Shown here: one piece after another, positions 1-64,000 of the stretch
Layout: each line of letters begins with the position of its first letter
Position numbering within the stretch: position 1 is the stretch's first letter
Source of the DNA: Phycisphaerae bacterium
GTDB lineage: Bacteria; Chloroflexota; Anaerolineae; 4572-78; J111
Length of the DNA: 64,000 bases
Direction: 5' to 3'
NCBI GenBank assembly: GCA_028285035.1
Contig: JANQQF010000099.1
Span: forward strand, 4,428 to 68,427
The notes under the pieces: generated by a model
What the model was told of the DNA's origin: nothing
The model's input: only the letters and a program-made list of their open reading frames with translations
Databases searched by the model: none
Program-made: the position numbers and the translations under genes

Positions 1-1004
1 ATCGTGGCCTGGAAGCCTATCCCAGCCAAAATAATTAGAATGAGATATGAGGGAATATAATAGACGATAATATCTGGAATCGTGTACGTCACTGTAAAAG
101 TCAAATAAAGGATTAAACTTAAGATTAAAAAGAGTAGAAATTTTGGTCGAGTCGATGACATAAACATGCCAATGGCCGCCAGCCCAACAAGAAAGATCGT
201 CAATTCTGCAGTTAACGTTTGTTGATAAGCCTGAAATCCAGAAATAAAGTCAGTCCCGAAAAAACGACCTTGAAACCCAATGCCAGTTACAAATCCCCAA
301 AATTCAAGAAAGGTGTTCCCTTCAAATTCCGAGTAAAGTGGTTTTTGGTGGGCTAACCAGAATAAATACCAATACTGAAATAGAGGAATCATACTAATTC
401 CGATATTGATAAGCCAAAATCGTCTTTTGGTAAGTAGCCTCATGTTGGTCATTAACAAATAGATGCCTAAACCCGCTACAAAAAAAATAAGTGTGGCATG
501 ATTTCCTAATCCGATACAAGCCACAGCCCAGGTGAAATAGAAATATTTTTCATCGCCCGTATCATGCCATAAGAGGCCGAACCATATCATCAGTATCACG
601 AAAAATGCATTGATTGTATATACCTCTGCGATGATCGCTTGAGACCAGAATATTCGTGAGAGAGCAAGAGTCGCTGCCATTAGGAAACCAACTAAGATGT
701 TATCAGTTAGGCGGGTAACCGTGATACTAACTAAAACGACTGTGGCAATCGCAAAAAGGGCTGATATTACATTTATGGAATAGGCTATATCCTGAAAAGG
801 TGTGACCCATAGAAAAAATTTTGAAACTAGGAGATACAAAGGGTATCCAGTTGAGTGAGGGATACCCCCAACTAAACCGATAAATTGAAATTTCGGACTA
901 TCACCAAACTGAATTAGCCCTGGGGCGAGTGTAGAAAAGTATATAAAGCCAAATAAAATGATGATTGTGGCGATAGATAAATATTGATAGTAAGGCTTTT
1001 TCAA
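1..1004 (-). CDS. DUF2723-type membrane glycosyltransferase, 3' end outside window
   Basis: An open frame on the minus strand runs from a TTG codon at 1004 to the window edge, about 334 codons, with no stop. It is missed by ATG-only calling: an in-frame TAG lies at 1017-1019 and TTG is the first usual start, preceded by an AGAGA stretch. The N-terminus has a TM helix, then a first external loop with GDSPKFQ (Asp35) and IPHSTGYPLY (His50), the signature of DUF2723 proteins (GT-C-like polytopic glycosyltransferases). Several more hydrophobic helices follow. In this family the loop acidic residue is thought to act in transfer from a lipid-linked sugar. The acceptor is unknown. Family assignment is fairly sure; the start is less so. 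Confidence 0.72.
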   Translation of the reverse strand, partial: MKKPYYQYLSIATIIILFGFIYFSTLAPGLIQFGDSPKFQFIGLVGGIPHSTGYPLYLLVSKFFLWVTPFQDIAYSINVISALFAIATVVLVSITVTRLTDNILVGFLMAATLALSRIFWSQAIIAEVYTINAFFVILMIWFGLLWHDTGDEKYFYFTWAVACIGLGNHATLIFFVAGLGIYLLMTNMRLLTKRRFWLINIGISMIPLFQYWYLFWLAHQKPLYSEFEGNTFLEFWGFVTGIGFQGRFFGTDFISGFQAYQQTLTAELTIFLVGLAAIGMFMSSTRPKFLLFLILSLILYLTFTVTYTIPDIIVYYIPSYLILIILAGIGFQAT

Positions 1005-1094
1005 ACGAATACATCTCTATAGCTGGGGATGAAATTTTCCAATTAGCATCACTATATTACTCAAATTCTAATTTATAGCGAACTTTGGTTTAAA

Positions 1095-4000
1095 CTAAAT
1101 CCCCTTCTGATTCGCCAACTCCAGCCGTTCGGCCAGAATACGGATAATGCCTAAGGCCAGTTCGGATTTTTCGGCGAGGAGGGCTTCAAAATCCTCTTGG
1201 TCAATTTTGAGGACGGTGACCGGATCGACGGCGACGCAGGTGGCGGTACGAGGCTGTTGGGTGAAGAGGGCCATCTCCCCGATGGCGCTTTTGGGGCCAA
1301 ATTCGGCTACCTTACGACCGTTTTCGACCATCACATCAACCTGCCCAGTGACGATAATGTACAAACAGTTGTCGGATGCCCCAACCCGGATAAATTTTTC
1401 CCCCGCTGGGAAAGCGATTTCCTGGGCCACCTCGGCAACCCAAACTAACTCCTCGCCAGAAAACTGTCGAAATAAATCGACACTTTTCAGAAATAAGACT
1501 CGTTCAATCGTCGATAACATGGCGGTCTCTCCTTCTCCTGCCAGCGTGGTGTTGATCATTTGCAATGTCGTGGGGGGCAAACTTCGAGACAAGCTGGGGA
1601 GGAGTTGTTTGATAAAATTAGGATCAAGCTTGAGCACAACCTGAGCGGCGGTTTCTTGCAACAGTGGATCACGAGAGCCTAGCAACGTGGCGATGGCTGG
1701 CTCGGATAATTCCTTCAAATCCAACCGACCAATCGTGTGCAAGGTGCTGGCGTTTACCCACCGGCTTAGTTCGGCCTCAGGAATTTCGGCCAATCGTTTG
1801 AGCCGTTCAGTTTGACTCAAGCGTGGTTGAGGGGCAACGGCGTTTAATCGATCCAGCCTAGCGGTCGTCGATTTTTCGCCATCCATCAACGGCATCACCC
1901 ACCGTTCCATCTCCCGTTCAAGTATCACCATCATCACTTGTAGAGCTTGATCTCGCTTGGTTGATGAGTTGCCGTTGAGATGGTGCTGAACTCCGAAGAT
2001 GGTTTGAGTATCATACAGAAATGAAAGCAGATAGAAGATGCGCTCCTGAACTTGCTGAAGCATCGTATCCAATGCATCTTCAACCAAGGTCACGACATCA
2101 TCTTTGCCCAAATCGGCCATCGTTGCCAATAGCCAACTGGCTTGATTGACTTCCTCCTGAATTTGGGCCTCGACCACAGGTCGCATCACCAGAGGGTCAG
2201 CCCGATAGTTACGTCGGCTCAGTGAATATAGAATTTCGGTCCGTACGACAGGGTCTGCGTGAGCAATCTGCTGACTCAGAAAGGTCATCGCGTTGACATC
2301 GTCGATGCGCCCAAAAATCCGGGCAATAGCGACCTGGACCTCACGTAAGGTTTTGGGTGCCACAAAAATTTTTGATAGCAGTGGGGTTATTGCCTCACCC
2401 CCAGCAATCAGGCTTTGCGTGGCTGCGGCTCGCGTCTCCGGGAGATTAAGCCCCTCCACCACTTTCGGCCACAATCTCTTTTGATTGAGCCGCCCTGCGG
2501 CCTTGATTGCCGCATTCCGAGTATTGGTATCTCGGTCATAGAGCAAAACATCGAGGGGTTGATAATAATTAGCTAAATTTGCCTCACCCACGGTTTGGGC
2601 TGCTAAACGGCGATCATTTGGCTTATCCGATTTAACCAAATGATTAATCCGTTGCTCAACCAATAAAAAACCTTCCTCCCCACCATACCGCAGGAGGCCG
2701 ACCATGATTGCCTGTCGAATGTGAATATTTGTGCTGTCCAGATAGATGTAGGCATCCTGTAACAAATCAGCCCCTTTCAGGGCTGCGACCGTTTGGAGCG
2801 CCGTTCCTTGGATGGTGGGATTTGGCGCTGAGCTGACCATTGGCTCAACGAGAGATAGGGCACTTTCCAGGCGATGGGCCTCAACACGCTGCAACGCGTG
2901 ATGTTGTACCGCCTCGGCCGGATGTTCAAGCATATCGGGCAATAATTTAGGGAACAGGGTCGGATTGCTTTCTTCTATGATGTCTAAAGCATAAATCACG
3001 ACCTCGGCATCATCGTTGTGCATCGCCTGTCGTACCACATCAAAGCTTGACTCTTGGGTTAACATGAGTTTAGCAGGTGGGGTGAAACGGCGTTTTACAA
3101 GGGCGCGTTTTAGGGCTTGGCCATACTCACGGCTGAGCCGAAAGATGAGAAGCATTGAGATGGCGTAAAGAGCAATCAGAGCAATTGCAATATGACGGAT
3201 AGGAAGTTGGCCGAAATAATTAAGGGCAAGCAGAACCCCAGCGGCTGCCCCCAAGGCAATCGGTCGGATGAGGCGCTCAAGCCACAGGTGTAGGGTTGTC
3301 TGTTGGTGTGCAGGAAGTGGTTGATATAATGTGCTGACCGCAGTAATGGTCAGGCTGAGAAAGAATACATCAGCGGCCAATTTCGTGATAATGACCAACC
3401 AAAATGTCACATTTCTTTCGGTAAAAATAGTAAAAAGAACGAGTAGGGCCACGCCACTGATAATGACCATCGGCTTGAGCCATAGACCAAAGATAACGCC
3501 ATAGCGATTGATGATAAAATCGGTAAATAGCAAGGCTACCAAGGCCAGCAATAAAGCTATCCTAAAATAATTACCAAAAAAGCCCATCAAACTGCCGACT
3601 GACGTATACCGATCACTGACCTCGGATAAAAAGGCATACTCCAGCAGTTGTATGCTTATCAGGGCTGTTAACATATAGCCAAATATTAGATAGGCGTAAC
3701 GATCAAGGTACGATGAGAGCTTTGTTCTTATCGATTGTGCTGGTGTTGAGAGGTATCGGGCAGATTGACGACCTAGCTGGTCGCCATAAAATGCTTGGGT
3801 GATGATCTGAAATATCAGGGTGATAATCAAACCACCAATGGCAATTAGGAGTAAATTAGATGGTCCGAGACGATTGAAAAAGGGGGCAATCAGCAAGCTG
3901 CTGACGACGATTGCTAGGAAAATGCCGCTGAAAATTACACTGATTGCTGGGGTGGGTTGGACAGTATCAAGCAATCTCCGTACTTGCGCCCAAAATCCAA

Positions 4001-4415
4001 TGTTGCTCATCCCCCATAATACATAGAAGCTGATAGGGAGGAAAAAGGTAATAATGGATGCCCAATCTGAACCTAACCCAACCCAAAAACCGGTCAAGAT
4101 AAGAAGCAGCAGGCCGATTGTTGAATTTGTTAGATGAATAAGTGAAGTACGGCGTTCCAGCCAGCCAAAGGCGGTCGTACCCAAGATTAAAATGAGGGCC
4201 GCTATGGCAAACGGTTGGGTGATACGCGTGATGCTAAATGTGGTAATAAAGAGGGTGTGGGTGGTAATGTACAAGCTGAACATCATCACCCCTAGTCCAA
4301 AGGCCTGGGCAAAGAGGAGCAGTGTCACCAAAATTTGGTTAGACTGAATGCCAATCAAATGCGCTAAAATTGTCAGAGTATCCAGTTGGGCTTGAGGCGT
4401 ATGTTTGCTGTGCAT
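1095..4415 (-). CDS. ADP/ATP-translocase-like membrane protein with HEAT repeats and C-terminal cNMP-binding domain
   Basis: A protein of about 1,106 residues in three parts. Roughly residues 10-430 hold about a dozen hydrophobic helices resembling Npt1/Npt2 (NTT-like) or MFS carriers. Residues 450-950 are alpha-helical HEAT-like repeats (pairs such as LLPDMLEHPAEAVQHHAL). Residues 975-1105 form a cyclic-nucleotide-binding fold with the phosphate cassette GEMALFTQQPRTAT, its Glu and Arg intact. Transport of nucleotides is not shown; the membrane part may instead be a sensor coupled to the cNMP domain. The frame can be extended to 4556, but that 47-residue extension looks non-coding, so I chose ATG at 4415; neither start has a good ribosome-binding site. 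Monocistronic, facing away from the next gene. Confidence 0.75.
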   Translation of the reverse strand: MHSKHTPQAQLDTLTILAHLIGIQSNQILVTLLLFAQAFGLGVMMFSLYITTHTLFITTFSITRITQPFAIAALILILGTTAFGWLERRTSLIHLTNSTIGLLLLILTGFWVGLGSDWASIITFFLPISFYVLWGMSNIGFWAQVRRLLDTVQPTPAISVIFSGIFLAIVVSSLLIAPFFNRLGPSNLLLIAIGGLIITLIFQIITQAFYGDQLGRQSARYLSTPAQSIRTKLSSYLDRYAYLIFGYMLTALISIQLLEYAFLSEVSDRYTSVGSLMGFFGNYFRIALLLALVALLFTDFIINRYGVIFGLWLKPMVIISGVALLVLFTIFTERNVTFWLVIITKLAADVFFLSLTITAVSTLYQPLPAHQQTTLHLWLERLIRPIALGAAAGVLLALNYFGQLPIRHIAIALIALYAISMLLIFRLSREYGQALKRALVKRRFTPPAKLMLTQESSFDVVRQAMHNDDAEVVIYALDIIEESNPTLFPKLLPDMLEHPAEAVQHHALQRVEAHRLESALSLVEPMVSSAPNPTIQGTALQTVAALKGADLLQDAYIYLDSTNIHIRQAIMVGLLRYGGEEGFLLVEQRINHLVKSDKPNDRRLAAQTVGEANLANYYQPLDVLLYDRDTNTRNAAIKAAGRLNQKRLWPKVVEGLNLPETRAAATQSLIAGGEAITPLLSKIFVAPKTLREVQVAIARIFGRIDDVNAMTFLSQQIAHADPVVRTEILYSLSRRNYRADPLVMRPVVEAQIQEEVNQASWLLATMADLGKDDVVTLVEDALDTMLQQVQERIFYLLSFLYDTQTIFGVQHHLNGNSSTKRDQALQVMMVILEREMERWVMPLMDGEKSTTARLDRLNAVAPQPRLSQTERLKRLAEIPEAELSRWVNASTLHTIGRLDLKELSEPAIATLLGSRDPLLQETAAQVVLKLDPNFIKQLLPSLSRSLPPTTLQMINTTLAGEGETAMLSTIERVLFLKSVDLFRQFSGEELVWVAEVAQEIAFPAGEKFIRVGASDNCLYIIVTGQVDVMVENGRKVAEFGPKSAIGEMALFTQQPRTATCVAVDPVTVLKIDQEDFEALLAEKSELALGIIRILAERLELANQKGI

Positions 4416-4836
4416 TGGGTTGTCAATTGTATCAAATTTTACAACGATGGCAGGTGACATAAGTCTATCAAATTTTGAGATAATCAACAAGTGAATCTTG
4501 TTGGGACCCCAGAGCGACTGCAAAGTCAAAAAGATACAAAAGCGTGCAACAATCATATCTTTCGAGAAGTGAAGAGCGCATTACATATGCGCAAATCCGC
4601 CCAAACATTCGTTTGCAAGTGAGCACTTTGGAGGATTTCTCAACCTGCGATTTTGAAATGATATGTCAAAGATTTTGTCAACCGATTTTGTAACAACCCT
4701 ATTCAAGACTCGTAAGAATGTGTTCTTGAAATGCCACCAGACCCTAACTTTGCATCCCCACTTATTGGCGATAAAATGTGTTTTGCTAGATGCGTGACTA
4801 TTCAACACCACGCTCCACCTTACTTTGGAGTTTTTT

Positions 4837-5568
4837 ATGCGCCTCATTGCCTGGAATTGTAATATGGCCCTACATCGTAAATATGAGGCGTTGCTTAGCT
4901 TGGCGCCGGATATAGCCGTCATCAGCGAGTGTGCCGAGCCGGAGACGGTGCAAGCGAAACTAAAAGGACAAAGCCTGCCGACAGAGGTGGTCTGGGTGGG
5001 GCAAAACCAACACAAAGGGCTGGCGGTCTTGGCGTTCAATGATTACAAGGTGTCTTTACTAGACAGCTATGACTCTGCTTTACGCTACATTATGCCGGTC
5101 AGCATAGGTGGCCCACACGCCTTCAATTTGATGGCCGTTTGGGCGCAAAATGCCAGCGCCGGAATCACGCGTAAGGATCAACCTGGCCCCTTCCGTACAG
5201 CACTCGATCAATTCAAAGATTTGTTCACAACCAGCCCAACGGTAGCCGCTGGTGATTTCAACAATAATGTGATTTGGGATCGGCCTGGCTGGCCGATTAA
5301 CCAAGCTGATGCTATCGAAATTTTGGCCACCTATGGCTTGGTCAGTGCCTATCACGCCGTGATGCACGAGGCACAAGGTCAAGAGACAATCCCCACCCAC
5401 TACTGGCGGGATCGAAAGAAAGATGGCCCCACCTATCATCTTGATTATATTTTTATGCCACGTGATTGGGTTAACAAACTCAATGAAATGTCTGTCGGTA
5501 CCTTTGAAGATTGGTGTGGCAATAAATTGAGCGATCACGTTCCCGTAGTGATTGATGTGGAACTTTGA
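4837..5568 (+). CDS. Endonuclease/exonuclease/phosphatase-family protein
   Basis: A 243-residue protein of the EEP fold (DNase I / exonuclease III / sphingomyelinase superfamily). The expected motifs are in order: RLIAWNCN at the start (Asn7), SECAE with Glu31 as probable metal ligand, GDFNNN in the middle, LDYIF, and LSDHVPVVI at the end with the catalytic His. No signal peptide is seen, so it is probably cytosolic. ATG at 4837 is chosen because GGAG lies six bases upstream; an in-frame start at 4825 has none. The VOC gene begins 13 bases after the stop, suggesting a two-gene operon. The substrate (nucleic acid or phosphoester) cannot be told. Confidence 0.85.
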   Translation: MRLIAWNCNMALHRKYEALLSLAPDIAVISECAEPETVQAKLKGQSLPTEVVWVGQNQHKGLAVLAFNDYKVSLLDSYDSALRYIMPVSIGGPHAFNLMAVWAQNASAGITRKDQPGPFRTALDQFKDLFTTSPTVAAGDFNNNVIWDRPGWPINQADAIEILATYGLVSAYHAVMHEAQGQETIPTHYWRDRKKDGPTYHLDYIFMPRDWVNKLNEMSVGTFEDWCGNKLSDHVPVVIDVEL

Positions 5569-5581
5569 CGAGGAAGAATTT

Positions 5582-6478
5582 ATGACGATTCGATACAAGC
5601 TTCATCATTTAGGTCTGATTTGCGACGATACCGAAGCCAGCACTCGCTTTTATCGGGATGTGTTAGGGCACGAAGTCACCGCTCGATTTTACAACCGGGG
5701 GATGTATGACCTGACCTTTGTTGGCAACGGAAGTGAGTTGTTGTTGGAGCTGATTGGCCCGCCTTTTGGGGCTGATGAGCAGGCTTTTCTGGAGGAACGC
5801 GGGCCAGGGATGCATCATCTTGCCTTTGCCGTGGAGGATGTGGATGTAGCCTTTGCCGACCTCGTGGCGAGGGGAGTTCGCGTCGCCTGGGAGCCACAGG
5901 ATTTTCTCTTTGTTCGCCACTGTGGGGTGTATGATGATAGTGGTTTGGTCGTCGAAATTTTGCAGGAGCTTGAGCCGTTGGCCCGCCCACAGAAACGCTT
6001 AGAGATCGATTTTCTGTTGCACCACTTTGATGTTTTTAGTGATGACTGGCGACGAACCAAGCAATTTTACGCCGATCATTTCGGCTTCAAGTCTGTCTTT
6101 GAGTACATCTACAAGGAAGGCGGAGCCTTTATCTATCTGGCCGATTCTTTTTTTGACGCCGAGACGCGTCAAGCGATGATTGAGGTCATTGGTCCGCCTT
6201 ATGCCGAGCCCCGTGAGTTTGAGTTTTCGAGAAAATTTGGTACAGGCATGGACCACATTGGCTATGTTGTTCAGGATGTTGGCAAAGCCTATCAGGCCGC
6301 CGTGTCCCGTGGCTCAACAGATATAGTGGAACCCTATCAAGATTATGGCACCGAGATGTGTTGGGTACAGGATGCTGATGGAAACGATTTGGAATTTATG
6401 AAGCCTGTGCCAAAAGATGCTTTGCAGCGGGCGTTTGAAACAGGAATACCGCATCGACCGGGGCCGGGAGGCGGTTAA
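5582..6478 (+). CDS. Two-domain VOC (glyoxalase/dioxygenase) family protein
   Basis: A 298-residue protein with two vicinal-oxygen-chelate modules, about residues 4-130 and 140-285. Each has the usual ligand pattern: HHLGL, HHLAFAVED and VVEIL in the first, HHFDVF, DHIGYVVQD and LEFMKP in the second, so both may bind a metal. This double layout is seen in extradiol dioxygenases and in 4-hydroxyphenylpyruvate-dioxygenase relatives, but neither can be assigned here. ATG at 5582 follows GAGGAAG at a good distance; the frame also opens at 5552, inside the preceding gene's end. Probably cotranscribed with the upstream EEP protein. Confidence 0.85.
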   Translation: MTIRYKLHHLGLICDDTEASTRFYRDVLGHEVTARFYNRGMYDLTFVGNGSELLLELIGPPFGADEQAFLEERGPGMHHLAFAVEDVDVAFADLVARGVRVAWEPQDFLFVRHCGVYDDSGLVVEILQELEPLARPQKRLEIDFLLHHFDVFSDDWRRTKQFYADHFGFKSVFEYIYKEGGAFIYLADSFFDAETRQAMIEVIGPPYAEPREFEFSRKFGTGMDHIGYVVQDVGKAYQAAVSRGSTDIVEPYQDYGTEMCWVQDADGNDLEFMKPVPKDALQRAFETGIPHRPGPGGG

Positions 6479-6534
6479 TTGTGAATGGTGAATGGCAAGC
6501 TTGTTCACTTCACAATTGATAATTCACCATTCGC
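6476..6534. repeat. AT-rich gaatggtgaat/attcaccattc short repeat
   Basis: Between two convergent genes, GTGAATGGTGAATGG is followed by TTCACAATTGATAATTCACCATTC, giving partial inverted complementarity. The same words recur at 15568, 23073, 27384 and 57477, so this is one member of a dispersed low-complexity family. Confidence 0.6.
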
Positions 6535-6542
6535 TTTGTTCT

Positions 6543-8066
6543 TTACTTGGCCCGCCGTCGATTTTGGCGACGATTGCTGCGTTTCCCTGTCGGGACGGGT
6601 TTTGCGGTTGCGGCGGTGGGAATCTCGGGCAAGGTGTCATCGCCGGTCAATCCAGCTCGAATGAGCCGCTCCATCTCAGTGACCTTAGCGGGGTCGGTTT
6701 CGATGGGGGTATATGTCGCCAGACGATTGTTGACTTCGTTGGTGCAGCGCGTGATGAGATCAAGGCTGCCGTCCCGGACATAGCCATCGAGGTTGGTGCG
6801 ATCATAGGCATTCCCTGGCATGTAGAGCTGCTCTTGCCAGTGGGTCATGGTATGCTCAGCGGTAATCAGATGCTGTTCCTTGAGGAGTTCCCGAGCGAGG
6901 TCTACTGTCGGCAAGTCCTCGACGATTTCCATTTCTCGGACAAAACGCAGAGCTTGCCCGCAAACCTCGTCATCAAAGACCAGTTTTGGCAGGCTGAAAA
7001 CCATTACATAATCCAGCATTCCTGGCCCTGACACGGAGTTGACTCCAGCCAAGGCCGCCAACAGGGCGCTGCCAAAGGTTTCGGCCCCAGCCTGAGCATC
7101 GAGAAACTTACTGTCACTCAAGGCCATGTAGGCTTGAGTAGGCAACCCCAACGCTTTGGCAACCGCAACGTACGCCGCGTCGAGATGCAATGCTTCAATG
7201 CCGAGCATAGGTGAGGTGGCCTCTTTCATATGAAACTCAGCCGGGGCGCCGCCAAATAGGATGGGTGCTCCTGGTCGAACAATCTGAGCCATTGTTATGC
7301 CCGCCAACACATCGGCGGTGTGAAAAACCGTTGCCCCCATCAAGGTCACTGGGGCAATAAGGCCCATCAACGTAACCGGCACGATTTCGATGGGGATGCC
7401 AGCTTCAACACAATCGAGCAGATTCTGACAGGAGTCCTCGCTGTAACGGAAGTTGCCCGTGGCCGTAATGGTGAAAATTGCCATAGGCCGTTTGATTAAA
7501 TCAGCCCGATCATCACGAAATAGCTCCATCATTTCGGCCATGCGGGGCACGCCATGTTCGGTGAATGCTCCGGAGACAACCGGCTTGTGAGAATTCACAA
7601 GACAAAGATAGAGCCGCCAAGCATCAGAGACATCTGCCTCAATATCCTCGGTTGAGAACGCTGTTGCTAGATAAGGAATGTTGGGTAACCCATCAGCAAG
7701 GCGAACATACTCCACAAAATCTTTTGTGAGCGGCGGACGCGTTTCCTGGGTGAGGTGATCAAGGATTTTGAGCCCGCTTGAGGCCGGAATAAAATGGACA
7801 TTGTCACCACCTAACTCGGCGTGGGGGTGGCCCTCGCGATTGTGAAGCGTAATTGATTGTGGGGCTTGCGCTATAGCCCAATCGACCACATCGGGCGGAA
7901 AAATAATACGTTCCCCACTGGCGTCGTAACGCAACCCGTAATCCAGGAGCCTTTCCCGTAGGGCCGTCCCTCGAATTTCAAAGCCAACCTCGTGTAAAAT
8001 CCGTTTGGCTTCAGTGTAAACGTGATCGATTTGTTCTGATGATAAAACCTGCAATTTTGGGCGCAT
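6543..8066 (-). CDS. Non-pyrrolysine MttB-family (trimethylamine methyltransferase-like) protein
   Basis: A 507-residue TIM-barrel protein of the MttB superfamily (COG5598). Members move a methyl group from a methylated amine to a corrinoid protein. Family hallmarks are the start [20 protein letters not shown], the stretch [20 protein letters not shown] in the core, and [12 protein letters not shown]. The frame has no in-frame TAG, so this is a non-Pyl member (the group that includes glycine-betaine demethylases); the true substrate is unknown. The last 15 residues are strongly basic ([10 protein letters not shown]). No corrinoid protein or reductive activator is nearby. A TTG-initiated extension to 8147 would run through a hairpin leader, so ATG at 8066 is preferred. 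Confidence 0.83.
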
Positions 8067-8101
8067 CGGTTGATGTAGAGTCCTTTGTATTTGAGTTATC
8101 T

Positions 8102-8163
8102 GGCTCCAATGTTCTGCGTTGGAGCCGACCGACCTGAGGTGTGACAACGCAGAACATTGTCAC
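8102..8163 (-). promoter_or_regulatory. Tandem stem-loops with perfectly complementary 9-nt loops upstream of the mttB-like gene
   Basis: Two adjacent inverted repeats. Left: GGCTCCAA (8102-8109) and TTGGAGCC (8119-8126) around loop TGTTCTGCG. Right: GTGACAA (8141-8147) and TTGTCAC (8157-8163) around loop CGCAGAACA. The two loops are exact reverse complements, so the RNA could form a loop-loop (kissing) interaction, or instead one long AATGTTCTGCGTT/AACGCAGAACATT hairpin. The element ends 36 bases before the ATG at 8066 and would lie in the leader RNA. Function is inferred only from geometry; a palindromic DNA repeat is the alternative. Confidence 0.6.
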
Positions 8164-8268
8164 GAGGGTTGAAATATTGAAAGGTTGGAGAGATAAATTC
8201 AACTTTCCGATAACCTTTTTAACTAATAAGCCTCACACATTCACACTTATGTTGCCTTAACCCACCCT

Positions 8269-8889
8269 CTACAACACAAAATAAAATACGGTGAAGTAAT
8301 GGGCGGTACTCCCCGCCAGGACGAACAGATGCCAGATGCCGTGTGAGTGACTTAGGCGTTCATCCAAAGCGTAGAAGATGGTGCCAAAAGTATAACACAA
8401 TCCCCCAAGCAAAAGCCAAATAAAGCCAGTGAACGGCAAAACTTGAAGTAGCGGGGTGAGGGCGACGACAATTAACCAACCCATTGCCAAATAAACACCC
8501 AGCCGTAGAAACCTTAGGCCAGTTTTAGGCAGAGCATCGATAATTACACCGATGATGGCCAATCCCCAGACGATGCCGAAGATAGACCAGCCCCACCCTC
8601 CACGCAGGGTGACTAAGGTGAAGGGGGTGTAGGTGCCGGCGATGAGCAGGTAGATGGCTTGATAATCCATCATCAAAAAGATTGATTTTGCCTTACCTTG
8701 CGAGCTGTGGTAAAGCGTGGACACTGTATAGAGGTACAACAAGGCTGCACCGTAAATGCTAAAGCTCACAATTTTCCACGGATCACCGTCTTGCGCAGCC
8801 AAGACGATTAAGACGATTAAGCCGCATAATCCAGCAATTGCCCCTACCAGATGGCTGATACTGTTGAATCTTTCTCCCTTACGAAACAT
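8269..8889 (-). CDS. TrhA/hemolysin III family membrane protein
   Basis: A 206-residue seven-helix membrane protein of the PAQR/hemolysin III group. Characteristic motifs are ERFNSISHLVGA at the N-terminus, STLYHSS after helix 2, DYQAIYLLIAGTYTPF in helix 3-4 and HLFVLAGSTAHYF near the end. The conserved Ser, His and Asp residues that form the zinc-site hydrolase core of PAQR proteins are present. Bacterial members are linked to membrane fluidity or energy homeostasis rather than haemolysis. Start is supported by AAGGAGATCAT directly upstream of the ATG. It stands alone, with a long palindrome-bearing intergenic region upstream. Confidence 0.9.
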   Translation of the reverse strand: MFRKGERFNSISHLVGAIAGLCGLIVLIVLAAQDGDPWKIVSFSIYGAALLYLYTVSTLYHSSQGKAKSIFLMMDYQAIYLLIAGTYTPFTLVTLRGGWGWSIFGIVWGLAIIGVIIDALPKTGLRFLRLGVYLAMGWLIVVALTPLLQVLPFTGFIWLLLGGLCYTFGTIFYALDERLSHSHGIWHLFVLAGSTAHYFTVFYFVL

Positions 8890-8963
8890 ATGATCTCCTT
8901 GGAAAATAACCTAGTAACCTGAGTTCGATTTAAGAATTGGCGTTTATATACAACCTTGAATGC

Positions 8964-9075
8964 TGTCATTTCGACGACGGAGGAGGAGAAATCTTGGTGT
9001 TCGGGGCTTGAATTGCTGGCAAATCAGAAGATTTCTCTCTGCGCTCCACTGCGCTCCGCTCCGTTCGAAATGACA
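8964..9075. repeat. 112-bp imperfect palindromic intergenic repeat
   Basis: TGTCATTTCGA at 8964-8974 is matched by TCGAAATGACA at 9065-9075. Inside it GAGAAATCTT (8986-8995) pairs with AAGATTTCTC (9028-9037). The right half holds CGCTCCACTGCGCTCCGCTCCG, a purine-biased low-complexity run. It lies in the intergenic stretch 8890-9223, which has no gene. The form resembles REP/MITE-like elements; no transposase is present. Confidence 0.6.
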
Positions 9076-9183
9076 TTAATCTTACGTCGAACTCAGGTTT
9101 GTAGCATAGGCTTCTAGCCTGTTTATTTGTAGGCAGCGGTAGGCCTACATTGCATTTTAATTCGATCAAATTTAAAAAAGGGC

Positions 9184-9214
9184 TTGACTTAGAGTTAACT
9201 CTAAATTGTATACT
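9184..9214 (+). promoter_or_regulatory. MerR-type promoter/operator with 19-bp spacer
   Basis: A -35 box TTGACT (9184-9189) and a -10 box TATACT (9209-9214) are separated by exactly 19 bp, the over-long spacing typical of promoters that MerR proteins activate by DNA distortion. The spacer is filled by the perfect dyad TTAGAGTTAACTCTAA (9189-9204). The regulator gene starts 10 bases after the -10 box, so it should autoregulate. A transcript starting about seven bases after the -10 would be nearly leaderless, leaving GGAGG (9216-9219) at or before the start site. Confidence 0.85.
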
Positions 9215-9223
9215 GGAGGCAAG

Positions 9224-9601
9224 ATGGAATTTGAACTGACAATTCAACAAGTGGTTGAGAAAACAGGGGTGAGTCATCACACCCTGCGATATTACGAGCG
9301 GATTGGGCTAATACTGGATGTAAACCGAGCACCGAATGGACATCGCCGTTACAGCGATGATGATCTTGAATGGATTGCGTTTTTGAAGCAGTTGAAGGCC
9401 ACTGGAATGCCGCTGACTGAAATGCAGACGTTTGCCCAGTTACGACGACAAGGTCGTGGTACGGCAAGACAGCGTCGTGAAATGCTGGAGACCCATCGTA
9501 AAACGATTGTGCGAGAGATGCAAATGTTACAGGATTGCTTAACGATGGTTGATTATAAAATCGAACGGCATCGGCGGACTGAGCGGGCCGATGCTAATTA
9601 A
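9224..9601 (+). CDS. MerR-family transcriptional regulator
   Basis: A 125-residue regulator. Residues 3-70 are the winged helix-turn-helix: TIQQVVEKTGVSHHTLRYYE, then the wing APNGHRRYSDDD. A dimerising helix follows to about residue 115. There is no Cys-rich metal-binding C-terminus, so it is more like the AdhR/NmlR group than the metal-sensing MerR/ZntR group. ATG at 9224 follows GGAGGCAAG; an earlier in-frame start at 9206 overlaps the -10 box and is unlikely. The gene sits directly under its own dyad promoter and is followed 25 bases later by the carbonic-anhydrase-like gene, which is therefore its probable target. Confidence 0.92.
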   Translation: MEFELTIQQVVEKTGVSHHTLRYYERIGLILDVNRAPNGHRRYSDDDLEWIAFLKQLKATGMPLTEMQTFAQLRRQGRGTARQRREMLETHRKTIVREMQMLQDCLTMVDYKIERHRRTERADAN

Positions 9602-9626
9602 AGTAGCTAATTTCAAGGAGACTAAA

Positions 9627-10208
9627 ATGAACCAACAACAATGGCTGGGTAAAATTTTGCAGAAGAATCAACAATTCCGACATCGGGTATCGCCAGACAC
9701 CCTACCCACCGAGCGAACTCCGGGAGCGTTGGTGGTCATCACCTGCATGGACCCACGGGTGAACCTTGAGGCAATTGGAATTCCTGGATTTGCTTCAGAT
9801 GGCAGCGGCGGGTCACCTGTTCGGATTATCCGCACAATTGGGGCGATGGCCGAGCCTCGCTCGTTGGTGATTGGGATGTTTCTGGCGGGGATTCGGGAGT
9901 TTGTGGTGTTGATGCACACCGATTGTGGCTGCTCTCTGGCACATTCAAAGCTAGATGTGATTGTTGAAAATGTGGAGAAGCGACTATCTTCGGCCAAGCT
10001 GCAAGCCTTTAAGGCAATGATTGGGGAGCCATTTGATAGACAATTGGCCGATTGGTTGAAGGTATTTGCCGAACCGAGGCAGGCTGTACAAGATGAAGTT
10101 GCCTCGATTCGATCTCTCTCCTACCTACCGGATGATGTTATTGTGCACGGTCTGCTTTACGATTTGGCCTCAGGGGGTGTCGAGGTTGTGGTGAATGGGT
10201 ATGCTTAA
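9627..10208 (+). CDS. Beta-carbonic-anhydrase-like protein
   Basis: A 193-residue protein with the beta-carbonic anhydrase zinc motifs: CMDPR (Cys-x-Asp-x-Arg) near residue 39, then HTDCG near residue 99, giving the Cys-His-Cys ligand set and the Asp-Arg dyad. Conserved GGSPVRIIRTIGA precedes the second motif. Expected reaction is CO2 hydration, though divergent members (for example CS2 or COS hydrolases) share these ligands. ATG at 9627 has AAGGAG seven bases upstream, and the frame's earlier opening overlaps the merR end. It forms an operon with the MerR gene, so its level is probably set by that regulator, which is unusual for this enzyme. Confidence 0.87.
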   Translation: MNQQQWLGKILQKNQQFRHRVSPDTLPTERTPGALVVITCMDPRVNLEAIGIPGFASDGSGGSPVRIIRTIGAMAEPRSLVIGMFLAGIREFVVLMHTDCGCSLAHSKLDVIVENVEKRLSSAKLQAFKAMIGEPFDRQLADWLKVFAEPRQAVQDEVASIRSLSYLPDDVIVHGLLYDLASGGVEVVVNGYA

Positions 10209-10216
10209 AATGAACG

Positions 10217-10678
10217 TTACTTAGATTCTTTTTCCAAATGTCGCTTCAAGGCATTGAGCCGCATTTTTGTTTCCCGATAGAAGAAGAAATTCATAATCGG
10301 TTCTAAAAACCATTTTAGCTGGCGTGGTTTGGATTTGAAGTTGTAAGTATAAGTTACTCGAGACTGATTATTTGCGAGTTTATCGTGCTTTAGGGTAGCG
10401 GCAAACTTTTCGAAAAATGGTGGGTTGTTGGTTAGCTTGATAGCGGCCACCTTGCCGCGGGTGAAGGAAATATACTCGGTTTCAAGGGCAAGGCCACCGA
10501 CCAGCCATTTGCCTGCACAGACTGAACGCACCCCTTTGCCTGCAGCCTTGGCCCCGTTCAAGAGATAGGCCTTTCTGAGTAGGGTGTCCCACGCCAATCG
10601 ATTTTCATAATCGTGGATTATATCAAACACATCTTCACAACTGCGATTGATGACAATGGAGGTTGAGGCTTTTGGCAT
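10217..10678 (-). CDS. SRPBCC/polyketide-cyclase-like protein
   Basis: About 153 residues resembling the START/SRPBCC ligand-binding fold: an opening strand TSIVINRSCEDVFDIIHDYEN, the typical N-D-Y-E-N turn before W-D, a beta-rich middle and a long C-terminal helix ending in EKESK. Such proteins bind hydrophobic ligands or act as cyclases; the ligand cannot be told. ATG at 10678 is chosen because GGAG lies eight bases upstream; a 48-residue extension to 10822 looks non-coding. It converges with the carbonic-anhydrase-like gene (eight bases apart) and lies just downstream of the AspT-family transporter gene on the same strand. Confidence 0.75.
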   Translation of the reverse strand: MPKASTSIVINRSCEDVFDIIHDYENRLAWDTLLRKAYLLNGAKAAGKGVRSVCAGKWLVGGLALETEYISFTRGKVAAIKLTNNPPFFEKFAATLKHDKLANNQSRVTYTYNFKSKPRQLKWFLEPIMNFFFYRETKMRLNALKRHLEKESK

Positions 10679-10834
10679 AAGATTGCTCCAGTGAAATAGC
10701 TTTAAGGTAGGAATCCGAAAGTGCACGCCTAAGTTCCTTTGGATTGGTTTCCTTATTTTTATCATCTTGGTGGCGCGTGAACCACTAAATAAATGACGAT
10801 CAACTCTGGTATTTGGTTGCAAAATTGGTGGATC

Positions 10835-12472
10835 TTACAAACGACTCAAAATTGAGTACAGCAATTGGGCATATAACACTTTGAAGATGACGCCGAGGGG
10901 GATGGCCATGGTGAAGCCAATGTTCGGGAGGTGAGTTTTTGCCCGCTCGGAGAGATAGGAATAAACGGCTGGCTGGGAGGCAATCATCCCTGCTACGAGA
11001 CTGAAGGGCATTCCCATAATTTTGTGTCCAATGATAAGAGAAACCGTGGTGAGAGTTAATACAACTGCGACCGAGACAAACACCAAAAGTAATACGGTGT
11101 TTCCTAAGGCTAAATTTTCCAAGGCATTACCAGATCGCACCCCGATGGCAGCCAGCAGGAAGATTAAACCGATTTGTTGTAACGCTTGGGTAGCACTGTA
11201 GGGTAACGTCCAAACAATAGAACCGGTGCGGCGAACGGCCCCTAAAATCAGGGCGATGATGAGGGTGCCCCCAGCTGAACCAATCTGAAAGGTCGCGCCA
11301 CCGGGCAAGGTGATACTGACCAGTCCTAACAGTAAACCAAAGGTGATACCAAAGCCAAAAGAGAGCAGGTTGACCTGACTAACCGCGCGATAAGAGTCGC
11401 CGAATAAATCGATGACTTCAGGCATATCTGTGCGTCGAGCCAGCACTCGTACCCGGTCGCCCAACTCTAACATGATGTCACGCGTCCCGAGCAGGTCAGT
11501 ATCCCCCCGTCGCACCCGCGTGATCAAGGCCCCAAAACGCTCTTTGAGATCAAGGGCGGCGATAGATTGACCAACGACATCGGGGTTGGAAACAAAGAGA
11601 CGACGTTTAACATAAATGCTTTGCTCGATGAAGATGTTGTTGTCGGCAGGTTGGCCCAAATTTTGGATCACCGCCTCGATATTATCAATTTCTCCGGCTA
11701 GAAAGATGATGTCCCCTAAATGTAAATGTGTCTCACCCGTCACCAAGCTGATATGGTCATTACGGTACAGTCGGCCAAAAATAACATCCCAATTGTGATC
11801 CCGTTGCAGTTGACGCAAGGGGATGTTTGTCATTTCGGGATTGGTCACCTCGATGGCTTGATTGATGATCTCCTGAGGCATCGGGTAGAGATCACGCACG
11901 GATAAAGCTTCAGCTTGGAAATCGATCTTCCACAACGTTTGGAGGCCCGTGATAATCAGGATACGACCAAGAACGCCGATGGGGTAGCCGATGGCGAAGG
12001 CGATAGCTGTGGCGGCCAGGGCGTTGGTTGCGTCTGTCGGCGGCAAGGTGGCAGTGATTAAGTCAAGGGTGGCGGCCAAGCCAGCGGTGCTGGTACCCAC
12101 CCCGCTGAAAACGCCTGCCATTGCCCCTGGCGTGAAATCGAGCCAAAGAAAGAAGCCCACCAGTAGCACGGCTGGCAAGGTGAGAAAAAACATAATGAAA
12201 GCCAACTGGCGGACACCCTCTTCCCGTAATGCTCGGAAAAAGTTGGACCCATTGTTGAGGCCAATCGCGTACACAAAAATAACCAGCCCCAACTGGATAA
12301 CAAAGGCAGGTAAGGTTAGATTTGCATCATAGCCCCCAAAAAACAGGCCCACAAACAGCACTGCCGCCGACCCTAATCGGATGCCCAGAAACTCAATCTG
12401 CCCCACGGCATAGCCCAACGCTGTGACTACAAATAAGAGTAATAGAGGATTCTCTCGTAGTAGCTCAATCAC
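10835..12472 (-). CDS. AspT/YidE-family transporter with TrkA-C domains
   Basis: A 545-residue membrane protein with the duplicated AspT/YidE/YbjL topology. The first half begins IELLRENPLLLLFVVTALGYAVGQI and carries GVFSGVGTSTAGLAAT; the second half repeats the pattern near LPYSATQALQQIGLIFLLAAIGVRSG. Between the halves (about residues 195-370) lie two soluble TrkA-C-like regulatory domains, one with EVTNPEMTNIPLRQL and one with RRLFVSNPDVVGQSI. Family members exchange amino acids or organic acids (the aspartate:alanine antiporter is the type case); the substrate here is unknown. A single start at 12472 is clear. Confidence 0.87.
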   Translation of the reverse strand: MIELLRENPLLLLFVVTALGYAVGQIEFLGIRLGSAAVLFVGLFFGGYDANLTLPAFVIQLGLVIFVYAIGLNNGSNFFRALREEGVRQLAFIMFFLTLPAVLLVGFFLWLDFTPGAMAGVFSGVGTSTAGLAATLDLITATLPPTDATNALAATAIAFAIGYPIGVLGRILIITGLQTLWKIDFQAEALSVRDLYPMPQEIINQAIEVTNPEMTNIPLRQLQRDHNWDVIFGRLYRNDHISLVTGETHLHLGDIIFLAGEIDNIEAVIQNLGQPADNNIFIEQSIYVKRRLFVSNPDVVGQSIAALDLKERFGALITRVRRGDTDLLGTRDIMLELGDRVRVLARRTDMPEVIDLFGDSYRAVSQVNLLSFGFGITFGLLLGLVSITLPGGATFQIGSAGGTLIIALILGAVRRTGSIVWTLPYSATQALQQIGLIFLLAAIGVRSGNALENLALGNTVLLLVFVSVAVVLTLTTVSLIIGHKIMGMPFSLVAGMIASQPAVYSYLSERAKTHLPNIGFTMAIPLGVIFKVLYAQLLYSILSRL

Positions 12473-12557
12473 GAGGGGAGTATAGCACGGGGGGAAAGGG
12501 GAGCAAATTGGAGAAATAGAAGGGGATTACTGGCCTTGCGATTTTTATAGCTTGTTT

Positions 12558-14363
12558 TCATGATCCCATCCCCGCCACCGCATTCGCGTGCATCCGCTGC
12601 ATGAGCTTAACGGCCATCGCCTTTTCCTCCTCAGTGAAGCCTTGGGACAGGGTCTCGGTCCAGGCATTGAGGACTTTGCGGATGTCAGGGGCGATGTCTT
12701 GGGCTTTTTGGGTGACGAAGAAGCCGTAGCCATCTTCGAGTTGGGGATCGGTGGTACGAGTGACATAGCCGAGGTCGAGCAGTTTGCCGACAACGCGGTT
12801 GGCGATAGATTCGTTGACCTTGAGGCGGTCACTGAGGGTGCGATAGTTAAGGCCATCCTCACGGTAGAGGGTCATTAGGAAGGCCAGGGTGGAGCTTTCT
12901 AGCTGGAATTGAACGAGGGAGTGGTTGAAATAGTCGCGGGCGTGGCGATTGAGGTGGTTAATCCAGTAGCCGATGGAGTTGGGGCGATTATCTTGGGTGA
13001 CGATACGATGCAGGTAATCATATTCCATCGAGTCCGCCAAGCTTTTACGAAGCCAGAAGTAGGTGATGATCCCGCTGATCACGTAGGACAAAGCAGCTGC
13101 TCCGAAGATGCCGTTGAGGCCAAATAGGTCAGCTCCGACGTAGGCCAGTGGAATGTACAAGGCGAAGGTTTGGGCTAAGGTGAGTAGAGCCGATTGGAAG
13201 GGCTTGCTCAATACGCTGAGAACCGTCGTGCCGAGCCTGAGCACACCAAACAGGCCATAGCTGATGGGAATGATCCAGAAATAGGCCTGCACGGTGGCGA
13301 TGACAGTGGGATCATCATTGAACAGGCTGGCGAGGGGGCGACCCAATAGGCCGAAAATAACGACCAGAATGAGGCCCCAACCTAACATCAGGCGTTGGCT
13401 GTAGGTGATGCTCAATTGGGCCCGATCATATTTTTTCGCCCCCCAGTTTTGGCCCACAAAAGGGCTGACCACCGAGCCAAGGGCCATGACCACCATCAGG
13501 CCAAACCCTTCGATTCGTGTAGCGACGCCAAAGGCAGCAACGCTGGCTGGGCCGAAGCTGGCAATCAAACGGGTGACAATCCCGGTCGAGACGGGGAGCA
13601 TCATATTGGTGATAGCAGTAGGGAGGCCGATGTAGAGCACCTGTCGCCAGGAGTCAAGCATGGTGCGGAAAGGGGGTAACACAAGGCTGATCATCTCCTC
13701 CCGCTTGTACAAAATCCAGAGGCTGACCACGAGAGTGACCGCTCGGGAGGCGACGGTGGCGTAGGCGGCTCCGGCCAGCTCAAGGCGAGGGAATGGCCCC
13801 CAGCCAAAGATGAGCAGCGGGTCCAGGATGATGTTCACGGCCCCCGCAATCAACATCACTGTGCTGGGGGTACGGGTATCGCCTGTGGCTCGAATGGCAC
13901 TGTTGCCAATCATCGGCACGACTAAAGCCACCGCGCCAAAATACCAAATGACCATATACTCACGAATGAGGGGCAGGATTTCGGGAGTGGCTCCTAAAAA
14001 TCGAAAGAGCGGGTCGATGGTGAAAATCCCCACCGTGACAAACACCGCAACCACCAAAATCGCCAAAATTAGGCTGTCTGTGGTTAGGCGTTGTACCTTT
14101 TCTTGATTACCCTCACCAATCGCTCTTGAGATCACTGCCGAAGCTCCTACCCCTAGGCCCAACGACAAGCTCGCCACCGCCATAATCACTGGAAAGGTAA
14201 AACTCATCGCAGCCAGCTCATCGGTGCCAAGCTGACCAACAAAGTAGGTGTCAACCAGGTTGAAGATAGTCACGCCCAGCATTCCAAAAATCATGGGAAT
14301 GGTGAGATCGATCAATGTTCTGAAGATTGGCCCTTCGGTGAGCTTTCCTTTTTGTGATGTCAT
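12558..14363 (-). CDS. MATE efflux transporter fused to a C-terminal MarR regulator domain
   Basis: A 601-residue protein. Residues 1-450 are a twelve-helix MATE transporter (LIDLTIPMIFGMLGVTIFNL, IGNSAIRATGDTRTPS, VGQNWGAKKYDRA). Residues 465-601 are a complete MarR-like winged-helix domain: a long N-terminal helix, the recognition segment LSDRLKVNESIANRVVGKLL, the wing TTDPQLEDGYGFFVT and a C-terminal dimerisation helix. There is no frameshift or stop between the two parts, so it is a true fusion in this sequence. A membrane-tethered transcription factor that senses the transported compound is an inference. AAGGAGACCATT precedes the ATG. Most MATE proteins are 440-480 residues, so the extra 150 are exceptional. 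Confidence 0.87.
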   Translation of the reverse strand: MTSQKGKLTEGPIFRTLIDLTIPMIFGMLGVTIFNLVDTYFVGQLGTDELAAMSFTFPVIMAVASLSLGLGVGASAVISRAIGEGNQEKVQRLTTDSLILAILVVAVFVTVGIFTIDPLFRFLGATPEILPLIREYMVIWYFGAVALVVPMIGNSAIRATGDTRTPSTVMLIAGAVNIILDPLLIFGWGPFPRLELAGAAYATVASRAVTLVVSLWILYKREEMISLVLPPFRTMLDSWRQVLYIGLPTAITNMMLPVSTGIVTRLIASFGPASVAAFGVATRIEGFGLMVVMALGSVVSPFVGQNWGAKKYDRAQLSITYSQRLMLGWGLILVVIFGLLGRPLASLFNDDPTVIATVQAYFWIIPISYGLFGVLRLGTTVLSVLSKPFQSALLTLAQTFALYIPLAYVGADLFGLNGIFGAAALSYVISGIITYFWLRKSLADSMEYDYLHRIVTQDNRPNSIGYWINHLNRHARDYFNHSLVQFQLESSTLAFLMTLYREDGLNYRTLSDRLKVNESIANRVVGKLLDLGYVTRTTDPQLEDGYGFFVTQKAQDIAPDIRKVLNAWTETLSQGFTEEEKAMAVKLMQRMHANAVAGMGS

Positions 14364-14384
14364 AATGGTCTCCTTAATAACTAG

Positions 14385-14441
14385 TAGCCGAGATTTCCAA
14401 TCTGGTCAGGCATCATTCAGCGAGATTGGAAATCTCGGCTA
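14385..14441. repeat. REP-like perfect inverted repeat (19-bp arms)
   Basis: TAGCCGAGATTTCCAATCT (14385-14403) and its exact reverse complement (14423-14441) surround a 19-base loop. It lies in the gap between two same-strand genes, just upstream of the MATE-MarR start. There is no T-run, so it is more like a palindromic repeat than a terminator, but it could act as a transcript stabiliser. Confidence 0.7.
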
Positions 14442-14507
14442 TGCTAATTTTACTCGTTGATAAAAGCTTCTTGCCCTTCTGGGAAAGATAGAGACATAAG
14501 GTGAGGT

Positions 14508-15488
14508 TTACCCCACCAGCAAAACCTTCCCACTACGCCCCGGTCGCTCGGCGTGAAGAACGGCCTCTTTAAATTGTGTGAAATCATACTCGGCTTCAAC
14601 GGGAGGAATCAGATGACCTTGGGCCATCAAGCCCATCAATTCAGTGAGGGATTGCTGAATGTGGGCGGGGGGTTGGACCCGGAACCAATGAGTGAGCCAG
14701 AACCCACGAATGGTTAAACCTCTGAATAAGAGTTCACCCCAATTGACCGGAGTCTCTTCCAAGCTGAGCAGGCCATAGACAAGCATTGTCCCGCCGGGTC
14801 GTAGACTAGCAATCGCTAACTTACCAGTAGGTCCACCCACTGCCTCAATCGCCCCTTTGACCCCTTTGCCGCCTGTCACTGCCTGCACCTGTGCTACTAC
14901 GTCATCATCTTCAGTGCAAAACACTGCATCGGCCCCCAAATCGAGCAGCTCTTGCACCTGAGCTCGACGGCGGACTAGATTGATTGTTTTGTAGCCTTGT
15001 ATCTTGGCGATTTGTAGAACAACCCGGCCCAAGGTCGAGCCAGCCGCCGTCTGGAGCACCCAATCGCCTGCCTCCAACTTGAGTTCATCGTGGAGCATCA
15101 CCCAAGCCGTGACGGGGTTGACCACGAATTGAGCAGCAGTTTGGTCACTGACTGTGTCGGGCACGGGAAGACATTGCTGGGCATCGAGGATGATGTGGCT
15201 TTGCCAGGTGCCCGGTGGACCAAGCGGAACAACACGTTGCCCCACTTGGCTGGCAGCCACGCCTTCCCCAACCGCCTCAATCACGCCCATCGCTTCAAAC
15301 CCTGGCACAGCGGGCAATTCGGGCCGTCGCCCGTACATCCCCCGAATATACATTACATCCGAGGGGTTGATGGTGCGGTGTGTCAAGCGCAGCCGAACCT
15401 CGCCTGGGCCTGGTTCGGGCAAATCGCCCTCAACCAGCGATAAAACATCGGCGGGTTCGCCGAATTGTGAAAACTGAATAGCCTGCAT
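14508..15488 (-). CDS. Zinc-type/quinone-oxidoreductase-like MDR dehydrogenase
   Basis: A 326-residue medium-chain dehydrogenase/reductase. The N-terminal catalytic domain has PGPGEVRLRLTHRTINPSD and GFEAMGVIEAVGEGV; the Rossmann domain has WVLQTAAGSTLGRVVLQIAK and a GGTMLVYGLLS strand. The catalytic Cys and structural four-Cys zinc loop of alcohol dehydrogenases are absent, so it belongs with the zinc-independent quinone reductase/enoyl reductase (MECR-like) group: the motif NPVTAW and a Tyr-type site fit. It probably uses NADPH to reduce an enone or enoyl thioester. AGGAGACATCCC precedes the ATG. It stands alone on the minus strand. Confidence 0.87.
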   Translation of the reverse strand: MQAIQFSQFGEPADVLSLVEGDLPEPGPGEVRLRLTHRTINPSDVMYIRGMYGRRPELPAVPGFEAMGVIEAVGEGVAASQVGQRVVPLGPPGTWQSHIILDAQQCLPVPDTVSDQTAAQFVVNPVTAWVMLHDELKLEAGDWVLQTAAGSTLGRVVLQIAKIQGYKTINLVRRRAQVQELLDLGADAVFCTEDDDVVAQVQAVTGGKGVKGAIEAVGGPTGKLAIASLRPGGTMLVYGLLSLEETPVNWGELLFRGLTIRGFWLTHWFRVQPPAHIQQSLTELMGLMAQGHLIPPVEAEYDFTQFKEAVLHAERPGRSGKVLLVG

Positions 15489-15567
15489 GGGATGTCTCCT
15501 AAATTTTCGATTTTGATTTGCGATTTACGGCAGGGTAGACGGATGTTGAGTTTAATTGCTTCTTTCT

Positions 15568-15607
15568 CATTCACAATTCACCGCTCGCAATTCACCATTC
15601 ACAATTA
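15568..15607. repeat. AT-rich attcacaattcac short repeat
   Basis: A run of TTCACAATTCACCGCTCGCAATTCACCATTCACAATTAG words between divergent genes, the same family as at 6476 and 27384. It lies just upstream of the Clp-N/M50 gene. Confidence 0.6.
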
Positions 15608-15688
15608 GCATGATATACTTTCGCCGTAAATTCGGTGCTTCGCGAAATAAGTTGCATTGAACTATAGACCACAATTTAAGGGAAGGCA

Positions 15689-16969
15689 ATGTCCAATCTC
15701 TTCGCAGACTTTACCCGAGATAGCCACCGGGCTTTGAGCAATGCCAGAAGTGTGGCCAAAAAACACAAGCAAAAAGTGATGACCTCAACTCACTTGCTGT
15801 TGGGATTGATGCAGCTTTCGGGGAGTCAAGCCGAGCAAATCTTACGAACATTACGAGTAAAGCCAGATAATATCAAGACCCGATTGGTGGCGCAGGTGCG
15901 ATTGGCGGCGAAAGACGACACTGAAGTATCGCCCAACATTGGATCTGATGGCCGGTACGGTAAGCTGGACTTTGATACGACGCGAATTTTAGAGCAAGCT
16001 TCGGCTGAGGCGATGGAACAGGATGTCGATTTTATCGATAGCCGGGTACTGCTACTAGGGATGCTGCGTCACCCACAGAGTCTGGCGGGTGAAATGTTGT
16101 TGCAACACGGGGTGACCCCCGCCGAATTTCGCGCAGCAGCTAAACTCCACGAGCAAGGCCCCACAAATGCGCCTCGCCAATCAACCAATCTATCATCTTT
16201 GCAGGCTCCGGTCAGTCTCAGCCCTGTTTTTTTGGGGCTTGTCCTCTTTACAGCAATTTCGGGTTATCTGACGTGGGCTGGCATTGGTAACAGTGGACGT
16301 ACCGTGTTTTTGTTTGTGACTGGTGGCTGGCTCATTTCCCTGGCCTTGCACGAATTTGGGCACGCACTCGTTGGCTACTGGGGCGGCGACAAAAGTGTGG
16401 TTGATAAAGGTTACCTGACCCTCAACCCACTCAAATACACCCACCCTCTATTGAGCATTGCCCTGCCGCTAATCTTTTTGATTATCGGTGGAATCGGCTT
16501 GCCTGGTGGGGCGGTATATATCAACCGGTTGGCTATTCGGCGTCAATTTATGCATAGTCTCATCTCTGCCGCTGGGCCAATTGCCACCTTCCTTTTTGGG
16601 GTGATAACGGCCATTCCGTTTATCTTTAATCTGCATCGTTCAACCTTGGAAACCCATAGTGCCTTCTGGGAAGGGCTGGCTTTTCTCCTGTTTGTCCAAA
16701 TCATCGCCCTTTTGCTCAATCTACTACCTATTCCTGGTCTTGATGGCTTCGGCATCATTGAACCGTTTTTGCCCCCAAGTATCCTGCGGGTGGCTGAGAC
16801 AATCCGGGGCTTTAGCCTGATATTGATCTTTCTTGTTCTGTTTCGGGTCGATGCGATTGCATCACAATTTTTTGATAGTGTTTGGCAACTTGCTATACTC
16901 ATCAATTTTGATTTGGTCGCTCTAGTTCCCGAGGGCTTTGATCTGTTCCGTTTTTGGACCAGCTTATAG
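15689..16969 (+). CDS. Clp-N domain fused to an M50 site-2-type membrane protease
   Basis: A 426-residue protein. Residues 5-150 are a Clp_N (ClpA/ClpC N-terminal) double repeat: DSHRALSNARSVAKKH, then TSTHLLLGLM, and in the second repeat DSRVLLLGMLRH. Residues 175-420 are a polytopic M50 metalloprotease with the zinc motif HEFGH in SLALHEFGHALVGYW and the second motif LLNLLPIPGLDGF supplying the Asp. No AAA+ ATPase is attached. Clp-N binds adaptors or substrates of Clp unfoldases, so the fusion may recruit substrates to an intramembrane protease; this is inference. GGAAGG lies just upstream of the ATG. The YqaE-like gene follows 17 bases after the stop. Confidence 0.87.
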   Translation: MSNLFADFTRDSHRALSNARSVAKKHKQKVMTSTHLLLGLMQLSGSQAEQILRTLRVKPDNIKTRLVAQVRLAAKDDTEVSPNIGSDGRYGKLDFDTTRILEQASAEAMEQDVDFIDSRVLLLGMLRHPQSLAGEMLLQHGVTPAEFRAAAKLHEQGPTNAPRQSTNLSSLQAPVSLSPVFLGLVLFTAISGYLTWAGIGNSGRTVFLFVTGGWLISLALHEFGHALVGYWGGDKSVVDKGYLTLNPLKYTHPLLSIALPLIFLIIGGIGLPGGAVYINRLAIRRQFMHSLISAAGPIATFLFGVITAIPFIFNLHRSTLETHSAFWEGLAFLLFVQIIALLLNLLPIPGLDGFGIIEPFLPPSILRVAETIRGFSLILIFLVLFRVDAIASQFFDSVWQLAILINFDLVALVPEGFDLFRFWTSL

Positions 16970-16986
16970 AGAGAGGAGACACTCTA

Positions 16987-17151
16987 ATGAGTCAACGAGA
17001 TATCCAAGTTTTGATCTCGGTCTTTGTCCCACCGCTTGGGGTATTTCTTCATAGTGGTATTGGCTTTTCCCTCATTTTGAATATCATACTTACCCTGCTC
17101 GGCTTTTTTCCAGGGCTTATTCACGCCATTTTGGTCATCAATAGGGATTGA
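16987..17151 (+). CDS. YqaE/Pmp3-family small membrane protein
   Basis: A 54-residue protein with two TM helices: QVLISVFVPPLGVFLHSGIG then LILNIILTLLGFFPGLIHAI, ending VINRD. The PPLGV and GFFPGLIHA motifs define the Pmp3/YqaE (UPF0057) family, small proteolipids induced by salt or membrane stress. Length matches the family (about 52). ATG at 16987 has GGAG upstream; the longer frame from 16954 overlaps the preceding gene. Its position right behind the protease gene suggests a membrane-stress operon. Confidence 0.9.
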   Translation: MSQRDIQVLISVFVPPLGVFLHSGIGFSLILNIILTLLGFFPGLIHAILVINRD

Positions 17152-17171
17152 GGGGGTCACGGAGTAATGTT

Positions 17172-17294
17172 ATGGAACCGGCTGGTTTAGCCCTGACCCG
17201 AATGCCTTTCAGTTTAGGCAGCATCCTCTTTCTCGTCATTGTCGCTGGCCTTGTTTTCTTTGTCGCCCACCGGACCACTGAGGATGAGGAATAG
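17172..17294 (+). CDS. Single-TM microprotein with acidic tail (40 residues)
   Basis: A short frame from ATG 17172 to TAG 17292-17294, with GGAG nine bases upstream. The protein has a short N-terminus (MEPAGLALTRMPFSLG), one hydrophobic helix of about 20 residues (SILFLVIVAGLVFFVA) and the tail HRTTEDEE. It follows the YqaE-like gene by 20 bases. The helix plus acidic cytosolic tail resembles the next small frame at 17349, which supports it being real. No family is recognised. Confidence 0.6.
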   Translation: MEPAGLALTRMPFSLGSILFLVIVAGLVFFVAHRTTEDEE

Positions 17295-17348
17295 GTGAAT
17301 TAGTACTGTTATCATCAATTGTATGTAAATCAAAAAACGTAAATTCAT

Positions 17349-17462
17349 ATGGACATTCCCCCAATTTATGTTGCTATTCTGCTTGTCTTTCTTTCCGCAG
17401 CTTTGGTCTTTATTCGTGCCAAAATGGCTGATGAGTCGGGTGAGGATCTTGATTCCGAGTAA
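17349..17462 (+). CDS. Single-TM microprotein with acidic tail (37 residues)
   Basis: A short frame from ATG 17349 to TAA 17460-17462: MDIPPIYVAILLVFLSAALVF, then IRAK and the acidic tail MADESGEDLDSE. One TM helix and a very acidic C-terminus match the layout of the preceding microprotein. No clear ribosome-binding site precedes it, so confidence is moderate. It ends 45 bases before the GT4 gene and may be the last member of the protease/YqaE small-protein cluster. Confidence 0.5.
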   Translation: MDIPPIYVAILLVFLSAALVFIRAKMADESGEDLDSE

Positions 17463-17507
17463 TCGCTTATATGACAATTCACACCAGTTGATATAGAATG
17501 CTACTCT

Positions 17508-18854
17508 ATGCGCATACTAATCATCAACTATGAGTTCCCCCCTATTGGGGCGGGTGGTGGCAAAGCCAGTCAAAAGATTGCGACAAGCTTGGTCGAAATG
17601 GGCCATACGGTTCGAGTGATTACAAGCCGACCCACCCAAATGTATAGTTTATTTGGCAACCTCAGCGTTCTGGCTGGGGTCGGTTTTTGGGTCTACCTCA
17701 TCATCATTAAACTTCAATTGGACAAGGACATTAGCGATCATGGGTTTACCATTCTAGGAACCTTACTACTATTAATTGGCTTCATCTTGCGTCATACCGG
17801 CATCACCTGGGAGTTAATTAGCCCGATTCGGGGTCTAAAGCCGATAGAGTTTATTGATGGGGTTGAGGTGCAACGTATTCCTGTCTTACGCCAACGTCAG
17901 GACTATTGTTCAACACCCGAAATGTTCACCTTTCTCTTAAGTGGCCTCTGGTATAGCTTTTTTCAGGTTCGCGAATTCAAGCCTGACGTGGTCCACATCT
18001 TTTTTGGTATCCCAGATGGCCCCATCGGTTGGATGTTGAAGCGGGCGTATGGATTGCCTTATCTGATTTCGTTGCGTGGGGCCGATGTGCCCTCCAGCGA
18101 GGTTAAGCGTTTTGCTAAGCAGTACAAGGTGTTACGACCATTTATTCGCTGGTTATGGCACGATGCGGATGCTTTGGTCGCTGTCTCAAATGGCCTGCGT
18201 TCCTATGCCTACGAGACCACACCTGATTTGCCTATCGAGGTGATTCCCAATGCCATCGAACTGTCGGAGTTCACCCCCCCCCGCCAACGGAGCACAGACC
18301 ACCCCGTACGTCTGCTCTTTGTCGGGCGGCTGAACGCCTTCAAAAATGTAGAAGCCTTAATCGATGCTTGTTGCCAACTTCGGGCCAATGATGTCGAAAA
18401 CTTTGAACTACAGTTGGTCGGCGAGGGTGAGCGGCGCTCCAATTTAGAGCGCTTAGTGGTTGAAAAGGGGTTAACCAAACACGTTAATTTTATCGGCTGG
18501 GTGGAGCGTGGTGAGATTGTAAACTACTATCGTCAGGCTGATTTATTTGTCACTGCAACGACGTGGGAAGGGATGCCCAATACCGTATTGGAGGGGATGG
18601 CTTGTGGCTTACCTGTGGTCGCAACCCGCGCTTCAGGATTAGAAGAACTGGTTCGCGATGGGGTGAATGGCTATTTGGTAGAGATAAATAATCCCTCCCT
18701 GTTGGCCGATCGTTTGACCGAACTGATCGACAATCCTTATGAACGACACCGCATGGGGAAGGAAAGTCGTAAAATTACAGAGCGTGAATTTGACTGGGAG
18801 TACATTGCTAGGCAATATGTCGATGTGTATAAGCGAATTACGAATAGCGAATGA
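17508..18854 (+). CDS. GT4-family glycosyltransferase with a two-helix TM insertion
   Basis: A 448-residue GT-B glycosyltransferase. N-terminal domain: RILIINYEFPPIGAGGGKAS; C-terminal domain: LLFVGRLNAFKNVEALI, then TWEGMPNTVLEGMACGLPVV with the E-x7-E nucleotide-sugar motif. Unusually, residues 50-95 hold two hydrophobic helices (NLSVLAGVGFWVYLIII and ILGTLLLLIGFIL) between the first beta-alpha unit and the rest of the acceptor domain. GT4 enzymes normally lack this hairpin; it would anchor the enzyme in the membrane. The enzyme probably builds a lipid-linked or surface glycan together with the two GT39 genes downstream. Sugar donor and acceptor are unknown. Confidence 0.9.
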   Translation: MRILIINYEFPPIGAGGGKASQKIATSLVEMGHTVRVITSRPTQMYSLFGNLSVLAGVGFWVYLIIIKLQLDKDISDHGFTILGTLLLLIGFILRHTGITWELISPIRGLKPIEFIDGVEVQRIPVLRQRQDYCSTPEMFTFLLSGLWYSFFQVREFKPDVVHIFFGIPDGPIGWMLKRAYGLPYLISLRGADVPSSEVKRFAKQYKVLRPFIRWLWHDADALVAVSNGLRSYAYETTPDLPIEVIPNAIELSEFTPPRQRSTDHPVRLLFVGRLNAFKNVEALIDACCQLRANDVENFELQLVGEGERRSNLERLVVEKGLTKHVNFIGWVERGEIVNYYRQADLFVTATTWEGMPNTVLEGMACGLPVVATRASGLEELVRDGVNGYLVEINNPSLLADRLTELIDNPYERHRMGKESRKITEREFDWEYIARQYVDVYKRITNSE

Positions 18855-18918
18855 TCAATTGTGGATGGTAAATGAGCAGAATTGTTCCAAGCACAATTCT
18901 ATGTGTGGCTAGTGACGC

Positions 18919-19644
18919 ATGACAAGTAACAATGACGTTACCTCAAATCAAATAGATGGGCCGCTCAGCACAAACCTCGACCGTACGGTACAGCTTTGTT
19001 TTGGGGGGAAATTTGCGGCCTTCTCCAAAGAGCGTCGGGACAAAGCCAAAGCAGCTTTTGCGGCGACGCTTGGCCTGGCTGATACTGAGCTTGTCATTAA
19101 ACCTTTGGATGAAGATAAGACGGATTATCTGACCTCACTCCCTGTAGATAAGAGTGAGGCGTTGCACGACCTGTTGAAAACCAATAACGGCCAACTTCGT
19201 TTGCTTGATCTCAATCGGGTAGTCATGGAGCGCTCTTCGGGCGCTGTGGAAGAGTGGACGGTGGAGAAGGGGCGTTTTACCCTAACCGCTTCGGCTCCAC
19301 CCGTGCAATTGGATGAGTCAGGCCAACCAATTGATGAGGATAATCCCAGCCCCCGAATTTGGATCTTTCATCTGGCTTACCTCTTCGTTTCACTCGCTCT
19401 GGCGGCCAGTATTCTTCGCTTCTCAGCAATGGTGTCGCTCTCACTTCTATTTATTACGGTCCTCAGTCTGGCTGGCCTGATTCTGGCCCGCTATCGGCAA
19501 ATTCTGCTGGCGCACGTTTTGGGTGTTGCTGTTGGGTTGGCGGCCCCGGTCATCATTTGCGCCCGCCTTCAGCCAGTGGCTACCTTGATTATGCTCTCCA
19601 GTCTTGTCACGGTCATCTTTTTTGTACGTCGGATTATATTTTAG
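18919..19644 (+). CDS. Unknown protein: soluble N-domain plus C-terminal membrane helices
   Basis: A 241-residue protein that I do not recognise. Residues 1-145 are soluble; part of it (FGGKFAAFSKERRDKAKAAFAATLG followed by a beta-strand) has the rhythm of small bacterial effector-associated domains, but this is a weak resemblance. Residues 150-241 form three or four closely packed TM helices ending in VTVIFFVRRIIF. ATG at 18919 begins MTSNNDV. It lies between the GT4 gene and the first GT39 gene (23 bases before its TTG start), so it may assist glycan assembly. Confidence 0.75.
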   Translation: MTSNNDVTSNQIDGPLSTNLDRTVQLCFGGKFAAFSKERRDKAKAAFAATLGLADTELVIKPLDEDKTDYLTSLPVDKSEALHDLLKTNNGQLRLLDLNRVVMERSSGAVEEWTVEKGRFTLTASAPPVQLDESGQPIDEDNPSPRIWIFHLAYLFVSLALAASILRFSAMVSLSLLFITVLSLAGLILARYRQILLAHVLGVAVGLAAPVIICARLQPVATLIMLSSLVTVIFFVRRIIF

Positions 19645-19666
19645 AAAGTTTTGATAGGATGACCCT

Positions 19667-21802
19667 TTGACGAAATTATTGTTATTTTTATTTATCCTGC
19701 TTGGCTTTGGTCTCCGTCTTTACTACGTTACTCACACCCACCCCTTCTTTGATGAATTCACCACGGTCTTAGCCACTCGCCAAATTTTACAACACGGTTG
19801 GCCCGTTCTCCCTTCCGGCCTTTTTTATGAACATGGTCTCTTGGCGACCTACTTGATTACCCCCTTTGCGGCCTTTTTTGTGAACACCCCCACGGAATTA
19901 TGGCATGCAGCGGATTGGGGCTTGATGATGGCCCGTTGGCCGAGTGTGTTGCTCGGGACAATCACCATTCCGCTTGTCTACAAGGTTAGCTGTCGGGTCT
20001 TCCCCCCATCCATTGCCCCAGCAATTGGGCTTTTTGCCGCAGGATTTTTTGCCCTCAGTCCCGAAGGGATGGTCTGGGGCGGGCGAGCTCGAATGTATGC
20101 CCTGGCCACCCTCCTCGTTTTGTTGACCGTATATTGGGCCTATCGAGGCAGCGTTTACCCGGCCCCAGCCAAATATCGCTGGGCTGCCCTATTTGCCCTG
20201 CTGGCGACTTTGCTGACTCAATTTGGGGCCTTGATGATGGGACCACCTTTGGTGATTGCGATGGTCGTAGTGGCTTGGCAATCGTGGCCGCGAAATATCA
20301 CGTCGACTCCTCGAATTTGGTTTCTTCGGCCCGCTATCCTGTTTGAAGGGGTTGGTTTGGGGGCGGTTCTGGGCACGGCAATTCTTGTCAAGCGGCTGGG
20401 CCGTCCCATTGGGATGGATAACCTTACCGAAAGTAATGGTGGTGGCTTGCTTGAAACACTGATCAACACCGTGGCGTATCAGACAGCCTTTCATTTCACC
20501 ATAGCTGACACCACAAAGTTCTTGGGTCGTCAATTTGGGGTGCCCCACCATTATTGGCTTAGTTTAATTGCTGTTGTGGGGAGTCTGCTTGTTTTGATTT
20601 TCTGGGTGGTAAAGAGATTTACCCCTCACCCTAGCTCTCTCCCCAAGGAGAAGGAACAGCTTGACTCCCCTTTCCCTCAGGGGGAGGGTTTGGGGGTGAG
20701 GGGTGTTTCCAAGAGTCACTTCTTCCTGTTCCTTTGGCTCATCTTCGGTCTTATCATCCTTGAGATGGTGACCCTGCTTGAACCATTCCGCCGCAATCCT
20801 CGCTACATCGTAATGTATCTACCGTTGTTTTACTTGATTGTGGGCGGTGCCATTTTTCATGTTATTCAATTTGTGAAAAACCTTCCCCCTAGCGGGGGGG
20901 ACCGAGGGGGGGAGAGCTATTCGAAAAAACAACTCCCTCTTTTTGCCCTTGTTCTTCTCCTAATTTTCACCGTCCTCAGCCTGTCCGACCTGAAAATCGC
21001 TCTGCAAACACCAGAGCCAGCCTACGAAGAGGCTTTCGCCTATGTTCACAACGAGTGGCAGCCAGGGGATGCAGTCATCACGATGAATGTATCAGCCGCC
21101 GAGTTGTACCTCGATGAGGTGACAGGCTTTGCCGTGCAAAATGACGCCGATCAATTCCTGCTCAATCGAGCTGAAGCTCCAGTGGATCGTTGGCTGGGCG
21201 TGCCTTGGTTAGGGGATGACATTTCGGGGTTGAATGGATTGCTCAATCAACATGATCGCGTTTGGTTTGTGATTGATACCATTCGCCAGCCTGTCTATTT
21301 TCGAGGCGACTGGCTGGCCTTGCAACAAAATCAAATGGAGCAGGTGTGGGCCAATGATGATGCACTGGTGTATCGTACTCGATCGGAGCGTACACCCCTG
21401 CCTACCTCACCTCAGTCAATAGTTCAAGCAAACCTGAATGATACGATTGAACTGACAGGATATGCTTGGCAAGAGAACACAGACATTCCCACAATGGTTC
21501 TCTTTTGGCACCCGCTGAGCGATCCAAACGTCGATTACACCATGTTTCTTCACCTGCGTGACGAGGCGGGGGCGACCTTGGCTCAGCGCGATGGTCAACC
21601 ATTGAATGGGGTTTATCCAACCAGTCAATGGCAACCCAATGAAACGATTATTGACCCTGTTCAGTTGCCCCAAGATGTTCCTCCCGGTGACTATCAGCTT
21701 GTCGTGGGCTTGTATGATTTGCAGACGTTGGAGCGCTTACCCGTGCAAAATGATACGTCGGGCGAAAATGCTGTTTTCCTGGGACAGGTAACTATCCGAT
21801 GA
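19667..21802 (+). CDS. GT39/ArnT-like membrane glycosyltransferase with repeat-derived insertions
   Basis: A 711-residue polytopic protein. The first periplasmic loop has THPFFDEFTT (Asp29-Glu30), the DE motif of GT39/GT83 enzymes that take sugar from a polyprenyl carrier. C-terminal residues 585-711 are a beta-sandwich domain (TGYAWQENTD, GDYQLVVGLYDLQT) also present in the next gene. Start is TTG at 19667, behind AGGA. Two non-family segments interrupt loops: residues about 319-346 (SSLPKEKEQ...QGEGLGVRGV) and 406-420 (LPPSGGDRGGES), both encoded by palindromic repeat DNA yet in frame. The stop overlaps the next start as ATGA. Confidence 0.87.
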   Translation: MTKLLLFLFILLGFGLRLYYVTHTHPFFDEFTTVLATRQILQHGWPVLPSGLFYEHGLLATYLITPFAAFFVNTPTELWHAADWGLMMARWPSVLLGTITIPLVYKVSCRVFPPSIAPAIGLFAAGFFALSPEGMVWGGRARMYALATLLVLLTVYWAYRGSVYPAPAKYRWAALFALLATLLTQFGALMMGPPLVIAMVVVAWQSWPRNITSTPRIWFLRPAILFEGVGLGAVLGTAILVKRLGRPIGMDNLTESNGGGLLETLINTVAYQTAFHFTIADTTKFLGRQFGVPHHYWLSLIAVVGSLLVLIFWVVKRFTPHPSSLPKEKEQLDSPFPQGEGLGVRGVSKSHFFLFLWLIFGLIILEMVTLLEPFRRNPRYIVMYLPLFYLIVGGAIFHVIQFVKNLPPSGGDRGGESYSKKQLPLFALVLLLIFTVLSLSDLKIALQTPEPAYEEAFAYVHNEWQPGDAVITMNVSAAELYLDEVTGFAVQNDADQFLLNRAEAPVDRWLGVPWLGDDISGLNGLLNQHDRVWFVIDTIRQPVYFRGDWLALQQNQMEQVWANDDALVYRTRSERTPLPTSPQSIVQANLNDTIELTGYAWQENTDIPTMVLFWHPLSDPNVDYTMFLHLRDEAGATLAQRDGQPLNGVYPTSQWQPNETIIDPVQLPQDVPPGDYQLVVGLYDLQTLERLPVQNDTSGENAVFLGQVTIR
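20621..20704. repeat. GEGLGVRG-type palindromic repeat inside a coding region
   Basis: ACCCCTCACCC (20621-20631) and its reverse complement (20694-20704) bound an 84-bp element rich in CCCC and GGGG runs. It has exactly 28 codons, so the frame of the surrounding glycosyltransferase is kept. Its translation (PHPSSLPKEKEQ and QGEGLGVRG) is the well-known output of a REP-like repeat family found between genes in many bacteria. Confidence 0.75.
20883..20925. repeat. C/G-run palindrome inside a coding region
   Basis: TTCCCCCTAGCGGGGGGGACC followed by GAGGGGGGGAGAG, a second repeat-like insertion in the same gene about 180 bp downstream of the first, encoding LPPSGGDRGGES in a loop between hydrophobic helices. 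Confidence 0.5.
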
Positions 21803-23898
21803 ATAACGAACGAGACACTCAAACCCATTGGCTAGTCCAACCTCGCTTTGTAATGATCTGGCTTTTTATTGCAGCCTTGTTGCCCCGTCTACCTGGCTTG
21901 AGTCGGTTTTTAACCAGCGATGAAAACACAAACATCTTCTTTGCTGGCAGTGATGTTATTGCCGCGTTTTTGCAGGGCGATTTGCGAGGTACCTATTGGC
22001 ACTTTTATCCAGGCGTGACAATGAGTTGGCTGGACGCTGTGGGGATGGTCGGACAATACGGTTTGGCTCGCTTGACCGGCCAATCAGTGCCTGCCTTTAG
22101 CGAGTACATCTACGGTGACATTCTATCGTTAGTAGTGGCTAACCGTTTGCCTTATGCTTTGCTGACTGCCGTGGCTGTCCCACTGATTTATCTTTTTATT
22201 CGCAAACTGACCAACGAAACAATTGCCATTTTTGGGGCATTATTGCTGGCCTTCGACCCTTTTTATCTGGCACATTCTCGTGTGGCCCACGGCGATGCCC
22301 CCGTGGCTGTTTTTATGAGCCTGTCCGCCCTGGCCTTCTACATCTTTGCCGATGATATCCGCCAACAACCTTCTAGTGGAAATCACCCTTTTTCTTCTTT
22401 GCGCTCGCGCCCCACTCGGTATCTTGCCTTTTCTGCTGTTATGGGCAGCTTGGCCGCCTTGACCAAAGCTCCAGGGCAATTTATGGCCCTCTTTGTCATC
22501 GGGATGAGTATCCTTTATGCAATTTTCGAGGCTCGCTCAATTTCATTTTCCAAATCAGACCTTCAACCAATTTTTCTGCGCTGGACGAGTGTCATCGCCG
22601 TGTGGGGATTCATTTCGTTGGCCGTTTTCATCCTGATTTGGCCCAGTATGTGGGTTGATCCCATCGGCACATTTCGCCAAATGTGGGACGAAACCTTTGG
22701 TAAGGTCAACGAAGGCCACCTCGTTTTCTTTCAGGGGCAGCCCACCCTTGACCCTGGTCCGTGGTTCTATCCCTACGTTATCCCTTTCCGTCTGACACCA
22801 ATTGTGTTGATTGGCAGTCTGCTCTCGCTACTCTACCTTATTCCAACCTTGCGTCACCGTCTGGCTCCACCCGCCCACACCCGCCGCATCCAATTTGCTC
22901 TTTTCCTGTTATGGCTTTTCACCATCAGCCTACTTCTGTTCGGTAACCTCAGTCCCAAAAAACAAGATCGCTACCTCCTCCCCCTCTTCCCCTTCCTCGA
23001 CCTCATCGCCGCTATCGGCTGGCTAGGAGTCCTGCATTTTTTCGGGCAATATTTACAATCCCGATTATCAAAGCATTCACAATTGACAATTCGTAATTCA
23101 CTATTCACAATTATCCTGCTTCTCCAACTTCTTCCCATCATCACCTACTACCCCTACTACCTCACCTACTTCAACCCCCTGATGGGTGGTCCAGCGCGGG
23201 CGGCGGAAACCACGCTGGTGGGGTGGGGGGAAGGGATGGAGCAAGTGGCGGCCTACCTCAATACCAAGCCAAACGCAGAAAATCTCTATGTCGCCTCCAC
23301 CCCCTCGCAGACCTTGCTACCGTATTTCGCGGGCACGGGCGAAAATTTTTACACCAATGATATTGCCTTCCGGGCCGATTATGTGGTCTTGTACGTCGCG
23401 CAAATGCAGCGGCTGGCCCCTAGCCCAGAGATTGTCAACTACTTTAAAAATATCGAGCCAGAACACACCATCACCATTCACGATATCCCCTACGCCAAAA
23501 TTTACCCTGGTCCCAAATTTATTTTGACCGACATTCCCCCCGAGGCCACCCCGATGAATATTGGGCTGGTCGATAAAATCCGACTGGCCGGATATTCCCT
23601 TTCTCTAAACAAGGACGCCATCACGCTATACTGGCATACCTTGGCCCCGTTAGCCGCAAATTACACCATCTCTGTACGGGCTAAAGCCGCTGATGGCAGC
23701 CAACTCAGCCAAATCGATAGCTGGCCTGTCAGCGGTCTTCTGCCCACCTCTCAATGGCGACAAGGCGATTACGTCGCCGATACGCACGCTCTACAATTGA
23801 CTGACGCCAGTCAACTCGACCACATCGAGGTCGTGGTCTATGAGTTGGAAACGGGCGAAACATTAGGGCCGCCGTTGGTATTACCTGTCGACGAATAA
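21799..23898 (+). CDS. GT39/ArnT-like membrane glycosyltransferase
   Basis: A 699-residue polytopic glycosyltransferase. After one TM helix, the loop FLTSDENTNIFF gives the Asp41-Glu42 pair expected for polyprenyl-phosphate-sugar-dependent enzymes. Around ten further helices follow, then a C-terminal beta-rich domain (residues 575-699, LAGYSLSLNKDAITLYWHTL) shared with the upstream gene. The ATG overlaps the upstream stop (ATGA), so the pair is translationally coupled. Residues around 425-440 (HSQLTIRNSLFTI) are encoded by the AT-rich short repeat at 23073-23112, another in-frame invasion. Acceptor unknown; a protein or cell-envelope lipid is plausible. Confidence 0.87.
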   Translation: MNNERDTQTHWLVQPRFVMIWLFIAALLPRLPGLSRFLTSDENTNIFFAGSDVIAAFLQGDLRGTYWHFYPGVTMSWLDAVGMVGQYGLARLTGQSVPAFSEYIYGDILSLVVANRLPYALLTAVAVPLIYLFIRKLTNETIAIFGALLLAFDPFYLAHSRVAHGDAPVAVFMSLSALAFYIFADDIRQQPSSGNHPFSSLRSRPTRYLAFSAVMGSLAALTKAPGQFMALFVIGMSILYAIFEARSISFSKSDLQPIFLRWTSVIAVWGFISLAVFILIWPSMWVDPIGTFRQMWDETFGKVNEGHLVFFQGQPTLDPGPWFYPYVIPFRLTPIVLIGSLLSLLYLIPTLRHRLAPPAHTRRIQFALFLLWLFTISLLLFGNLSPKKQDRYLLPLFPFLDLIAAIGWLGVLHFFGQYLQSRLSKHSQLTIRNSLFTIILLLQLLPIITYYPYYLTYFNPLMGGPARAAETTLVGWGEGMEQVAAYLNTKPNAENLYVASTPSQTLLPYFAGTGENFYTNDIAFRADYVVLYVAQMQRLAPSPEIVNYFKNIEPEHTITIHDIPYAKIYPGPKFILTDIPPEATPMNIGLVDKIRLAGYSLSLNKDAITLYWHTLAPLAANYTISVRAKAADGSQLSQIDSWPVSGLLPTSQWRQGDYVADTHALQLTDASQLDHIEVVVYELETGETLGPPLVLPVDE
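23073..23112. repeat. AT-rich attcacaatt repeat embedded in a glycosyltransferase frame
   Basis: CATTCACAATTGACAATTCGTAATTCACTATTCACAATT encodes SQLTIRNSLFTI within the GT39-like gene. The same word family is otherwise found between genes in this window. Confidence 0.7.
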
Positions 23899-23991
23899 AC
23901 CTCTCCTGCGCTTTGACTAACTTTACATTGAAATATCTTACGATTCTTCGTATCATATTAATCGTAAATTGATTGCCAGAAAGGGGACTTG

Positions 23992-25692
23992 ATGGAATCA
24001 ACCTTTGAGCAAAAGCGCGAAGAGACACAAATCTTGTCACATCAACAGGTTCGTTGCCCAAAATGTGACACCTCAATTCCGTTGATAACCCTGAATATTC
24101 AGGGGAATGTCGTTTTTTGCCCTACTTGCTCGGCTGCAATAAGACTGATAGATCGTATTAAATTTCCCCTCTTAAAATACCCTCCTGAGACAATACCGAA
24201 AGGAATTAATTTTGAGGTAAACGGGGAACGCTTAACCTTTATCGATCAACGATCTGTTTGGAGTTTTCGTTCGTTTATTGCGACCCTGATGATTTTTTCA
24301 ATTATTTTTGGGGTAGGTGCCTTTTATTTATGGGGGACAGGTTTATTTTTTCTTCCTTGTGTTTGGCTTGTTCTGGGCGTATTATTTTTCGTCCTGAATC
24401 GTTCTACCACAACAATTGAAGTGACTCCTGCCCAAGTTACAATCAAACGACCCTCTAACCTTAATCAACCTACTCAAATCATTGGGGCTGAAGAGGTTGT
24501 TCAACTCTATGTCACTCAGCAACGGCAAGAATTCGAGGATAAGGTGTTAGAGCACTTTACAGTATGGCTACAACGGACAGAGTATCGGCCAGGCGTGGCA
24601 GTTATTTGGGGGATTAATGATGGAGAGTTTGCCTGTTTTCTAGAGCAAGAAATTGAGCGATTTCTAGGACTGGAGGATAAGATTGTTGAGGGTCAGTATC
24701 GAGGTGAGAGCAATCAATCTCACCTGCAAAGCTGGGAGCAATTCGCCAGAGACAATAGGCTTAATTTTGTAAAAGGGAAAATCTTAGCGGGAAGCCGAGT
24801 TTGGGGGCTATATCAAAATGCCAATTTGGAACTGATTGCGAACTATATCGATAGAAACCGGACAATGCATACGACCCGGATGAGTTTAACAGCTCAGGCT
24901 TCTTTTATTGCTTCCAATAATGTTTCTATAGATAACGTGCAAAAGGCCTTTGCTAAAGAGGGTGTTGTTAATATCGCCCCATACCAAATGACTCGATTGG
25001 ATTATGAGAAAAGACAGATTGTTTGGGAGCAACAGGCGCTTGTTGGTGAATATCAAATTTTAGATAATGCTCTAAAAACAGTCCGTCAGTGGCTACAGCT
25101 AACCCCCGAAATCATTGCTTTAGAGGGTGAGGCGATGCCCGTTTTAATCGATGTTGCGACCGCAAATTCATACAAACACCCCTTTCGAGACTATGCTTGG
25201 ACCCTGATAACCGTTATCGCCCCTGCTACACAGCGTTGGCAAGATCGTTTGGATCGATTGCTTTGTCAACGCTGTTTAACTAGGCCTACGACATACAAAA
25301 CCGAAGTCAGTCTGAATCGGGTGATCTACTGCGGTTGCCGCATATGTCACCAAAGCAAAGACTTTTACGAGGCTGATCAAGTTGTTGCTGCGCTTGACCA
25401 GGAATTGAGTGACCACATTCAAGAAACTGATCAGATCCTTCGAGTCAATTGGCTTACTCATCTTGAACTATTCGATTTCAATACAGTTGAAATCCTTGAT
25501 GCAACCGACGAGGAGGTTGAACGCTTTGCTGTTCAAATCGGCAATGATACTGACCCACTTCGTAAGTCAAGGTATGGCTCAATGACTTGCCGTGTTTCAA
25601 CTGATCTTAACCCAAACACACTACGAATTTTGGAACGAACCTTTGGTCAAATCGTCATTATAAATAACGAGAACTTCACAGTTAATAATTAG
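23992..25692 (+). CDS. Zinc-ribbon/TM/PH-like paralogue 1 of a tandem trio
   Basis: A 566-residue protein of unknown function, first of three tandem paralogues. Order of parts: N-terminal zinc ribbon (CPKC near residue 20, CPTC near 43); two TM helices about residues 88-140; a beta-rich stretch (IEVTPAQVTIKR) ending in EIERFLGLEDK, which I tentatively compare to bacterial PH-like domains; a middle domain with SWEQFARDNRLNFVKGK; a second Cys cluster (CQRC, then CGCRICHQS); and a highly conserved end with RVNWLTHLELFDF, VERFAVQIGNDTDPLRK and LRILERTFGQ. ATG at 23992 follows AAGGGG. The next gene starts three bases after the stop. Confidence 0.83.
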   Translation: MESTFEQKREETQILSHQQVRCPKCDTSIPLITLNIQGNVVFCPTCSAAIRLIDRIKFPLLKYPPETIPKGINFEVNGERLTFIDQRSVWSFRSFIATLMIFSIIFGVGAFYLWGTGLFFLPCVWLVLGVLFFVLNRSTTTIEVTPAQVTIKRPSNLNQPTQIIGAEEVVQLYVTQQRQEFEDKVLEHFTVWLQRTEYRPGVAVIWGINDGEFACFLEQEIERFLGLEDKIVEGQYRGESNQSHLQSWEQFARDNRLNFVKGKILAGSRVWGLYQNANLELIANYIDRNRTMHTTRMSLTAQASFIASNNVSIDNVQKAFAKEGVVNIAPYQMTRLDYEKRQIVWEQQALVGEYQILDNALKTVRQWLQLTPEIIALEGEAMPVLIDVATANSYKHPFRDYAWTLITVIAPATQRWQDRLDRLLCQRCLTRPTTYKTEVSLNRVIYCGCRICHQSKDFYEADQVVAALDQELSDHIQETDQILRVNWLTHLELFDFNTVEILDATDEEVERFAVQIGNDTDPLRKSRYGSMTCRVSTDLNPNTLRILERTFGQIVIINNENFTVNN

Positions 25693-25695
25693 CCT

Positions 25696-27411
25696 ATGCA
25701 ACCAACTTTTGCCCAAGCACCACAATATAAAACAATTCATTGTCCAAATTGTGCCACCCCTATTCCAAAAATATCTTTCATATCAAAAAAAGAGAGCACT
25801 CAATGCCCAACTTGTTTGGTTACATTCTACCTTGGTGACCAGACGACTGCCTCGAGGTTAGAAACTGCAATTCATCCCATGTCTAGACATATCAAGTTAG
25901 AGGTGACCGATAATAACTTGACCCTCTCTTATAGTCGTCTGGCTTTGCATGCAAAGCAGATAGGAGCCCTTTTTTTGGGTGGTGCTCTATTTCTATTGTG
26001 TCCACTTTGTGTTGTCGCCAATGGGGAGATAGGCTGGTGGCTGTGGTTTTTTCCTCCAGCTTGGATAGCCCCTCTGCTCATAGGTTACGCTGCGACCGAA
26101 CTTATCAATCGTACCATCATCGATGTTACACCAACCCAGATTACAGTTAAGAAACGCCCTTTACCGACCTGGTTTGATAAGGTCATTAGTCTTGATCACA
26201 TTGAGCAGATTTATGTGCAAGAAAGTCTTAACAGAAAAACGAAGGAAAAACTAGGGAGCTATGAGCTTCGTCTGAAGCAAGTCGGGGAAAGTGAAGATAA
26301 GATACTCCTTTACCAAATAAACAATATCAGTCAAGCCTTTCTTTTTGAACAGGAGTTGGAACGATTTTTAGGGATCACAAACAAACCTGTTCAGGGTGAA
26401 CCTATTGTCAAAGAACCTCTTGAGAATTTGTCTGGATGGGAGCAATTCGCTAAAGAAAACAATCTCAACTCTTTAAGAGGAAAGACGCTAGAAACGAGTC
26501 GAGTTTGGGGTACATATCAAGATGCTAATTTAGTTTTGATTGCCTTTTACACAAAGGATGGGGAGAATCGGCTTGCCTCACGATTGACCTTGACCGCAAA
26601 GAAGCCGCTAAAACCTATGGGCAATGTTACCTTGCCACAAGTGCAGACGGCGTTTGATCAGATCGAGGAACATGCTGTATCAGGCTTAGCTATCAATCTG
26701 AATTTTGATCGAGGCCAAATATACTGGGTCCAGCGCGATCTTCTGTTTCAGCAACCTAACCTAACCTATACAATCGAAACCTTGCACCAATTTATGATGA
26801 TGGGGCCGGATATTGTCGCCTTGGGAGGTGAACTAATGCCGACCCTGACCCAGGCTGCTGCCTTAAATCTTCATCCACTTCGACGGTATGCCTGGACAAT
26901 GATGACCCAAATCGCACCAATGACGATGAGATTACAGGATCAGATGGACCAACTATTCTGTCAGCGATGTATAACAGCTTGTACGCAACATACAGCTAAA
27001 GCGAGTGAGATCAAACGCGTGGCTTATTTTGGCTGTCGTATTTGTCATCAAAGTAATGGTTTTTATGAAGTTAGCCAAGTGATTGCCAGACTTGATAGCG
27101 ATTTTGGTGCTGAACCCCACCAGGACAACGAAACATTGCGGGTCAATTGGCTCACTCATCGTAAACTATTCGACTTTAGTGCCGTCGAAATTGCCAAGGC
27201 TAGCGACGAAGATGTTGAGCGTTTCGCCGTTGAGATTGGTAATGACACCGACCCTCTGCGCAAACCGCACTATGCCACAATGACCTGTAAGGTGTCAGCC
27301 GATTTAGATCCCAGCACCTTACGAATTTTAGAACGAACCTTTGGTGAAGTCATCATTATGAACGACGATGATTTCACAACCAGCAATTCACAATTCACAA
27401 TTAATAATTAA
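25696..27411 (+). CDS. Zinc-ribbon/TM/PH-like paralogue 2 of a tandem trio
   Basis: A 571-residue paralogue with the same part order: CPNC/CPTC ribbon (residues 14-37), TM pair (about 90-140), PH-like stretch with IDVTPTQITVKKRPLP and ELERFLGITNK, the SGWEQFAKENNLNSL middle domain, CQRC and FGCRICHQS, then RVNWLTHRKLFDF, VERFAVEIGNDTDPLRK and LRILERTFGEV. Similarity to its neighbours is strongest in the C-terminal third. The last residues (SNSQFTINN) are encoded by an AT-rich short repeat, so the original C-terminus was probably extended by repeat invasion. Gene spacing of 3 and 5 bases shows one operon. Function unknown. Confidence 0.83.
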   Translation: MQPTFAQAPQYKTIHCPNCATPIPKISFISKKESTQCPTCLVTFYLGDQTTASRLETAIHPMSRHIKLEVTDNNLTLSYSRLALHAKQIGALFLGGALFLLCPLCVVANGEIGWWLWFFPPAWIAPLLIGYAATELINRTIIDVTPTQITVKKRPLPTWFDKVISLDHIEQIYVQESLNRKTKEKLGSYELRLKQVGESEDKILLYQINNISQAFLFEQELERFLGITNKPVQGEPIVKEPLENLSGWEQFAKENNLNSLRGKTLETSRVWGTYQDANLVLIAFYTKDGENRLASRLTLTAKKPLKPMGNVTLPQVQTAFDQIEEHAVSGLAINLNFDRGQIYWVQRDLLFQQPNLTYTIETLHQFMMMGPDIVALGGELMPTLTQAAALNLHPLRRYAWTMMTQIAPMTMRLQDQMDQLFCQRCITACTQHTAKASEIKRVAYFGCRICHQSNGFYEVSQVIARLDSDFGAEPHQDNETLRVNWLTHRKLFDFSAVEIAKASDEDVERFAVEIGNDTDPLRKPHYATMTCKVSADLDPSTLRILERTFGEVIIMNDDDFTTSNSQFTINN

Positions 27412-27412
27412 T
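27384..27412. repeat. AT-rich aattcacaattcacaatt repeat at a gene end
   Basis: AATTCACAATTCACAATTAATAATTA forms the last codons of the second tandem paralogue (SNSQFTINN) and its stop. Same family as the intergenic copies. Confidence 0.7.
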
Positions 27413-27416
27413 AACA

Positions 27417-29090
27417 ATGCAACCTGCTTACGAACAAACCCCACAAGAAGAATATATATTGCCAGACCCAGCGGTTTCCTGTCCGAAATGTGGCACCCTG
27501 ATTCCTGAAGCCTCATTTACTTCCACGGGAGGTGTCGCCCAATGCCCTGCTTGTCCCGCCGCAGTGCGGCTCGTTGATCGGACTGAATTTCCCCTGTTGG
27601 AATATCCAGCACAGGCTTTGCCTAAGGGAATTACGCTAGAGATGACCGATCAGCGTCTGACCTTGTCCAATCGACGGTTTAAGTGGAGTGTGATATTTCC
27701 ATTGATTTTTGGGATTGGCCTTTCGATGCCATTGTTTATGGCTCTTTTTACTTGGCAGCCAGACTTGTTTTTTTTGCCTTTTGGCTGGATCGGGCTACCT
27801 TTTCTGTGTCACGCCCTAATCCGCGTTTTTAATCAAACGATCACCCAGGTTACCCCTGCCCAAATCACCATCAAGCATCGCCCATTCACAGTTTGGTTTG
27901 ATAAAGTCATCGGGGTTGAGAGAATCAAGCAACTGTATGTTATCCAGGTTCGCCACAAGAATAAAAATAGTGTTTGGTATACCTATGAACTTTGGATGCA
28001 GTATGCGAAACAGGGGCGATCCAGGAGGCTGATTAGTGGGATGGTTGAGGCTGACCCAGCCTTTTTCCTTGAACAGGAGATGGAGCGGTTCTTGGGGATC
28101 AAAGATAAGGCTGTTCGCGGGGAACATTCTACTTCAACCCCCACTGAACATCTGGAGGATTGGGAGCAGTATGCTAAAAACAATAATTTTAATTTTGTAA
28201 AAGGAAAAACACTGGAAGGGAGCCGGGTTTGGGGCGAGTATCAAGATACCGATATGGAATTAATTGCTTTTTATGAGAATAAACGGAAGAAGGAACTCGC
28301 TACCCGTTTAACCTTGACGACGAAGACTCCGCTTAAAATCACAGAGAGCATATCCTTGAAGCGGGTCCAAGATGCATTCGAACTGATGACAGAGAAATAT
28401 GCGTTTGGGCAAGTGGTTGGGTTGGATATGGAACGTGGGCAGATGTATTGGGAACAACCAGGGGTCTTGTATCAACATCCTTATCTGTTTTATGCTGTCG
28501 AAACATTATCCCAATGGCTGAAGCTAACACCTGATATCATCGCTTTGGGCGGAGAAGTGATGCCCATCTTGACCAAGGTTGCGGTATCAAAGAACCACCC
28601 ACTTCGTAAGTACGCGTGGCAGCTTATGACTCTCATCGCCCCATCTACTCGCAATTTGCAAGATCGGGCTGACTCACTGGTCTGTCAACGATGTATCACA
28701 GCCTGCACCTTACATAACCCAATGATCGGTGTATCTAAAGGCCTGTCTTACTATGGCTGTCGCACTTGTGATCAAAGCAAAGATTTTTATGACGTCAACA
28801 CAGTCATTGCCATCCTTGATAAAGATTTCGGTGATCAACCTGTACAAGAGGGTGACACTTTGCGGGTCAATTGGCTCGTTCGTCGCACCCTGTTTGATTT
28901 TGGCACCGTGGCAATTGTCAATGCCAGTGACGAGGACATCGAACGCTTCGCCGTTCAAGTCGGCAATGACACCGACCCAGTTCGCAAACCCCTTTATAGT
29001 GCAATGACCTGTCACGTTTTGCGAAGAATTGATCCTAGCACACTACGGATTTTGAAACGAACTTTTGGGCAAGTCGTGATCGATGAGTAA
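27417..29090 (+). CDS. Zinc-ribbon/TM/PH-like paralogue 3 of a tandem trio
   Basis: A 557-residue paralogue. Zinc ribbon CPKC/CPAC at residues 22-45; TM pair about 88-138; PH-like stretch TQVTPAQITIKHRPF ending in EMERFLGIKDK; middle domain DWEQYAKNNNFNFVKGK and SRVWGEYQDTDMELIAF; CQRC then YGCRTCDQS; final block RVNWLVRRTLFDF, IERFAVQVGNDTDPVRK, LRILKRTFGQVVIDE. The third copy differs most in the middle and has a short natural C-terminus without the repeat-derived tail. It closes the operon; a dispersed palindromic repeat follows 58 bases later. Orientation suggests the ribbon and C-terminal domains face the cytosol. No enzyme motif is seen. Confidence 0.83.
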   Translation: MQPAYEQTPQEEYILPDPAVSCPKCGTLIPEASFTSTGGVAQCPACPAAVRLVDRTEFPLLEYPAQALPKGITLEMTDQRLTLSNRRFKWSVIFPLIFGIGLSMPLFMALFTWQPDLFFLPFGWIGLPFLCHALIRVFNQTITQVTPAQITIKHRPFTVWFDKVIGVERIKQLYVIQVRHKNKNSVWYTYELWMQYAKQGRSRRLISGMVEADPAFFLEQEMERFLGIKDKAVRGEHSTSTPTEHLEDWEQYAKNNNFNFVKGKTLEGSRVWGEYQDTDMELIAFYENKRKKELATRLTLTTKTPLKITESISLKRVQDAFELMTEKYAFGQVVGLDMERGQMYWEQPGVLYQHPYLFYAVETLSQWLKLTPDIIALGGEVMPILTKVAVSKNHPLRKYAWQLMTLIAPSTRNLQDRADSLVCQRCITACTLHNPMIGVSKGLSYYGCRTCDQSKDFYDVNTVIAILDKDFGDQPVQEGDTLRVNWLVRRTLFDFGTVAIVNASDEDIERFAVQVGNDTDPVRKPLYSAMTCHVLRRIDPSTLRILKRTFGQVVIDE

Positions 29091-29147
29091 CAAGGAACGT
29101 TAGAGTTATTAATCGATTATGGAATTAGGGGGATTGCGGTTTTAGAA

Positions 29148-29197
29148 TGTCATGCTCGAATGGTTTTGTCGGGCATCCACTGGTTGTGAACGATGGA
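29148..29197. repeat. Dispersed palindromic repeat, copy 1
   Basis: TGTCATGCTCGAATGGTTTTGTCGGGCATCCACTGG and then CGATGGA. Near-identical words occur at 54674 and 63879. The core TGCTCGA/TCGGGCA forms a hairpin. This copy lacks the right-hand ATGACAT end seen in the others. Confidence 0.75.
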
Positions 29198-29274
29198 GGC
29201 TGGCTATGGAAGCCACAGCACAAAAATATGCTTCGGTTGAAATGATATAGGCGTTTATTTTGGTGCCTTTGTGT

Positions 29275-30096
29275 TTACTTTTGTAGCTTCCCCCAAAATT
29301 CCTCAATCACCGCCAAACACACTTCGGTTTGATCTTGATGAATGGCGTGCCCGGCATCTTTGATGAGCACCGACTGACTTTGCTGCAAATGGCCAATAGC
29401 AAAAGCGACATCTTCATCTCTCATCACCTGCTGAATTTCTGGGTCAGCTTGCATCAGCAGCGCTGGACAAGTAACTTGTGCCAGAATCCTGGTAAAATCA
29501 AAATCGACGGGCAAGCGACGGTCAAGGATGCTCATCAAGACATCGGGATCGACTTGAAATAGCTCTTCTGCTCGGTCACGCCGGGCTGGCGATAATTCCG
29601 GGGCGTCACCCTGCATGACTTGACACATTGCCTCAAATGTGTCCACGCTGGTCACCCGTTTATGCAGTCTGGAGAAGTATTTTGGCTGAGGTGACTTTAG
29701 AAAACGAGGCGTGTCTCGTTCGATAAATGGGGCATCCATCATAATCAAAGCTTTAGCTCCCGTTGCGAGCTGGGCTGCAGTCCCCAACGCAACAAGTCCC
29801 CCCAATGAATGACCAATGATAACTAACGGACCATCAAGCTTGGCTTTGCTAAATGACACAACATCTCTAACAAAATCGATGATGGCATAGTGACCGGATT
29901 GATGGTCCGATTTGCCATGGCCACGTAAATCGCAGGCAAACAGATGCCACTGCTGACTAAGCTGGGGAATGATCGAGGTGAACGTTTGCCAACGGGAGGT
30001 AACGCCGTGGATGAGAAGAAGAGTCGGTCCATTGGTGGGTCCTTCGGCATAGTTGAGGGTGAGTTCGCCAGTGTTGAATGATTTTTCGATGAGCAT
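29275..30096 (-). CDS. Alpha/beta-hydrolase
   Basis: A 273-residue alpha/beta hydrolase. The oxyanion motif LLLIHGVTSRWQTF is followed by DLRGHGKSD, the nucleophile elbow GHSLGG (Ser near residue 97), a cap region, an Asp near ALLMQADPE and the catalytic His in KDAGHAIHQD. No signal peptide. Its ATG at 30096 lies four bases after the stop of the small upstream gene on the same strand, so they are coupled. The closest functional groups are esterase/haloperoxidase-like hydrolases; the substrate is unknown. Confidence 0.9.
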   Translation of the reverse strand: MLIEKSFNTGELTLNYAEGPTNGPTLLLIHGVTSRWQTFTSIIPQLSQQWHLFACDLRGHGKSDHQSGHYAIIDFVRDVVSFSKAKLDGPLVIIGHSLGGLVALGTAAQLATGAKALIMMDAPFIERDTPRFLKSPQPKYFSRLHKRVTSVDTFEAMCQVMQGDAPELSPARRDRAEELFQVDPDVLMSILDRRLPVDFDFTRILAQVTCPALLMQADPEIQQVMRDEDVAFAIGHLQQSQSVLIKDAGHAIHQDQTEVCLAVIEEFWGKLQK

Positions 30097-30100
30097 CGAT

Positions 30101-30442
30101 TTATCCTTGTTTTATTAGCTTTGCTTCGAGGGCCGGGCGATGTCTAAACCAACCACGCCATTGGTCATAAGGGATATGTTCTGGATGCCAGCGGGCATCG
30201 ACCTTAAGAACACAAAGCCTGAGAAACCCGTGTCGACGCGGTTGGAGAACGCCTTGCCACAGAGTTTCGCCATTCACGTCAATGATTGTTAAGTGGTCGC
30301 CCGCTCGTAAAATATACATTCCTGCACGATCCCAACCTCGTTCGTGGCTTTCGGTGTATCGTCCGTCTTGAAAGGTATGCCAATAGTCCCCCTCCATTCC
30401 CTGCTCATAATACTCTGAAATCCAACCCAAAAGCTCTGTCAT
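30101..30442 (-). CDS. Small conserved-looking protein of unknown function
   Basis: A 113-residue protein rich in Trp, His, Arg and Tyr (GDYWHTFQDGRYTESHERGWDR; PYDQWRGWFRHRP). No domain is recognised. The middle reads as a beta hairpin (LTIIDVNGETLWQGVL). It lies between the sarcosine-oxidase-like gene (seven bases upstream) and the alpha/beta hydrolase on one strand, so all three are likely one transcript. Confidence 0.75.
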   Translation of the reverse strand: MTELLGWISEYYEQGMEGDYWHTFQDGRYTESHERGWDRAGMYILRAGDHLTIIDVNGETLWQGVLQPRRHGFLRLCVLKVDARWHPEHIPYDQWRGWFRHRPALEAKLIKQG

Positions 30443-30449
30443 TGGTTAT

Positions 30450-31613
30450 CTACTGAAATCGTGCCAATGAAAAAGATGAAATATCATATGGGCTACACCC
30501 ATCCAAAGCCAATTGTGATAAAATCTCGCCGATGGTGGCTGAATGCTTGAACCCGTGCCCTGTGCAAGGTGAGGCGACAATGACGCGTTCACTATCGGGA
30601 TGAAAATCGATGACAAAATTACCATCGGTGGTGTTAGTGTACATACAAACGGCTGATTTGAGACAATTGTTGGTCAGACCATACAGGCGTCGCTCGACGT
30701 GCTTTTGATACATTGTTTCCACTTCTTCTGGCCCAACGGTTCGATTGATCGTTTCAGCGGTGGTTGCTTCCTCAAATTGCTCGGTTAACACTTTGACTCC
30801 GCGAGTACCGTCTGGTGTCGTGGGAAAAATAGCCATCATGTCATCAGCGTTTTGCCCCGTCCAGATGACCCAGGGAAACTTCTCAGGGGTATACTGGGTG
30901 ATATCCTCGGCCTCAAACCAAAAAATGGCTTGACGATAAATCTTGACGTCGTTCTGCTTTAGTTTGGGGACAAACTGGGTCATCCACGCTCCGGCGGAGA
31001 GGACTAACTTGTCCCCTGTGTACTGACCTTTGTCTGTCGTGACTGTGACCCCGTGTTGGTCGTATGAAAATTCGATGACGCGTTCATCTGTTTGCAGTGT
31101 TGCGCCTTGTTTTTTCGCCAATTGTAGTTGGGTGGCAATACATTTTTCAGACGACAAAACACCACTCTGAGGTTCAAAATAGGCAATTTCATCATCCTGA
31201 ATTTTTAACATAGGAAGTTGTTTTTGTAAGTCTGAGGAGGCTAAGACTTTATGATCCAGCTCATATTGTTTAGCCAGCCCAGCGGTCGCTTTGATAAAAT
31301 TGTCGTAGCCGTGAAATTCGCTGCTGCCTGTGGTGGGGCCGATAATGTATCCATCACAAGGGTGAAGGAGTTCGTTGCCACTGGCTTGTTCAAGCTCCTC
31401 CCAAATTTGATAGGCCCGCTTGATTAGCGGAATGTAGGCCGGGCCTTCACCGATAGCCCGGCGGGTAATCCGGCTTTCACCGTGTGATGAGCCAAGTTGG
31501 TGCGGGGGGTGAAACTGATCAATACCCAATACCTTGGCCCCGCGTTTGGTCAGTTGATATGAGGTAGCGCTGCCCATTGCGCCTAACCCTACAATAATCA
31601 CATCATAATGCAT
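30450..31613 (-). CDS. Sarcosine oxidase / N-methyl-amino-acid oxidase-like flavoprotein
   Basis: A 387-residue FAD enzyme of the DAO/monomeric sarcosine oxidase (SoxA/SolA) group. N-terminal dinucleotide motif DVIIVGLGAMGSATSYQL; then GIDQFHPPHQLGSSHGESR, typical of this group. The Cys in SAVCMYTNTTDGNF occupies the place of the covalent flavin Cys of monomeric sarcosine oxidase, and VASPCTGHGFKHS closes the FAD site. Such enzymes oxidatively demethylate N-methyl amino acids, giving formaldehyde and H2O2. Substrate is not fixed by sequence. It precedes two small genes on the same strand. Confidence 0.9.
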   Translation of the reverse strand: MHYDVIIVGLGAMGSATSYQLTKRGAKVLGIDQFHPPHQLGSSHGESRITRRAIGEGPAYIPLIKRAYQIWEELEQASGNELLHPCDGYIIGPTTGSSEFHGYDNFIKATAGLAKQYELDHKVLASSDLQKQLPMLKIQDDEIAYFEPQSGVLSSEKCIATQLQLAKKQGATLQTDERVIEFSYDQHGVTVTTDKGQYTGDKLVLSAGAWMTQFVPKLKQNDVKIYRQAIFWFEAEDITQYTPEKFPWVIWTGQNADDMMAIFPTTPDGTRGVKVLTEQFEEATTAETINRTVGPEEVETMYQKHVERRLYGLTNNCLKSAVCMYTNTTDGNFVIDFHPDSERVIVASPCTGHGFKHSATIGEILSQLALDGCSPYDISSFSLARFQ

Positions 31614-31703
31614 TTAGATTAACCTCGACATAAGTAAGGCGCGTATTTTAGTCTTGGAGGGGAGAGTTTGCAAAGTGCAAAGAAAAATCCATTTTACACT
31701 GCA

Positions 31704-34703
31704 CTAGCCCAACATCCGCTCAACAAGTCGATCCATCTCCTCTGAGGTGGGCGGGATAATATGAACTTGCAAGGGATATATCATTTCCAAGGCTTGCATT
31801 TCTTGATCTGGTAACGTGTCACGTAATTGCTGGAGCGTATGCTGAGCCCGGTCGCGAGTTTCCTCATTGCTGGCGGGATGGGTGAGGACTAAGCTCAAAA
31901 AGGCCATCGCTTGATTATAAGATTTCTCATGCGCATATGGCACAGCCAATCCTCCTAATGCGGCTAAAGCAAGCGGTGTTGCGCCAATGTTTCGGGCAAT
32001 CATTACTGCCTCTTGATAATGTGCTCGGCTTAGAGCATACTCCTCAGTAGCACTGTAGATATGTCCTAGGTTGCTGAGGGCCACGGCAATACCACGCGGG
32101 TAATTAATTTTGCGACGTAAGTCCAGGCTTTCCTGTAACAAGGTTTTAGCCAAATCATAGTTGCCTGATCGATATTGGATATACCCTAAATTATTGAGGG
32201 CCATGGCGATGCCTTGTTTGTGTCCTAGTGATCGATAAATCGTCAAGCTCTCCTGTAATAGGGTTTGAGACTCCTCACTTTTGGTTTGATCCAACTGGTG
32301 CAGATCATAGGCCAAAAAGCTGAGGGCCCAAGCGATACCCCACCGATTGTTCGTTTCCCGATAAATTGTAAGCGCCTTTTCCAGATGCTTTTGTCCCAGG
32401 GCCGCTTGTCCCGTTTCTAGGGCTAAAATACCTAAAAAATGTAAGGTGGGGGCAGTATAACTGGGGCTATTTGTTTCGTGAAAGATGTCAAGACTGCGAT
32501 CTAATGCATTCTGGGCTTGTTCATAACGACCCTGTCGTAATAAAAGCCAGCCCAGGTAGGTCAAAATTCGAGCCAATAGAATCATCGTTTCCGAAGACTG
32601 TGGTAGCTTACGGAGCATCGTTGCCGTTCGGCTGAATGTCTCCGCCCCCTCTTGGAAGCGGCTGTACATTGCATAAAAAAACCATAGGGTTTCCAAGGCC
32701 TGGCCCATTAAATCCAGCTTTCGATTGACAACTGCCCAGCGCCACGCCGCCCGAATATTCTCAATTTCTTTGGCGATGGCTGCCAGCGTTTGGGGCTGTT
32801 TTTCTCCCATCCGGCTCGCCTGCCGCTCCCCCAGAAATTTTAGATAGTAATCGCAATGCAAATTTTGGCTCAATTCGGCCAGTGTAGGATCGGCGCGTAA
32901 TTTTTCGGCGATATATTGACGAAGTAGCTGGTGCATCTCATATCGCCCTGAAGTTCGCCGACTCAACATTGACTTATCAACCAAAGTAGTGATTGTAGCC
33001 AAAGTTGCCCCAGTGACCTGTTCAATTGCTTCCCGTTGACACCCTCCCTGAAAAACGGATAGTTTTCGCAGGGTTTCCTGCTCTGCCTCAGTCAATAAGC
33101 GCCAAGAATATTCAAAGACATCCTGTAGATTTTGGTGTCGTTCGGGTAGATCCTGCAACGGACTGGTGAGAATGTTGAGGCTGTTGGGCGTTTTGTTCAT
33201 TTGCTCGATTTCGCGGGCAATTTCCTGGCAAGAAAGCATGTGTACCCAGGAGGTAGCCAGCTCAATACCAAGCGGCACCCCCTCCATGAGCTGGCAAATT
33301 CGAATGATGTGAGGCTTGTCCGCCTCTGTAAGCTTGAAGCCGGAATGAACGCGATAGGCGCGATGTAAAAATAGGGCAATGGCGCTGAATTCCTCAAATC
33401 CTTCGGCTTGGTGATTTTTAGGATATTTCATCCCCTTGATCTGCACCGCCCACTCTCCAGATAAATTAAGTCTCTCCCTAGAGGTGACCAAGATTTTGGT
33501 TTGGGTCGTCCAGTGAAGAATCTCACTGAGGATGCTGATTTTTTTTATCAAATGCTCTAGATTATCGAGCACCAACAACAACTGTCGATTTTTTAGATGG
33601 CTGACGAGCTGATGGGTGTGATCCGCTTGCTCATCAAGCGTTAGGTCAAGTGATTGGGCGATAGCTGGGATAAGGAAATCGGGTGAGCTGACCGAGGCCA
33701 ACGGAACAAAAAACAGCCCGTCAGAAAAATCATCAACATGTTCGCGAGCAATTTGTACGGCTAATCGAGTTTTGCCGATGCCCCCAGGCCCAATCAGACT
33801 TACCAAACGACAGTCAGGATTTTTGAGGCGGGTGGTGATTTCGGCCAGTTCAGTCTTTCGCCCTAAAAATGGGGTGGGCTGGGCCGGGAAGTTGTGCAAC
33901 TTTTCATTTTGAGAAGGCTCGGCTTCATCAGGGGATTGTGGAGATTGGAGTTGATTGCTTTGTATTTTTCGGAATAGGTCAGTTGTCTCATCGGCTGGCT
34001 CTACCCCGAGCAAATCATCTAAAATATCTACACAGTGTTTGTACTGCTGTAAGGCGGCAGCTCGTTGACCATTGGCAGTATAGAGCCACATCAATTGACG
34101 ATGGGCGAATTCATAGAACGGCTCCAGTTCTAACCAGCGTCGGGCGTAAAGAATGGCATTTTCAAAATCAGCCTGATCCTGCAAACATCGAACCAAGCGA
34201 GCCAAAGCACTGGTTAGGTCGTGCCGAAAGTTGTCGGTTTGGGTGGCCTGCCACTCGTCAAAAGCAAAACTATCTCGTAGTGAGAAGCCAGCTAGAAAAT
34301 CAGCTTGGTACAAGTCGATGGCTTGCGTCAGCAGCGGGATACATTTTGCTTCATCCTGACCAGTGAGTGATAGACATTGACTCAGAAGCTGTCGGAATTG
34401 AACAATATCGATAGTTAAGGTGTTCGCTGGGTCTATTTCAATCGTTTCGCGATTGGCTTTTATCCAAGGCTCTAATCCCGCCTGCCTCAGGGTGACCAAG
34501 GTACGCCGTAAAGCAGCTCTTGCCCGCTTTTGATCCTGCTCCGGCCAAAGTAACGTGGCGAGGGTATTTCGGCTTTGTGGCCCCGAATGCACCGCCAAAT
34601 AGGCCATTAGGGCAATGGCTTTATGGCGTTCTAGTTTTGCAGACTGACCCGCTTGCTCGAAACGCGGGGTACCAAACAAGTAAATTGAAGCATGTAACGT
34701 CAT
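31704..34703 (-). CDS. BTAD/SARP-type regulator with NB-ARC ATPase and TPR repeats
   Basis: A protein of about 999 residues. Residues 1-95 are an OmpR-like winged helix (LERHKAIALMAYLAVHSG, TLATLLWPEQ); 100-245 a BTAD domain (FAFDEWQATQTDNFRHDL); 280-520 an NB-ARC/STAND NTPase with P-loop GPGGIGKT near residue 306 and Walker B LLLVLDNLEHL; 640-960 tetratricopeptide repeats (ALNNLGYIQYRSGNYDLAKTL and similar). STAND regulators of this build sense signals through the TPRs and switch on nucleotide exchange. ATG at 34703 is used; an upstream GTG at 34715 adds four residues. No obvious target operon is adjacent on the same strand. Confidence 0.9.
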   Translation of the reverse strand: MTLHASIYLFGTPRFEQAGQSAKLERHKAIALMAYLAVHSGPQSRNTLATLLWPEQDQKRARAALRRTLVTLRQAGLEPWIKANRETIEIDPANTLTIDIVQFRQLLSQCLSLTGQDEAKCIPLLTQAIDLYQADFLAGFSLRDSFAFDEWQATQTDNFRHDLTSALARLVRCLQDQADFENAILYARRWLELEPFYEFAHRQLMWLYTANGQRAAALQQYKHCVDILDDLLGVEPADETTDLFRKIQSNQLQSPQSPDEAEPSQNEKLHNFPAQPTPFLGRKTELAEITTRLKNPDCRLVSLIGPGGIGKTRLAVQIAREHVDDFSDGLFFVPLASVSSPDFLIPAIAQSLDLTLDEQADHTHQLVSHLKNRQLLLVLDNLEHLIKKISILSEILHWTTQTKILVTSRERLNLSGEWAVQIKGMKYPKNHQAEGFEEFSAIALFLHRAYRVHSGFKLTEADKPHIIRICQLMEGVPLGIELATSWVHMLSCQEIAREIEQMNKTPNSLNILTSPLQDLPERHQNLQDVFEYSWRLLTEAEQETLRKLSVFQGGCQREAIEQVTGATLATITTLVDKSMLSRRTSGRYEMHQLLRQYIAEKLRADPTLAELSQNLHCDYYLKFLGERQASRMGEKQPQTLAAIAKEIENIRAAWRWAVVNRKLDLMGQALETLWFFYAMYSRFQEGAETFSRTATMLRKLPQSSETMILLARILTYLGWLLLRQGRYEQAQNALDRSLDIFHETNSPSYTAPTLHFLGILALETGQAALGQKHLEKALTIYRETNNRWGIAWALSFLAYDLHQLDQTKSEESQTLLQESLTIYRSLGHKQGIAMALNNLGYIQYRSGNYDLAKTLLQESLDLRRKINYPRGIAVALSNLGHIYSATEEYALSRAHYQEAVMIARNIGATPLALAALGGLAVPYAHEKSYNQAMAFLSLVLTHPASNEETRDRAQHTLQQLRDTLPDQEMQALEMIYPLQVHIIPPTSEEMDRLVERMLG

Positions 34704-35125
34704 TGTGCCCACCAACTGACTATTTTAAGAAAGTTTAGTAAATTTGCAATGCGATTTGGTAGCAAAGGATATTTCTTTCCAAAGCGATCAAGTATTTGGC
34801 AGAAAGTTTTAAGAAATAAACGACTGCTCAAAAACCGAAAATAGTTCTAAATATCGTCAATTTCGTGCCAAATCTAGAAGTAAGCGGCCATATTGATCTC
34901 ATTTTGCACAACAACCGCTATTCGCTACTTATCGATTTTTCTAAAACTTCTTGCCGTTTACTCAATTTCTTGAAAAATTATTGTGAATTTGATGGGTTTT
35001 CCTGAATTTTTTGAGAAAAGTGTAAAGTTTTCTTAAAAGTGAACGTTTCTGCAACGTTTTTGCAACGATGGGGGCCTATAATAGGACCATAGTTTGATGG
35101 TGTGTTACATGATGCAGGTGATTTT
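34704..35125. other. AT-rich intergenic region with a possible promoter for the receiver gene
   Basis: About 420 bp between divergent genes. No reading frame of interest. TATAAT at 35077-35082 is a good -10 for the receiver gene, 44 bases before its ATG; no clear -35 is seen. A direct pair of GCAACG words (35051, 35062) flanks the expected -35 position and could bind a regulator. Confidence 0.45.
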
Positions 35126-35506
35126 ATGAAAAAGCGTATTTTATATGTTGATGACAATCCTAATAATCGACTATTTGTCAAGCGGATTTTACGAAACGAA
35201 GGACACGAAATGCTTGAAGCTTGCGATGGTGAAAGTGGTTGGCATACAGCATTGCGAGAAATCCCCGATGTTATTTTTACTGATCTCTTGATGCCAGGTT
35301 ACGATGGCTTTGAACTAACCCGCCTTATCAAGGGTAATCCTAAAATTAGTCATATTCCAATTGTCATGTTAACCGCTTATGGCAATTCTGAAACAGAGCG
35401 TATTGCTCGCGAAGCTGGCTCAGATGGCTTTCTGCATAAGCCAATGAATGTGGCCCAAATCCAAACGACATTACGACAGTTTCTGGGGACCAGCCCAGTA
35501 TTATAG
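35126..35506 (+). CDS. Stand-alone response-regulator receiver protein
   Basis: A 126-residue CheY-like receiver with no output domain. Acidic pocket VDDN (Asp9-Asp10), phosphorylation site Asp53 in FTDLLMP, Thr in MLTAYG and the conserved Lys in LHKPMN are all present. ATG at 35126 follows GCAGGTGA. No histidine kinase is adjacent, so the partner is elsewhere. The GNAT gene starts 75 bases downstream. Confidence 0.92.
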   Translation: MKKRILYVDDNPNNRLFVKRILRNEGHEMLEACDGESGWHTALREIPDVIFTDLLMPGYDGFELTRLIKGNPKISHIPIVMLTAYGNSETERIAREAGSDGFLHKPMNVAQIQTTLRQFLGTSPVL

Positions 35507-35580
35507 TTTTTCAATACATGAATAGGTGATGAGTTATTTGCCATAAACAGAGTACGACTTGACCCAAGGGAGACCCGCAT

Positions 35581-36510
35581 ATGCTAACAGAAAAATCAGA
35601 AACTGCCTTCTCGCTAATCGCTGCAGACCAATTTACACTTGCTGAATTAACTGAAATTTACAACGAAACCCGCACAGACTATGTTGTGCCAATGCCAATG
35701 AATGAAGCCAAAATGCGGGAATATATCGAGAATTATGATGTCGATTTGGCCCAATCAGTGGTGGCACATGGTGATAAGCACGCCTACGGTTTGGGGATGC
35801 TTGGTGTGCGTAGGGATCAAACTTGGATTACTCGATTGGGTGTCACACCTTGGGGGCGTAGAAAACGAGCGGGACAACGAATGATGGAGGCAATGCTGGC
35901 AAATTCTGTGAAAATCTGTGCCCAGACATCAATTTTGGAAGTGATTAAAGACAACGCGCCGGCCCATCGCCTCTTTCAAAAAATGGGGTTTGAAACCCAA
36001 CGGGAGTTATTGGTTATTCGACGCCCTCCCATTCCGATTGATGATCAGGAGGTTGATCAGTCCTCCATCAAGGAAATTGATGAGTTAGCTTCCTTGGCAT
36101 TGCTAGAAAAGCGGACAGATCTTCCCCCATCTTGGGTATCAGACACCCAATCCATGCAAAATGCAGGCGGGCTGCGCGGGCTGGTTGCTGATGTGCCTGA
36201 TTTGGGACAGGGCTGGTTGGTCTATCAAGATACACCTTTTCAATTGAGCCGGATTGTGATTGAGACAGCCCCAGATGCTTCGCTTGAGGTTGCCTTTAAG
36301 CTGCTGACCGCCTTGCACAAATTGCATCCACGAAAAGATACAATGCTGGAAAATTTGTCGGCTGATGATAAGCACTGGCCTGTATTTGAGGCTCTCGGCT
36401 ATATGGTTGCCTTCACTCGAATTGAGATGTATTTACAGTTACAACAAATTTCATTATGTAAGAAACAAATCAAACCAGAATTACGTGTGCCTGCTTTAGT
36501 TGAGGCGTAA
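35581..36510 (+). CDS. GNAT-family acetyltransferase
   Basis: A 309-residue protein. The N-terminal half is a GNAT fold: ELTEIYNETRTDY, then the beta-4/acetyl-CoA loop VTPWGRRKRAGQRMM (R/Q-x-x-G-x-G/A variant) and NAPAHRLFQKMGF, typical of Rim/Ysn-like N-acetyltransferases. Residues 160-309 look like a second, degenerate GNAT-like half (LLTALHKLHPRKD, HWPVFEALGYMVAF). The acceptor is unknown. GGGAG precedes the ATG. A terminator lies just after the stop. Confidence 0.83.
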   Translation: MLTEKSETAFSLIAADQFTLAELTEIYNETRTDYVVPMPMNEAKMREYIENYDVDLAQSVVAHGDKHAYGLGMLGVRRDQTWITRLGVTPWGRRKRAGQRMMEAMLANSVKICAQTSILEVIKDNAPAHRLFQKMGFETQRELLVIRRPPIPIDDQEVDQSSIKEIDELASLALLEKRTDLPPSWVSDTQSMQNAGGLRGLVADVPDLGQGWLVYQDTPFQLSRIVIETAPDASLEVAFKLLTALHKLHPRKDTMLENLSADDKHWPVFEALGYMVAFTRIEMYLQLQQISLCKKQIKPELRVPALVEA

Positions 36511-36551
36511 AGCCTCACCGATCATAACTGGATACCATTCATAGCTGAATG

Positions 36552-36588
36552 CGGTTGTCCCCAATACGGAGACAGCCGTTTTTATTTT
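36552..36588 (+). terminator. Rho-independent terminator after the GNAT gene
   Basis: Stem CGGTTGTCCCC (36552-36562) with GGAGACAGCCG (36568-36578), one mismatch and one G-T pair, five-base loop AATAC, followed by TTTTTATTTT. It separates the GNAT gene from the MFS gene. Confidence 0.75.
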
Positions 36589-36610
36589 CAAAAAGGAAAA
36601 CAACTTATTC

Positions 36611-38035
36611 ATGAAAACGACATCTATCGCGGCTTCATCGCACTCAACCTTGACAAATCGTCGGTCCTCAGTGCCGTCGAACAATAACAACCAAACCGTT
36701 CTTTACGGCTTGATGGTTCCGTTTGTGATGGTTATTCTCAATTTGGTACTGTTCAATATCGCGCTACCAGCGATCCGAGACAACTTCAATGTACAAGCCG
36801 ATACCGTTGCTTGGCTGATTACGGCCTATATGGTGCCCTTTATGATCTCAATGCCGTTGTATGGACGTTTGGGGGATGAGCTAGACAAACAGCAGCTTTT
36901 TCTGTTTGGGATTGTGACGTTTTTGCTGGGCACCTTTGTCTCAACGTTGTCAGGAAGTTTTAGCCAACTGTTGGTGGGGCGAGCTATTCAAGGCTTGGGG
37001 GCAGCCAGTGTCGTGCCTTTGAGTATGGCCACGATTTCGCAAATTTTTCCTAGTACAGAGCAGGGTAAGGCGTTAGGCACCTGGAGTTCTGTGGGACCAA
37101 TGACCGGGATTTTAGCGCCCTCCCTAGGTGGGTTGCTTATTGACTATATCAGTTGGCGAACCGTGTTCGGCCCTGTTTTGCTGGTTGGTTTTATTGCCGT
37201 TTGGATTGTGCGGAGTTATTTGCCTGACCAACAAACTTCGAGCCGTTCAGGTGTCCTACGCACCTTTGATTGGGGTGGGGTGGCTTTGCTGGGTCTAACG
37301 ATGACCTTATTGACGTTTTACCTCTCTAGCCCAACCATCACTGGGGTTGTAGTCTTGCAAGATTGGCGGCTTCTCAGCTTAACCTTGATCTTTTTCGGAA
37401 CATTTATCTTGTGGGAACGGCGTCAAGCTAAACCTTATGTATTTCTGTCTATTTTTAAGGACAGCGTTTTCAGCCGAGCTGCTTTTTCGGCTGGGGTACG
37501 CATGTTCGTGATGAGCGGGGTTGGGTTTCTTTTGCCGCTCTATTTGACGGACATTTACCAATTGAGTGCAACCTTTATCAGCTTCATTGTCATGGCGCAC
37601 GCCGGAGCGTTGTTCACCACAATGCGCATTGGCGGACAATTGGCTGATCGCTGGAATAGCCGCCGACCCGTTACAATTGGGATGATAACCCAATGTCTGG
37701 TGATGGTTGGTTTTGCCTTGCTGCCTGCCGATGCCCCACTTTGGTTTGTCGGGGGTGGCATGATTATGCACGGGTTAGGGGCTGGCCTCTCCCTGGCTGC
37801 CTTACATCGAGCTTCAATGGGACGGGTGCCGGAAGCGCAAGTGGGGATGGCTGCTGGGGTCTATAGTTTGGTTCGATTTATGGGGATGGGCCTGGGACCA
37901 ATTTTGGCAGGTGTCGCCTTGCAGCAGGGTCTCAATCAAGGCCTGCTTATGATTGAGGCATACCACATTGTATTTTGGATGATTGCTGGGGTGACGGTTT
38001 CTGGGATTGTTAGTGGGATTGGCTTACGAGCGTGA
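36611..38035 (+). CDS. MFS multidrug exporter (DHA2/EmrB-like)
   Basis: A 474-residue transporter with the 14-helix DHA2 pattern. Motif A variant LYGRLGDELDKQQLF follows helix 2; the motif C region is GPMTGILAPSLGGLLIDYISWRTVF; a second A-like motif is IGGQLADRWNSRRPV. The N-terminus is long and Ser/Asn-rich (about 35 residues) before the first helix. The family exports drugs and dyes by proton antiport; substrate unknown. Its 3' end overlaps the convergent HEAT-like gene by 12 bases. Confidence 0.9.
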   Translation: MKTTSIAASSHSTLTNRRSSVPSNNNNQTVLYGLMVPFVMVILNLVLFNIALPAIRDNFNVQADTVAWLITAYMVPFMISMPLYGRLGDELDKQQLFLFGIVTFLLGTFVSTLSGSFSQLLVGRAIQGLGAASVVPLSMATISQIFPSTEQGKALGTWSSVGPMTGILAPSLGGLLIDYISWRTVFGPVLLVGFIAVWIVRSYLPDQQTSSRSGVLRTFDWGGVALLGLTMTLLTFYLSSPTITGVVVLQDWRLLSLTLIFFGTFILWERRQAKPYVFLSIFKDSVFSRAAFSAGVRMFVMSGVGFLLPLYLTDIYQLSATFISFIVMAHAGALFTTMRIGGQLADRWNSRRPVTIGMITQCLVMVGFALLPADAPLWFVGGGMIMHGLGAGLSLAALHRASMGRVPEAQVGMAAGVYSLVRFMGMGLGPILAGVALQQGLNQGLLMIEAYHIVFWMIAGVTVSGIVSGIGLRA

Positions 38036-39166
38036 TCGACCACGAGGGCGATTGGCCATCTTCTCGGTCTGGCTAATAAAATCAATCTCGTTAATGCTGA
38101 TGACATCGGGGCTAACCATATTGCGCCGAAATGCGTTGAGGATAGCATCTTTGGCCTCAATCACATTTAAGCGATTGAGCATGTAAACCAAATAGCCGTT
38201 CACTTCAGCGTCTTTCTCGGTGGCTGCTTCGAGATGTGTGGTCATTGTTGAGATAATTTGGTTGCGTTGCTCTGGATATTGCTCAGCGATGAGCGTTAGG
38301 CCGTACAGCACGGGCGCTCGTTTCCCGGTTGGCTGTTGCCGATTTTCGAGATATTTCAATAGATCAGGCACAATAGTTGGTCCCATTTTTGCCCACACCT
38401 GCGGCACCTTGTCTGATAACCAATCATTCTCTCGCCCCAAAAGGGAAATGAGGTTGGTGGCGAAATCTGAGGCTTGTAACTGGCCGAGCATATCAAGCGC
38501 GTGATAAGGTGCCCAACTCTCCGTATCTCCAGGCCAGCCCTCTAGCAAGCCTTCATCTAAGATAACTTCGAGTAATACCTCACCCTGATCCTGCCAAATA
38601 GACAGATCATCAAGTGTTTCAGCTTGATTGGTGTCCGTATCTTGCCAACTCCAAGTTAAGAGTTGGGCAATGGGATCATCGTATTCCAAGGGAATCGGAC
38701 TCTCAAAACTCGTTGGGCGGGATGGTGTGGCGGGGGGCGTGATGTCCTCCCAGTAATCAACTTGAAGGAGAAGGAGGTCAAATAACTCAGCCTCTTTCTT
38801 GCTTGGCTTGCGGCCTAGGAATGGAATGACAGACTTGATCAGGCGCGATGTCAATGCTTTTGTGTAGCTTAATGTTTTCTCATCAAACGTCGGCTTATCT
38901 AAAAAGGAACGATCGCCACCAAAACGGGCAAAGGTGCGGCGATATTGCCGATAGAGCAAGGCGTCACCCCCAATTGGAATGTCCTCGAACCCGTTGTCGA
39001 CAATATTTTTTTGTAAACGAGCTACAGTTTCCGCGCCATGAATTTCAATGAGTCGTTCACGCTCAGGGTGGTGTTCAGCCAGAACACTAAGTTGGTCTAC
39101 CAAGTTGACTCGGGCCTGAATAATTTTGGCCCGCTCTTCAGGCGTGGGGTATGACGTTTCACTCAT
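38024..39166 (-). CDS. HEAT-like alpha-helical protein of unknown function
   Basis: A 380-residue, mainly alpha-helical soluble protein. Residues 210-345 show about four HEAT-like helix pairs (LLEVILDEGLLEGWPGD, APYHALDMLGQL, IVPDLLKYLENRQQ, GYLVYMLNRLNVIEAKD). The N-terminal 100 residues contain ERERLIEIHGAETVARLQKN. The C-terminus is basic (NRPRGRSRS). No catalytic motif. Probably a scaffold. Convergent, overlapping tails with the MFS gene by 12 bases. Confidence 0.77.
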   Translation of the reverse strand: MSETSYPTPEERAKIIQARVNLVDQLSVLAEHHPERERLIEIHGAETVARLQKNIVDNGFEDIPIGGDALLYRQYRRTFARFGGDRSFLDKPTFDEKTLSYTKALTSRLIKSVIPFLGRKPSKKEAELFDLLLLQVDYWEDITPPATPSRPTSFESPIPLEYDDPIAQLLTWSWQDTDTNQAETLDDLSIWQDQGEVLLEVILDEGLLEGWPGDTESWAPYHALDMLGQLQASDFATNLISLLGRENDWLSDKVPQVWAKMGPTIVPDLLKYLENRQQPTGKRAPVLYGLTLIAEQYPEQRNQIISTMTTHLEAATEKDAEVNGYLVYMLNRLNVIEAKDAILNAFRRNMVSPDVISINEIDFISQTEKMANRPRGRSRS

Positions 39167-39195
39167 TGTGCTTCACTCATTTCTTCAAAAAATCA

Positions 39196-39262
39196 GCAAC
39201 GAATTGATCGCATTGACGCGAAAAACAACCTAGCATTTAGAGACAGGTGCGCAATTCGTTGC
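39196..39262. repeat. 11-bp inverted repeat in the gap 39167-39340
   Basis: GCAACGAATTG (39196-39206) and CAATTCGTTGC (39252-39262). The word GCGAAAAACAA also occurs twice inside the same stretch (39218, 39261). Small palindromic element, no gene. Confidence 0.5.
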
Positions 39263-39340
39263 GAAAAACAAGGGGCCACCCTCTAGTGCAGTTGTAAAAC
39301 AAACAATGTGATTTTAGACTAAACCAATGTAAATGTCGAT

Positions 39341-39946
39341 TTATGAGTTTGGCGTGCGGAGAACATCATCAATAAAATTTAGCAAATGCTGGTGAAATTC
39401 GTTGGTAGCTTTTAAGTAGCTGGGGTGGCCAGCGTTGGGGAGCAACACTTTGTGGGTGTTGGGGAGGGTGTCCATCAACAAATCGGCGTGGTCAACTGGG
39501 ACGATTTGGTCGTCGTCGCCCCAAATGGCGAGAACCGGAATGGGACTATCTTTGAGTTGTGGCGCATACTTTGGAATCGCAATTGGTGCCACGGCCACCA
39601 AACCACGAATCTTTTCAGGATGTGTAATCATTAGGGGCAAGCTGAACTCGCCGCTCATTGAAGGAGAAACGATGATTGAGGGTGGGAGGTTGAGCGCAGT
39701 CATAAAATCGAGCAAGAAAGAAACCGGCTCAATTTTCGCTGAGGTTGACTGCCCAAACCCCGGCCAACTCATCGCCACGGCATAATAGCCAGCGTCAGCC
39801 AAAGCTTTAAGCGTACCAATTTCATCCCACGTTTCAGCCCGAAATCGCATGCCATGGAGCAAAAGGACAACTGGATTTGTTGGCTCACCTGCGGTCAAAT
39901 AATGAACCTGACTCTTGTGTAGGGTTATAACATCCGACGCTGTCAT
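39341..39946 (-). CDS. ABHD14-like alpha/beta hydrolase, last gene of the paa-type operon
   Basis: A 201-residue alpha/beta hydrolase with the compact ABHD14/CIB layout: LLLHGMRFRAETWDEIGTL, SWPGFGQS, nucleophile Ser in VSPSMSGEF (not the usual GxSxG), Asp in GDDDQIVP and His in NAGHPSYL. Its ATG overlaps the stop of the zinc-ribbon gene (ATGA), so it is translated with the Paa genes. A thioesterase-like job that releases CoA from dead-end intermediates, as PaaI does in other bacteria, is an attractive inference but not shown. Confidence 0.85.
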   Translation of the reverse strand: MTASDVITLHKSQVHYLTAGEPTNPVVLLLHGMRFRAETWDEIGTLKALADAGYYAVAMSWPGFGQSTSAKIEPVSFLLDFMTALNLPPSIIVSPSMSGEFSLPLMITHPEKIRGLVAVAPIAIPKYAPQLKDSPIPVLAIWGDDDQIVPVDHADLLMDTLPNTHKVLLPNAGHPSYLKATNEFHQHLLNFIDDVLRTPNS

Positions 39947-40146
39947 GGTTTGGCCTCGCTCTCATCCCCTTGGTGCTTCATCCATTCAAAGGCGCTGTGG
40001 CAGTCGTTGCAGTAATATTGTGACACAAGTAAGAACTGTCCGAACAAGGACATAAATTCCGTATCCTCTGATTGGCAAAAGGCACAGGGAGGATGGTCAG
40101 GCATATCGACAGGTTTTAAGTTTAGTAGGTTTTTTAAGTTTGACAT
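39943..40146 (-). CDS. Stand-alone PaaD-type zinc-ribbon protein
   Basis: A 67-residue protein with CAFC at residue 21 and CNDC at residue 46. The spacing and words (CQSEDTEFMSLFG, YYCNDCHSAFEW) match the C-terminal zinc ribbon of PaaD, usually fused to a MIP18/DUF59 domain. Here the DUF59 half is a separate gene at 41425, at the other end of the operon. It lies two bases after PaaC and overlaps the hydrolase gene by four. PaaD proteins help assemble Fe-S or diiron sites of the epoxygenase. Confidence 0.78.
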   Translation of the reverse strand: MSNLKNLLNLKPVDMPDHPPCAFCQSEDTEFMSLFGQFLLVSQYYCNDCHSAFEWMKHQGDESEAKP

Positions 40147-40148
40147 AG

Positions 40149-40943
40149 TTACTTAATTCGTCGTGTCTTCGCATCCCAGCGATCCCAAGGTAACTCGCTG
40201 GTTAATTCCCAGCGACTTGAGGCGTCATTATATCGAAATGGCAAACCAAACTCCAATTCCTGTAACAACGGGCCAACCCGACTCAGGAATTTCTGGCGTA
40301 ACGTCTCAATGTCATCACATAGCACTCCTTCTTCGAGGGCGTATTGCTGATACGGGTCTTCAGGGTTGCCCAGCCAGCAGAGCACTTCCGGCCAAAAGCG
40401 ATGTAAGCTGTCGTGCAGAGATTGGCGGGCTTTGGTGCCTTCCTTAGACAGACTGCGGAGCCAGGTGTTGCTATACATTGCGTGGAATTTTTCTTCCTGG
40501 GAAATTTTTTCGGCCCGCTGTTTAAGCGGCTCAAAGACGCACTCCCGGGTGGCCTCGAAGACCACGGTCAAGGCTTGGTCAAATAAAAAATTTGTGGCGA
40601 CGAACTCTGTCCAGTGGGCGAAGGGGGCATCAAGAAAAGCGATATTGGTCAGGTCATCCCGATCCTCCTCTTTTTTGAGGACGGGTGGGGCATCTGGGAA
40701 ATTACGCAAAAGTGGATAGAGACTGCGGGCGTGTCCCAACTCATCTTGAGTCATCGCTGCTGCCGCGACGGCTGCCTCAAGGAGTGGTGCTCGATTGGTC
40801 CACTCTGAATATCGCTTGCCCAAAATGTATTTATTGTCAGCGAGCTGCAATAAAAAATTGAGCAAAACCAGTTGGGTTTTTGCAGAAAAATCTTTTGGAT
40901 CAGACGTTGAGATTTGGGGCGTTGTTAATGTTTGCTCACTCAT
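40149..40943 (-). CDS. paaC: PaaC-like subunit of phenylacetyl-CoA 1,2-epoxidase
   Basis: A 264-residue ferritin-like protein matching PaaC: LLNFLLQLADNKYILGKRYSEW, then DELGHARSLYPLL, and EEKFHAMYSNTWLR. Both E-x-x-H motifs are present, so the diiron ligand set looks complete; in enterobacterial PaaC the first motif is degenerate and the subunit is regarded as structural. The ATG overlaps the end of the second PaaB-like gene (ATGA) with GGAGG in front. It should pair with PaaA in the heterotetrameric epoxygenase core acting on a CoA thioester. Confidence 0.88.
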   Translation of the reverse strand: MSEQTLTTPQISTSDPKDFSAKTQLVLLNFLLQLADNKYILGKRYSEWTNRAPLLEAAVAAAAMTQDELGHARSLYPLLRNFPDAPPVLKKEEDRDDLTNIAFLDAPFAHWTEFVATNFLFDQALTVVFEATRECVFEPLKQRAEKISQEEKFHAMYSNTWLRSLSKEGTKARQSLHDSLHRFWPEVLCWLGNPEDPYQQYALEEGVLCDDIETLRQKFLSRVGPLLQELEFGLPFRYNDASSRWELTSELPWDRWDAKTRRIK

Positions 40944-41143
40944 GCAGCGACCTCCTGATGTTCTGAAAAGACTAACACGACCGCCTCACGGGGCACGGCT
41001 AACATTTCCAGCCATTCATCAGCTGGGCCAAACGTCTCTAAGCTGGCTACTTTGGCAGCCTCCGCATTCTCCGCTTCAATTGAGCCGATCTGCAGCAATG
41101 GTTCTTGATGCTCTTTTCGGGCAAATACGTCAAATTGGGTCAT
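40940..41143 (-). CDS. PaaB-like protein (second copy)
   Basis: A 67-residue protein: MTQFDVFARKEHQEPLLQIG, then EAENAEAAKVASLETFG and VPREAVVLVF. This is the PaaB fold pattern (a small protein bridging the epoxygenase subunits). The start at 41143 is chosen from GAGG seven bases upstream. It is the second PaaB-like gene; the other lies directly upstream. Its stop overlaps the paaC start. Confidence 0.78.
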   Translation of the reverse strand: MTQFDVFARKEHQEPLLQIGSIEAENAEAAKVASLETFGPADEWLEMLAVPREAVVLVFSEHQEVAA

Positions 41144-41167
41144 ACAACACCTCACTTTGCATTCTAA

Positions 41168-41219
41168 AGTGGAAGCAGTGGTGCACCAGGCAATGGTGCG
41201 TGCGCCACTTACTGCCACT
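41168..41219 (-). other. Imperfect hairpin between the two PaaB-like genes
   Basis: AGTGGAAGCAGTGGTGCAC (41168-41186) pairs imperfectly with GTGCGCCACTTACTGCCACT (41200-41219) in the only sizeable gap inside the operon, overlapping the end of the first PaaB-like gene. It may tune expression of downstream genes or mark a processing site. Confidence 0.45.
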
Positions 41220-41425
41220 CACTTTGTTTTTATTATTGTCACCATCTCACGGCGGGGGATGACCACCATTTCGCTCCAAGGGAACTCGTCATACATCTTG
41301 TAGGCGTAGACCGTAGCCCCTTCTGGGTCTGTGGCCATAACATTGCCGCAGTGCCGGAGGGGATCATCTGCCTTAACTTTGGCGAAAACCTCATAAATTT
41401 CAATATCATCAAGTAGCTTCGTCAT
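41219..41425 (-). CDS. paaB: PaaB-like protein (first copy)
   Basis: A 68-residue protein with the PaaB pattern: IEIYEVFAKVKADDPLRHCG, then TDPEGATVYAYKMYDEFPWS and VIPRREMVTI. ATG at 41425 shares a base with the stop of the DUF59 gene (TAATG). It precedes a 75-base gap and a second PaaB-like gene, so this operon carries two divergent copies where one is usual. In the E. coli complex PaaB is required for epoxygenase assembly. Confidence 0.78.
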   Translation of the reverse strand: MTKLLDDIEIYEVFAKVKADDPLRHCGNVMATDPEGATVYAYKMYDEFPWSEMVVIPRREMVTIIKTK

Positions 41426-41769
41426 TAGACTGTTACCCCGCTCATCATCATAATTTCTTTGCCCTGCTCGGTCATCCGATGCTTGTTCCACGGCGGTGAC
41501 CAGACTACTTCAATCTCAACTTGCTCGATGTCAGTCTCTTGCAGCAATCGGGTTCGGGTATCCTCCATAATCATATCGATACACGGACACCCCATCGCGG
41601 TGAAGGTCATTTTGACGTGGGCGCTGTTTGCCCGACGTTCAATATCAATGACCAGCCCCATGTCAACAATACTCATCGGGAATTCAGGATCTTCCACATC
41701 ATGCAGGGCTTCCCACAAATGACTTGTCTCAGAGGTCTGGACTGGCTTTGTCTCAACAGCAGTGGTCAT
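41425..41769 (-). CDS. paaD: MIP18/DUF59 protein, equivalent of the PaaD N-domain
   Basis: A 114-residue DUF59 protein: HLWEALHDVEDPEFPMSIVDMG, then VKMTFTAMGCPCIDMIMEDT with the conserved Cys pair, and VVWSPPWNKHRMTEQG. It covers only the N-terminal half of a standard PaaD; the zinc ribbon is encoded apart at 39943. The start at 41769 overlaps the paaA stop (TAATG). Proteins of this fold take part in Fe-S cluster delivery. A longer frame to 41859 lies inside paaA and is rejected. Confidence 0.83.
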   Translation of the reverse strand: MTTAVETKPVQTSETSHLWEALHDVEDPEFPMSIVDMGLVIDIERRANSAHVKMTFTAMGCPCIDMIMEDTRTRLLQETDIEQVEIEVVWSPPWNKHRMTEQGKEIMMMSGVTV

Positions 41770-42731
41770 TAGGCCACCTCCAGCATCTTTTCCAACTCCT
41801 TGTGTCCATACTGGATTTGTTCGACAAACTCTTTGTTGGCTGGGCCGCGCGACTTCCACCGCTTGATAACCTGATCCCAGCCAATTTCGCCATCTTCCAT
41901 CAGCCAGCGTTTCTCGGTTTCGTCAAATTCACAAGGGAAGGGATAATCTAATTCGTAGGTGTCATCGTCCTTTTTATGAACAGGCAAGGTAAGACCGACG
42001 CTTTCGCAGAAATCAACGCCAGTTTGTAGCCAAACTTGACGCAGCGTGTCGTTGGAGCTGCCCTTTAGGCCATAGGAAAGTTGCTCTTTATGCTTTTTCT
42101 TGTCATCCGGCAAGCCAAACCACTCCATCACCATCGGGAACATCCAATCAACGGCTACCTGTACTTCTTCTCGTCCAGATTCACTATTACAAATTTTACG
42201 AATCCAGGTTTCGCCGTGACGCAGATGGAAATTTTCCTCCCGATCAACTTTAACCAAACCACGTTTCCAAGGGGCAAATGTAGTGTGCTGATAGACATCG
42301 CCCAACAAGACATAGCCTGCGCGATCATACAAAGCATTGGCGCAAACCAACTCGACCCAACTGTCCAGCGGAACATCAAAGGCGTAGGGGTGCTTAAATT
42401 GATGCGGCTCTCGCTCATACAGCAGCTCTTCTTTATCAAAGCCAATGTCCTCAAGCAACCGATAAGCGATATTGGCGTGACCTAACTCATCCTGAATGAT
42501 GGCCATGGCTGAAACAAAGGCGTTGATAGTTGGCGCGTGTTGCGCTGCGCGATAGTAGGAGGGGGCACTCATCAACTCGGTATCCGCCGAGACAGTCAAG
42601 ATCCGTTTTAGCCCCGCGATATACTCTTCCGACATTTGATCTGGTGTTTCTAACAAATCCCCAGCCTCTAATCGTTCCTTTAAATCCCCTTCCGTAGCAA
42701 ATTGCATCTTTCCATTACCGTTAATTTTCAT
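41769..42731 (-). CDS. paaA: PaaA-like catalytic subunit of phenylacetyl-CoA 1,2-epoxidase
   Basis: A 320-residue ferritin-like diiron protein, first gene of the operon after enoyl-CoA hydratase. Iron motifs are AIIQDELGHANIAYRLL and EENFHLRHGETWIRK; the segment SYYRAAQHAPTINAF is typical of PaaA. AAGGAGCAATACG precedes the ATG. The subunit would oxygenate the ring of an aryl-CoA with O2 and electrons from PaaE, a reductase that is not in this window. The remaining complex members follow without gaps. Confidence 0.9.
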   Translation of the reverse strand: MKINGNGKMQFATEGDLKERLEAGDLLETPDQMSEEYIAGLKRILTVSADTELMSAPSYYRAAQHAPTINAFVSAMAIIQDELGHANIAYRLLEDIGFDKEELLYEREPHQFKHPYAFDVPLDSWVELVCANALYDRAGYVLLGDVYQHTTFAPWKRGLVKVDREENFHLRHGETWIRKICNSESGREEVQVAVDWMFPMVMEWFGLPDDKKKHKEQLSYGLKGSSNDTLRQVWLQTGVDFCESVGLTLPVHKKDDDTYELDYPFPCEFDETEKRWLMEDGEIGWDQVIKRWKSRGPANKEFVEQIQYGHKELEKMLEVA

Positions 42732-42830
42732 CGTATTGCTCCTTGTGGTGAGTTTATAAAGTTTGTAGAGTTTAAATCTTTTTTTGATTTTGTCTCTATA
42801 AACCCCTAACTCTATAAACGGTACAAACTC

Positions 42831-43613
42831 TTACTTACCTGTAAATTCTGCTTTTCGTTTCTCGGCGAATGCGGAGATACCTTCTTTTGCATCTTCAGTA
42901 TCAAACAACTCGCCAATCAAATCTCTTTCTAATTTCAAGCCATCAGCCAGGGGTGAGTCTAGACCTTCGTGAACACAGCGTTTGATGTGCCCAATAGCGA
43001 TGGTTGCCCCGCTGGCGATTTGGCGGGCAAAGGCCATCGCTTCTTCACGGAGTTGATCTTGGGGATAGACTTTGTTAACGAGACCCAATTCTAAGGCCTG
43101 CTGCGGGGTAACGGTCGCACCCAAAATCATCATTTCGAGGGCCTTGGCTGGGGTGATCAAGCGTGAGAGACGCTGGGTCCCGCCATTACCGGGGAGAATA
43201 CCCAGATTGACCTCCGGCAGGCCCATCACAAATTTGCCATCACCCGCCACCCGCAAATCACAAGCTAAGGCGATTTCAAGACCACCACCCATCGCATAGC
43301 CATTGATAACGGCAATGAACATTTTGGGAACAGTGGCGATTCGGGCCAAGTTACGGTGTCCGACATCAATCATGTCCATATTCTCAGTAGTGGTGTGGGC
43401 CATAAACGCTTTAATATCAGCTCCCCCACAGAAAAACTTCTCTGAGTCGCTGACGACCAGTACGACTTTAACCGCATCGTCTGCTGCCATGGCCTCGACC
43501 GCTTCACCAAACTGGGTCATCAGTTGCATCTCATAGCTGTTGGCGGGCGGACGATCCAAAGTGATAATGCCAATGGCATCTTCTCTACTTGTTTTTACAT
43601 AGGTATCAGACAT
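42831..43613 (-). CDS. Enoyl-CoA hydratase/isomerase (PaaF-like)
   Basis: A 260-residue crotonase-fold protein. CoA-binding and oxyanion motifs: SDSEKFFCGGADIKAFM and INGYAMGGGLEIALACDLRV; the catalytic Glu region GLPEVNLGILPGNGGTQRLSRL has both acidic positions of a hydratase. In phenylacetate degradation such enzymes act after ring opening. GGAGCAAATCA precedes the ATG. It lies 99 bases upstream of paaA on the same strand, probably cotranscribed. Confidence 0.9.
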   Translation of the reverse strand: MSDTYVKTSREDAIGIITLDRPPANSYEMQLMTQFGEAVEAMAADDAVKVVLVVSDSEKFFCGGADIKAFMAHTTTENMDMIDVGHRNLARIATVPKMFIAVINGYAMGGGLEIALACDLRVAGDGKFVMGLPEVNLGILPGNGGTQRLSRLITPAKALEMMILGATVTPQQALELGLVNKVYPQDQLREEAMAFARQIASGATIAIGHIKRCVHEGLDSPLADGLKLERDLIGELFDTEDAKEGISAFAEKRKAEFTGK

Positions 43614-43738
43614 TGATTTGCTCCCTCATTAGAAAGTTTTAAGTTTATTTGCTAAAAGTTTTAGAGATGGGATCGAAACAGAGATCGATTAAATATTCCC
43701 TTTGAGACCCTGTCTCATGGCTACCTTGTTACCCTGAT

Positions 43739-44329
43739 TTACATTTCAGCGACTTTTGCGCCGTTTAGAAATAGGTCGACAACATAATCAGCTAAACGAT
43801 CCGAGTCACCAATAGCAGCTTGGGCATAGTCGTTGAGTAAAACCTCGACCATAGCCACAAACGTCCAGGACAAGAGACGAGGATCAGTTTTAGCGAGTTC
43901 ACCTACCTCAATTCCTTGCTCAATAATGGTTTCGACATGTTGGGGGAGGGCTTCCTGATAGGCTCGAATTAGTTGACCTCGGAGAGGATCTTTAAAGATA
44001 TTGACGTCGCGCCGAACAAGACGAATGACTTCGCGTTTGGTGTGGGGAAGGTTGAGATATGACACAACTAGGTGATGGAGTCGTTCGCGGGTGGACCCCT
44101 GTATTGTGACAGCCTGCCCAAGGAGTTCGCTCTTTTCCGCCAAATCGGCAAGCATCATAGCTGTGTACAATGCCTCTTTGCTATTAAAATGATGATAGAG
44201 TGCTCCCTTGGTCATATTAGCCGTTTCAGCAATCTCCGACATGGTGACATCAGCATAGTTTTTGCTGGTAAAGAGCGTTTGGGCAGCTTCCGTAATATTT
44301 GAAATGGTTGTGGCGGATTTGGCATACAT
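43739..44329 (-). CDS. TetR-family regulator, probable controller of the paa-type operon
   Basis: About 196 residues. The helix-turn-helix is near the N-terminus: AAQTLFTSKNYADVTMSEIAETANMTKGALYHHFNSKEAL. The rest is an all-helical ligand-binding domain. ATG at 44329 (MYAKSATT) is favoured over an extension to 44389, which would cross a palindromic operator. It is the first gene of the same-strand cluster leading into enoyl-CoA hydratase and paaA, as PaaR does in thermophiles and other bacteria, where aryl-CoA lifts repression. Ligand not shown. Confidence 0.87.
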   Translation of the reverse strand: MYAKSATTISNITEAAQTLFTSKNYADVTMSEIAETANMTKGALYHHFNSKEALYTAMMLADLAEKSELLGQAVTIQGSTRERLHHLVVSYLNLPHTKREVIRLVRRDVNIFKDPLRGQLIRAYQEALPQHVETIIEQGIEVGELAKTDPRLLSWTFVAMVEVLLNDYAQAAIGDSDRLADYVVDLFLNGAKVAEM

Positions 44330-44335
44330 GGCCGA

Positions 44336-44353
44336 ATACCTACTCGCTGGTAT
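44336..44353. promoter_or_regulatory. Candidate TetR operator upstream of the regulator
   Basis: ATACC-TACTCGCT-GGTAT, an inverted repeat with a partly symmetric centre (ACY...GGT), seven bases upstream of the TetR-family gene's ATG. Size and position suit autorepression by a TetR dimer. Confidence 0.55.
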
Positions 44354-44588
44354 GTTTTTGAGTGTACCACGTGAAAAGGATTGTGTCAAAAGCTAGTCGT
44401 GTCGAAAAATATCAGCCAAAACTCAGCGCGAAGACAGGCAAAGTTGATTCATTTAAGATAAACTCAAAGCTAATTAACATTAGTTTGTTTAATTTGGTCA
44501 TCAACTTGTAGCCTAGAAGCACCCGATGCTATTAATTTAATTCAAGTTGTCACCTGTCCAAAAATACTACTCAGAACAAAATAGTACT

Positions 44589-44635
44589 CCTCATGACATG
44601 ATTAGCAGAAAATCAGGTCTAATCATGTCATGAGG
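44589..44635. promoter_or_regulatory. Palindrome TCATGACATGATTA upstream of the vWA gene
   Basis: CCTCATGACATGATTA (44589-44604) and its exact reverse complement (44620-44635) with a 15-base loop. The right arm TCTAATCATGTCATGA (44618-44633) recurs on the minus strand at 61054-61069, upstream of a propeller gene. It lies in a 530-bp non-coding region (44330-44862). Confidence 0.7.
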
Positions 44636-44639
44636 TTGC

Positions 44640-44800
44640 TAAAAAAAGATGATTTTTCTCTAAAATTGAGGTAAAACTCTCCGGTTTTTTCTATTTATGG
44701 AATATATATCTTCTGATAAAATCAGAACTAATAAGAGACAAGAGAATTTATCAAAGATCTGATTTGCTCCTCAAAAAAGTCGATACAAATCAGATGTAAT
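44640..44800 (+). promoter_or_regulatory. Upstream module shared with the 58.4-kb propeller gene
   Basis: Words AAAATTGAG, TTCTATTTAT and the dyad TCTGATAAAATCAGA (44712-44726) occur in the same order and orientation as upstream of the gene ending at 58440 (60940-61020, minus strand). A second dyad ATCTGATTT/AAATCAGAT (44757-44765, 44787-44795) follows only here. TATACT at 44809-44814 may be the -10. Confidence 0.65.
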
Positions 44801-44862
44801 ATTTAATCTATACTGATAACTTGAGTTAATTTAAATTACTCACAAGGAGACCTAACCAATCC

Positions 44863-46320
44863 ATGAAACGATATCTCATAACTTCAACCATTACGCTACT
44901 TATTACATTATTGGTTTTAACAAATATAGCCTATAGTCGTCCCCTGGCAGTGAATCCAGCCTCTGCCACCATTACGACGGGGCAAACGATGAGTATCGAA
45001 ATTGATACCCCCACCGCTGGGACTACTGTATCTGTACCACCTACAAATATTTCTGTGACGGGTCGGGCGGTCATTGGTGATTTAAATGCGAAAACGAACA
45101 TTGTGTACATTGTCGATGTGTCAGGGAGCACCACCGGTAATTTCAAACAGGATTGTGATGGTAATGGTACTGTTGATGAGTTAGACAATTTCGCAAACGA
45201 TTTCTTTACTGGTTCGATATTAGATTGCGAAGTTAGTGGTATTTTAGCCCTTAATCAAAGTTTGTTATCACAAGTTAATAACGGTCAGGTTAATATCGGA
45301 CTTGTTCTCTTTGGAAGCCGAGCTGCCATTGCTGATATTTCACCAGATTCGGGACAACAGAATTTCACCCCTCTCAATGCAGATGGGGCGACCCATCTGG
45401 ATACTATTGCTAGAACGCTTGCTAAAGGATCTATTGGTTTATATTTACCTAAATTGGTTAGCTCCGCTACTAATTTTTATGCAGCTCTGACGGTGGTGAA
45501 TGATGCATTTGAAACACAGCCGGCTGAGGTAAAAAATATCGCGTTTTTTCTGTCGGATGGATATGGCGGCAATAATATATATCGTGAAGCTTTGCAAGCT
45601 ACGAAGAACGCTGGCATCACTGTTTATACATTTTCGATTGGATTTGGAGGGGCTGGCTGTGATGAAGATGAAGAATTAGGTATTATTGCTAAGGAAACAG
45701 GCGGTGAGTGTACTGAGGTGCCTGATCCCAGCAATTTATCTGCGATTTTGCCGAGTCTCGACTCTAGTGAGGTTAATCGTGTTGAGGTTCGTTTGAACGG
45801 AAATGACCCTGTTGTAGTGACACCTAATTCATTAGGGTATTGGTCTGCTGATTTATCTGGTCTGGTTTGTGGCCCTAATTTGATTGAAGCGACGGCTGTT
45901 GCGAATGATGGTACACAAGCGACGGCTAACATTACGATTCAAGGAAATTGTGGAACAGGAATACCATCATCCCTGACAATCATCAATACAGCTAACCCTG
46001 CCATTGACCATGCTTTTATCTTTGTTGGTGACTTAGGGGAGTTTAGTTTATCACATGATCAAGCGAAAACATTTACAGATTTAAGCCCTGGTAGCTACAC
46101 CATTGGCGAAGATCAGACTTCGTTTCCGGATGAGTACTGGGGCTTGCTCTCTGTGTCCTGTGAAGGAAATGAGATTGCTGAAGTGATTGATGATAATCAA
46201 GCTGAGGCTATAATTTCCGTTCAGGATGGAGAGACCGTTACCTGTACTTTCTATAATGAGCGCGTTAATTTTTTTGACAGTACAGTTGATATATATTTAC
46301 CGTTTATGGTAAAGCCTTGA
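44863..46320 (+). CDS. Secreted von Willebrand factor A-domain protein
   Basis: A 485-residue exported protein. Residues 1-25 are a signal peptide (ITLLITLLVLTNIAYS). Residues 80-290 form a vWA domain with an intact MIDAS DVSGST at 85-90 and an SDGY motif. An EF-hand-like calcium segment (DCDGNGTVDELDNF) is inserted just after the MIDAS. Ig-like or CarboxypepD-like beta modules follow (VNRVEVRLNGNDPVV; HAFIFVGDLGEF). The last residues VDIYLPFMVKP match a YLP tail also seen at 58440 and 61173. No LPXTG or PEP-CTERM. AAGGAGACCTAACC precedes the ATG. Confidence 0.85.
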   Translation: MKRYLITSTITLLITLLVLTNIAYSRPLAVNPASATITTGQTMSIEIDTPTAGTTVSVPPTNISVTGRAVIGDLNAKTNIVYIVDVSGSTTGNFKQDCDGNGTVDELDNFANDFFTGSILDCEVSGILALNQSLLSQVNNGQVNIGLVLFGSRAAIADISPDSGQQNFTPLNADGATHLDTIARTLAKGSIGLYLPKLVSSATNFYAALTVVNDAFETQPAEVKNIAFFLSDGYGGNNIYREALQATKNAGITVYTFSIGFGGAGCDEDEELGIIAKETGGECTEVPDPSNLSAILPSLDSSEVNRVEVRLNGNDPVVVTPNSLGYWSADLSGLVCGPNLIEATAVANDGTQATANITIQGNCGTGIPSSLTIINTANPAIDHAFIFVGDLGEFSLSHDQAKTFTDLSPGSYTIGEDQTSFPDEYWGLLSVSCEGNEIAEVIDDNQAEAIISVQDGETVTCTFYNERVNFFDSTVDIYLPFMVKP

Positions 46321-46367
46321 TACTGGTAATTTCTTAAAACCATACACCTCCTGAACTACTTCAACAT

Positions 46368-46512
46368 ATTGGTAGTGTGTAGGATTCTGGCATTCGTGCC
46401 TCGTCATATTTTGGAGTTATACAACTTTTTCGCTACAATACGAAAAGTTATTTCCAAAAATCAATTTGATTTTCCCACACAAAAATTAAACTAATTCTTA
46501 CACACTACCAAT
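46368..46512. mobile_element. 145-bp element with 14-bp terminal inverted repeats (MITE-like)
   Basis: ATTGGTAGTGTGTA (46368-46381) and its exact reverse complement (46499-46512) enclose about 117 bp; inside, AACTTTTTCG and CGAAAAGTT form a smaller hairpin. No frame is present and no target-site duplication is clear. Its right end lies 15 bases before the CoA-ligase ATG, so it may supply or alter that gene's promoter. Called MITE-like only on form. Confidence 0.5.
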
Positions 46513-46527
46513 GCAAGGAGGCATAGT

Positions 46528-48087
46528 ATGATCTTCAAAAGTCCACACCCTGATGTCACGATTCCTGAGGACATCACCTTAACGGATTATGTATTTCAAC
46601 AAGCTGAGAAGTGGGGTGATAAGGCCGCCATTATTGATGGACCGAGCGGGCGTACCCTGACTTATGCCCAATTGATCGGGGCCATCAAGGCTGCTGCTGC
46701 TGGCTTGAATGCTCGTGGCTTCAAAAAAGGCGATGTCTTTGCCATTTACAGCCCCAATGTGCCTGAGTACGCTATCGCGTTTCACAGCGTTGCTTCGGTC
46801 GGCGGGGTCAACACCACAATCAATCCGCTTTACACCGCTGATGAGTTGGCTAAGCAATTGAACGACTCCAAAGCCAAATATCTGCTCACCATCCCCCAAT
46901 TTTTAGACAAAGCCCAAGAAGCAAAAGAAAAATCAGATGTTGAGGAGATTTTTGTATTTGGTGAAGCTGAAGGGGCAACGCCTTTTGCAACATTGTTGCA
47001 ATCTGGTGAAGAGCCGCCTGCTGTAAAAATCGATACCCAGAAGGATTTGGTTGTGCTTCCCTACTCTAGTGGGACGACTGGATTGCCCAAGGGGACGATG
47101 TTGACGCAGTATAACATTATTGCTAATTTGGCTCAGATTCGTGATATTCACGATGTAGATGAGTCTGATAATTTGATTGCTATTCTTCCTTTCTTTCATA
47201 TCTACGGTATGGTCGTTTTAATGAATTTTGGTTTTCTAAAAGGAACAACCTTGGTCACGATGCCTCGCTTTGATATGGAACAGTTTCTCCAGCTTATGCA
47301 GGACCACAAAATTACGCGAGCTTATCTCGTACCACCAATCGTACTCGGCTTGGCTAAACATCCAATTGTGGACAAGTATGATTTGTCTAGCCTCAAACTC
47401 ATCTTGTCTGGGGCCGCTCCACTCAGCGCAGAGGTGTCTCAAGCCTGCTCAGAGCGGTTAGGCTGTGCGATTGCTCAGGGATATGGAATGACTGAGATGA
47501 GTCCGGTCACCCATTTGACATCAGAGGACCCAGCCGACATCAAGATGGGGGCCGCTGGGTATTTAATGCCAAATACGCTTTGTAAAATTGTTGATGTTGA
47601 AACAGGTGAGGCGTTAGGCCGTAATCAAACGGGCGAGGTGTGGGTTAGTGGCCCGCAACGGATGACGGGATATTTGAACAACCCCGATGATCAGAGTATC
47701 GATGAGGAAGGGTGGTACCACACTGGTGATATTGGCTATGTTGATGATGATGACCACTTCTTTATTGTGGATCGGGTGAAAGAGCTGATCAAGTACAAAG
47801 GAATGCAAGTTGCCCCGGCCGAGTTGGAAGCTGTTCTGCTTACCAACCCCAAGATTGCGGACGCCGCCGTAATCCCCAGCCCCGATGACGAGGCAGGCGA
47901 AATACCGAAAGCTTTTGTTGTGGTAAGAGATGACTTAACTGAAGATGATATTATGAGCTATGTGGCTGAGAAGGTGGCACCACATAAGAAAATCCGCCGA
48001 GTAGAGTTTGTCGATCAAATTCCAAAATCGGCCTCTGGCAAGATTTTGCGTCGCGTTTTAGTTGATCGCGAACGTGGTGCGGCCTAA
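46528..48087 (+). CDS. AMP-dependent acyl/aryl-CoA ligase (4-coumarate-CoA-ligase-like)
   Basis: A 519-residue adenylate-forming enzyme. Motifs: LPYSSGTTGLPKGTML (P-loop-like A3), YGMTEMSP (A5), GWYHTGDIGYVDDDDHFFIVDR (A7/A8) and the C-terminal catalytic Lys in PKSASGKILRR. The order and words are closest to plant-type 4CL and medium-chain acid ligases. GGAGG precedes the ATG. It could activate phenylpropanoid, phenylacetic or fatty acids for the aryl-CoA operon upstream; this is inferred from proximity. A strong terminator follows. Confidence 0.88.
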   Translation: MIFKSPHPDVTIPEDITLTDYVFQQAEKWGDKAAIIDGPSGRTLTYAQLIGAIKAAAAGLNARGFKKGDVFAIYSPNVPEYAIAFHSVASVGGVNTTINPLYTADELAKQLNDSKAKYLLTIPQFLDKAQEAKEKSDVEEIFVFGEAEGATPFATLLQSGEEPPAVKIDTQKDLVVLPYSSGTTGLPKGTMLTQYNIIANLAQIRDIHDVDESDNLIAILPFFHIYGMVVLMNFGFLKGTTLVTMPRFDMEQFLQLMQDHKITRAYLVPPIVLGLAKHPIVDKYDLSSLKLILSGAAPLSAEVSQACSERLGCAIAQGYGMTEMSPVTHLTSEDPADIKMGAAGYLMPNTLCKIVDVETGEALGRNQTGEVWVSGPQRMTGYLNNPDDQSIDEEGWYHTGDIGYVDDDDHFFIVDRVKELIKYKGMQVAPAELEAVLLTNPKIADAAVIPSPDDEAGEIPKAFVVVRDDLTEDDIMSYVAEKVAPHKKIRRVEFVDQIPKSASGKILRRVLVDRERGAA

Positions 48088-48102
48088 ATTATTCCACCGT
48101 AT

Positions 48103-48137
48103 AAAAAAGCGTTAGGGACACCCCCTAACGCTTTTTT
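48103..48137. terminator. Bidirectional rho-independent terminator
   Basis: AAAAAAGCGTTAGGG (48103-48117) with CCCTAACGCTTTTTT (48123-48137): a perfect 15-bp stem with a five-base loop and U-run on both strands. It lies between the convergent CoA-ligase and vWA-FHA genes and can serve both. Confidence 0.9.
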
Positions 48138-48166
48138 ATTTTGTCATAAGTATACCAAAAAATGTC

Positions 48167-50362
48167 TTAAAACATCGGCTCAATTTTTAATTCTGTTCGT
48201 AGGCCAAGATTGATAACTGTAATTTCTGTTAACGGAATAAAAGTGGGTTGATTAACAGGTAACCGTTTTTCACCGACAAACGTACCATGTTGACTGCCCA
48301 TATCAACAATGTAGTACCGCCCCTCTCTCAAAGTGAACTTAACGTGGTTTTCTGAAATGTGTTCATAAGGAATATTAAAATCACAATTTGAGCGACCAAT
48401 GGTAAATTCCTGTTTACCGTAGGAGTAATCAATAATCTGCTCGATGCCTGGTTGATTAAAGGTTGGTTCGACTTCCAACTTGAAACGGAAGAAATGAGAG
48501 TCGGGCTGGGTTTCCATTTGTCCTGTCACGACTTGGCTGGGGCGTGCGTAGATTTCTGTCACAGTTCTACTTCGTTGGTTGGTAGAGCTAAGTGGTTCGG
48601 AGGACGGTAAGGGGATATCTCTTTGATGAGATCGAATTCGATAAACCAATGTTACGGCCGCCATCACCCACATGACCCCTAAAACCGAACCGAATACAAT
48701 TGGCCGGCTAGCAATCAGAGCCAATCGCTCGCTGGAGGTTAATGGGATAGGGCTAAAGTTTAGATACTCGGCTTCAAGGGTTGTTTCATCTTGCTTTGTC
48801 AGAGCCAACTTTATTTGATAGTTATGTTGGGTTTCCGCTGATTGAATAGCTTGGGGCAAACGTAGTCGCAATTGAATGCTTTCAAAAAGCTCGCGATCAA
48901 TCAACCCAACTTGCTCACCTGTATCCTGATTAAAGATAACACCTTCGTACGAAATAATATCGCTTTCATCTTCAACCCTTAAGTTGATAATTAATTCATT
49001 GGTGTCATAACTGGCATCAACCGAGTCAATCGTTAACTCGGCGGGTTCTGGTTCTGGCAAGCGGTGAGTAATCTCTCTTTCATCCGAGATACCTTTGCTT
49101 TGTTTCTCCGCCTCTAAAGCGATGAGTTGACCCATTTCATCAAGGGCTCGGATTTGGAATAGATAGTTTTGATCCAATACAAAGCTCGTAGCGCTCTGCT
49201 CAAATTGTAAAATAGCTGAAGGATTTTCAAATACCTGTTCTAAAAGTTGTTCTCCGCTGACACGATCCCACACCTGAAGGATCAATTGAGATATTTCGGT
49301 GTGGTTTAATACACTCATCGATACATTATAAATATCTCGCTCTAAATTATAGACAACATCAGTGATATAAGCCCCCGTCGGTGCCTCGTAGCTTGTTGGT
49401 GAACTTAACCGAAACGAGGTGCTATTCAATGAAGCAGTATCACCCTGCAACCGAATATTTAAATCGGCTAAATGCTCACCCTTTTTGGGGAAAATCTTGG
49501 CTTGGGCGACCCATTGTACACCTAAATTTGTCATGATCCCTTTGAAAAGATCGTCAAGTTCAGCTTCTTCTCCAATGGCTGAAAAACCATTGGTTTCATC
49601 TGCCATCTCCATCAGCTCATTTTGATTGATATTTGTGCAAACATCGTTTTCGCATAGACCAATAGTGTGAATTGGTATGTTTGGTGTGGTATCGGAGGTT
49701 GCCTTAGTAATGACTTCGTCATAGGTAAAGGAACTGCAACGTCCGGCTACCTTTGCTAACTCATCTTTTCCATCGGTTAGGAGGATGATGGCCCGTTGTT
49801 GCCTGGAGGCATTTGGATGATTTTGCAGGATATTGATTGCATTAACCAGACTGTTGTATAGACAAGTCCCTGAGTCCTCTTCTGATTGCACCTGGCTAAT
49901 GGCATTTTTTACCAATTGATGATCTGCTTCAAAGTTTGGCAGCACCTCCCGAGATGTTTGGTTGAATTGTATCACCGCAAATCTGGCTGTTGGAGGAGCG
50001 CTGTCGATGGCTTCGATAACAACTTGCCGAGCTGTATCAATCACTTTGTGCATACTGCCACTGCCATCTAATAACAAGACAATGTGGTAGGGTGTGTTTG
50101 GCTTGTTGAATGTTACTGGCAGGGGAACGCTTTCTTCATCTTGAAGCTGAATAAAACCGGTCTCAATTGTTGTGTCAGGAATTGGTTGCCCATCCTGATC
50201 TGTGATGGTGAAAAATACATTTAAGTTGAGACTGTCTTCGGTTGATTCTACGACAGGATAAACAACGACTGCATTTTCTGGTTCTTGTGCTTGAATTGTG
50301 TGTGTAAAAGCTAAGGTAGCTATGGTGGCAATTAGCCACGCGATCATCCAACGGTGCTTCAT
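48167..50362 (-). CDS. Membrane protein with extracytoplasmic vWA domain and cytosolic FHA domain
   Basis: A 731-residue protein. Signal sequence residues 1-25. vWA domain about 93-290 with MIDAS DGSGS (Asp99) and LLTDGKDE. Beta-rich region about 300-560. One TM helix about 567-590 (IVFGSVLGVMWVMAAVTLVY). A cytosolic FHA domain about 640-731 with FTIGRSNCDFNI and HISENHVKF, the phosphothreonine-binding signature. The order lets an outside ligand-binding domain connect to an inside phospho-peptide reader. No Ser/Thr kinase lies in the window to supply the phosphate. ATG at 50362 begins MKHRWMIAW. Confidence 0.87.
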   Translation of the reverse strand: MKHRWMIAWLIATIATLAFTHTIQAQEPENAVVVYPVVESTEDSLNLNVFFTITDQDGQPIPDTTIETGFIQLQDEESVPLPVTFNKPNTPYHIVLLLDGSGSMHKVIDTARQVVIEAIDSAPPTARFAVIQFNQTSREVLPNFEADHQLVKNAISQVQSEEDSGTCLYNSLVNAINILQNHPNASRQQRAIILLTDGKDELAKVAGRCSSFTYDEVITKATSDTTPNIPIHTIGLCENDVCTNINQNELMEMADETNGFSAIGEEAELDDLFKGIMTNLGVQWVAQAKIFPKKGEHLADLNIRLQGDTASLNSTSFRLSSPTSYEAPTGAYITDVVYNLERDIYNVSMSVLNHTEISQLILQVWDRVSGEQLLEQVFENPSAILQFEQSATSFVLDQNYLFQIRALDEMGQLIALEAEKQSKGISDEREITHRLPEPEPAELTIDSVDASYDTNELIINLRVEDESDIISYEGVIFNQDTGEQVGLIDRELFESIQLRLRLPQAIQSAETQHNYQIKLALTKQDETTLEAEYLNFSPIPLTSSERLALIASRPIVFGSVLGVMWVMAAVTLVYRIRSHQRDIPLPSSEPLSSTNQRSRTVTEIYARPSQVVTGQMETQPDSHFFRFKLEVEPTFNQPGIEQIIDYSYGKQEFTIGRSNCDFNIPYEHISENHVKFTLREGRYYIVDMGSQHGTFVGEKRLPVNQPTFIPLTEITVINLGLRTELKIEPMF

Positions 50363-50635
50363 TTCAGTCTCACTTCGGTCTAATTATAAGTTAGAGGATG
50401 AAAAATTTTTATATTTGGTCTAGGTTATTAATAATTTTATCCTAACATTAATAAATTCGTCAATGATAAAAAAGTCTCGGTTACCTTCGTTATTAACTAT
50501 GTTAAATCAAAAGTTGTATTGCGAATTTAGATTTGTCCGTTTCTATCCCATCACGTAACATGCCCTACCCTCTACAACAACCTTGTTCCTGCTAACATAA
50601 ATTCTCAGGACAACAAAAAATTCAGGAGTTTGTCT

Positions 50636-52210
50636 ATGGAAGCCAAAAATGCTATGAAAGCCGCCGATTTACCCCTACTCTATAACGCTATAGATATTTT
50701 AGAGCATAACCTCGCCGAACGGGCGGACAAGATCGCTGTTTACAGCCCCAGTCGCAATATGACGTATCAACAAATCTCTGATGAGGCCAATCAAGTCGGC
50801 AACGCTCTTGAAAAGCTGGGGGTTCGGTCCGGTGATTATGTTGGGATTTTATCATTGGATGTGCCGGAGTGGGTCACCTCTTTTTTTGGGATTATTAAGC
50901 TTGGGGCAATTTCGATTGGAATGAATACGTTGCTTAAGCCCCACGAATATGATTACATCCTGCGTGATAGTCGCGCCAGAGTCCTGATTGTTCATGAAAT
51001 CTTGTTACCTCTGATTGATGAAATTCGTGAGAACCAACACTTTCTGGAGCATATCATTGTTATCGGTGAGGCAAAAGCTCCCGGAGATATTTCCTACACG
51101 GCCTGGGTTGCTGATGAAGCAACGACCTTGGAGCCTGCTGAGACACATCGTGATGATTTCTGCTCGCTCAACTACTCCAGCGGCACAACTGGCGCACCAA
51201 AGGGGATTCTACACGCTCATAAAGATTATCCGTTGACCTCCCAGCTTTGGGGAGTCAATGTTTTGGGATTGACCGAGGCTGACCGCACCTTTGCCGCAGC
51301 TAAGTTGTTTTTTGCTTTTGGCATCGGTGGTAATTTGATCTTCCCTTTTTACGTAGGCGGCAGTTGCGTACTCTTCCCTGGCTCACCGCGTAGTTCAACG
51401 GAAGTGTTGTCTATGATTGATCAATTTCAACCAACGATTCTATATCACGCCCCAACGGGTTACGCTGCGATGATGGCTGTCGAGAATTTTACAGGTACCT
51501 ACGATTTATCCTCCCTACGTTTGGGCGTGTCAGCCGGCGAGTCACTGCCTGCCCCAGTTTGGCATGCCTGGAAAGATAAAACAGGGATCGAAATCATCGA
51601 TGGCATCGGGTCGACTGAAAACTTGCATATCTTCCTTTCCAATCGACCTGGCGATGTACGACCTGGGAGTAGCGGAAAGGCATTTGCTGGCTATGAACTT
51701 AAGATTGTTGATGATGCGTTTAATGAAGTGCCACAGGGTGACGTTGGTAATTTGCTGGTCAAAGGGGAGACCCAAGCCCTCTTCTACTTACACCAATATG
51801 AAAAAAGTCAGCAAACATTTCTAGGGCCTTGGATGTTCACTGGTGATAAATATTACATCGATAAAGATGGGTATTACTGGCACGCGGGCCGTTCCGATGA
51901 TATGCTCAAGGTGGGGGGCATTTGGGTCTCACCGGTTGAGGTGGAGAGCACCTTGATTAGCCATGAGGCCGTTTTAGAATGCGCTGTTGTCGGAAAAACA
52001 GACTCCTCAGATTTGGTCAAGCCGTTGGCCTTTGTCATCCTCAACCAAGGCTATGAGCCGACCGATGAATTAAAGAAAACGTTAACCGATTATTGTGTGG
52101 AGAAAATGGCTGGTTACAAACGACCCCGCTGGATTGAATTTGTCGATGAATTGCCCAAAACTGCGACCGGTAAAATTCAACGTTTCCGCCTGCGCGAGAT
52201 GGCTGATTAG
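50636..52210 (+). CDS. Benzoate-CoA-ligase-family enzyme
   Basis: A 524-residue adenylate-forming enzyme. Motifs: SLNYSSGTTGAPKGILHAH, GIGSTENLHIFLSN, WMFTGDKYYIDKDGYYWHAGR, DDMLKVGGIWVSPVEVE and the final catalytic Lys in PKTATGKIQRFRLREM. The order matches benzoate/2-aminobenzoate-CoA ligases. Activation of an aromatic acid is likely; it may feed the paa-type operon. ATG at 50636 has AGGAG eight bases upstream; TTG at 50630 is not needed. It stands alone. Confidence 0.88.
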   Translation: MEAKNAMKAADLPLLYNAIDILEHNLAERADKIAVYSPSRNMTYQQISDEANQVGNALEKLGVRSGDYVGILSLDVPEWVTSFFGIIKLGAISIGMNTLLKPHEYDYILRDSRARVLIVHEILLPLIDEIRENQHFLEHIIVIGEAKAPGDISYTAWVADEATTLEPAETHRDDFCSLNYSSGTTGAPKGILHAHKDYPLTSQLWGVNVLGLTEADRTFAAAKLFFAFGIGGNLIFPFYVGGSCVLFPGSPRSSTEVLSMIDQFQPTILYHAPTGYAAMMAVENFTGTYDLSSLRLGVSAGESLPAPVWHAWKDKTGIEIIDGIGSTENLHIFLSNRPGDVRPGSSGKAFAGYELKIVDDAFNEVPQGDVGNLLVKGETQALFYLHQYEKSQQTFLGPWMFTGDKYYIDKDGYYWHAGRSDDMLKVGGIWVSPVEVESTLISHEAVLECAVVGKTDSSDLVKPLAFVILNQGYEPTDELKKTLTDYCVEKMAGYKRPRWIEFVDELPKTATGKIQRFRLREMAD

Positions 52211-52311
52211 TCGGCAAAATTACATTTTTTCGTACCCGCCAATACGACAAGGCGGTAGAATGATTGGGTATAATCTTATCAATCTTGCGTGATAGATGAC
52301 AGGAGGTATCG

Positions 52312-52749
52312 ATGTCACAATATTATAAACATACCCAAATTGGCTACGTTACTTTAGCCAGCTCAGCCTTGATTAGCCTGATCATGGTAGGCTGGATGCT
52401 AATCCTTGGTCCACACATTATCTCAACTGCCGTTCTGATAATCATGATCATTGTATCGATTTTGTTTGGCTCGCTCACTGTTGAGCTTTCGCATCAGGTT
52501 TTGCATTGGTATTTTGGTATTGGTCTGTTAAAATTCAACGTTCCATTACGCGATGTTGATCAAACCCAGCGGGTTAGAAATTCTTGGCTTTATGGATGGG
52601 GGATACACTACACGCCTTATGGTTGGTTGTACAATGCTTCTGGCTTTGAAGCCATTCAGTTTCATTTGAAAAACGGTCGAACCTTTCGGCTAGGTACCGA
52701 CGAGCCTGAGGTTTTACAGCAAGCCATTGAGGATCAATTACCAGCTTGA
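52312..52749 (+). CDS. Small membrane protein, PH-like in part
   Basis: A 145-residue protein with two TM helices at the N-terminus (SALISLIMVGWMLILG and AVLIIMIIVSILFGSL), then a beta-rich part: LSHQVLHWYFGIGLLKFNVPL, RNSWLYGWGIHYTPYGWLYN, FHLKNGRTFRLGTDEP and a C-terminal helix. The second part resembles the bacterial PH-like fold seen in short membrane proteins. No active site. AGGAGGTATCG precedes the ATG and a terminator follows. Confidence 0.8.
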   Translation: MSQYYKHTQIGYVTLASSALISLIMVGWMLILGPHIISTAVLIIMIIVSILFGSLTVELSHQVLHWYFGIGLLKFNVPLRDVDQTQRVRNSWLYGWGIHYTPYGWLYNASGFEAIQFHLKNGRTFRLGTDEPEVLQQAIEDQLPA

Positions 52750-52772
52750 TTTGCCTTAACTTGATTTAAAGC

Positions 52773-52810
52773 AAACAGACGTTCAGATTGTTGAGCGTCT
52801 GTTTTTTATT
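52773..52810 (+). terminator. Rho-independent terminator
   Basis: Stem AAACAGACGTTCA (52773-52785) with TGAGCGTCTGTTT (52792-52804), one mismatch, followed by TTTTTTATT. It ends the small PH-like gene. Confidence 0.8.
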
Positions 52811-52885
52811 TAATGCAAGCTGTGGCCTATCTAAAAACAAGACCTGTCAGGTCTGATGGGTAGTAACTTTAGATAAAAACTCGAT

Positions 52886-53359
52886 CTACTCATTCGAAAC
52901 ATATGAGTGGATATAATCGTCACCTAGGCCATGTTTATGTTGGAACTCGCGTCGTATCCGTTCGACCCGGGCGACCATGGTATCATAATCGTCTTCGTGT
53001 TCACGGCTGCAACGCCAGCGAACTGCCTCCCAAAAGATATGTCCGGCCACTCGACCAGCCTCTTCTAGGTAGATGCCAAAGACCATCTCTCGCTCAATAC
53101 CGTACAAGGTGGCTGCCCCATTGAGCATTTCGGAAACGCTAAACGTGAAGGCCTTTTTTTCATCCAAAAACAGAACCCAGGCCAACTGAACATCAGTGAG
53201 CCAAGGTACTTTCGAATTTTCTTTGTACTGCGATGGGCGTAGTAAAATGGCTAATTTTTCTGGTTCCGGTAGGGTGCGATAGGATTTGTAGGTCTGTTTC
53301 TCTTCGACAAATTCTTCAGAAGATTCTTCTAGTTCAGGCTCATCCTGGTGCTCTGTCAT
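52886..53359 (-). CDS. Acidic helical protein of unknown function
   Basis: A 157-residue protein with a very acidic N-terminus (DEPELEESSEEFVEE) and mainly alpha-helical remainder. Aromatic segments LTDVQLAWVLFLDEKKAFTF and HIFWEAVRWRCSREHEDDYD are present. No family is recognised. It lies 107 bases upstream, on the same strand, of the formylglycine-generating enzyme gene's end. Confidence 0.7.
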   Translation of the reverse strand: MTEHQDEPELEESSEEFVEEKQTYKSYRTLPEPEKLAILLRPSQYKENSKVPWLTDVQLAWVLFLDEKKAFTFSVSEMLNGAATLYGIEREMVFGIYLEEAGRVAGHIFWEAVRWRCSREHEDDYDTMVARVERIRREFQHKHGLGDDYIHSYVSNE

Positions 53360-53466
53360 CTATTTATGCCTCTATTTGTTATCAAATTATGAATGCTTTA
53401 TGGTTTAGAACTTGGTCAAATTTATTATATCGTAGCCCTAACTTTTGTGTCAACAGGAGTTTGGGG

Positions 53467-54429
53467 TTACGTTACATTCAGGGCTAATCTAAAGCCCATA
53501 TGTCCAGTTGAACTATCTGGGGTATTTGAGGTCCGAGCCGAGACTCGATAGCGGTTGCAATATGATTCGTGGCAAAGATAAGATCCCCCGCGCATAACCT
53601 TGCTGTAGCCCTCTTTGGGGCCAGTTGGGTTATTCCGAGAAGCTTTGCGGTGATAGGTTGGGCTAAACCAATCGGCGCACCATTCCCACACATTACCTGA
53701 CATGTTGTATAAACCAAACTTGTTTGGCTTAAACGCATCAACAGGGGCGGTACTTAGGTAGCCATCCTCAGTTGTATTTTTAACTGGAAAGTTTCCCTGC
53801 CAAACATTGCAGTGATGCTTGCCCCCCTGTTCCAGCTTGTTGCCCCAGGGGAAGCGTTTCTGCTTCAATCCTCCCCGCGCCGCATATTCCCATTCCGCCT
53901 CGGTTAGGAGACGTTTCCCGGCCCATTGTGCGTATGCGGTAGCATCGTGCCAAGAAACATGGGTGACTGGGTGATTGAGCCGATCTTCGAGTGAACTATG
54001 TGGCCCTTCTGGATGACGCCAATCCGCGTCATGCACTTGTCGCCACCAAGGGGCCTGTTGCACCGCACGGGTAGGCGGGTGATCTTCAGGTAAAAAGAGA
54101 TGAAACACAAATGACCAGCCAAAACGTTCGGCTTCGGTCTTGTAATCCGTTGCCTCAACAAACTCAAGAAATTGGGCGTTTGAGACAGCAGTTGGCTCGA
54201 TCCAAAAGGGTCGTACTTGAACCTGCCGGACAGGCCCCTCTCCATCTGCTGGGAAAGTTTTGTCGTTACTGCCCATCAAGAAATCGCCACCTTTGAGAAG
54301 AATCATCCCTTCAGTACTGCCTTTTTTCATGCTCATTTGTGAGCTTTCATCTGACACAGAGCGGTCTGATGGTTTTCGGGCAGGGGCACAACAAGACTGG
54401 GTTGATTGTTTAGCCGTCATATTAAACAT
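53467..54429 (-). CDS. Formylglycine-generating enzyme (SUMF1-type)
   Basis: A 320-residue protein of the FGE fold. Hallmarks: GGDFLMGSND, HPVTHVSWHDATAYAQWAGKRLLTEAEWEYAARGG, FPWGNKL, NMSGNVWEWCADWF and the active-site pair in RGGSYLCHESYCNRYR (Cys286 and Cys291, the five-residue spacing of true FGEs rather than of EgtB or DUF323 relatives). It converts a Cys in sulfatases to formylglycine. No sulfatase or copper-related gene is in the window. The N-terminus has CCAP near residue 13. ATG at 54429 has GAAAG nearby. Confidence 0.9.
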   Translation of the reverse strand: MFNMTAKQSTQSCCAPARKPSDRSVSDESSQMSMKKGSTEGMILLKGGDFLMGSNDKTFPADGEGPVRQVQVRPFWIEPTAVSNAQFLEFVEATDYKTEAERFGWSFVFHLFLPEDHPPTRAVQQAPWWRQVHDADWRHPEGPHSSLEDRLNHPVTHVSWHDATAYAQWAGKRLLTEAEWEYAARGGLKQKRFPWGNKLEQGGKHHCNVWQGNFPVKNTTEDGYLSTAPVDAFKPNKFGLYNMSGNVWEWCADWFSPTYHRKASRNNPTGPKEGYSKVMRGGSYLCHESYCNRYRVSARTSNTPDSSTGHMGFRLALNVT

Positions 54430-54803
54430 TCGCTTTCAGATTTTTCAATATCGTAAAATATTATAGTCAATCATCAAATTTTTGACAGTTGTACCTTTGA
54501 TTTGTGGTCCCACTTTTACAAATCTTTTGCTTTGCATTTCTACGTGTAGATACCTTTGCCTTTTTCGCGACGTCTATCATCTGGCAGAGTTTTATCAGGT
54601 ATGGTAAACTTTTTAAGACTGTTTAGATTCTATTAAACTGATTATTCGTATTAGAATCTGTTATGTTTCAGAGTGTCATGCCCAAATGGTTTTGTCGGGC
54701 ATCCACTGGGTTATGAGCGATGGATTCCCACCAATAACACACGGGAATGACATAAACCAACACTTTTTTGAAATACACATAATCGGTTATTTAAGGAAGA
54801 CCT
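54430..54803. other. Intergenic region with two inverted repeats and a dispersed-repeat copy
   Basis: No reading frame. AGATTCTA (54625-54632) and TAGAATCT (54652-54659) form a short dyad. Copy 2 of the dispersed palindromic repeat follows at 54674-54753. The response-regulator gene starts 50 bases after that. Confidence 0.6.
54674..54753. repeat. Dispersed palindromic repeat, copy 2
   Basis: TGTCATGCCCAAATGGTTTTGTCGGGCATCCACTGG, then GCGATGGA and ACACACGGGAATGACAT. The outer ends TGTCAT and ATGACA are inverted. Copies 1 and 3 are at 29148 and 63879. Confidence 0.8.
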
Positions 54804-55526
54804 GTGCAACCAAAGTTACTCCTTGTCGATGACGAACCAGAATTTCTGACCTTGTTAAGCCAACAACTCGCTGAGGCTGGCTACACCGTGGAAACCGCTG
54901 AAGACGATCACGCCGCTTTATACTTGTATCAAGAAATTCAGCCCGATATGATTGTTCTTGATATTCGCTTCGGGGCCGAGGAGCGGCTTGGACTGGATAT
55001 ACTCAAAACTATCCGTCATGACCATAACGATCGCCACACTCCCATCCTCATGCTGACATCGTTATCGACCCCCGATATTCGGGAGCAGGTTGAACCACGC
55101 AGCTTTGATTTAGGGGCAACCGATTTTGTGCCAAAATCTATTGGCCCCCGTGGCTTGTTAGCTCGAGTGCGAGCTCGTCTCCCTCAAGCACTCCGCACCG
55201 TCTTGGTGATTGATGATTATCTTGAGATTGATACCCAAGCGGAAACCCTGCGCCGGAAAATTGAAGAGGGCTGGCAGGATGTGCCATTGGAACCAAAGGA
55301 GTTTCGAATCTTGGTGAAGCTCGTGCAGAATCCAGGGCGTGTTATCGAGCGAGAGGTGTTGGAGGCCTTTTTTGAAGGGGCACCCGAACCCAACCGTGTA
55401 TTAAATCGATACATCTCTGAGTTGCGCCGGAAAATTGAGCCACAACCGGCCCAGCCAGAGTATATTGTGACCAAGCGTCAGGTTGGCTATAAATTTAGGG
55501 ATTATCGTGCCAAATGGATTCGCTAA
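54804..55526 (+). CDS. OmpR-family response regulator
   Basis: A 240-residue two-domain regulator with a GTG start. Receiver residues 4-125: DDEP (Asp9, Asp10), phosphorylation site Asp53 in VLDIRF, Thr in MLTSLST and Lys in FVPKSIG. Winged-helix output about 160-235: VPLEPKEFRILVKLVQNPGRVI and NRVLNRYISELRRKIE. Its 3' end overlaps the kinase gene by 13 bases. Upstream AAGGAAG is the ribosome-binding site. Confidence 0.9.
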   Translation: MQPKLLLVDDEPEFLTLLSQQLAEAGYTVETAEDDHAALYLYQEIQPDMIVLDIRFGAEERLGLDILKTIRHDHNDRHTPILMLTSLSTPDIREQVEPRSFDLGATDFVPKSIGPRGLLARVRARLPQALRTVLVIDDYLEIDTQAETLRRKIEEGWQDVPLEPKEFRILVKLVQNPGRVIEREVLEAFFEGAPEPNRVLNRYISELRRKIEPQPAQPEYIVTKRQVGYKFRDYRAKWIR

Positions 55527-56422
55527 CACTTTGGATTACCCTCCCCACCTTAATTTTATTTGGCCTTACCTGCTTTCTATTTGGCCTCATTGGTAGCTCG
55601 TTCTTCTTTAATCGGTATCACCGTGGCCGCCATCAGCAGCGCCTGAGTCAGCATGTCACCGAAAATGATCTCCAACGTCACACGATTATTGAGGAAGTGA
55701 TCCGTGATTTGAAGCATCAATTGGGGAACTACCTCAACATCATCAAGCATCGATTGACCGTGATGCGGGGGGAGATGGAGCAACTTCCCAGCGACCAGCG
55801 CACCCGGTGGACTCAACGTTTGGGTGAGTCTTTGGATAACATCGGCTACTATGAATGGCGAATGACCCAACTCATCGAGAACCTCGATTTTGTAGCTCGT
55901 TTGGAGAATCCCGACAGCATTTTGCCCTTTTCTGAGGTCAAGCCCGATGCTATTGTTGATGATGTCGTGCGAGATTTGTATGATCGAGCCGAAGCCCGTC
56001 AAGTTGAGTTAAGCTGGTGGGCCAGACCCGAATTGTTTCCCCGTATCACAGCCAATCATGATGCCCTTCGTCAAGCCTTGATCAATATGATTGACAACGG
56101 GATAAAATATGCCGCCCCACAAAATGGAGCCGCGACCAAAGGCGAGGTTGATATTGTCCTTCAGGCAGTTGATGGCAATACAATCACCATCGGGGTGGTT
56201 GATAATGGACCTGGTATCCCCCCCGATGATCTGTCACGACTCTTTGAAAAAGGTTACACGACCGAAGGGGCCCGCGGACGGCGGCCCAAAGAGGGGGGGA
56301 TGGGGTTTGGCTTGTATATTGTCAGGACTGTCGCAGAGAAGCATCAAGGTCGGATCAAAGTGGAAAGCGTGGTGGGTGAAGGGGCGACCTTTACCTTGAT
56401 TTTGCCGGTGCGAAGATTGTAG
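55514..56422 (+). CDS. Membrane histidine kinase with one TM helix
   Basis: A 302-residue kinase. One TM helix (LTLWITLPTLILFGLTCFLF), no large periplasmic sensor domain, H-box LKHQLGNYLNIIKHRL with His68, N-box NMIDNGIKYA, G1 DNGPGIP, F-box LFEKGYTTEG and G2 GMGFGLYIV. With no periplasmic domain it probably senses the membrane or a partner protein. The gene overlaps its cognate regulator by 13 bases. Two lipoprotein genes follow and may be targets or sensory partners. Confidence 0.9.
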   Translation: MDSLTLWITLPTLILFGLTCFLFGLIGSSFFFNRYHRGRHQQRLSQHVTENDLQRHTIIEEVIRDLKHQLGNYLNIIKHRLTVMRGEMEQLPSDQRTRWTQRLGESLDNIGYYEWRMTQLIENLDFVARLENPDSILPFSEVKPDAIVDDVVRDLYDRAEARQVELSWWARPELFPRITANHDALRQALINMIDNGIKYAAPQNGAATKGEVDIVLQAVDGNTITIGVVDNGPGIPPDDLSRLFEKGYTTEGARGRRPKEGGMGFGLYIVRTVAEKHQGRIKVESVVGEGATFTLILPVRRL

Positions 56423-56526
56423 CCTGCAACGGTAACATAGTGGTAACATTGGCCTCGTAAACTGTGGATCAAACTCGAACCTGAGGAAAGATTAGCTTTC
56501 TTTAGAGATGACAAGGAGATCCGCAT

Positions 56527-57468
56527 ATGACAAAATTGAGATTTTATGGTGCCCTGTTTCTAGCAATTGGATTTCTGACGGCCTGTCAGTCAGTCCTTGG
56601 TCAGAATAATAACAATGCTGTCGCTACCCAAGTGGCGTTACAAGCAACCGTTGTAACAATGCAGGAAACCGTGGTGGCCTTGGAAAGCAATGCCCAAGAG
56701 GCTGCTGAACAGGCTGCAGCTATTCAGGATGCGACAACATCTGAAGAAGATGAGGCTATCATCCCGCCAACACCAGAGCCAGAAATTGTAGTCGTCACAG
56801 CAACACCTGTCGATACGCCAACCGATGTCCCGACAGCAACATCATTGCCCACAGAGCCTGCACCAACAAGCACGCCGACGGTTCCCCCGACTGCAACCGA
56901 TGAACCAGTCGCTGAGGTGGAGGCGAATCAGTCGACGCAACAGGATACAATCATCGTTGTGGTCACTGCGACTCCAGTGCCTTCACCAACGCCGAAGTCG
57001 TATGAAGATGCACCGGTCTTGATTTCTCCAGTGGAAGGGGCTGTTGTTGAAGAAAAGCGCGAGATGCTGTTGCAGTGGTCTTGGAATGGACTTTTAGCCG
57101 AAAATGAGCACTTTGACGTGAAAATCCGACCCGATGGTCAAGATCGATCTGCCTATGTTGCTTGGGAAGTGGGTGAGGGGCATAATTTTGTCGCAAATTT
57201 AACCCCCGGTCGATACTATTGGTCGGTCCAGGTGATTCAGGGGTATTATCAAAATGATAGTGGTCATCCAGAGGATCGAGTGTTTGAAGCCTTTCTCAGC
57301 CCAGAGAGTGAAGAGCGGTTGATTATCGTTGGCGAGCGACCACCGGACAATCCTCGCTCGGTTTCGCAAGCTGATCCCGCTGCGCCTGAGTTGCCTGTGA
57401 GTTTGGCCTTGACAGGATTGGCCTTTGCTGCCTTTGTTGGATTTATTCAACGGCGGAAACTGATGTAA
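56527..57468 (+). CDS. Lipoprotein with coiled-coil, Pro/Thr linker and Ig-like domain, C-terminal TM
   Basis: A 313-residue exported protein. Lipobox FLTACQ at about residues 16-21. Residues 30-80 are Gln/Ala/Glu-rich, likely a coiled coil. Residues 80-165 are a Pro/Thr linker. Residues 165-265 are a beta domain (DAPVLISPVEGAVVEEKREM, YYWSVQVIQGYYQ, GHPEDRVFEAFLSPESEE) shared with the next gene. It ends with a TM helix (LPVSLALTGLAFAAFVGF) and IQRRKLM, a positive stop-transfer tail reminiscent of sortase-like sorting tails. It lies 104 bases after the kinase gene. Confidence 0.83.
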   Translation: MTKLRFYGALFLAIGFLTACQSVLGQNNNNAVATQVALQATVVTMQETVVALESNAQEAAEQAAAIQDATTSEEDEAIIPPTPEPEIVVVTATPVDTPTDVPTATSLPTEPAPTSTPTVPPTATDEPVAEVEANQSTQQDTIIVVVTATPVPSPTPKSYEDAPVLISPVEGAVVEEKREMLLQWSWNGLLAENEHFDVKIRPDGQDRSAYVAWEVGEGHNFVANLTPGRYYWSVQVIQGYYQNDSGHPEDRVFEAFLSPESEERLIIVGERPPDNPRSVSQADPAAPELPVSLALTGLAFAAFVGFIQRRKLM

Positions 57469-57476
57469 TTGTGAAT

Positions 57477-57515
57477 TGTGAATGGTGGATTGACTCAAAT
57501 ATTCATCATTCACAC
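57477..57515. repeat. AT-rich gtgaattgtgaatgg repeat between the lipoprotein genes
   Basis: AATTGTGAATTGTGAATGG followed by ATTCATCATTCACAC. Same dispersed family as at 6476 and 15568. Confidence 0.6.
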
Positions 57516-57541
57516 ATTTTGTGTTTAGGTTGAATACAGGA

Positions 57542-58405
57542 ATGAACTGGTGTAACCAAGTCTTACGAAAGCTAATTGTTGGTATTTGTGGCATCCTGGT
57601 ATTAACAGGATGTCTTGGTGTTGGTGTGTATGATCCCCAAGCGACCGAGGTTGCTTTTCAGAGCACGTTTGTGGCGATGGAGGAAAAACTGGCTGGGTTG
57701 GAAACAGCGGTGGCTGCACAAGCAGATGCTACAACCGTGCCTGAACAACCATCAGCCACCCCATCGTTCACACCGACTAACCCGCCATTCACACCCTCAC
57801 CTGCTCCCACAAAGACTCCATCCCCGCTGCCAAAAACAGCCACCCCTACAGCGACACCAACCGAAACGAGAGCAAGTACGTCGCAGGGAGAAACAATCGT
57901 ACTGGCCACGGCAACCTCGCCCCCCCAACCCACTGCAACATCAACTCTCCGTCCAACCCTATCGGCAACAGAAGTCCCACCAACGGAGGCCTCTCCCACA
58001 GCAACTGCTGAGCCAACAGATGAAGGGGCGTTACGTTTCGAAACCCCGCCCATCATCCTTGAGCCAGGCGATGGCATCACGATTGAGGAAACTCGAAATA
58101 CCTTGATGCGTTGGGAGTGGCCTAACGAGTTGGCTGAGAACCAACATTTTGATATCAAAATCAAGCCCGAAGGTGGCGACGAGTCAATCTACGTGACGTG
58201 GGTTGATGAACCCACTTTGGATTGGTGGGCCAATCTACCCCCTGGTCGATATTTTTGGTCCGTCCAAGTCATTCAGGGCTACTATGAGAACAATAGTGGT
58301 GATCCCGAAGATCGGGTGTTTGAAGCCTTTCTCAGCCCAGAAAGTGAATGGCAGTTAATTACGATTAGCAAAAAGCCACCACCAACCTCAACCCCATCTC
58401 CTTAA
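57542..58405 (+). CDS. Lipoprotein, paralogue of the preceding gene
   Basis: A 287-residue exported protein. Lipobox VLTGCL; then VYDPQATEVAFQSTFVAMEEKL in a short helical region, a long Pro/Thr-rich linker, and the same C-terminal beta domain as the previous gene (NQHFDIKIKPEGG, GRYFWSVQVIQGYYENNSG, DPEDRVFEAFLSPESEW). It lacks the C-terminal TM helix, ending in PPPTSTPSP. Start ATG at 57542 is preferred to a GTG at 57521. The pair lies downstream of the response regulator/kinase pair. Confidence 0.83.
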   Translation: MNWCNQVLRKLIVGICGILVLTGCLGVGVYDPQATEVAFQSTFVAMEEKLAGLETAVAAQADATTVPEQPSATPSFTPTNPPFTPSPAPTKTPSPLPKTATPTATPTETRASTSQGETIVLATATSPPQPTATSTLRPTLSATEVPPTEASPTATAEPTDEGALRFETPPIILEPGDGITIEETRNTLMRWEWPNELAENQHFDIKIKPEGGDESIYVTWVDEPTLDWWANLPPGRYFWSVQVIQGYYENNSGDPEDRVFEAFLSPESEWQLITISKKPPPTSTPSP

Positions 58406-58439
58406 CCTGAAAATACTATCCCACAACAAACAATGTCAA

Positions 58440-60896
58440 CTATTGAGCCTTGATAATTGTAGGCAAATACCCCACATTTTTATGTAATGATAGATTGAGA
58501 TCAGTGACCTCTGGTGGCACACCAACAAGCGGGCTGACCAAGGTCTGATAGCCATCAGCTCGGACTTCGATATACCAACAGCCAGCGCTGACATCCCAGC
58601 CATACCGACCATCAGGGCCAGTCACTTGTGGATTGATGGTCGGGCTAATTGCGACTGTGCTGCCGACCAGCGAGACGGGATGGACCCATTGGGCGATGGT
58701 CTGTTCAGCGCTAGTTAGCCCACTCCAGGCCCCAAATTGACCGTCACTGTTGATGGGCCGGCTGTCGACAGTACGACAATCGCCAGATGAGACACTGTCA
58801 ACATCCGGTTGCGCCTCCGGAACCGTGAAGAGGTTGACAATGGCACCGGGGATAACTTGGCCAGTTTGAGCATCAGTGATGATGCCACTCGGGTCGTACA
58901 GACCAACCTCGCCCTCAATCGGAATCTCTACCTCGGCTCCACATTGGGCAGTGACTTTGACAGCGATATCACCATCAGGTAGGTGGTCTGGAATGGTGAG
59001 CGTGACGTTGTAAGACGTGTCATCAACCGCCGTCATCGGGAAGGATTGATCGTTCAGCCAGAAGGTAACATCGGTTGGCGTGCTTTCATCGTTGCAGTTG
59101 ATGGTCGCGATGATGTCTGCGGATCCCGAGCAGGCTAGTGGAAAACTCAAAAAGACCTGCCCCATTCCATTGAAATCAACTCGGCCACACCCTTCATCGA
59201 CGCGGAGCGGGGGTGGGGGAATCGTGACCAATGAAGCGTTGATATTGGGGGTGATACTGGTCATTGCTACATCAAGGTCATCAGCCTCATTAAAAGCGGA
59301 TTTGTTATTGAAATATTGCGGATAATGGTCACCACTGAGGCTGATAAATTGAACACGATACGTACCAGCCTCTAAAGCTTTAATTGTGTAATGTCCAGAT
59401 ATTGTGGTGAAGCTGCGGGCTACCGGATTCCAAGTTGAGTCAAAGCGATAAGCAATGATCATAATATTAGACAGAGGATTACCAGTTGTATCGGAGACCT
59501 TGCCACTGATTGTTGCTGTTCCTGTTGATGATTCCCTAAGGTTGTGAATAAACACATCGTTGGTTCCATTAACATCATTATTGGGCACGACACTGCCTGA
59601 TCGTGTGACGAAGGTAACAAACTGCCCATCATCTGAGACTGTTCCAGCAAAAGAATTAGTATATATTGGCCCCCCGTCCCAAGCGATAGACGCCAGTTTT
59701 GTTTGGCGTGTTTCTAAATCGTGAACAAAAACGTCGGTAGCATAGTTTTTATCATTGGAAACTAGGTTGTTTGCATCGGAACTAAAAACAATAAAACGTT
59801 CTTCAGTCAATATTTTACTATGGGATTCGGAGGCATGAGACACAAGCCCTGGTGTTGGGGGCGGAACAATTCCTTCGGTTCCATCCGAGGCGATAGAGAC
59901 CCGTATTGTTTCACCAGTTTGTCGATCATGGACAAATGTATCCATCGCATCATTTGTATCATCAGGGATGAGATTTGTTGCCGAAGAGTAGAAACTCGTA
60001 AATCGTCCACTGTTAGAAACATTTATGAGAAAAGCATCTTCATTGGCCTCGGTTCCATCAGTGGCGATGTTGACCCGAGTTGTCTCCCCAGTCTGTAAAT
60101 CATGAATGAAGAGGTCCTTTTTACCATTTGTGTCATTGGCTGTTAGATTAGTTGCTTCGGACTCAAATCCCACAAAACGACCATCATCTGCGATGACTGG
60201 ACTGAAAGATGAGTCGTTTGCCTGAGTTCCGTCAGAGGCGACAGAGACCCGTGTTGTTTCACCAGTCTGACGATCATGAACAAAAATATCCCAATCTCCA
60301 TTTGTGTCGTTTGGTACCAAATTAGAAGCCGCAGATTCAAATGTCACAAGGCGTCCATCGTGAGAAATTGTGGAGAAATAACTCACATTGTTTGCCTGAG
60401 TTCCATCAGAGGCGACAGAGACCCGTGTTGTTTCACCAGTCTGACGATCATGAACAAAAATATCCTCATGACCATTTGTATCATCGGGAACCAGATTGGT
60501 GGAGGAAGATACGAATGTAACAAATCGACCATTATCAGAGATGTCGGGAGCCCATTGTCGTACGCCAAGATTCGCTTGAGTCCCATCGGAAGCTACTGAG
60601 ACAAGTGTTGTTTTGTTCGTTTGTCGATCTCGTACAAAAATATCGGCCAAAGAACCATTACCATCATCTGGCACGAGATTTGACACATGAGAGTAAAACG
60701 CAACATAACGACCATCACCAGAGATGGCTGGGAGAATAGAGTAGTTATCTCCAGTACCACCATCCAAGCTGACCGAAATGAGGGAGGTGAAACCCGAGCT
60801 TTGGGCATTTACCTGATTGAAGGGTAACTGTTGGAGGGTGGCGAGCAATATGATACAGCAAAATGTAGTGGTCAGAACTGCGATGCGAGCTTTCAT
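58440..60896 (-). CDS. Large secreted beta-propeller protein with C-terminal YLP tail, copy 1
   Basis: An 818-residue exported protein. Signal peptide 1-32. Residues 35-470 are about eight TolB/PD40-like repeats of roughly 47 residues each, with ISDDGRFV, NLVPDDTNG, DIFVHDRQTGET and SVASDGTQAN words. Then two or three beta-sandwich domains of CarboxypepD-regulatory type (SGKVSDTTGNPLSNIMII; SGIITDAQTGQVIPGAIV). The end is KNVGYLPTIIKAQ. Function unknown; adhesion or surface binding is plausible. The upstream region carries the module shared with the vWA gene at 44863. Confidence 0.83.
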   Translation of the reverse strand: MKARIAVLTTTFCCIILLATLQQLPFNQVNAQSSGFTSLISVSLDGGTGDNYSILPAISGDGRYVAFYSHVSNLVPDDGNGSLADIFVRDRQTNKTTLVSVASDGTQANLGVRQWAPDISDNGRFVTFVSSSTNLVPDDTNGHEDIFVHDRQTGETTRVSVASDGTQANNVSYFSTISHDGRLVTFESAASNLVPNDTNGDWDIFVHDRQTGETTRVSVASDGTQANDSSFSPVIADDGRFVGFESEATNLTANDTNGKKDLFIHDLQTGETTRVNIATDGTEANEDAFLINVSNSGRFTSFYSSATNLIPDDTNDAMDTFVHDRQTGETIRVSIASDGTEGIVPPPTPGLVSHASESHSKILTEERFIVFSSDANNLVSNDKNYATDVFVHDLETRQTKLASIAWDGGPIYTNSFAGTVSDDGQFVTFVTRSGSVVPNNDVNGTNDVFIHNLRESSTGTATISGKVSDTTGNPLSNIMIIAYRFDSTWNPVARSFTTISGHYTIKALEAGTYRVQFISLSGDHYPQYFNNKSAFNEADDLDVAMTSITPNINASLVTIPPPPLRVDEGCGRVDFNGMGQVFLSFPLACSGSADIIATINCNDESTPTDVTFWLNDQSFPMTAVDDTSYNVTLTIPDHLPDGDIAVKVTAQCGAEVEIPIEGEVGLYDPSGIITDAQTGQVIPGAIVNLFTVPEAQPDVDSVSSGDCRTVDSRPINSDGQFGAWSGLTSAEQTIAQWVHPVSLVGSTVAISPTINPQVTGPDGRYGWDVSAGCWYIEVRADGYQTLVSPLVGVPPEVTDLNLSLHKNVGYLPTIIKAQ

Positions 60897-60929
60897 AGAT
60901 GGTCACCTCTCTTTACCTCAATTGTTGTT

Positions 60930-61080
60930 GCTTGATAACTCTGATTTTATCAGAAGATATACAATTTATAAATAGAAGAAATAGGAGGATTTTAGCTCAA
61001 TTTTCGCCTGAAATTCTCTGTTTTAGCATTATCATGACATGATTTTAAGAGGATCATGACATGATTAGAACTTGCGCTAC
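60930..61080 (-). promoter_or_regulatory. Shared upstream module of the propeller gene
   Basis: On the minus strand, TCTAATCATGTCATGA (61054-61069), a second ATCATGACATGATT copy (61031-61044), AAAATTGAG, TTCTATTTAT and the dyad TCTGATAAAATCAGA (60940-60954) appear in the order seen at 44618-44726. The match is too long to be chance. The ATG at 60896 is 44 bases after the last dyad. Confidence 0.7.
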
Positions 61081-61172
61081 AAAGTCAGCGCTGTAATTCG
61101 TCATGATTAAGTGAGTCAGATGAAGTTTTGAGGAGTACGGACTTTTATGCTGTTACCGGAAATTGCAAACGA

Positions 61173-63641
61173 CTATTGAGTCTTGATAATCGTAGGCAAA
61201 TACCCCACATTTTTGTGTAAGGACAGATCAAGATCAGTGATCTCTGGGGGGACGCCAACCAATGGGCTGACCAAAGTCTGGTAGCCATCGGCGCGGACTT
61301 CGATATACCAACAACCAGCGCTAACATCCCAGCCATACCGGCCATCAGGGCCAGTCACCTGTGGATTAATGGTCGGACTAATCGCGACAGTGCTGCCGAC
61401 CAACGAGGCGGGATGCACCCATTGACCGGTGGTCTGCTCGGCACTGCTCAGCCCACTCCAGGCCCCAAACTGTCCACCGCTACTGATGGGCCGACTGTTG
61501 ACGGTTCGACAATCGCCAAAAGAGCTGCTTCCCACATCAGGTAGGGTCTCAGGTACGGCGAACAAATTGACGATGGCCCCAGGAATTGGTTGGCGAGTTT
61601 GAGCATCAGTGACAACGCCACTGGGGTCGTAGAGACCCACCTCACCTTCAATCGGGGTCTCCACCTTGCTCCCGCATTGAGTGGTGACTTTGACCGCGAT
61701 ATCACCATCTGGCAAATCATCCGGAACTGTGAGCGTGACGTTGTAAGACGTGTCATCAACTGCCGTCATTGGGAAGGATTGGGTGTTGAGCCAGAACGTG
61801 ACATTGGTGGGCGTGCTGCCATTTTCGCAAGTAACGGTGGCATTGATCTCTGTGGTTCCTGAACAGAATGGTGGAAATACTAAAAAGATCAGTCCTGTGT
61901 CGCTAATATCGACCCGGCCACAGCCTTCGTCAATGCGGATTGGGGGTGGGGGTATCTCGACTAAGGAGGCGTTGATGTTTTCGGTGGTGTTGTCAAGTGT
62001 GGTTGCGAAGCTGTCAGCCTCCTCTAACGTAGATTTATTGTTGTAATATTGCGAATAGTAAGCCCCATTGAGGTCGACAAACTGAACCCGATAGGTGCCA
62101 GCTCGCAATTTTTTGATGGTATAGTTGCCGGATGTTGTGGTGTAGCCACGGGCGACTGGGAACCAGGTCGAGTCTAACCGATAGGCAACGGCCATAATAT
62201 TGGAGATCGGGCTGCCCATCGAATCGGTAACCTGACCGCTGATTGCCGCAAAATCTATGGGCGGTGGAACACTCCGATCATGGATGTAAACACCACCGGC
62301 ATCTGGATAATTAAAATCAAGAGATGCCCAAGACAAAAAAGCTACATACCGACCATCGTCTGAAATTGATCCATGAATTGAATGATCATTTGCCTGAGTT
62401 CCATCCCAAGCAACGGACACCCGTGTTGTCTCGCCCGTTTCTAGATTGTGAACAAAAACATCTTCTTTTTCATTTGTATCATCAGAGATTAAATTAGCTG
62501 CTGTAGAGTCGAAGACGAAGTAACGTTGTTCTTCAGTCATCATTGAGAAAGCTGAGGGTGAGTTGGTTTGCGAGGTATCAGATCCAGCCCTGATGGCGGG
62601 TGTCCGTGGGGTTGGCGTAGGCACGATGGCTTGGGTGCCATCTGAGGCAACAGAGATTCGCCTTGTTTCGCCTGTTTGGCGATCATGTACAAAAAAATCA
62701 ATGGCATTGTTTGTGTCATTAGGCACAAGATTGCTCGCCCAAGACCAGAACATTACAAATCGACCGTCGTTGGAAATATCTAAAAGGAAAGAGTGGCTAT
62801 TACCTTGGGTGCTATTAGATGCAATAGAGATTCGTGTTGTTTCCTCAGTTTGTAGATCACGGACAAAAACGTCTTTGAAACCGTTTGTGTCATTTGGGAC
62901 AAGATTTGTTGCATCAGAATGAAAGGCAACAAAACGTCCATTATCAGCAATGACAGCATTCCAAGACCAGTCATTGCCTTGCGTGCCATCAGTTGCGACG
63001 GACACTAATGTTGTTTCTCCTGCTTGTAGATCACGGACAAAAACATCAGATTTATCGTTTGTATCAGCGGGGACTAAATTAGTCGCAGTTGAGCTAAAGG
63101 TCACCAATCGTCCATCATTACTGATACTTATTTTTGGCCCCATTGTGCCATTACGTGATCCCCCATCAATAGCAACATCGGCTGGTATCGTTTCACCTAT
63201 CTGCCGATCATGGACATAAACTGCGTACCTGTTTGTATCACCAGGTATTAAATTCGTTGCACTAGAGCAAAATGCAATAAATCGTCCATCATCTGTGATA
63301 TCAGGTCGAATAGAGTGCGAGTTAGCTTGCGTTCCATCTGAGGCAACGGAAATACGTGTTGTTTCGCCTGCTTGGCGATCATGCACAAAAATATCTGTAT
63401 CTCCATTGGTATCATTTGGTACAAGATTGTTTGAATGTGACTCAAAAGCAATAAAGCGCCCATTGCCGGAAATGGTAGGGTTTGAACCACCAAAGGCGGG
63501 CGTCCCCTCCGAACTCACCGAAACAAGCCAGGTAACTGGCGATCCTTGAGCATTGGCTTGGTCAGAAGGCCACTGTTGGAGTGTGGTGAAAAGTGCAATA
63601 CAACAAACAGCAATGATGAGAACTGCGATCCGAGATGTCAT
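61173..63641 (-). CDS. Large secreted beta-propeller protein with C-terminal YLP tail, copy 2
   Basis: An 822-residue paralogue of the previous gene. Signal peptide (IAVLIIAVCCIALFTTL), PD40-like repeats to about residue 470 (FESHSNNLVPNDTNGDTDIF and similar), the same CarboxypepD-like domains, and end KNVGYLPTIIKTQ. The last 250 residues are nearly identical to copy 1, while the propeller repeats diverge more, consistent with recent tandem duplication or gene conversion. ATG at 63641 has AAGAAAGG nine bases upstream; TTG at 63650 is not needed. Its upstream region does not share the module seen in copy 1. Confidence 0.83.
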   Translation of the reverse strand: MTSRIAVLIIAVCCIALFTTLQQWPSDQANAQGSPVTWLVSVSSEGTPAFGGSNPTISGNGRFIAFESHSNNLVPNDTNGDTDIFVHDRQAGETTRISVASDGTQANSHSIRPDITDDGRFIAFCSSATNLIPGDTNRYAVYVHDRQIGETIPADVAIDGGSRNGTMGPKISISNDGRLVTFSSTATNLVPADTNDKSDVFVRDLQAGETTLVSVATDGTQGNDWSWNAVIADNGRFVAFHSDATNLVPNDTNGFKDVFVRDLQTEETTRISIASNSTQGNSHSFLLDISNDGRFVMFWSWASNLVPNDTNNAIDFFVHDRQTGETRRISVASDGTQAIVPTPTPRTPAIRAGSDTSQTNSPSAFSMMTEEQRYFVFDSTAANLISDDTNEKEDVFVHNLETGETTRVSVAWDGTQANDHSIHGSISDDGRYVAFLSWASLDFNYPDAGGVYIHDRSVPPPIDFAAISGQVTDSMGSPISNIMAVAYRLDSTWFPVARGYTTTSGNYTIKKLRAGTYRVQFVDLNGAYYSQYYNNKSTLEEADSFATTLDNTTENINASLVEIPPPPIRIDEGCGRVDISDTGLIFLVFPPFCSGTTEINATVTCENGSTPTNVTFWLNTQSFPMTAVDDTSYNVTLTVPDDLPDGDIAVKVTTQCGSKVETPIEGEVGLYDPSGVVTDAQTRQPIPGAIVNLFAVPETLPDVGSSSFGDCRTVNSRPISSGGQFGAWSGLSSAEQTTGQWVHPASLVGSTVAISPTINPQVTGPDGRYGWDVSAGCWYIEVRADGYQTLVSPLVGVPPEITDLDLSLHKNVGYLPTIIKTQ

Positions 63642-64000
63642 AGAAGGCAACCTTTCTTGTGTGAATACATGACTAGAGTCATTCCTAGTCTAGCTTAGAT
63701 GTATCGATGTTGCCTGTCGTCCCCCTGAAGTCTGACTGAAATCTGGCTGAGTTTTTTAACCGTAAGGGCGTTGTATATGACTGACCCAGACGTAGCTTTC
63801 TAAACTTTTTAAGATAATCCAGGGAACAAGGAGTCTTGTTTATAGAGAAATCAAATAAAAACCGGAATAAAAAAGTCCTGTCCTGCCCGAATGCTTTTGT
63901 CGGGCATCCACTGGTCGGGGGGCAGCGAACGATGGATCCCCGCTAAAACCACGCGGGGATGACATAAATCGATTTTACGGGTTTTAACTGCTTCGTCTAT
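63642..64000. other. Intergenic region to window end
   Basis: About 360 bp with no convincing gene. It holds copy 3 of the dispersed palindromic repeat (63879-63965). The stretch before it shows no promoter match to the module of the paralogous gene. Confidence 0.5.
63879..63965. repeat. Dispersed palindromic repeat, copy 3
   Basis: TGTCCTGCCCGAATGCTTTTGTCGGGCATCCACTGG, then CGAACGATGGATCCCCGC and CACGCGGGGATGACAT. TGCCCGA pairs with TCGGGCA and ATCCCCGC with GCGGGGAT, so two stable hairpins form. Confidence 0.8.

Follow-up and report, generated by a model that had tools for sequence, protein, structure and literature searches.

The whole stretch of DNA analysed, 64,000 nucleotides long and hereafter called the window, harbours three adjacent, intact genes on a single strand, separated by 3 bases (genes 1 and 2) and 5 bases (genes 2 and 3) (Table 1). 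Their products share 39% (1-2), 46% (1-3) and 47% (2-3) identity. Gene 3 matches gene 2 with E = 2.7e-158, a likeness far above chance, in a search with 31 proteins listed that do not include gene 1 despite its 46% identity to gene 3. Motifs occur in one order in all three proteins: CPxC...CPxC at the N terminus, hydrophobic TM segment(s), WEQ(F/Y)A, CQRC...GCRxC, RVNWL, ERFAV, GNDTDP and LRIL. Both the tight array of paralogues and the shared five-part layout put forward in an earlier reading of the DNA letters (hereafter the original prediction) were thereby recovered, and its view that no named family applies also stood. None of the three proteins matched Pfam or NCBIfam above cut-off, and no well-characterised enzyme family was matched significantly over the whole length by Pfam, NCBIfam or PDB sequence searches.

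The ATG of gene 1 lies five bases 3' of AGAAAGGGG, and an alternative start, TTG at 23989, would yield 567 residues; ribosome-binding sites are not obvious for genes 2 and 3. The tails of genes 1 and 2 (window 25660-25692 and 27371-27414) read NFTVNN and NSQFTINN and are encoded by AT-rich sequence of the CACAATTAATAATT type, a pattern with 3 matches in the window, two of them overlapping at one place, against 0.01 expected.

Table 1. Positions of the trio genes and of their predicted parts in the window, and of NuoJ genes with the same core at other loci. The middle-domain E values come from a profile whose source alignment included these same three sequences.
Feature	Position	Strand	Details
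Gene 1 (P0001)	23992..25692	+	566 aa from ATG 23992
N-module, gene 1	24049..24696	+	zinc ribbon and PH-like domain with two inserted TM helices; profile A4, residues 21-236
Middle domain (WEQFA), gene 1	24718..25110	+	residues 244-374, E 2e-40
NDTDP domain, gene 1	25111..25659	+	helix pair, zinc ribbon 2 with four cysteines, alpha/beta core; residues 375-557
Gene 2 (P0002)	25696..27411	+	571 aa
N-module, gene 2	25735..26400	+	profile A4, residues 14-235
Middle domain (WEQFA), gene 2	26422..26811	+	residues 243-372, E 7e-41
NDTDP domain, gene 2	26812..27357	+	residues 373-554
Gene 3 (P0003)	27417..29090	+	557 aa; shortest tree branch of the trio
N-module, gene 3	27474..28124	+	residues 20-236; PH-like part with TM hairpin (70-229) matches EROS 8kei_D
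Middle domain (WEQYA), gene 3	28146..28535	+	residues 244-373, E 9e-45; fold from structural model
NDTDP domain, gene 3	28536..29081	+	residues 374-555; model mean pLDDT 96.5
NuoJ with NDTDP core	L074:9004-9849		
NuoJ with NDTDP core	L079:2646-3476		
NuoJ with NDTDP core	L081:2804-3646		
NuoJ with NDTDP core	L077:10484-11330		

Pfam scans of the window covered 23 ORFs between 14.5 and 46.3 kb. Genes near the trio encode GT4-type and PMT-type glycosyltransferases, two unassigned ORFs, an alpha/beta hydrolase, an FAD oxidoreductase and a BTAD/NB-ARC/TPR regulator, and provide no functional hint. Directly upstream of the trio (19667-23898), two overlapping genes code for large hydrophobic proteins, the second with the PMT-type glycosyltransferase match and the first without a match. 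The regulator (1003 residues, 31704-34715) is coded on the opposite strand. At 15689-16969, a 426-residue protein harbours a Clp N-terminal domain, in two stretches, and a weak, sub-threshold match to M50 peptidases.

Judging from sequence, the three proteins end in a previously unnamed domain, which we call NDTDP after its central motif. A separate, highly conserved C-terminal block had been predicted, and the NDTDP core is indeed 55-64% identical within the trio, compared with 25-41% for the part that carries the two TM helices and the PH-like fold (2TM-PH). All parts show high synonymous divergence (pS 0.61-0.82; dS at least 1.3, often beyond the formula), indicating that the copies are old and have been kept rather than arisen recently. 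As the core is nevertheless the most conserved part, its conservation points to selection on the C-terminal end and not to recent gene conversion. In a hand-chosen alignment of 87 rows (6 stretches and 81 of 148 proteins), C423, C448, C451, E509, N517 and T519 are invariant, and D494, D505, E509, R510, N517, D518, T519, D520, R523 and Y527 form a set of near-invariant polar residues (83-87 of 87 rows).

The C domain of one relative (P0026), used as a query, retrieved 434 proteins at E 1e-3. Among the 120 matches listed, two have a source outside Chloroflexota or without a stated group: P0071 comes from a Poribacteria bin and P0133 from an unnamed bacterium. All 148 proteins of our collection (the trio and those fetched via the C-domain family) harbour the domain, P0004 in part only. 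It follows an N-module and a middle domain in 20 proteins, a middle domain without N-module in 54 and neither in 74. In the family to which HKST-UBA12 and H5_CFX5 belong, the C domain is present in 8 of 12 genomes. Searches of larger samples gave positives in 8 of 25 genomes at the order level, 8 of 396 at the class level and 1 of 400 at the phylum level, with 8 or 12 candidates per genome scored in the class and phylum runs, and all positives are the same eight family genomes. The NDTDP domain is more conserved than the rest of the protein and recurs on unrelated front ends in one Anaerolineae family, and both it and the N-module are mobile protein parts.

The genome-wide search for the NDTDP block suggested in the original prediction was performed at the order level with a 98-position core model. 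It revealed 29 matches, all in the 12-genome family, which we classed by reading their loci: 12 belong to a gene cassette centred on a GTPase, 4 are parts of NuoJ proteins and 13 are dispersed. Two of the dispersed matches are atypical, one consisting of the core only (G002:C688) and one being a 151-aa ORF in which the domain is incomplete (G002:C423). In a tree of 31 cores, sequences from the same context cluster (4 changes versus 12.4 in shuffles), with few branches supported.

Phylogenetically, the trio forms one group (support 99/97) with P0004 beside it, and therefore looks like the expansion of one lineage; gene 3 has a branch length of 0.34 versus 0.88 and 0.81 for the other two. The relatives that harbour the N-module, the middle domain and the C domain and that could be viewed in genome sequence are lone genes in four out of four cases (L001, L002, L003 and L076, in stretches of 13.7-21.6 kb), a count that covers these four and sets aside 16 relatives known as proteins only (P0004-P0020 except P0014). 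The first zinc ribbon is missing from L003 and L076, and the middle-domain match of L076 is weak (2e-4). In this small sample the relatives are thus single-copy, an outcome that the original prediction had itself named as its refutation, and its claim that the copies have to be produced jointly to form a hetero-oligomer is not supported. An obligate assembly, trimeric or larger, with one copy of each protein would account for the narrow gaps (3 and 5 bases), the single strand and the long divergence with all three genes intact, and its contacts could be made by the middle domain, which is chaperone-like. That domain may have a fold like that of class I type III secretion chaperones, YbjN and DR_1245, for which fold scores are weak, with no sequence match and a different context; known members of these folds dimerise. 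Weighed against the lone relatives and the one-lineage expansion, we regard such an obligate complex as very unlikely.

The N-terminal zinc ribbon and TM pair of the original prediction were supported, as was its tentative comparison with PH-like domains, in the latter case by structure prediction. In the model of gene 3, the PH-like fold carries a TM hairpin inserted near its start, as in EROS (CYBC1) and Ycf4, and the alignment covers 150 of the 164 EROS residues. The trio has no detectable sequence relation to these proteins, and it adds a zinc ribbon, a middle domain and a C-terminal domain. Stand-alone proteins consisting of the N-module, approximately 240 residues long, also exist in Saprospiraceae, Armatimonadota, Elusimicrobia and other groups; 262 proteins matched at E 1e-3, of which 120 are among the matches listed. 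These proteins are clear sequence relatives of the trio's N-module; they stop after the PH-like helix and are devoid of middle and NDTDP domains. Tblastn matches to the N-module were obtained in loci L004-L033, and the script-picked ORF carries it in 26 of 30 loci, no N-module ORF having been picked in L005, L009, L012 and L020. In Saprospiraceae, stand-alone modules were also seen as adjacent pairs (L027:3-1875 and L028:7460-8961).

The resemblance to EROS is structural only and, coming from a predicted model, suggests rather than shows a role beside membrane complexes. It nonetheless raises the possibility that the trio proteins act in bacteria in the manner of EROS and Ycf4, helping a membrane redox complex, possibly complex I, to insert, assemble or stay stable, with the NuoJ-fused core as the docking side. 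We consider this improbable, as a common fold shows no function. Foldseek itself found nothing in the PDB at E up to 0.001, nor does EROS appear among the 50 rows listed. Pfam Ycf4 (PF02392) and Cybc1_Eros (PF15169) left the N-module genes of eight genomes with an N-module or the full protein unmatched; these HMMER searches, of limited reach, went up to E 10 and gave three weak rows each, none assignable to N-module genes by ORF length and strand. No recurring redox theme was noticed beside the stand-alone N-modules either (20 loci viewed as unannotated ORF lists, which is no real test).

The NuoJ proteins with an NDTDP core also argue against that role, as they have neither N-module nor zinc ribbon 2. 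NuoJ (PF00499) was found in 12 of 12 family genomes, and in three of them (G006, G007 and G012) the core forms an in-frame C-terminal extension of one NuoJ copy, with the same junction and without the helix pair; in G002 the corresponding gene is split between two reading frames. NuoJ rows over cut-off other than these lie in open frames of 174-209 aa; two weaker ones, located in longer frames, were dropped. At L074, the neighbours of the fused gene code for NuoCD, E, F, G and H and for a ferredoxin-type protein.

The most regular context of the domain is the cassette. In six genomes (L064, L065, L066, L067, L068 and L072), a single strand codes, in this order, for a DO-GTPase2 protein, one to three NDTDP proteins, an FGS/FGE-like protein of 217-239 aa and a GAP1-N2 protein. 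Most NDTDP proteins of these cassettes have an ILWREW-type front, and some have several TM segments. Small opposite-strand ORFs precede the FGS-like gene in L064 and L065, and the GAP1 gene of L065 is cut by the contig end. Five of the six GTPases pass the Pfam DO-GTPase2 cut-off, that of L066 being 0.5 bits short (26.5 versus 27). The FGS-like (27.3 bits, cut-off 23.3) and GAP1-N2 (24.4 bits, cut-off 24) assignments were made by Pfam for the L067 proteins only, and the other five cassettes are linked to L067 by BLASTP, with identities of 74-77% for the GTPases, 55-76% for the FGS-like proteins and 54-66% for GAP1. Relatives of the GTPase and of GAP1 occur in exactly these 6 of the 12 genomes, and in all six cassettes; one internal stop codon is reported for three of the six GTPase rows and for a single GAP1 row, and two further GTPase rows in G005, both short and weak, were left out of the count. 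A Pfam DO-GTPase2 search was positive over cut-off in 4 of the 12 genomes, missed two cassettes and yielded three partial matches elsewhere (model positions 2-54), one over cut-off (G009:C33:10553-10720) and two below (G007:C6:381461-381628 and G001:C5:361658-361822); the NDTDP core was not found in the stretches around them. PADLOC matched none of the eight proteins scanned.

As far as the main text of Kaur et al. (eLife 2020, PMC7159879) sets them out, the cassette is of the GAP1-N2 type of GTPase-centred conflict systems, proposed there to be switched by the GTPase near the membrane. According to that paper, such systems often include TM parts and zinc ribbons, as the trio does; its passages on them describe no NDTDP-like domain, and the letters NDTDP are absent from the main text. 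Relatives of the C domain sit between the DO-GTPase2 gene and the FGS-like and GAP1-N2 genes in six loci, whereas the window trio has no adjacent GTPase or GAP1 gene. When we compared the five L067 cassette proteins with the 191 ORFs (at least 60 aa) of the window, the sole matches were the trio's C domains, and no window ORF matched the L067 GTPase or GAP1-N2. Since the window holds no hub gene, the GTPase-GAP1 hub may be absent from the trio's genome.

Docking to one common partner best explains why conservation is concentrated in an end shared by unrelated fronts and why the domain has a fixed place in the cassette, and the hub is a natural candidate for that partner. We thus lean, with considerable reserve, towards the reading that the trio proteins are membrane proteins with exchangeable fronts and a common docking end for the GTPase-GAP1 hub, the copies serving different clients. 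The NDTDP domain would bind a partner common to all its carriers, most likely the hub. Genes far from the hub, such as the trio, would supply it in trans with sensors or effectors bound to the membrane, by analogy with the logic of the effector-associated domains outlined in PMC7159879, and the GTPase would act as the switch of the assembly. On this view, the three divergent copies would recognise different membrane clients instead of forming one obligate complex. For the trio itself, docking at the hub is what we infer rather than observe, because the window lacks a hub gene. The trio's front ends are not known effectors, which speaks against a link with the hub, as do the partial DO-GTPase2 matches away from any NDTDP core and the PADLOC scan without a match.

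Dispersed NDTDP genes occur in five of the six hub genomes (G001, G002, G005, G009 and G012) and in none of the six hub-less ones (two-sided Fisher p = 0.015, a value that treats as independent 12 genomes that are kin and whose completeness is unstated); G010 has a cassette and no dispersed gene. This co-occurrence supports a link in a suggestive manner only, and it may be confounded because the hub genomes are mostly larger (5.3-9.8 Mb versus 4.0-7.9 Mb) and all 12 are kin. In G006 and G007, the core is fused to NuoJ and the hub is absent, which weakens the docking reading and favours the alternative that the NDTDP domain is itself a ligand- or metal-binding sensor, merely shared by the cassette, NuoJ and the trio without physical link to the hub. 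Its many near-invariant polar residues, more than a plain scaffold seems to need, also fit a sensor. We find this alternative unlikely and retain docking at the hub as the preferred reading.

If that reading is correct, a single GTPase hub could be seen to serve a large number of dispersed membrane proteins. In a bolder version, to which we attach little probability, NDTDP would be a new docking module, confined to one bacterial family, by which membrane proteins, among them EROS-shaped, chaperone-like ones and complex I via NuoJ, are physically wired to a single GTPase-GAP1 hub, and a conflict or stress switch would read the respiratory state or damage to membrane complexes. The NuoJ fusion raises the question of whether the same switch is also connected to a respiratory complex, and the EROS-shaped module would suggest that bacteria have a counterpart of the human chaperone EROS, the loss of which leads to chronic granulomatous disease. 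For the little-studied DO-GTPase2/GAP1-N2 systems, the NDTDP domain represents a testable part and a sequence rule for finding their distant members.
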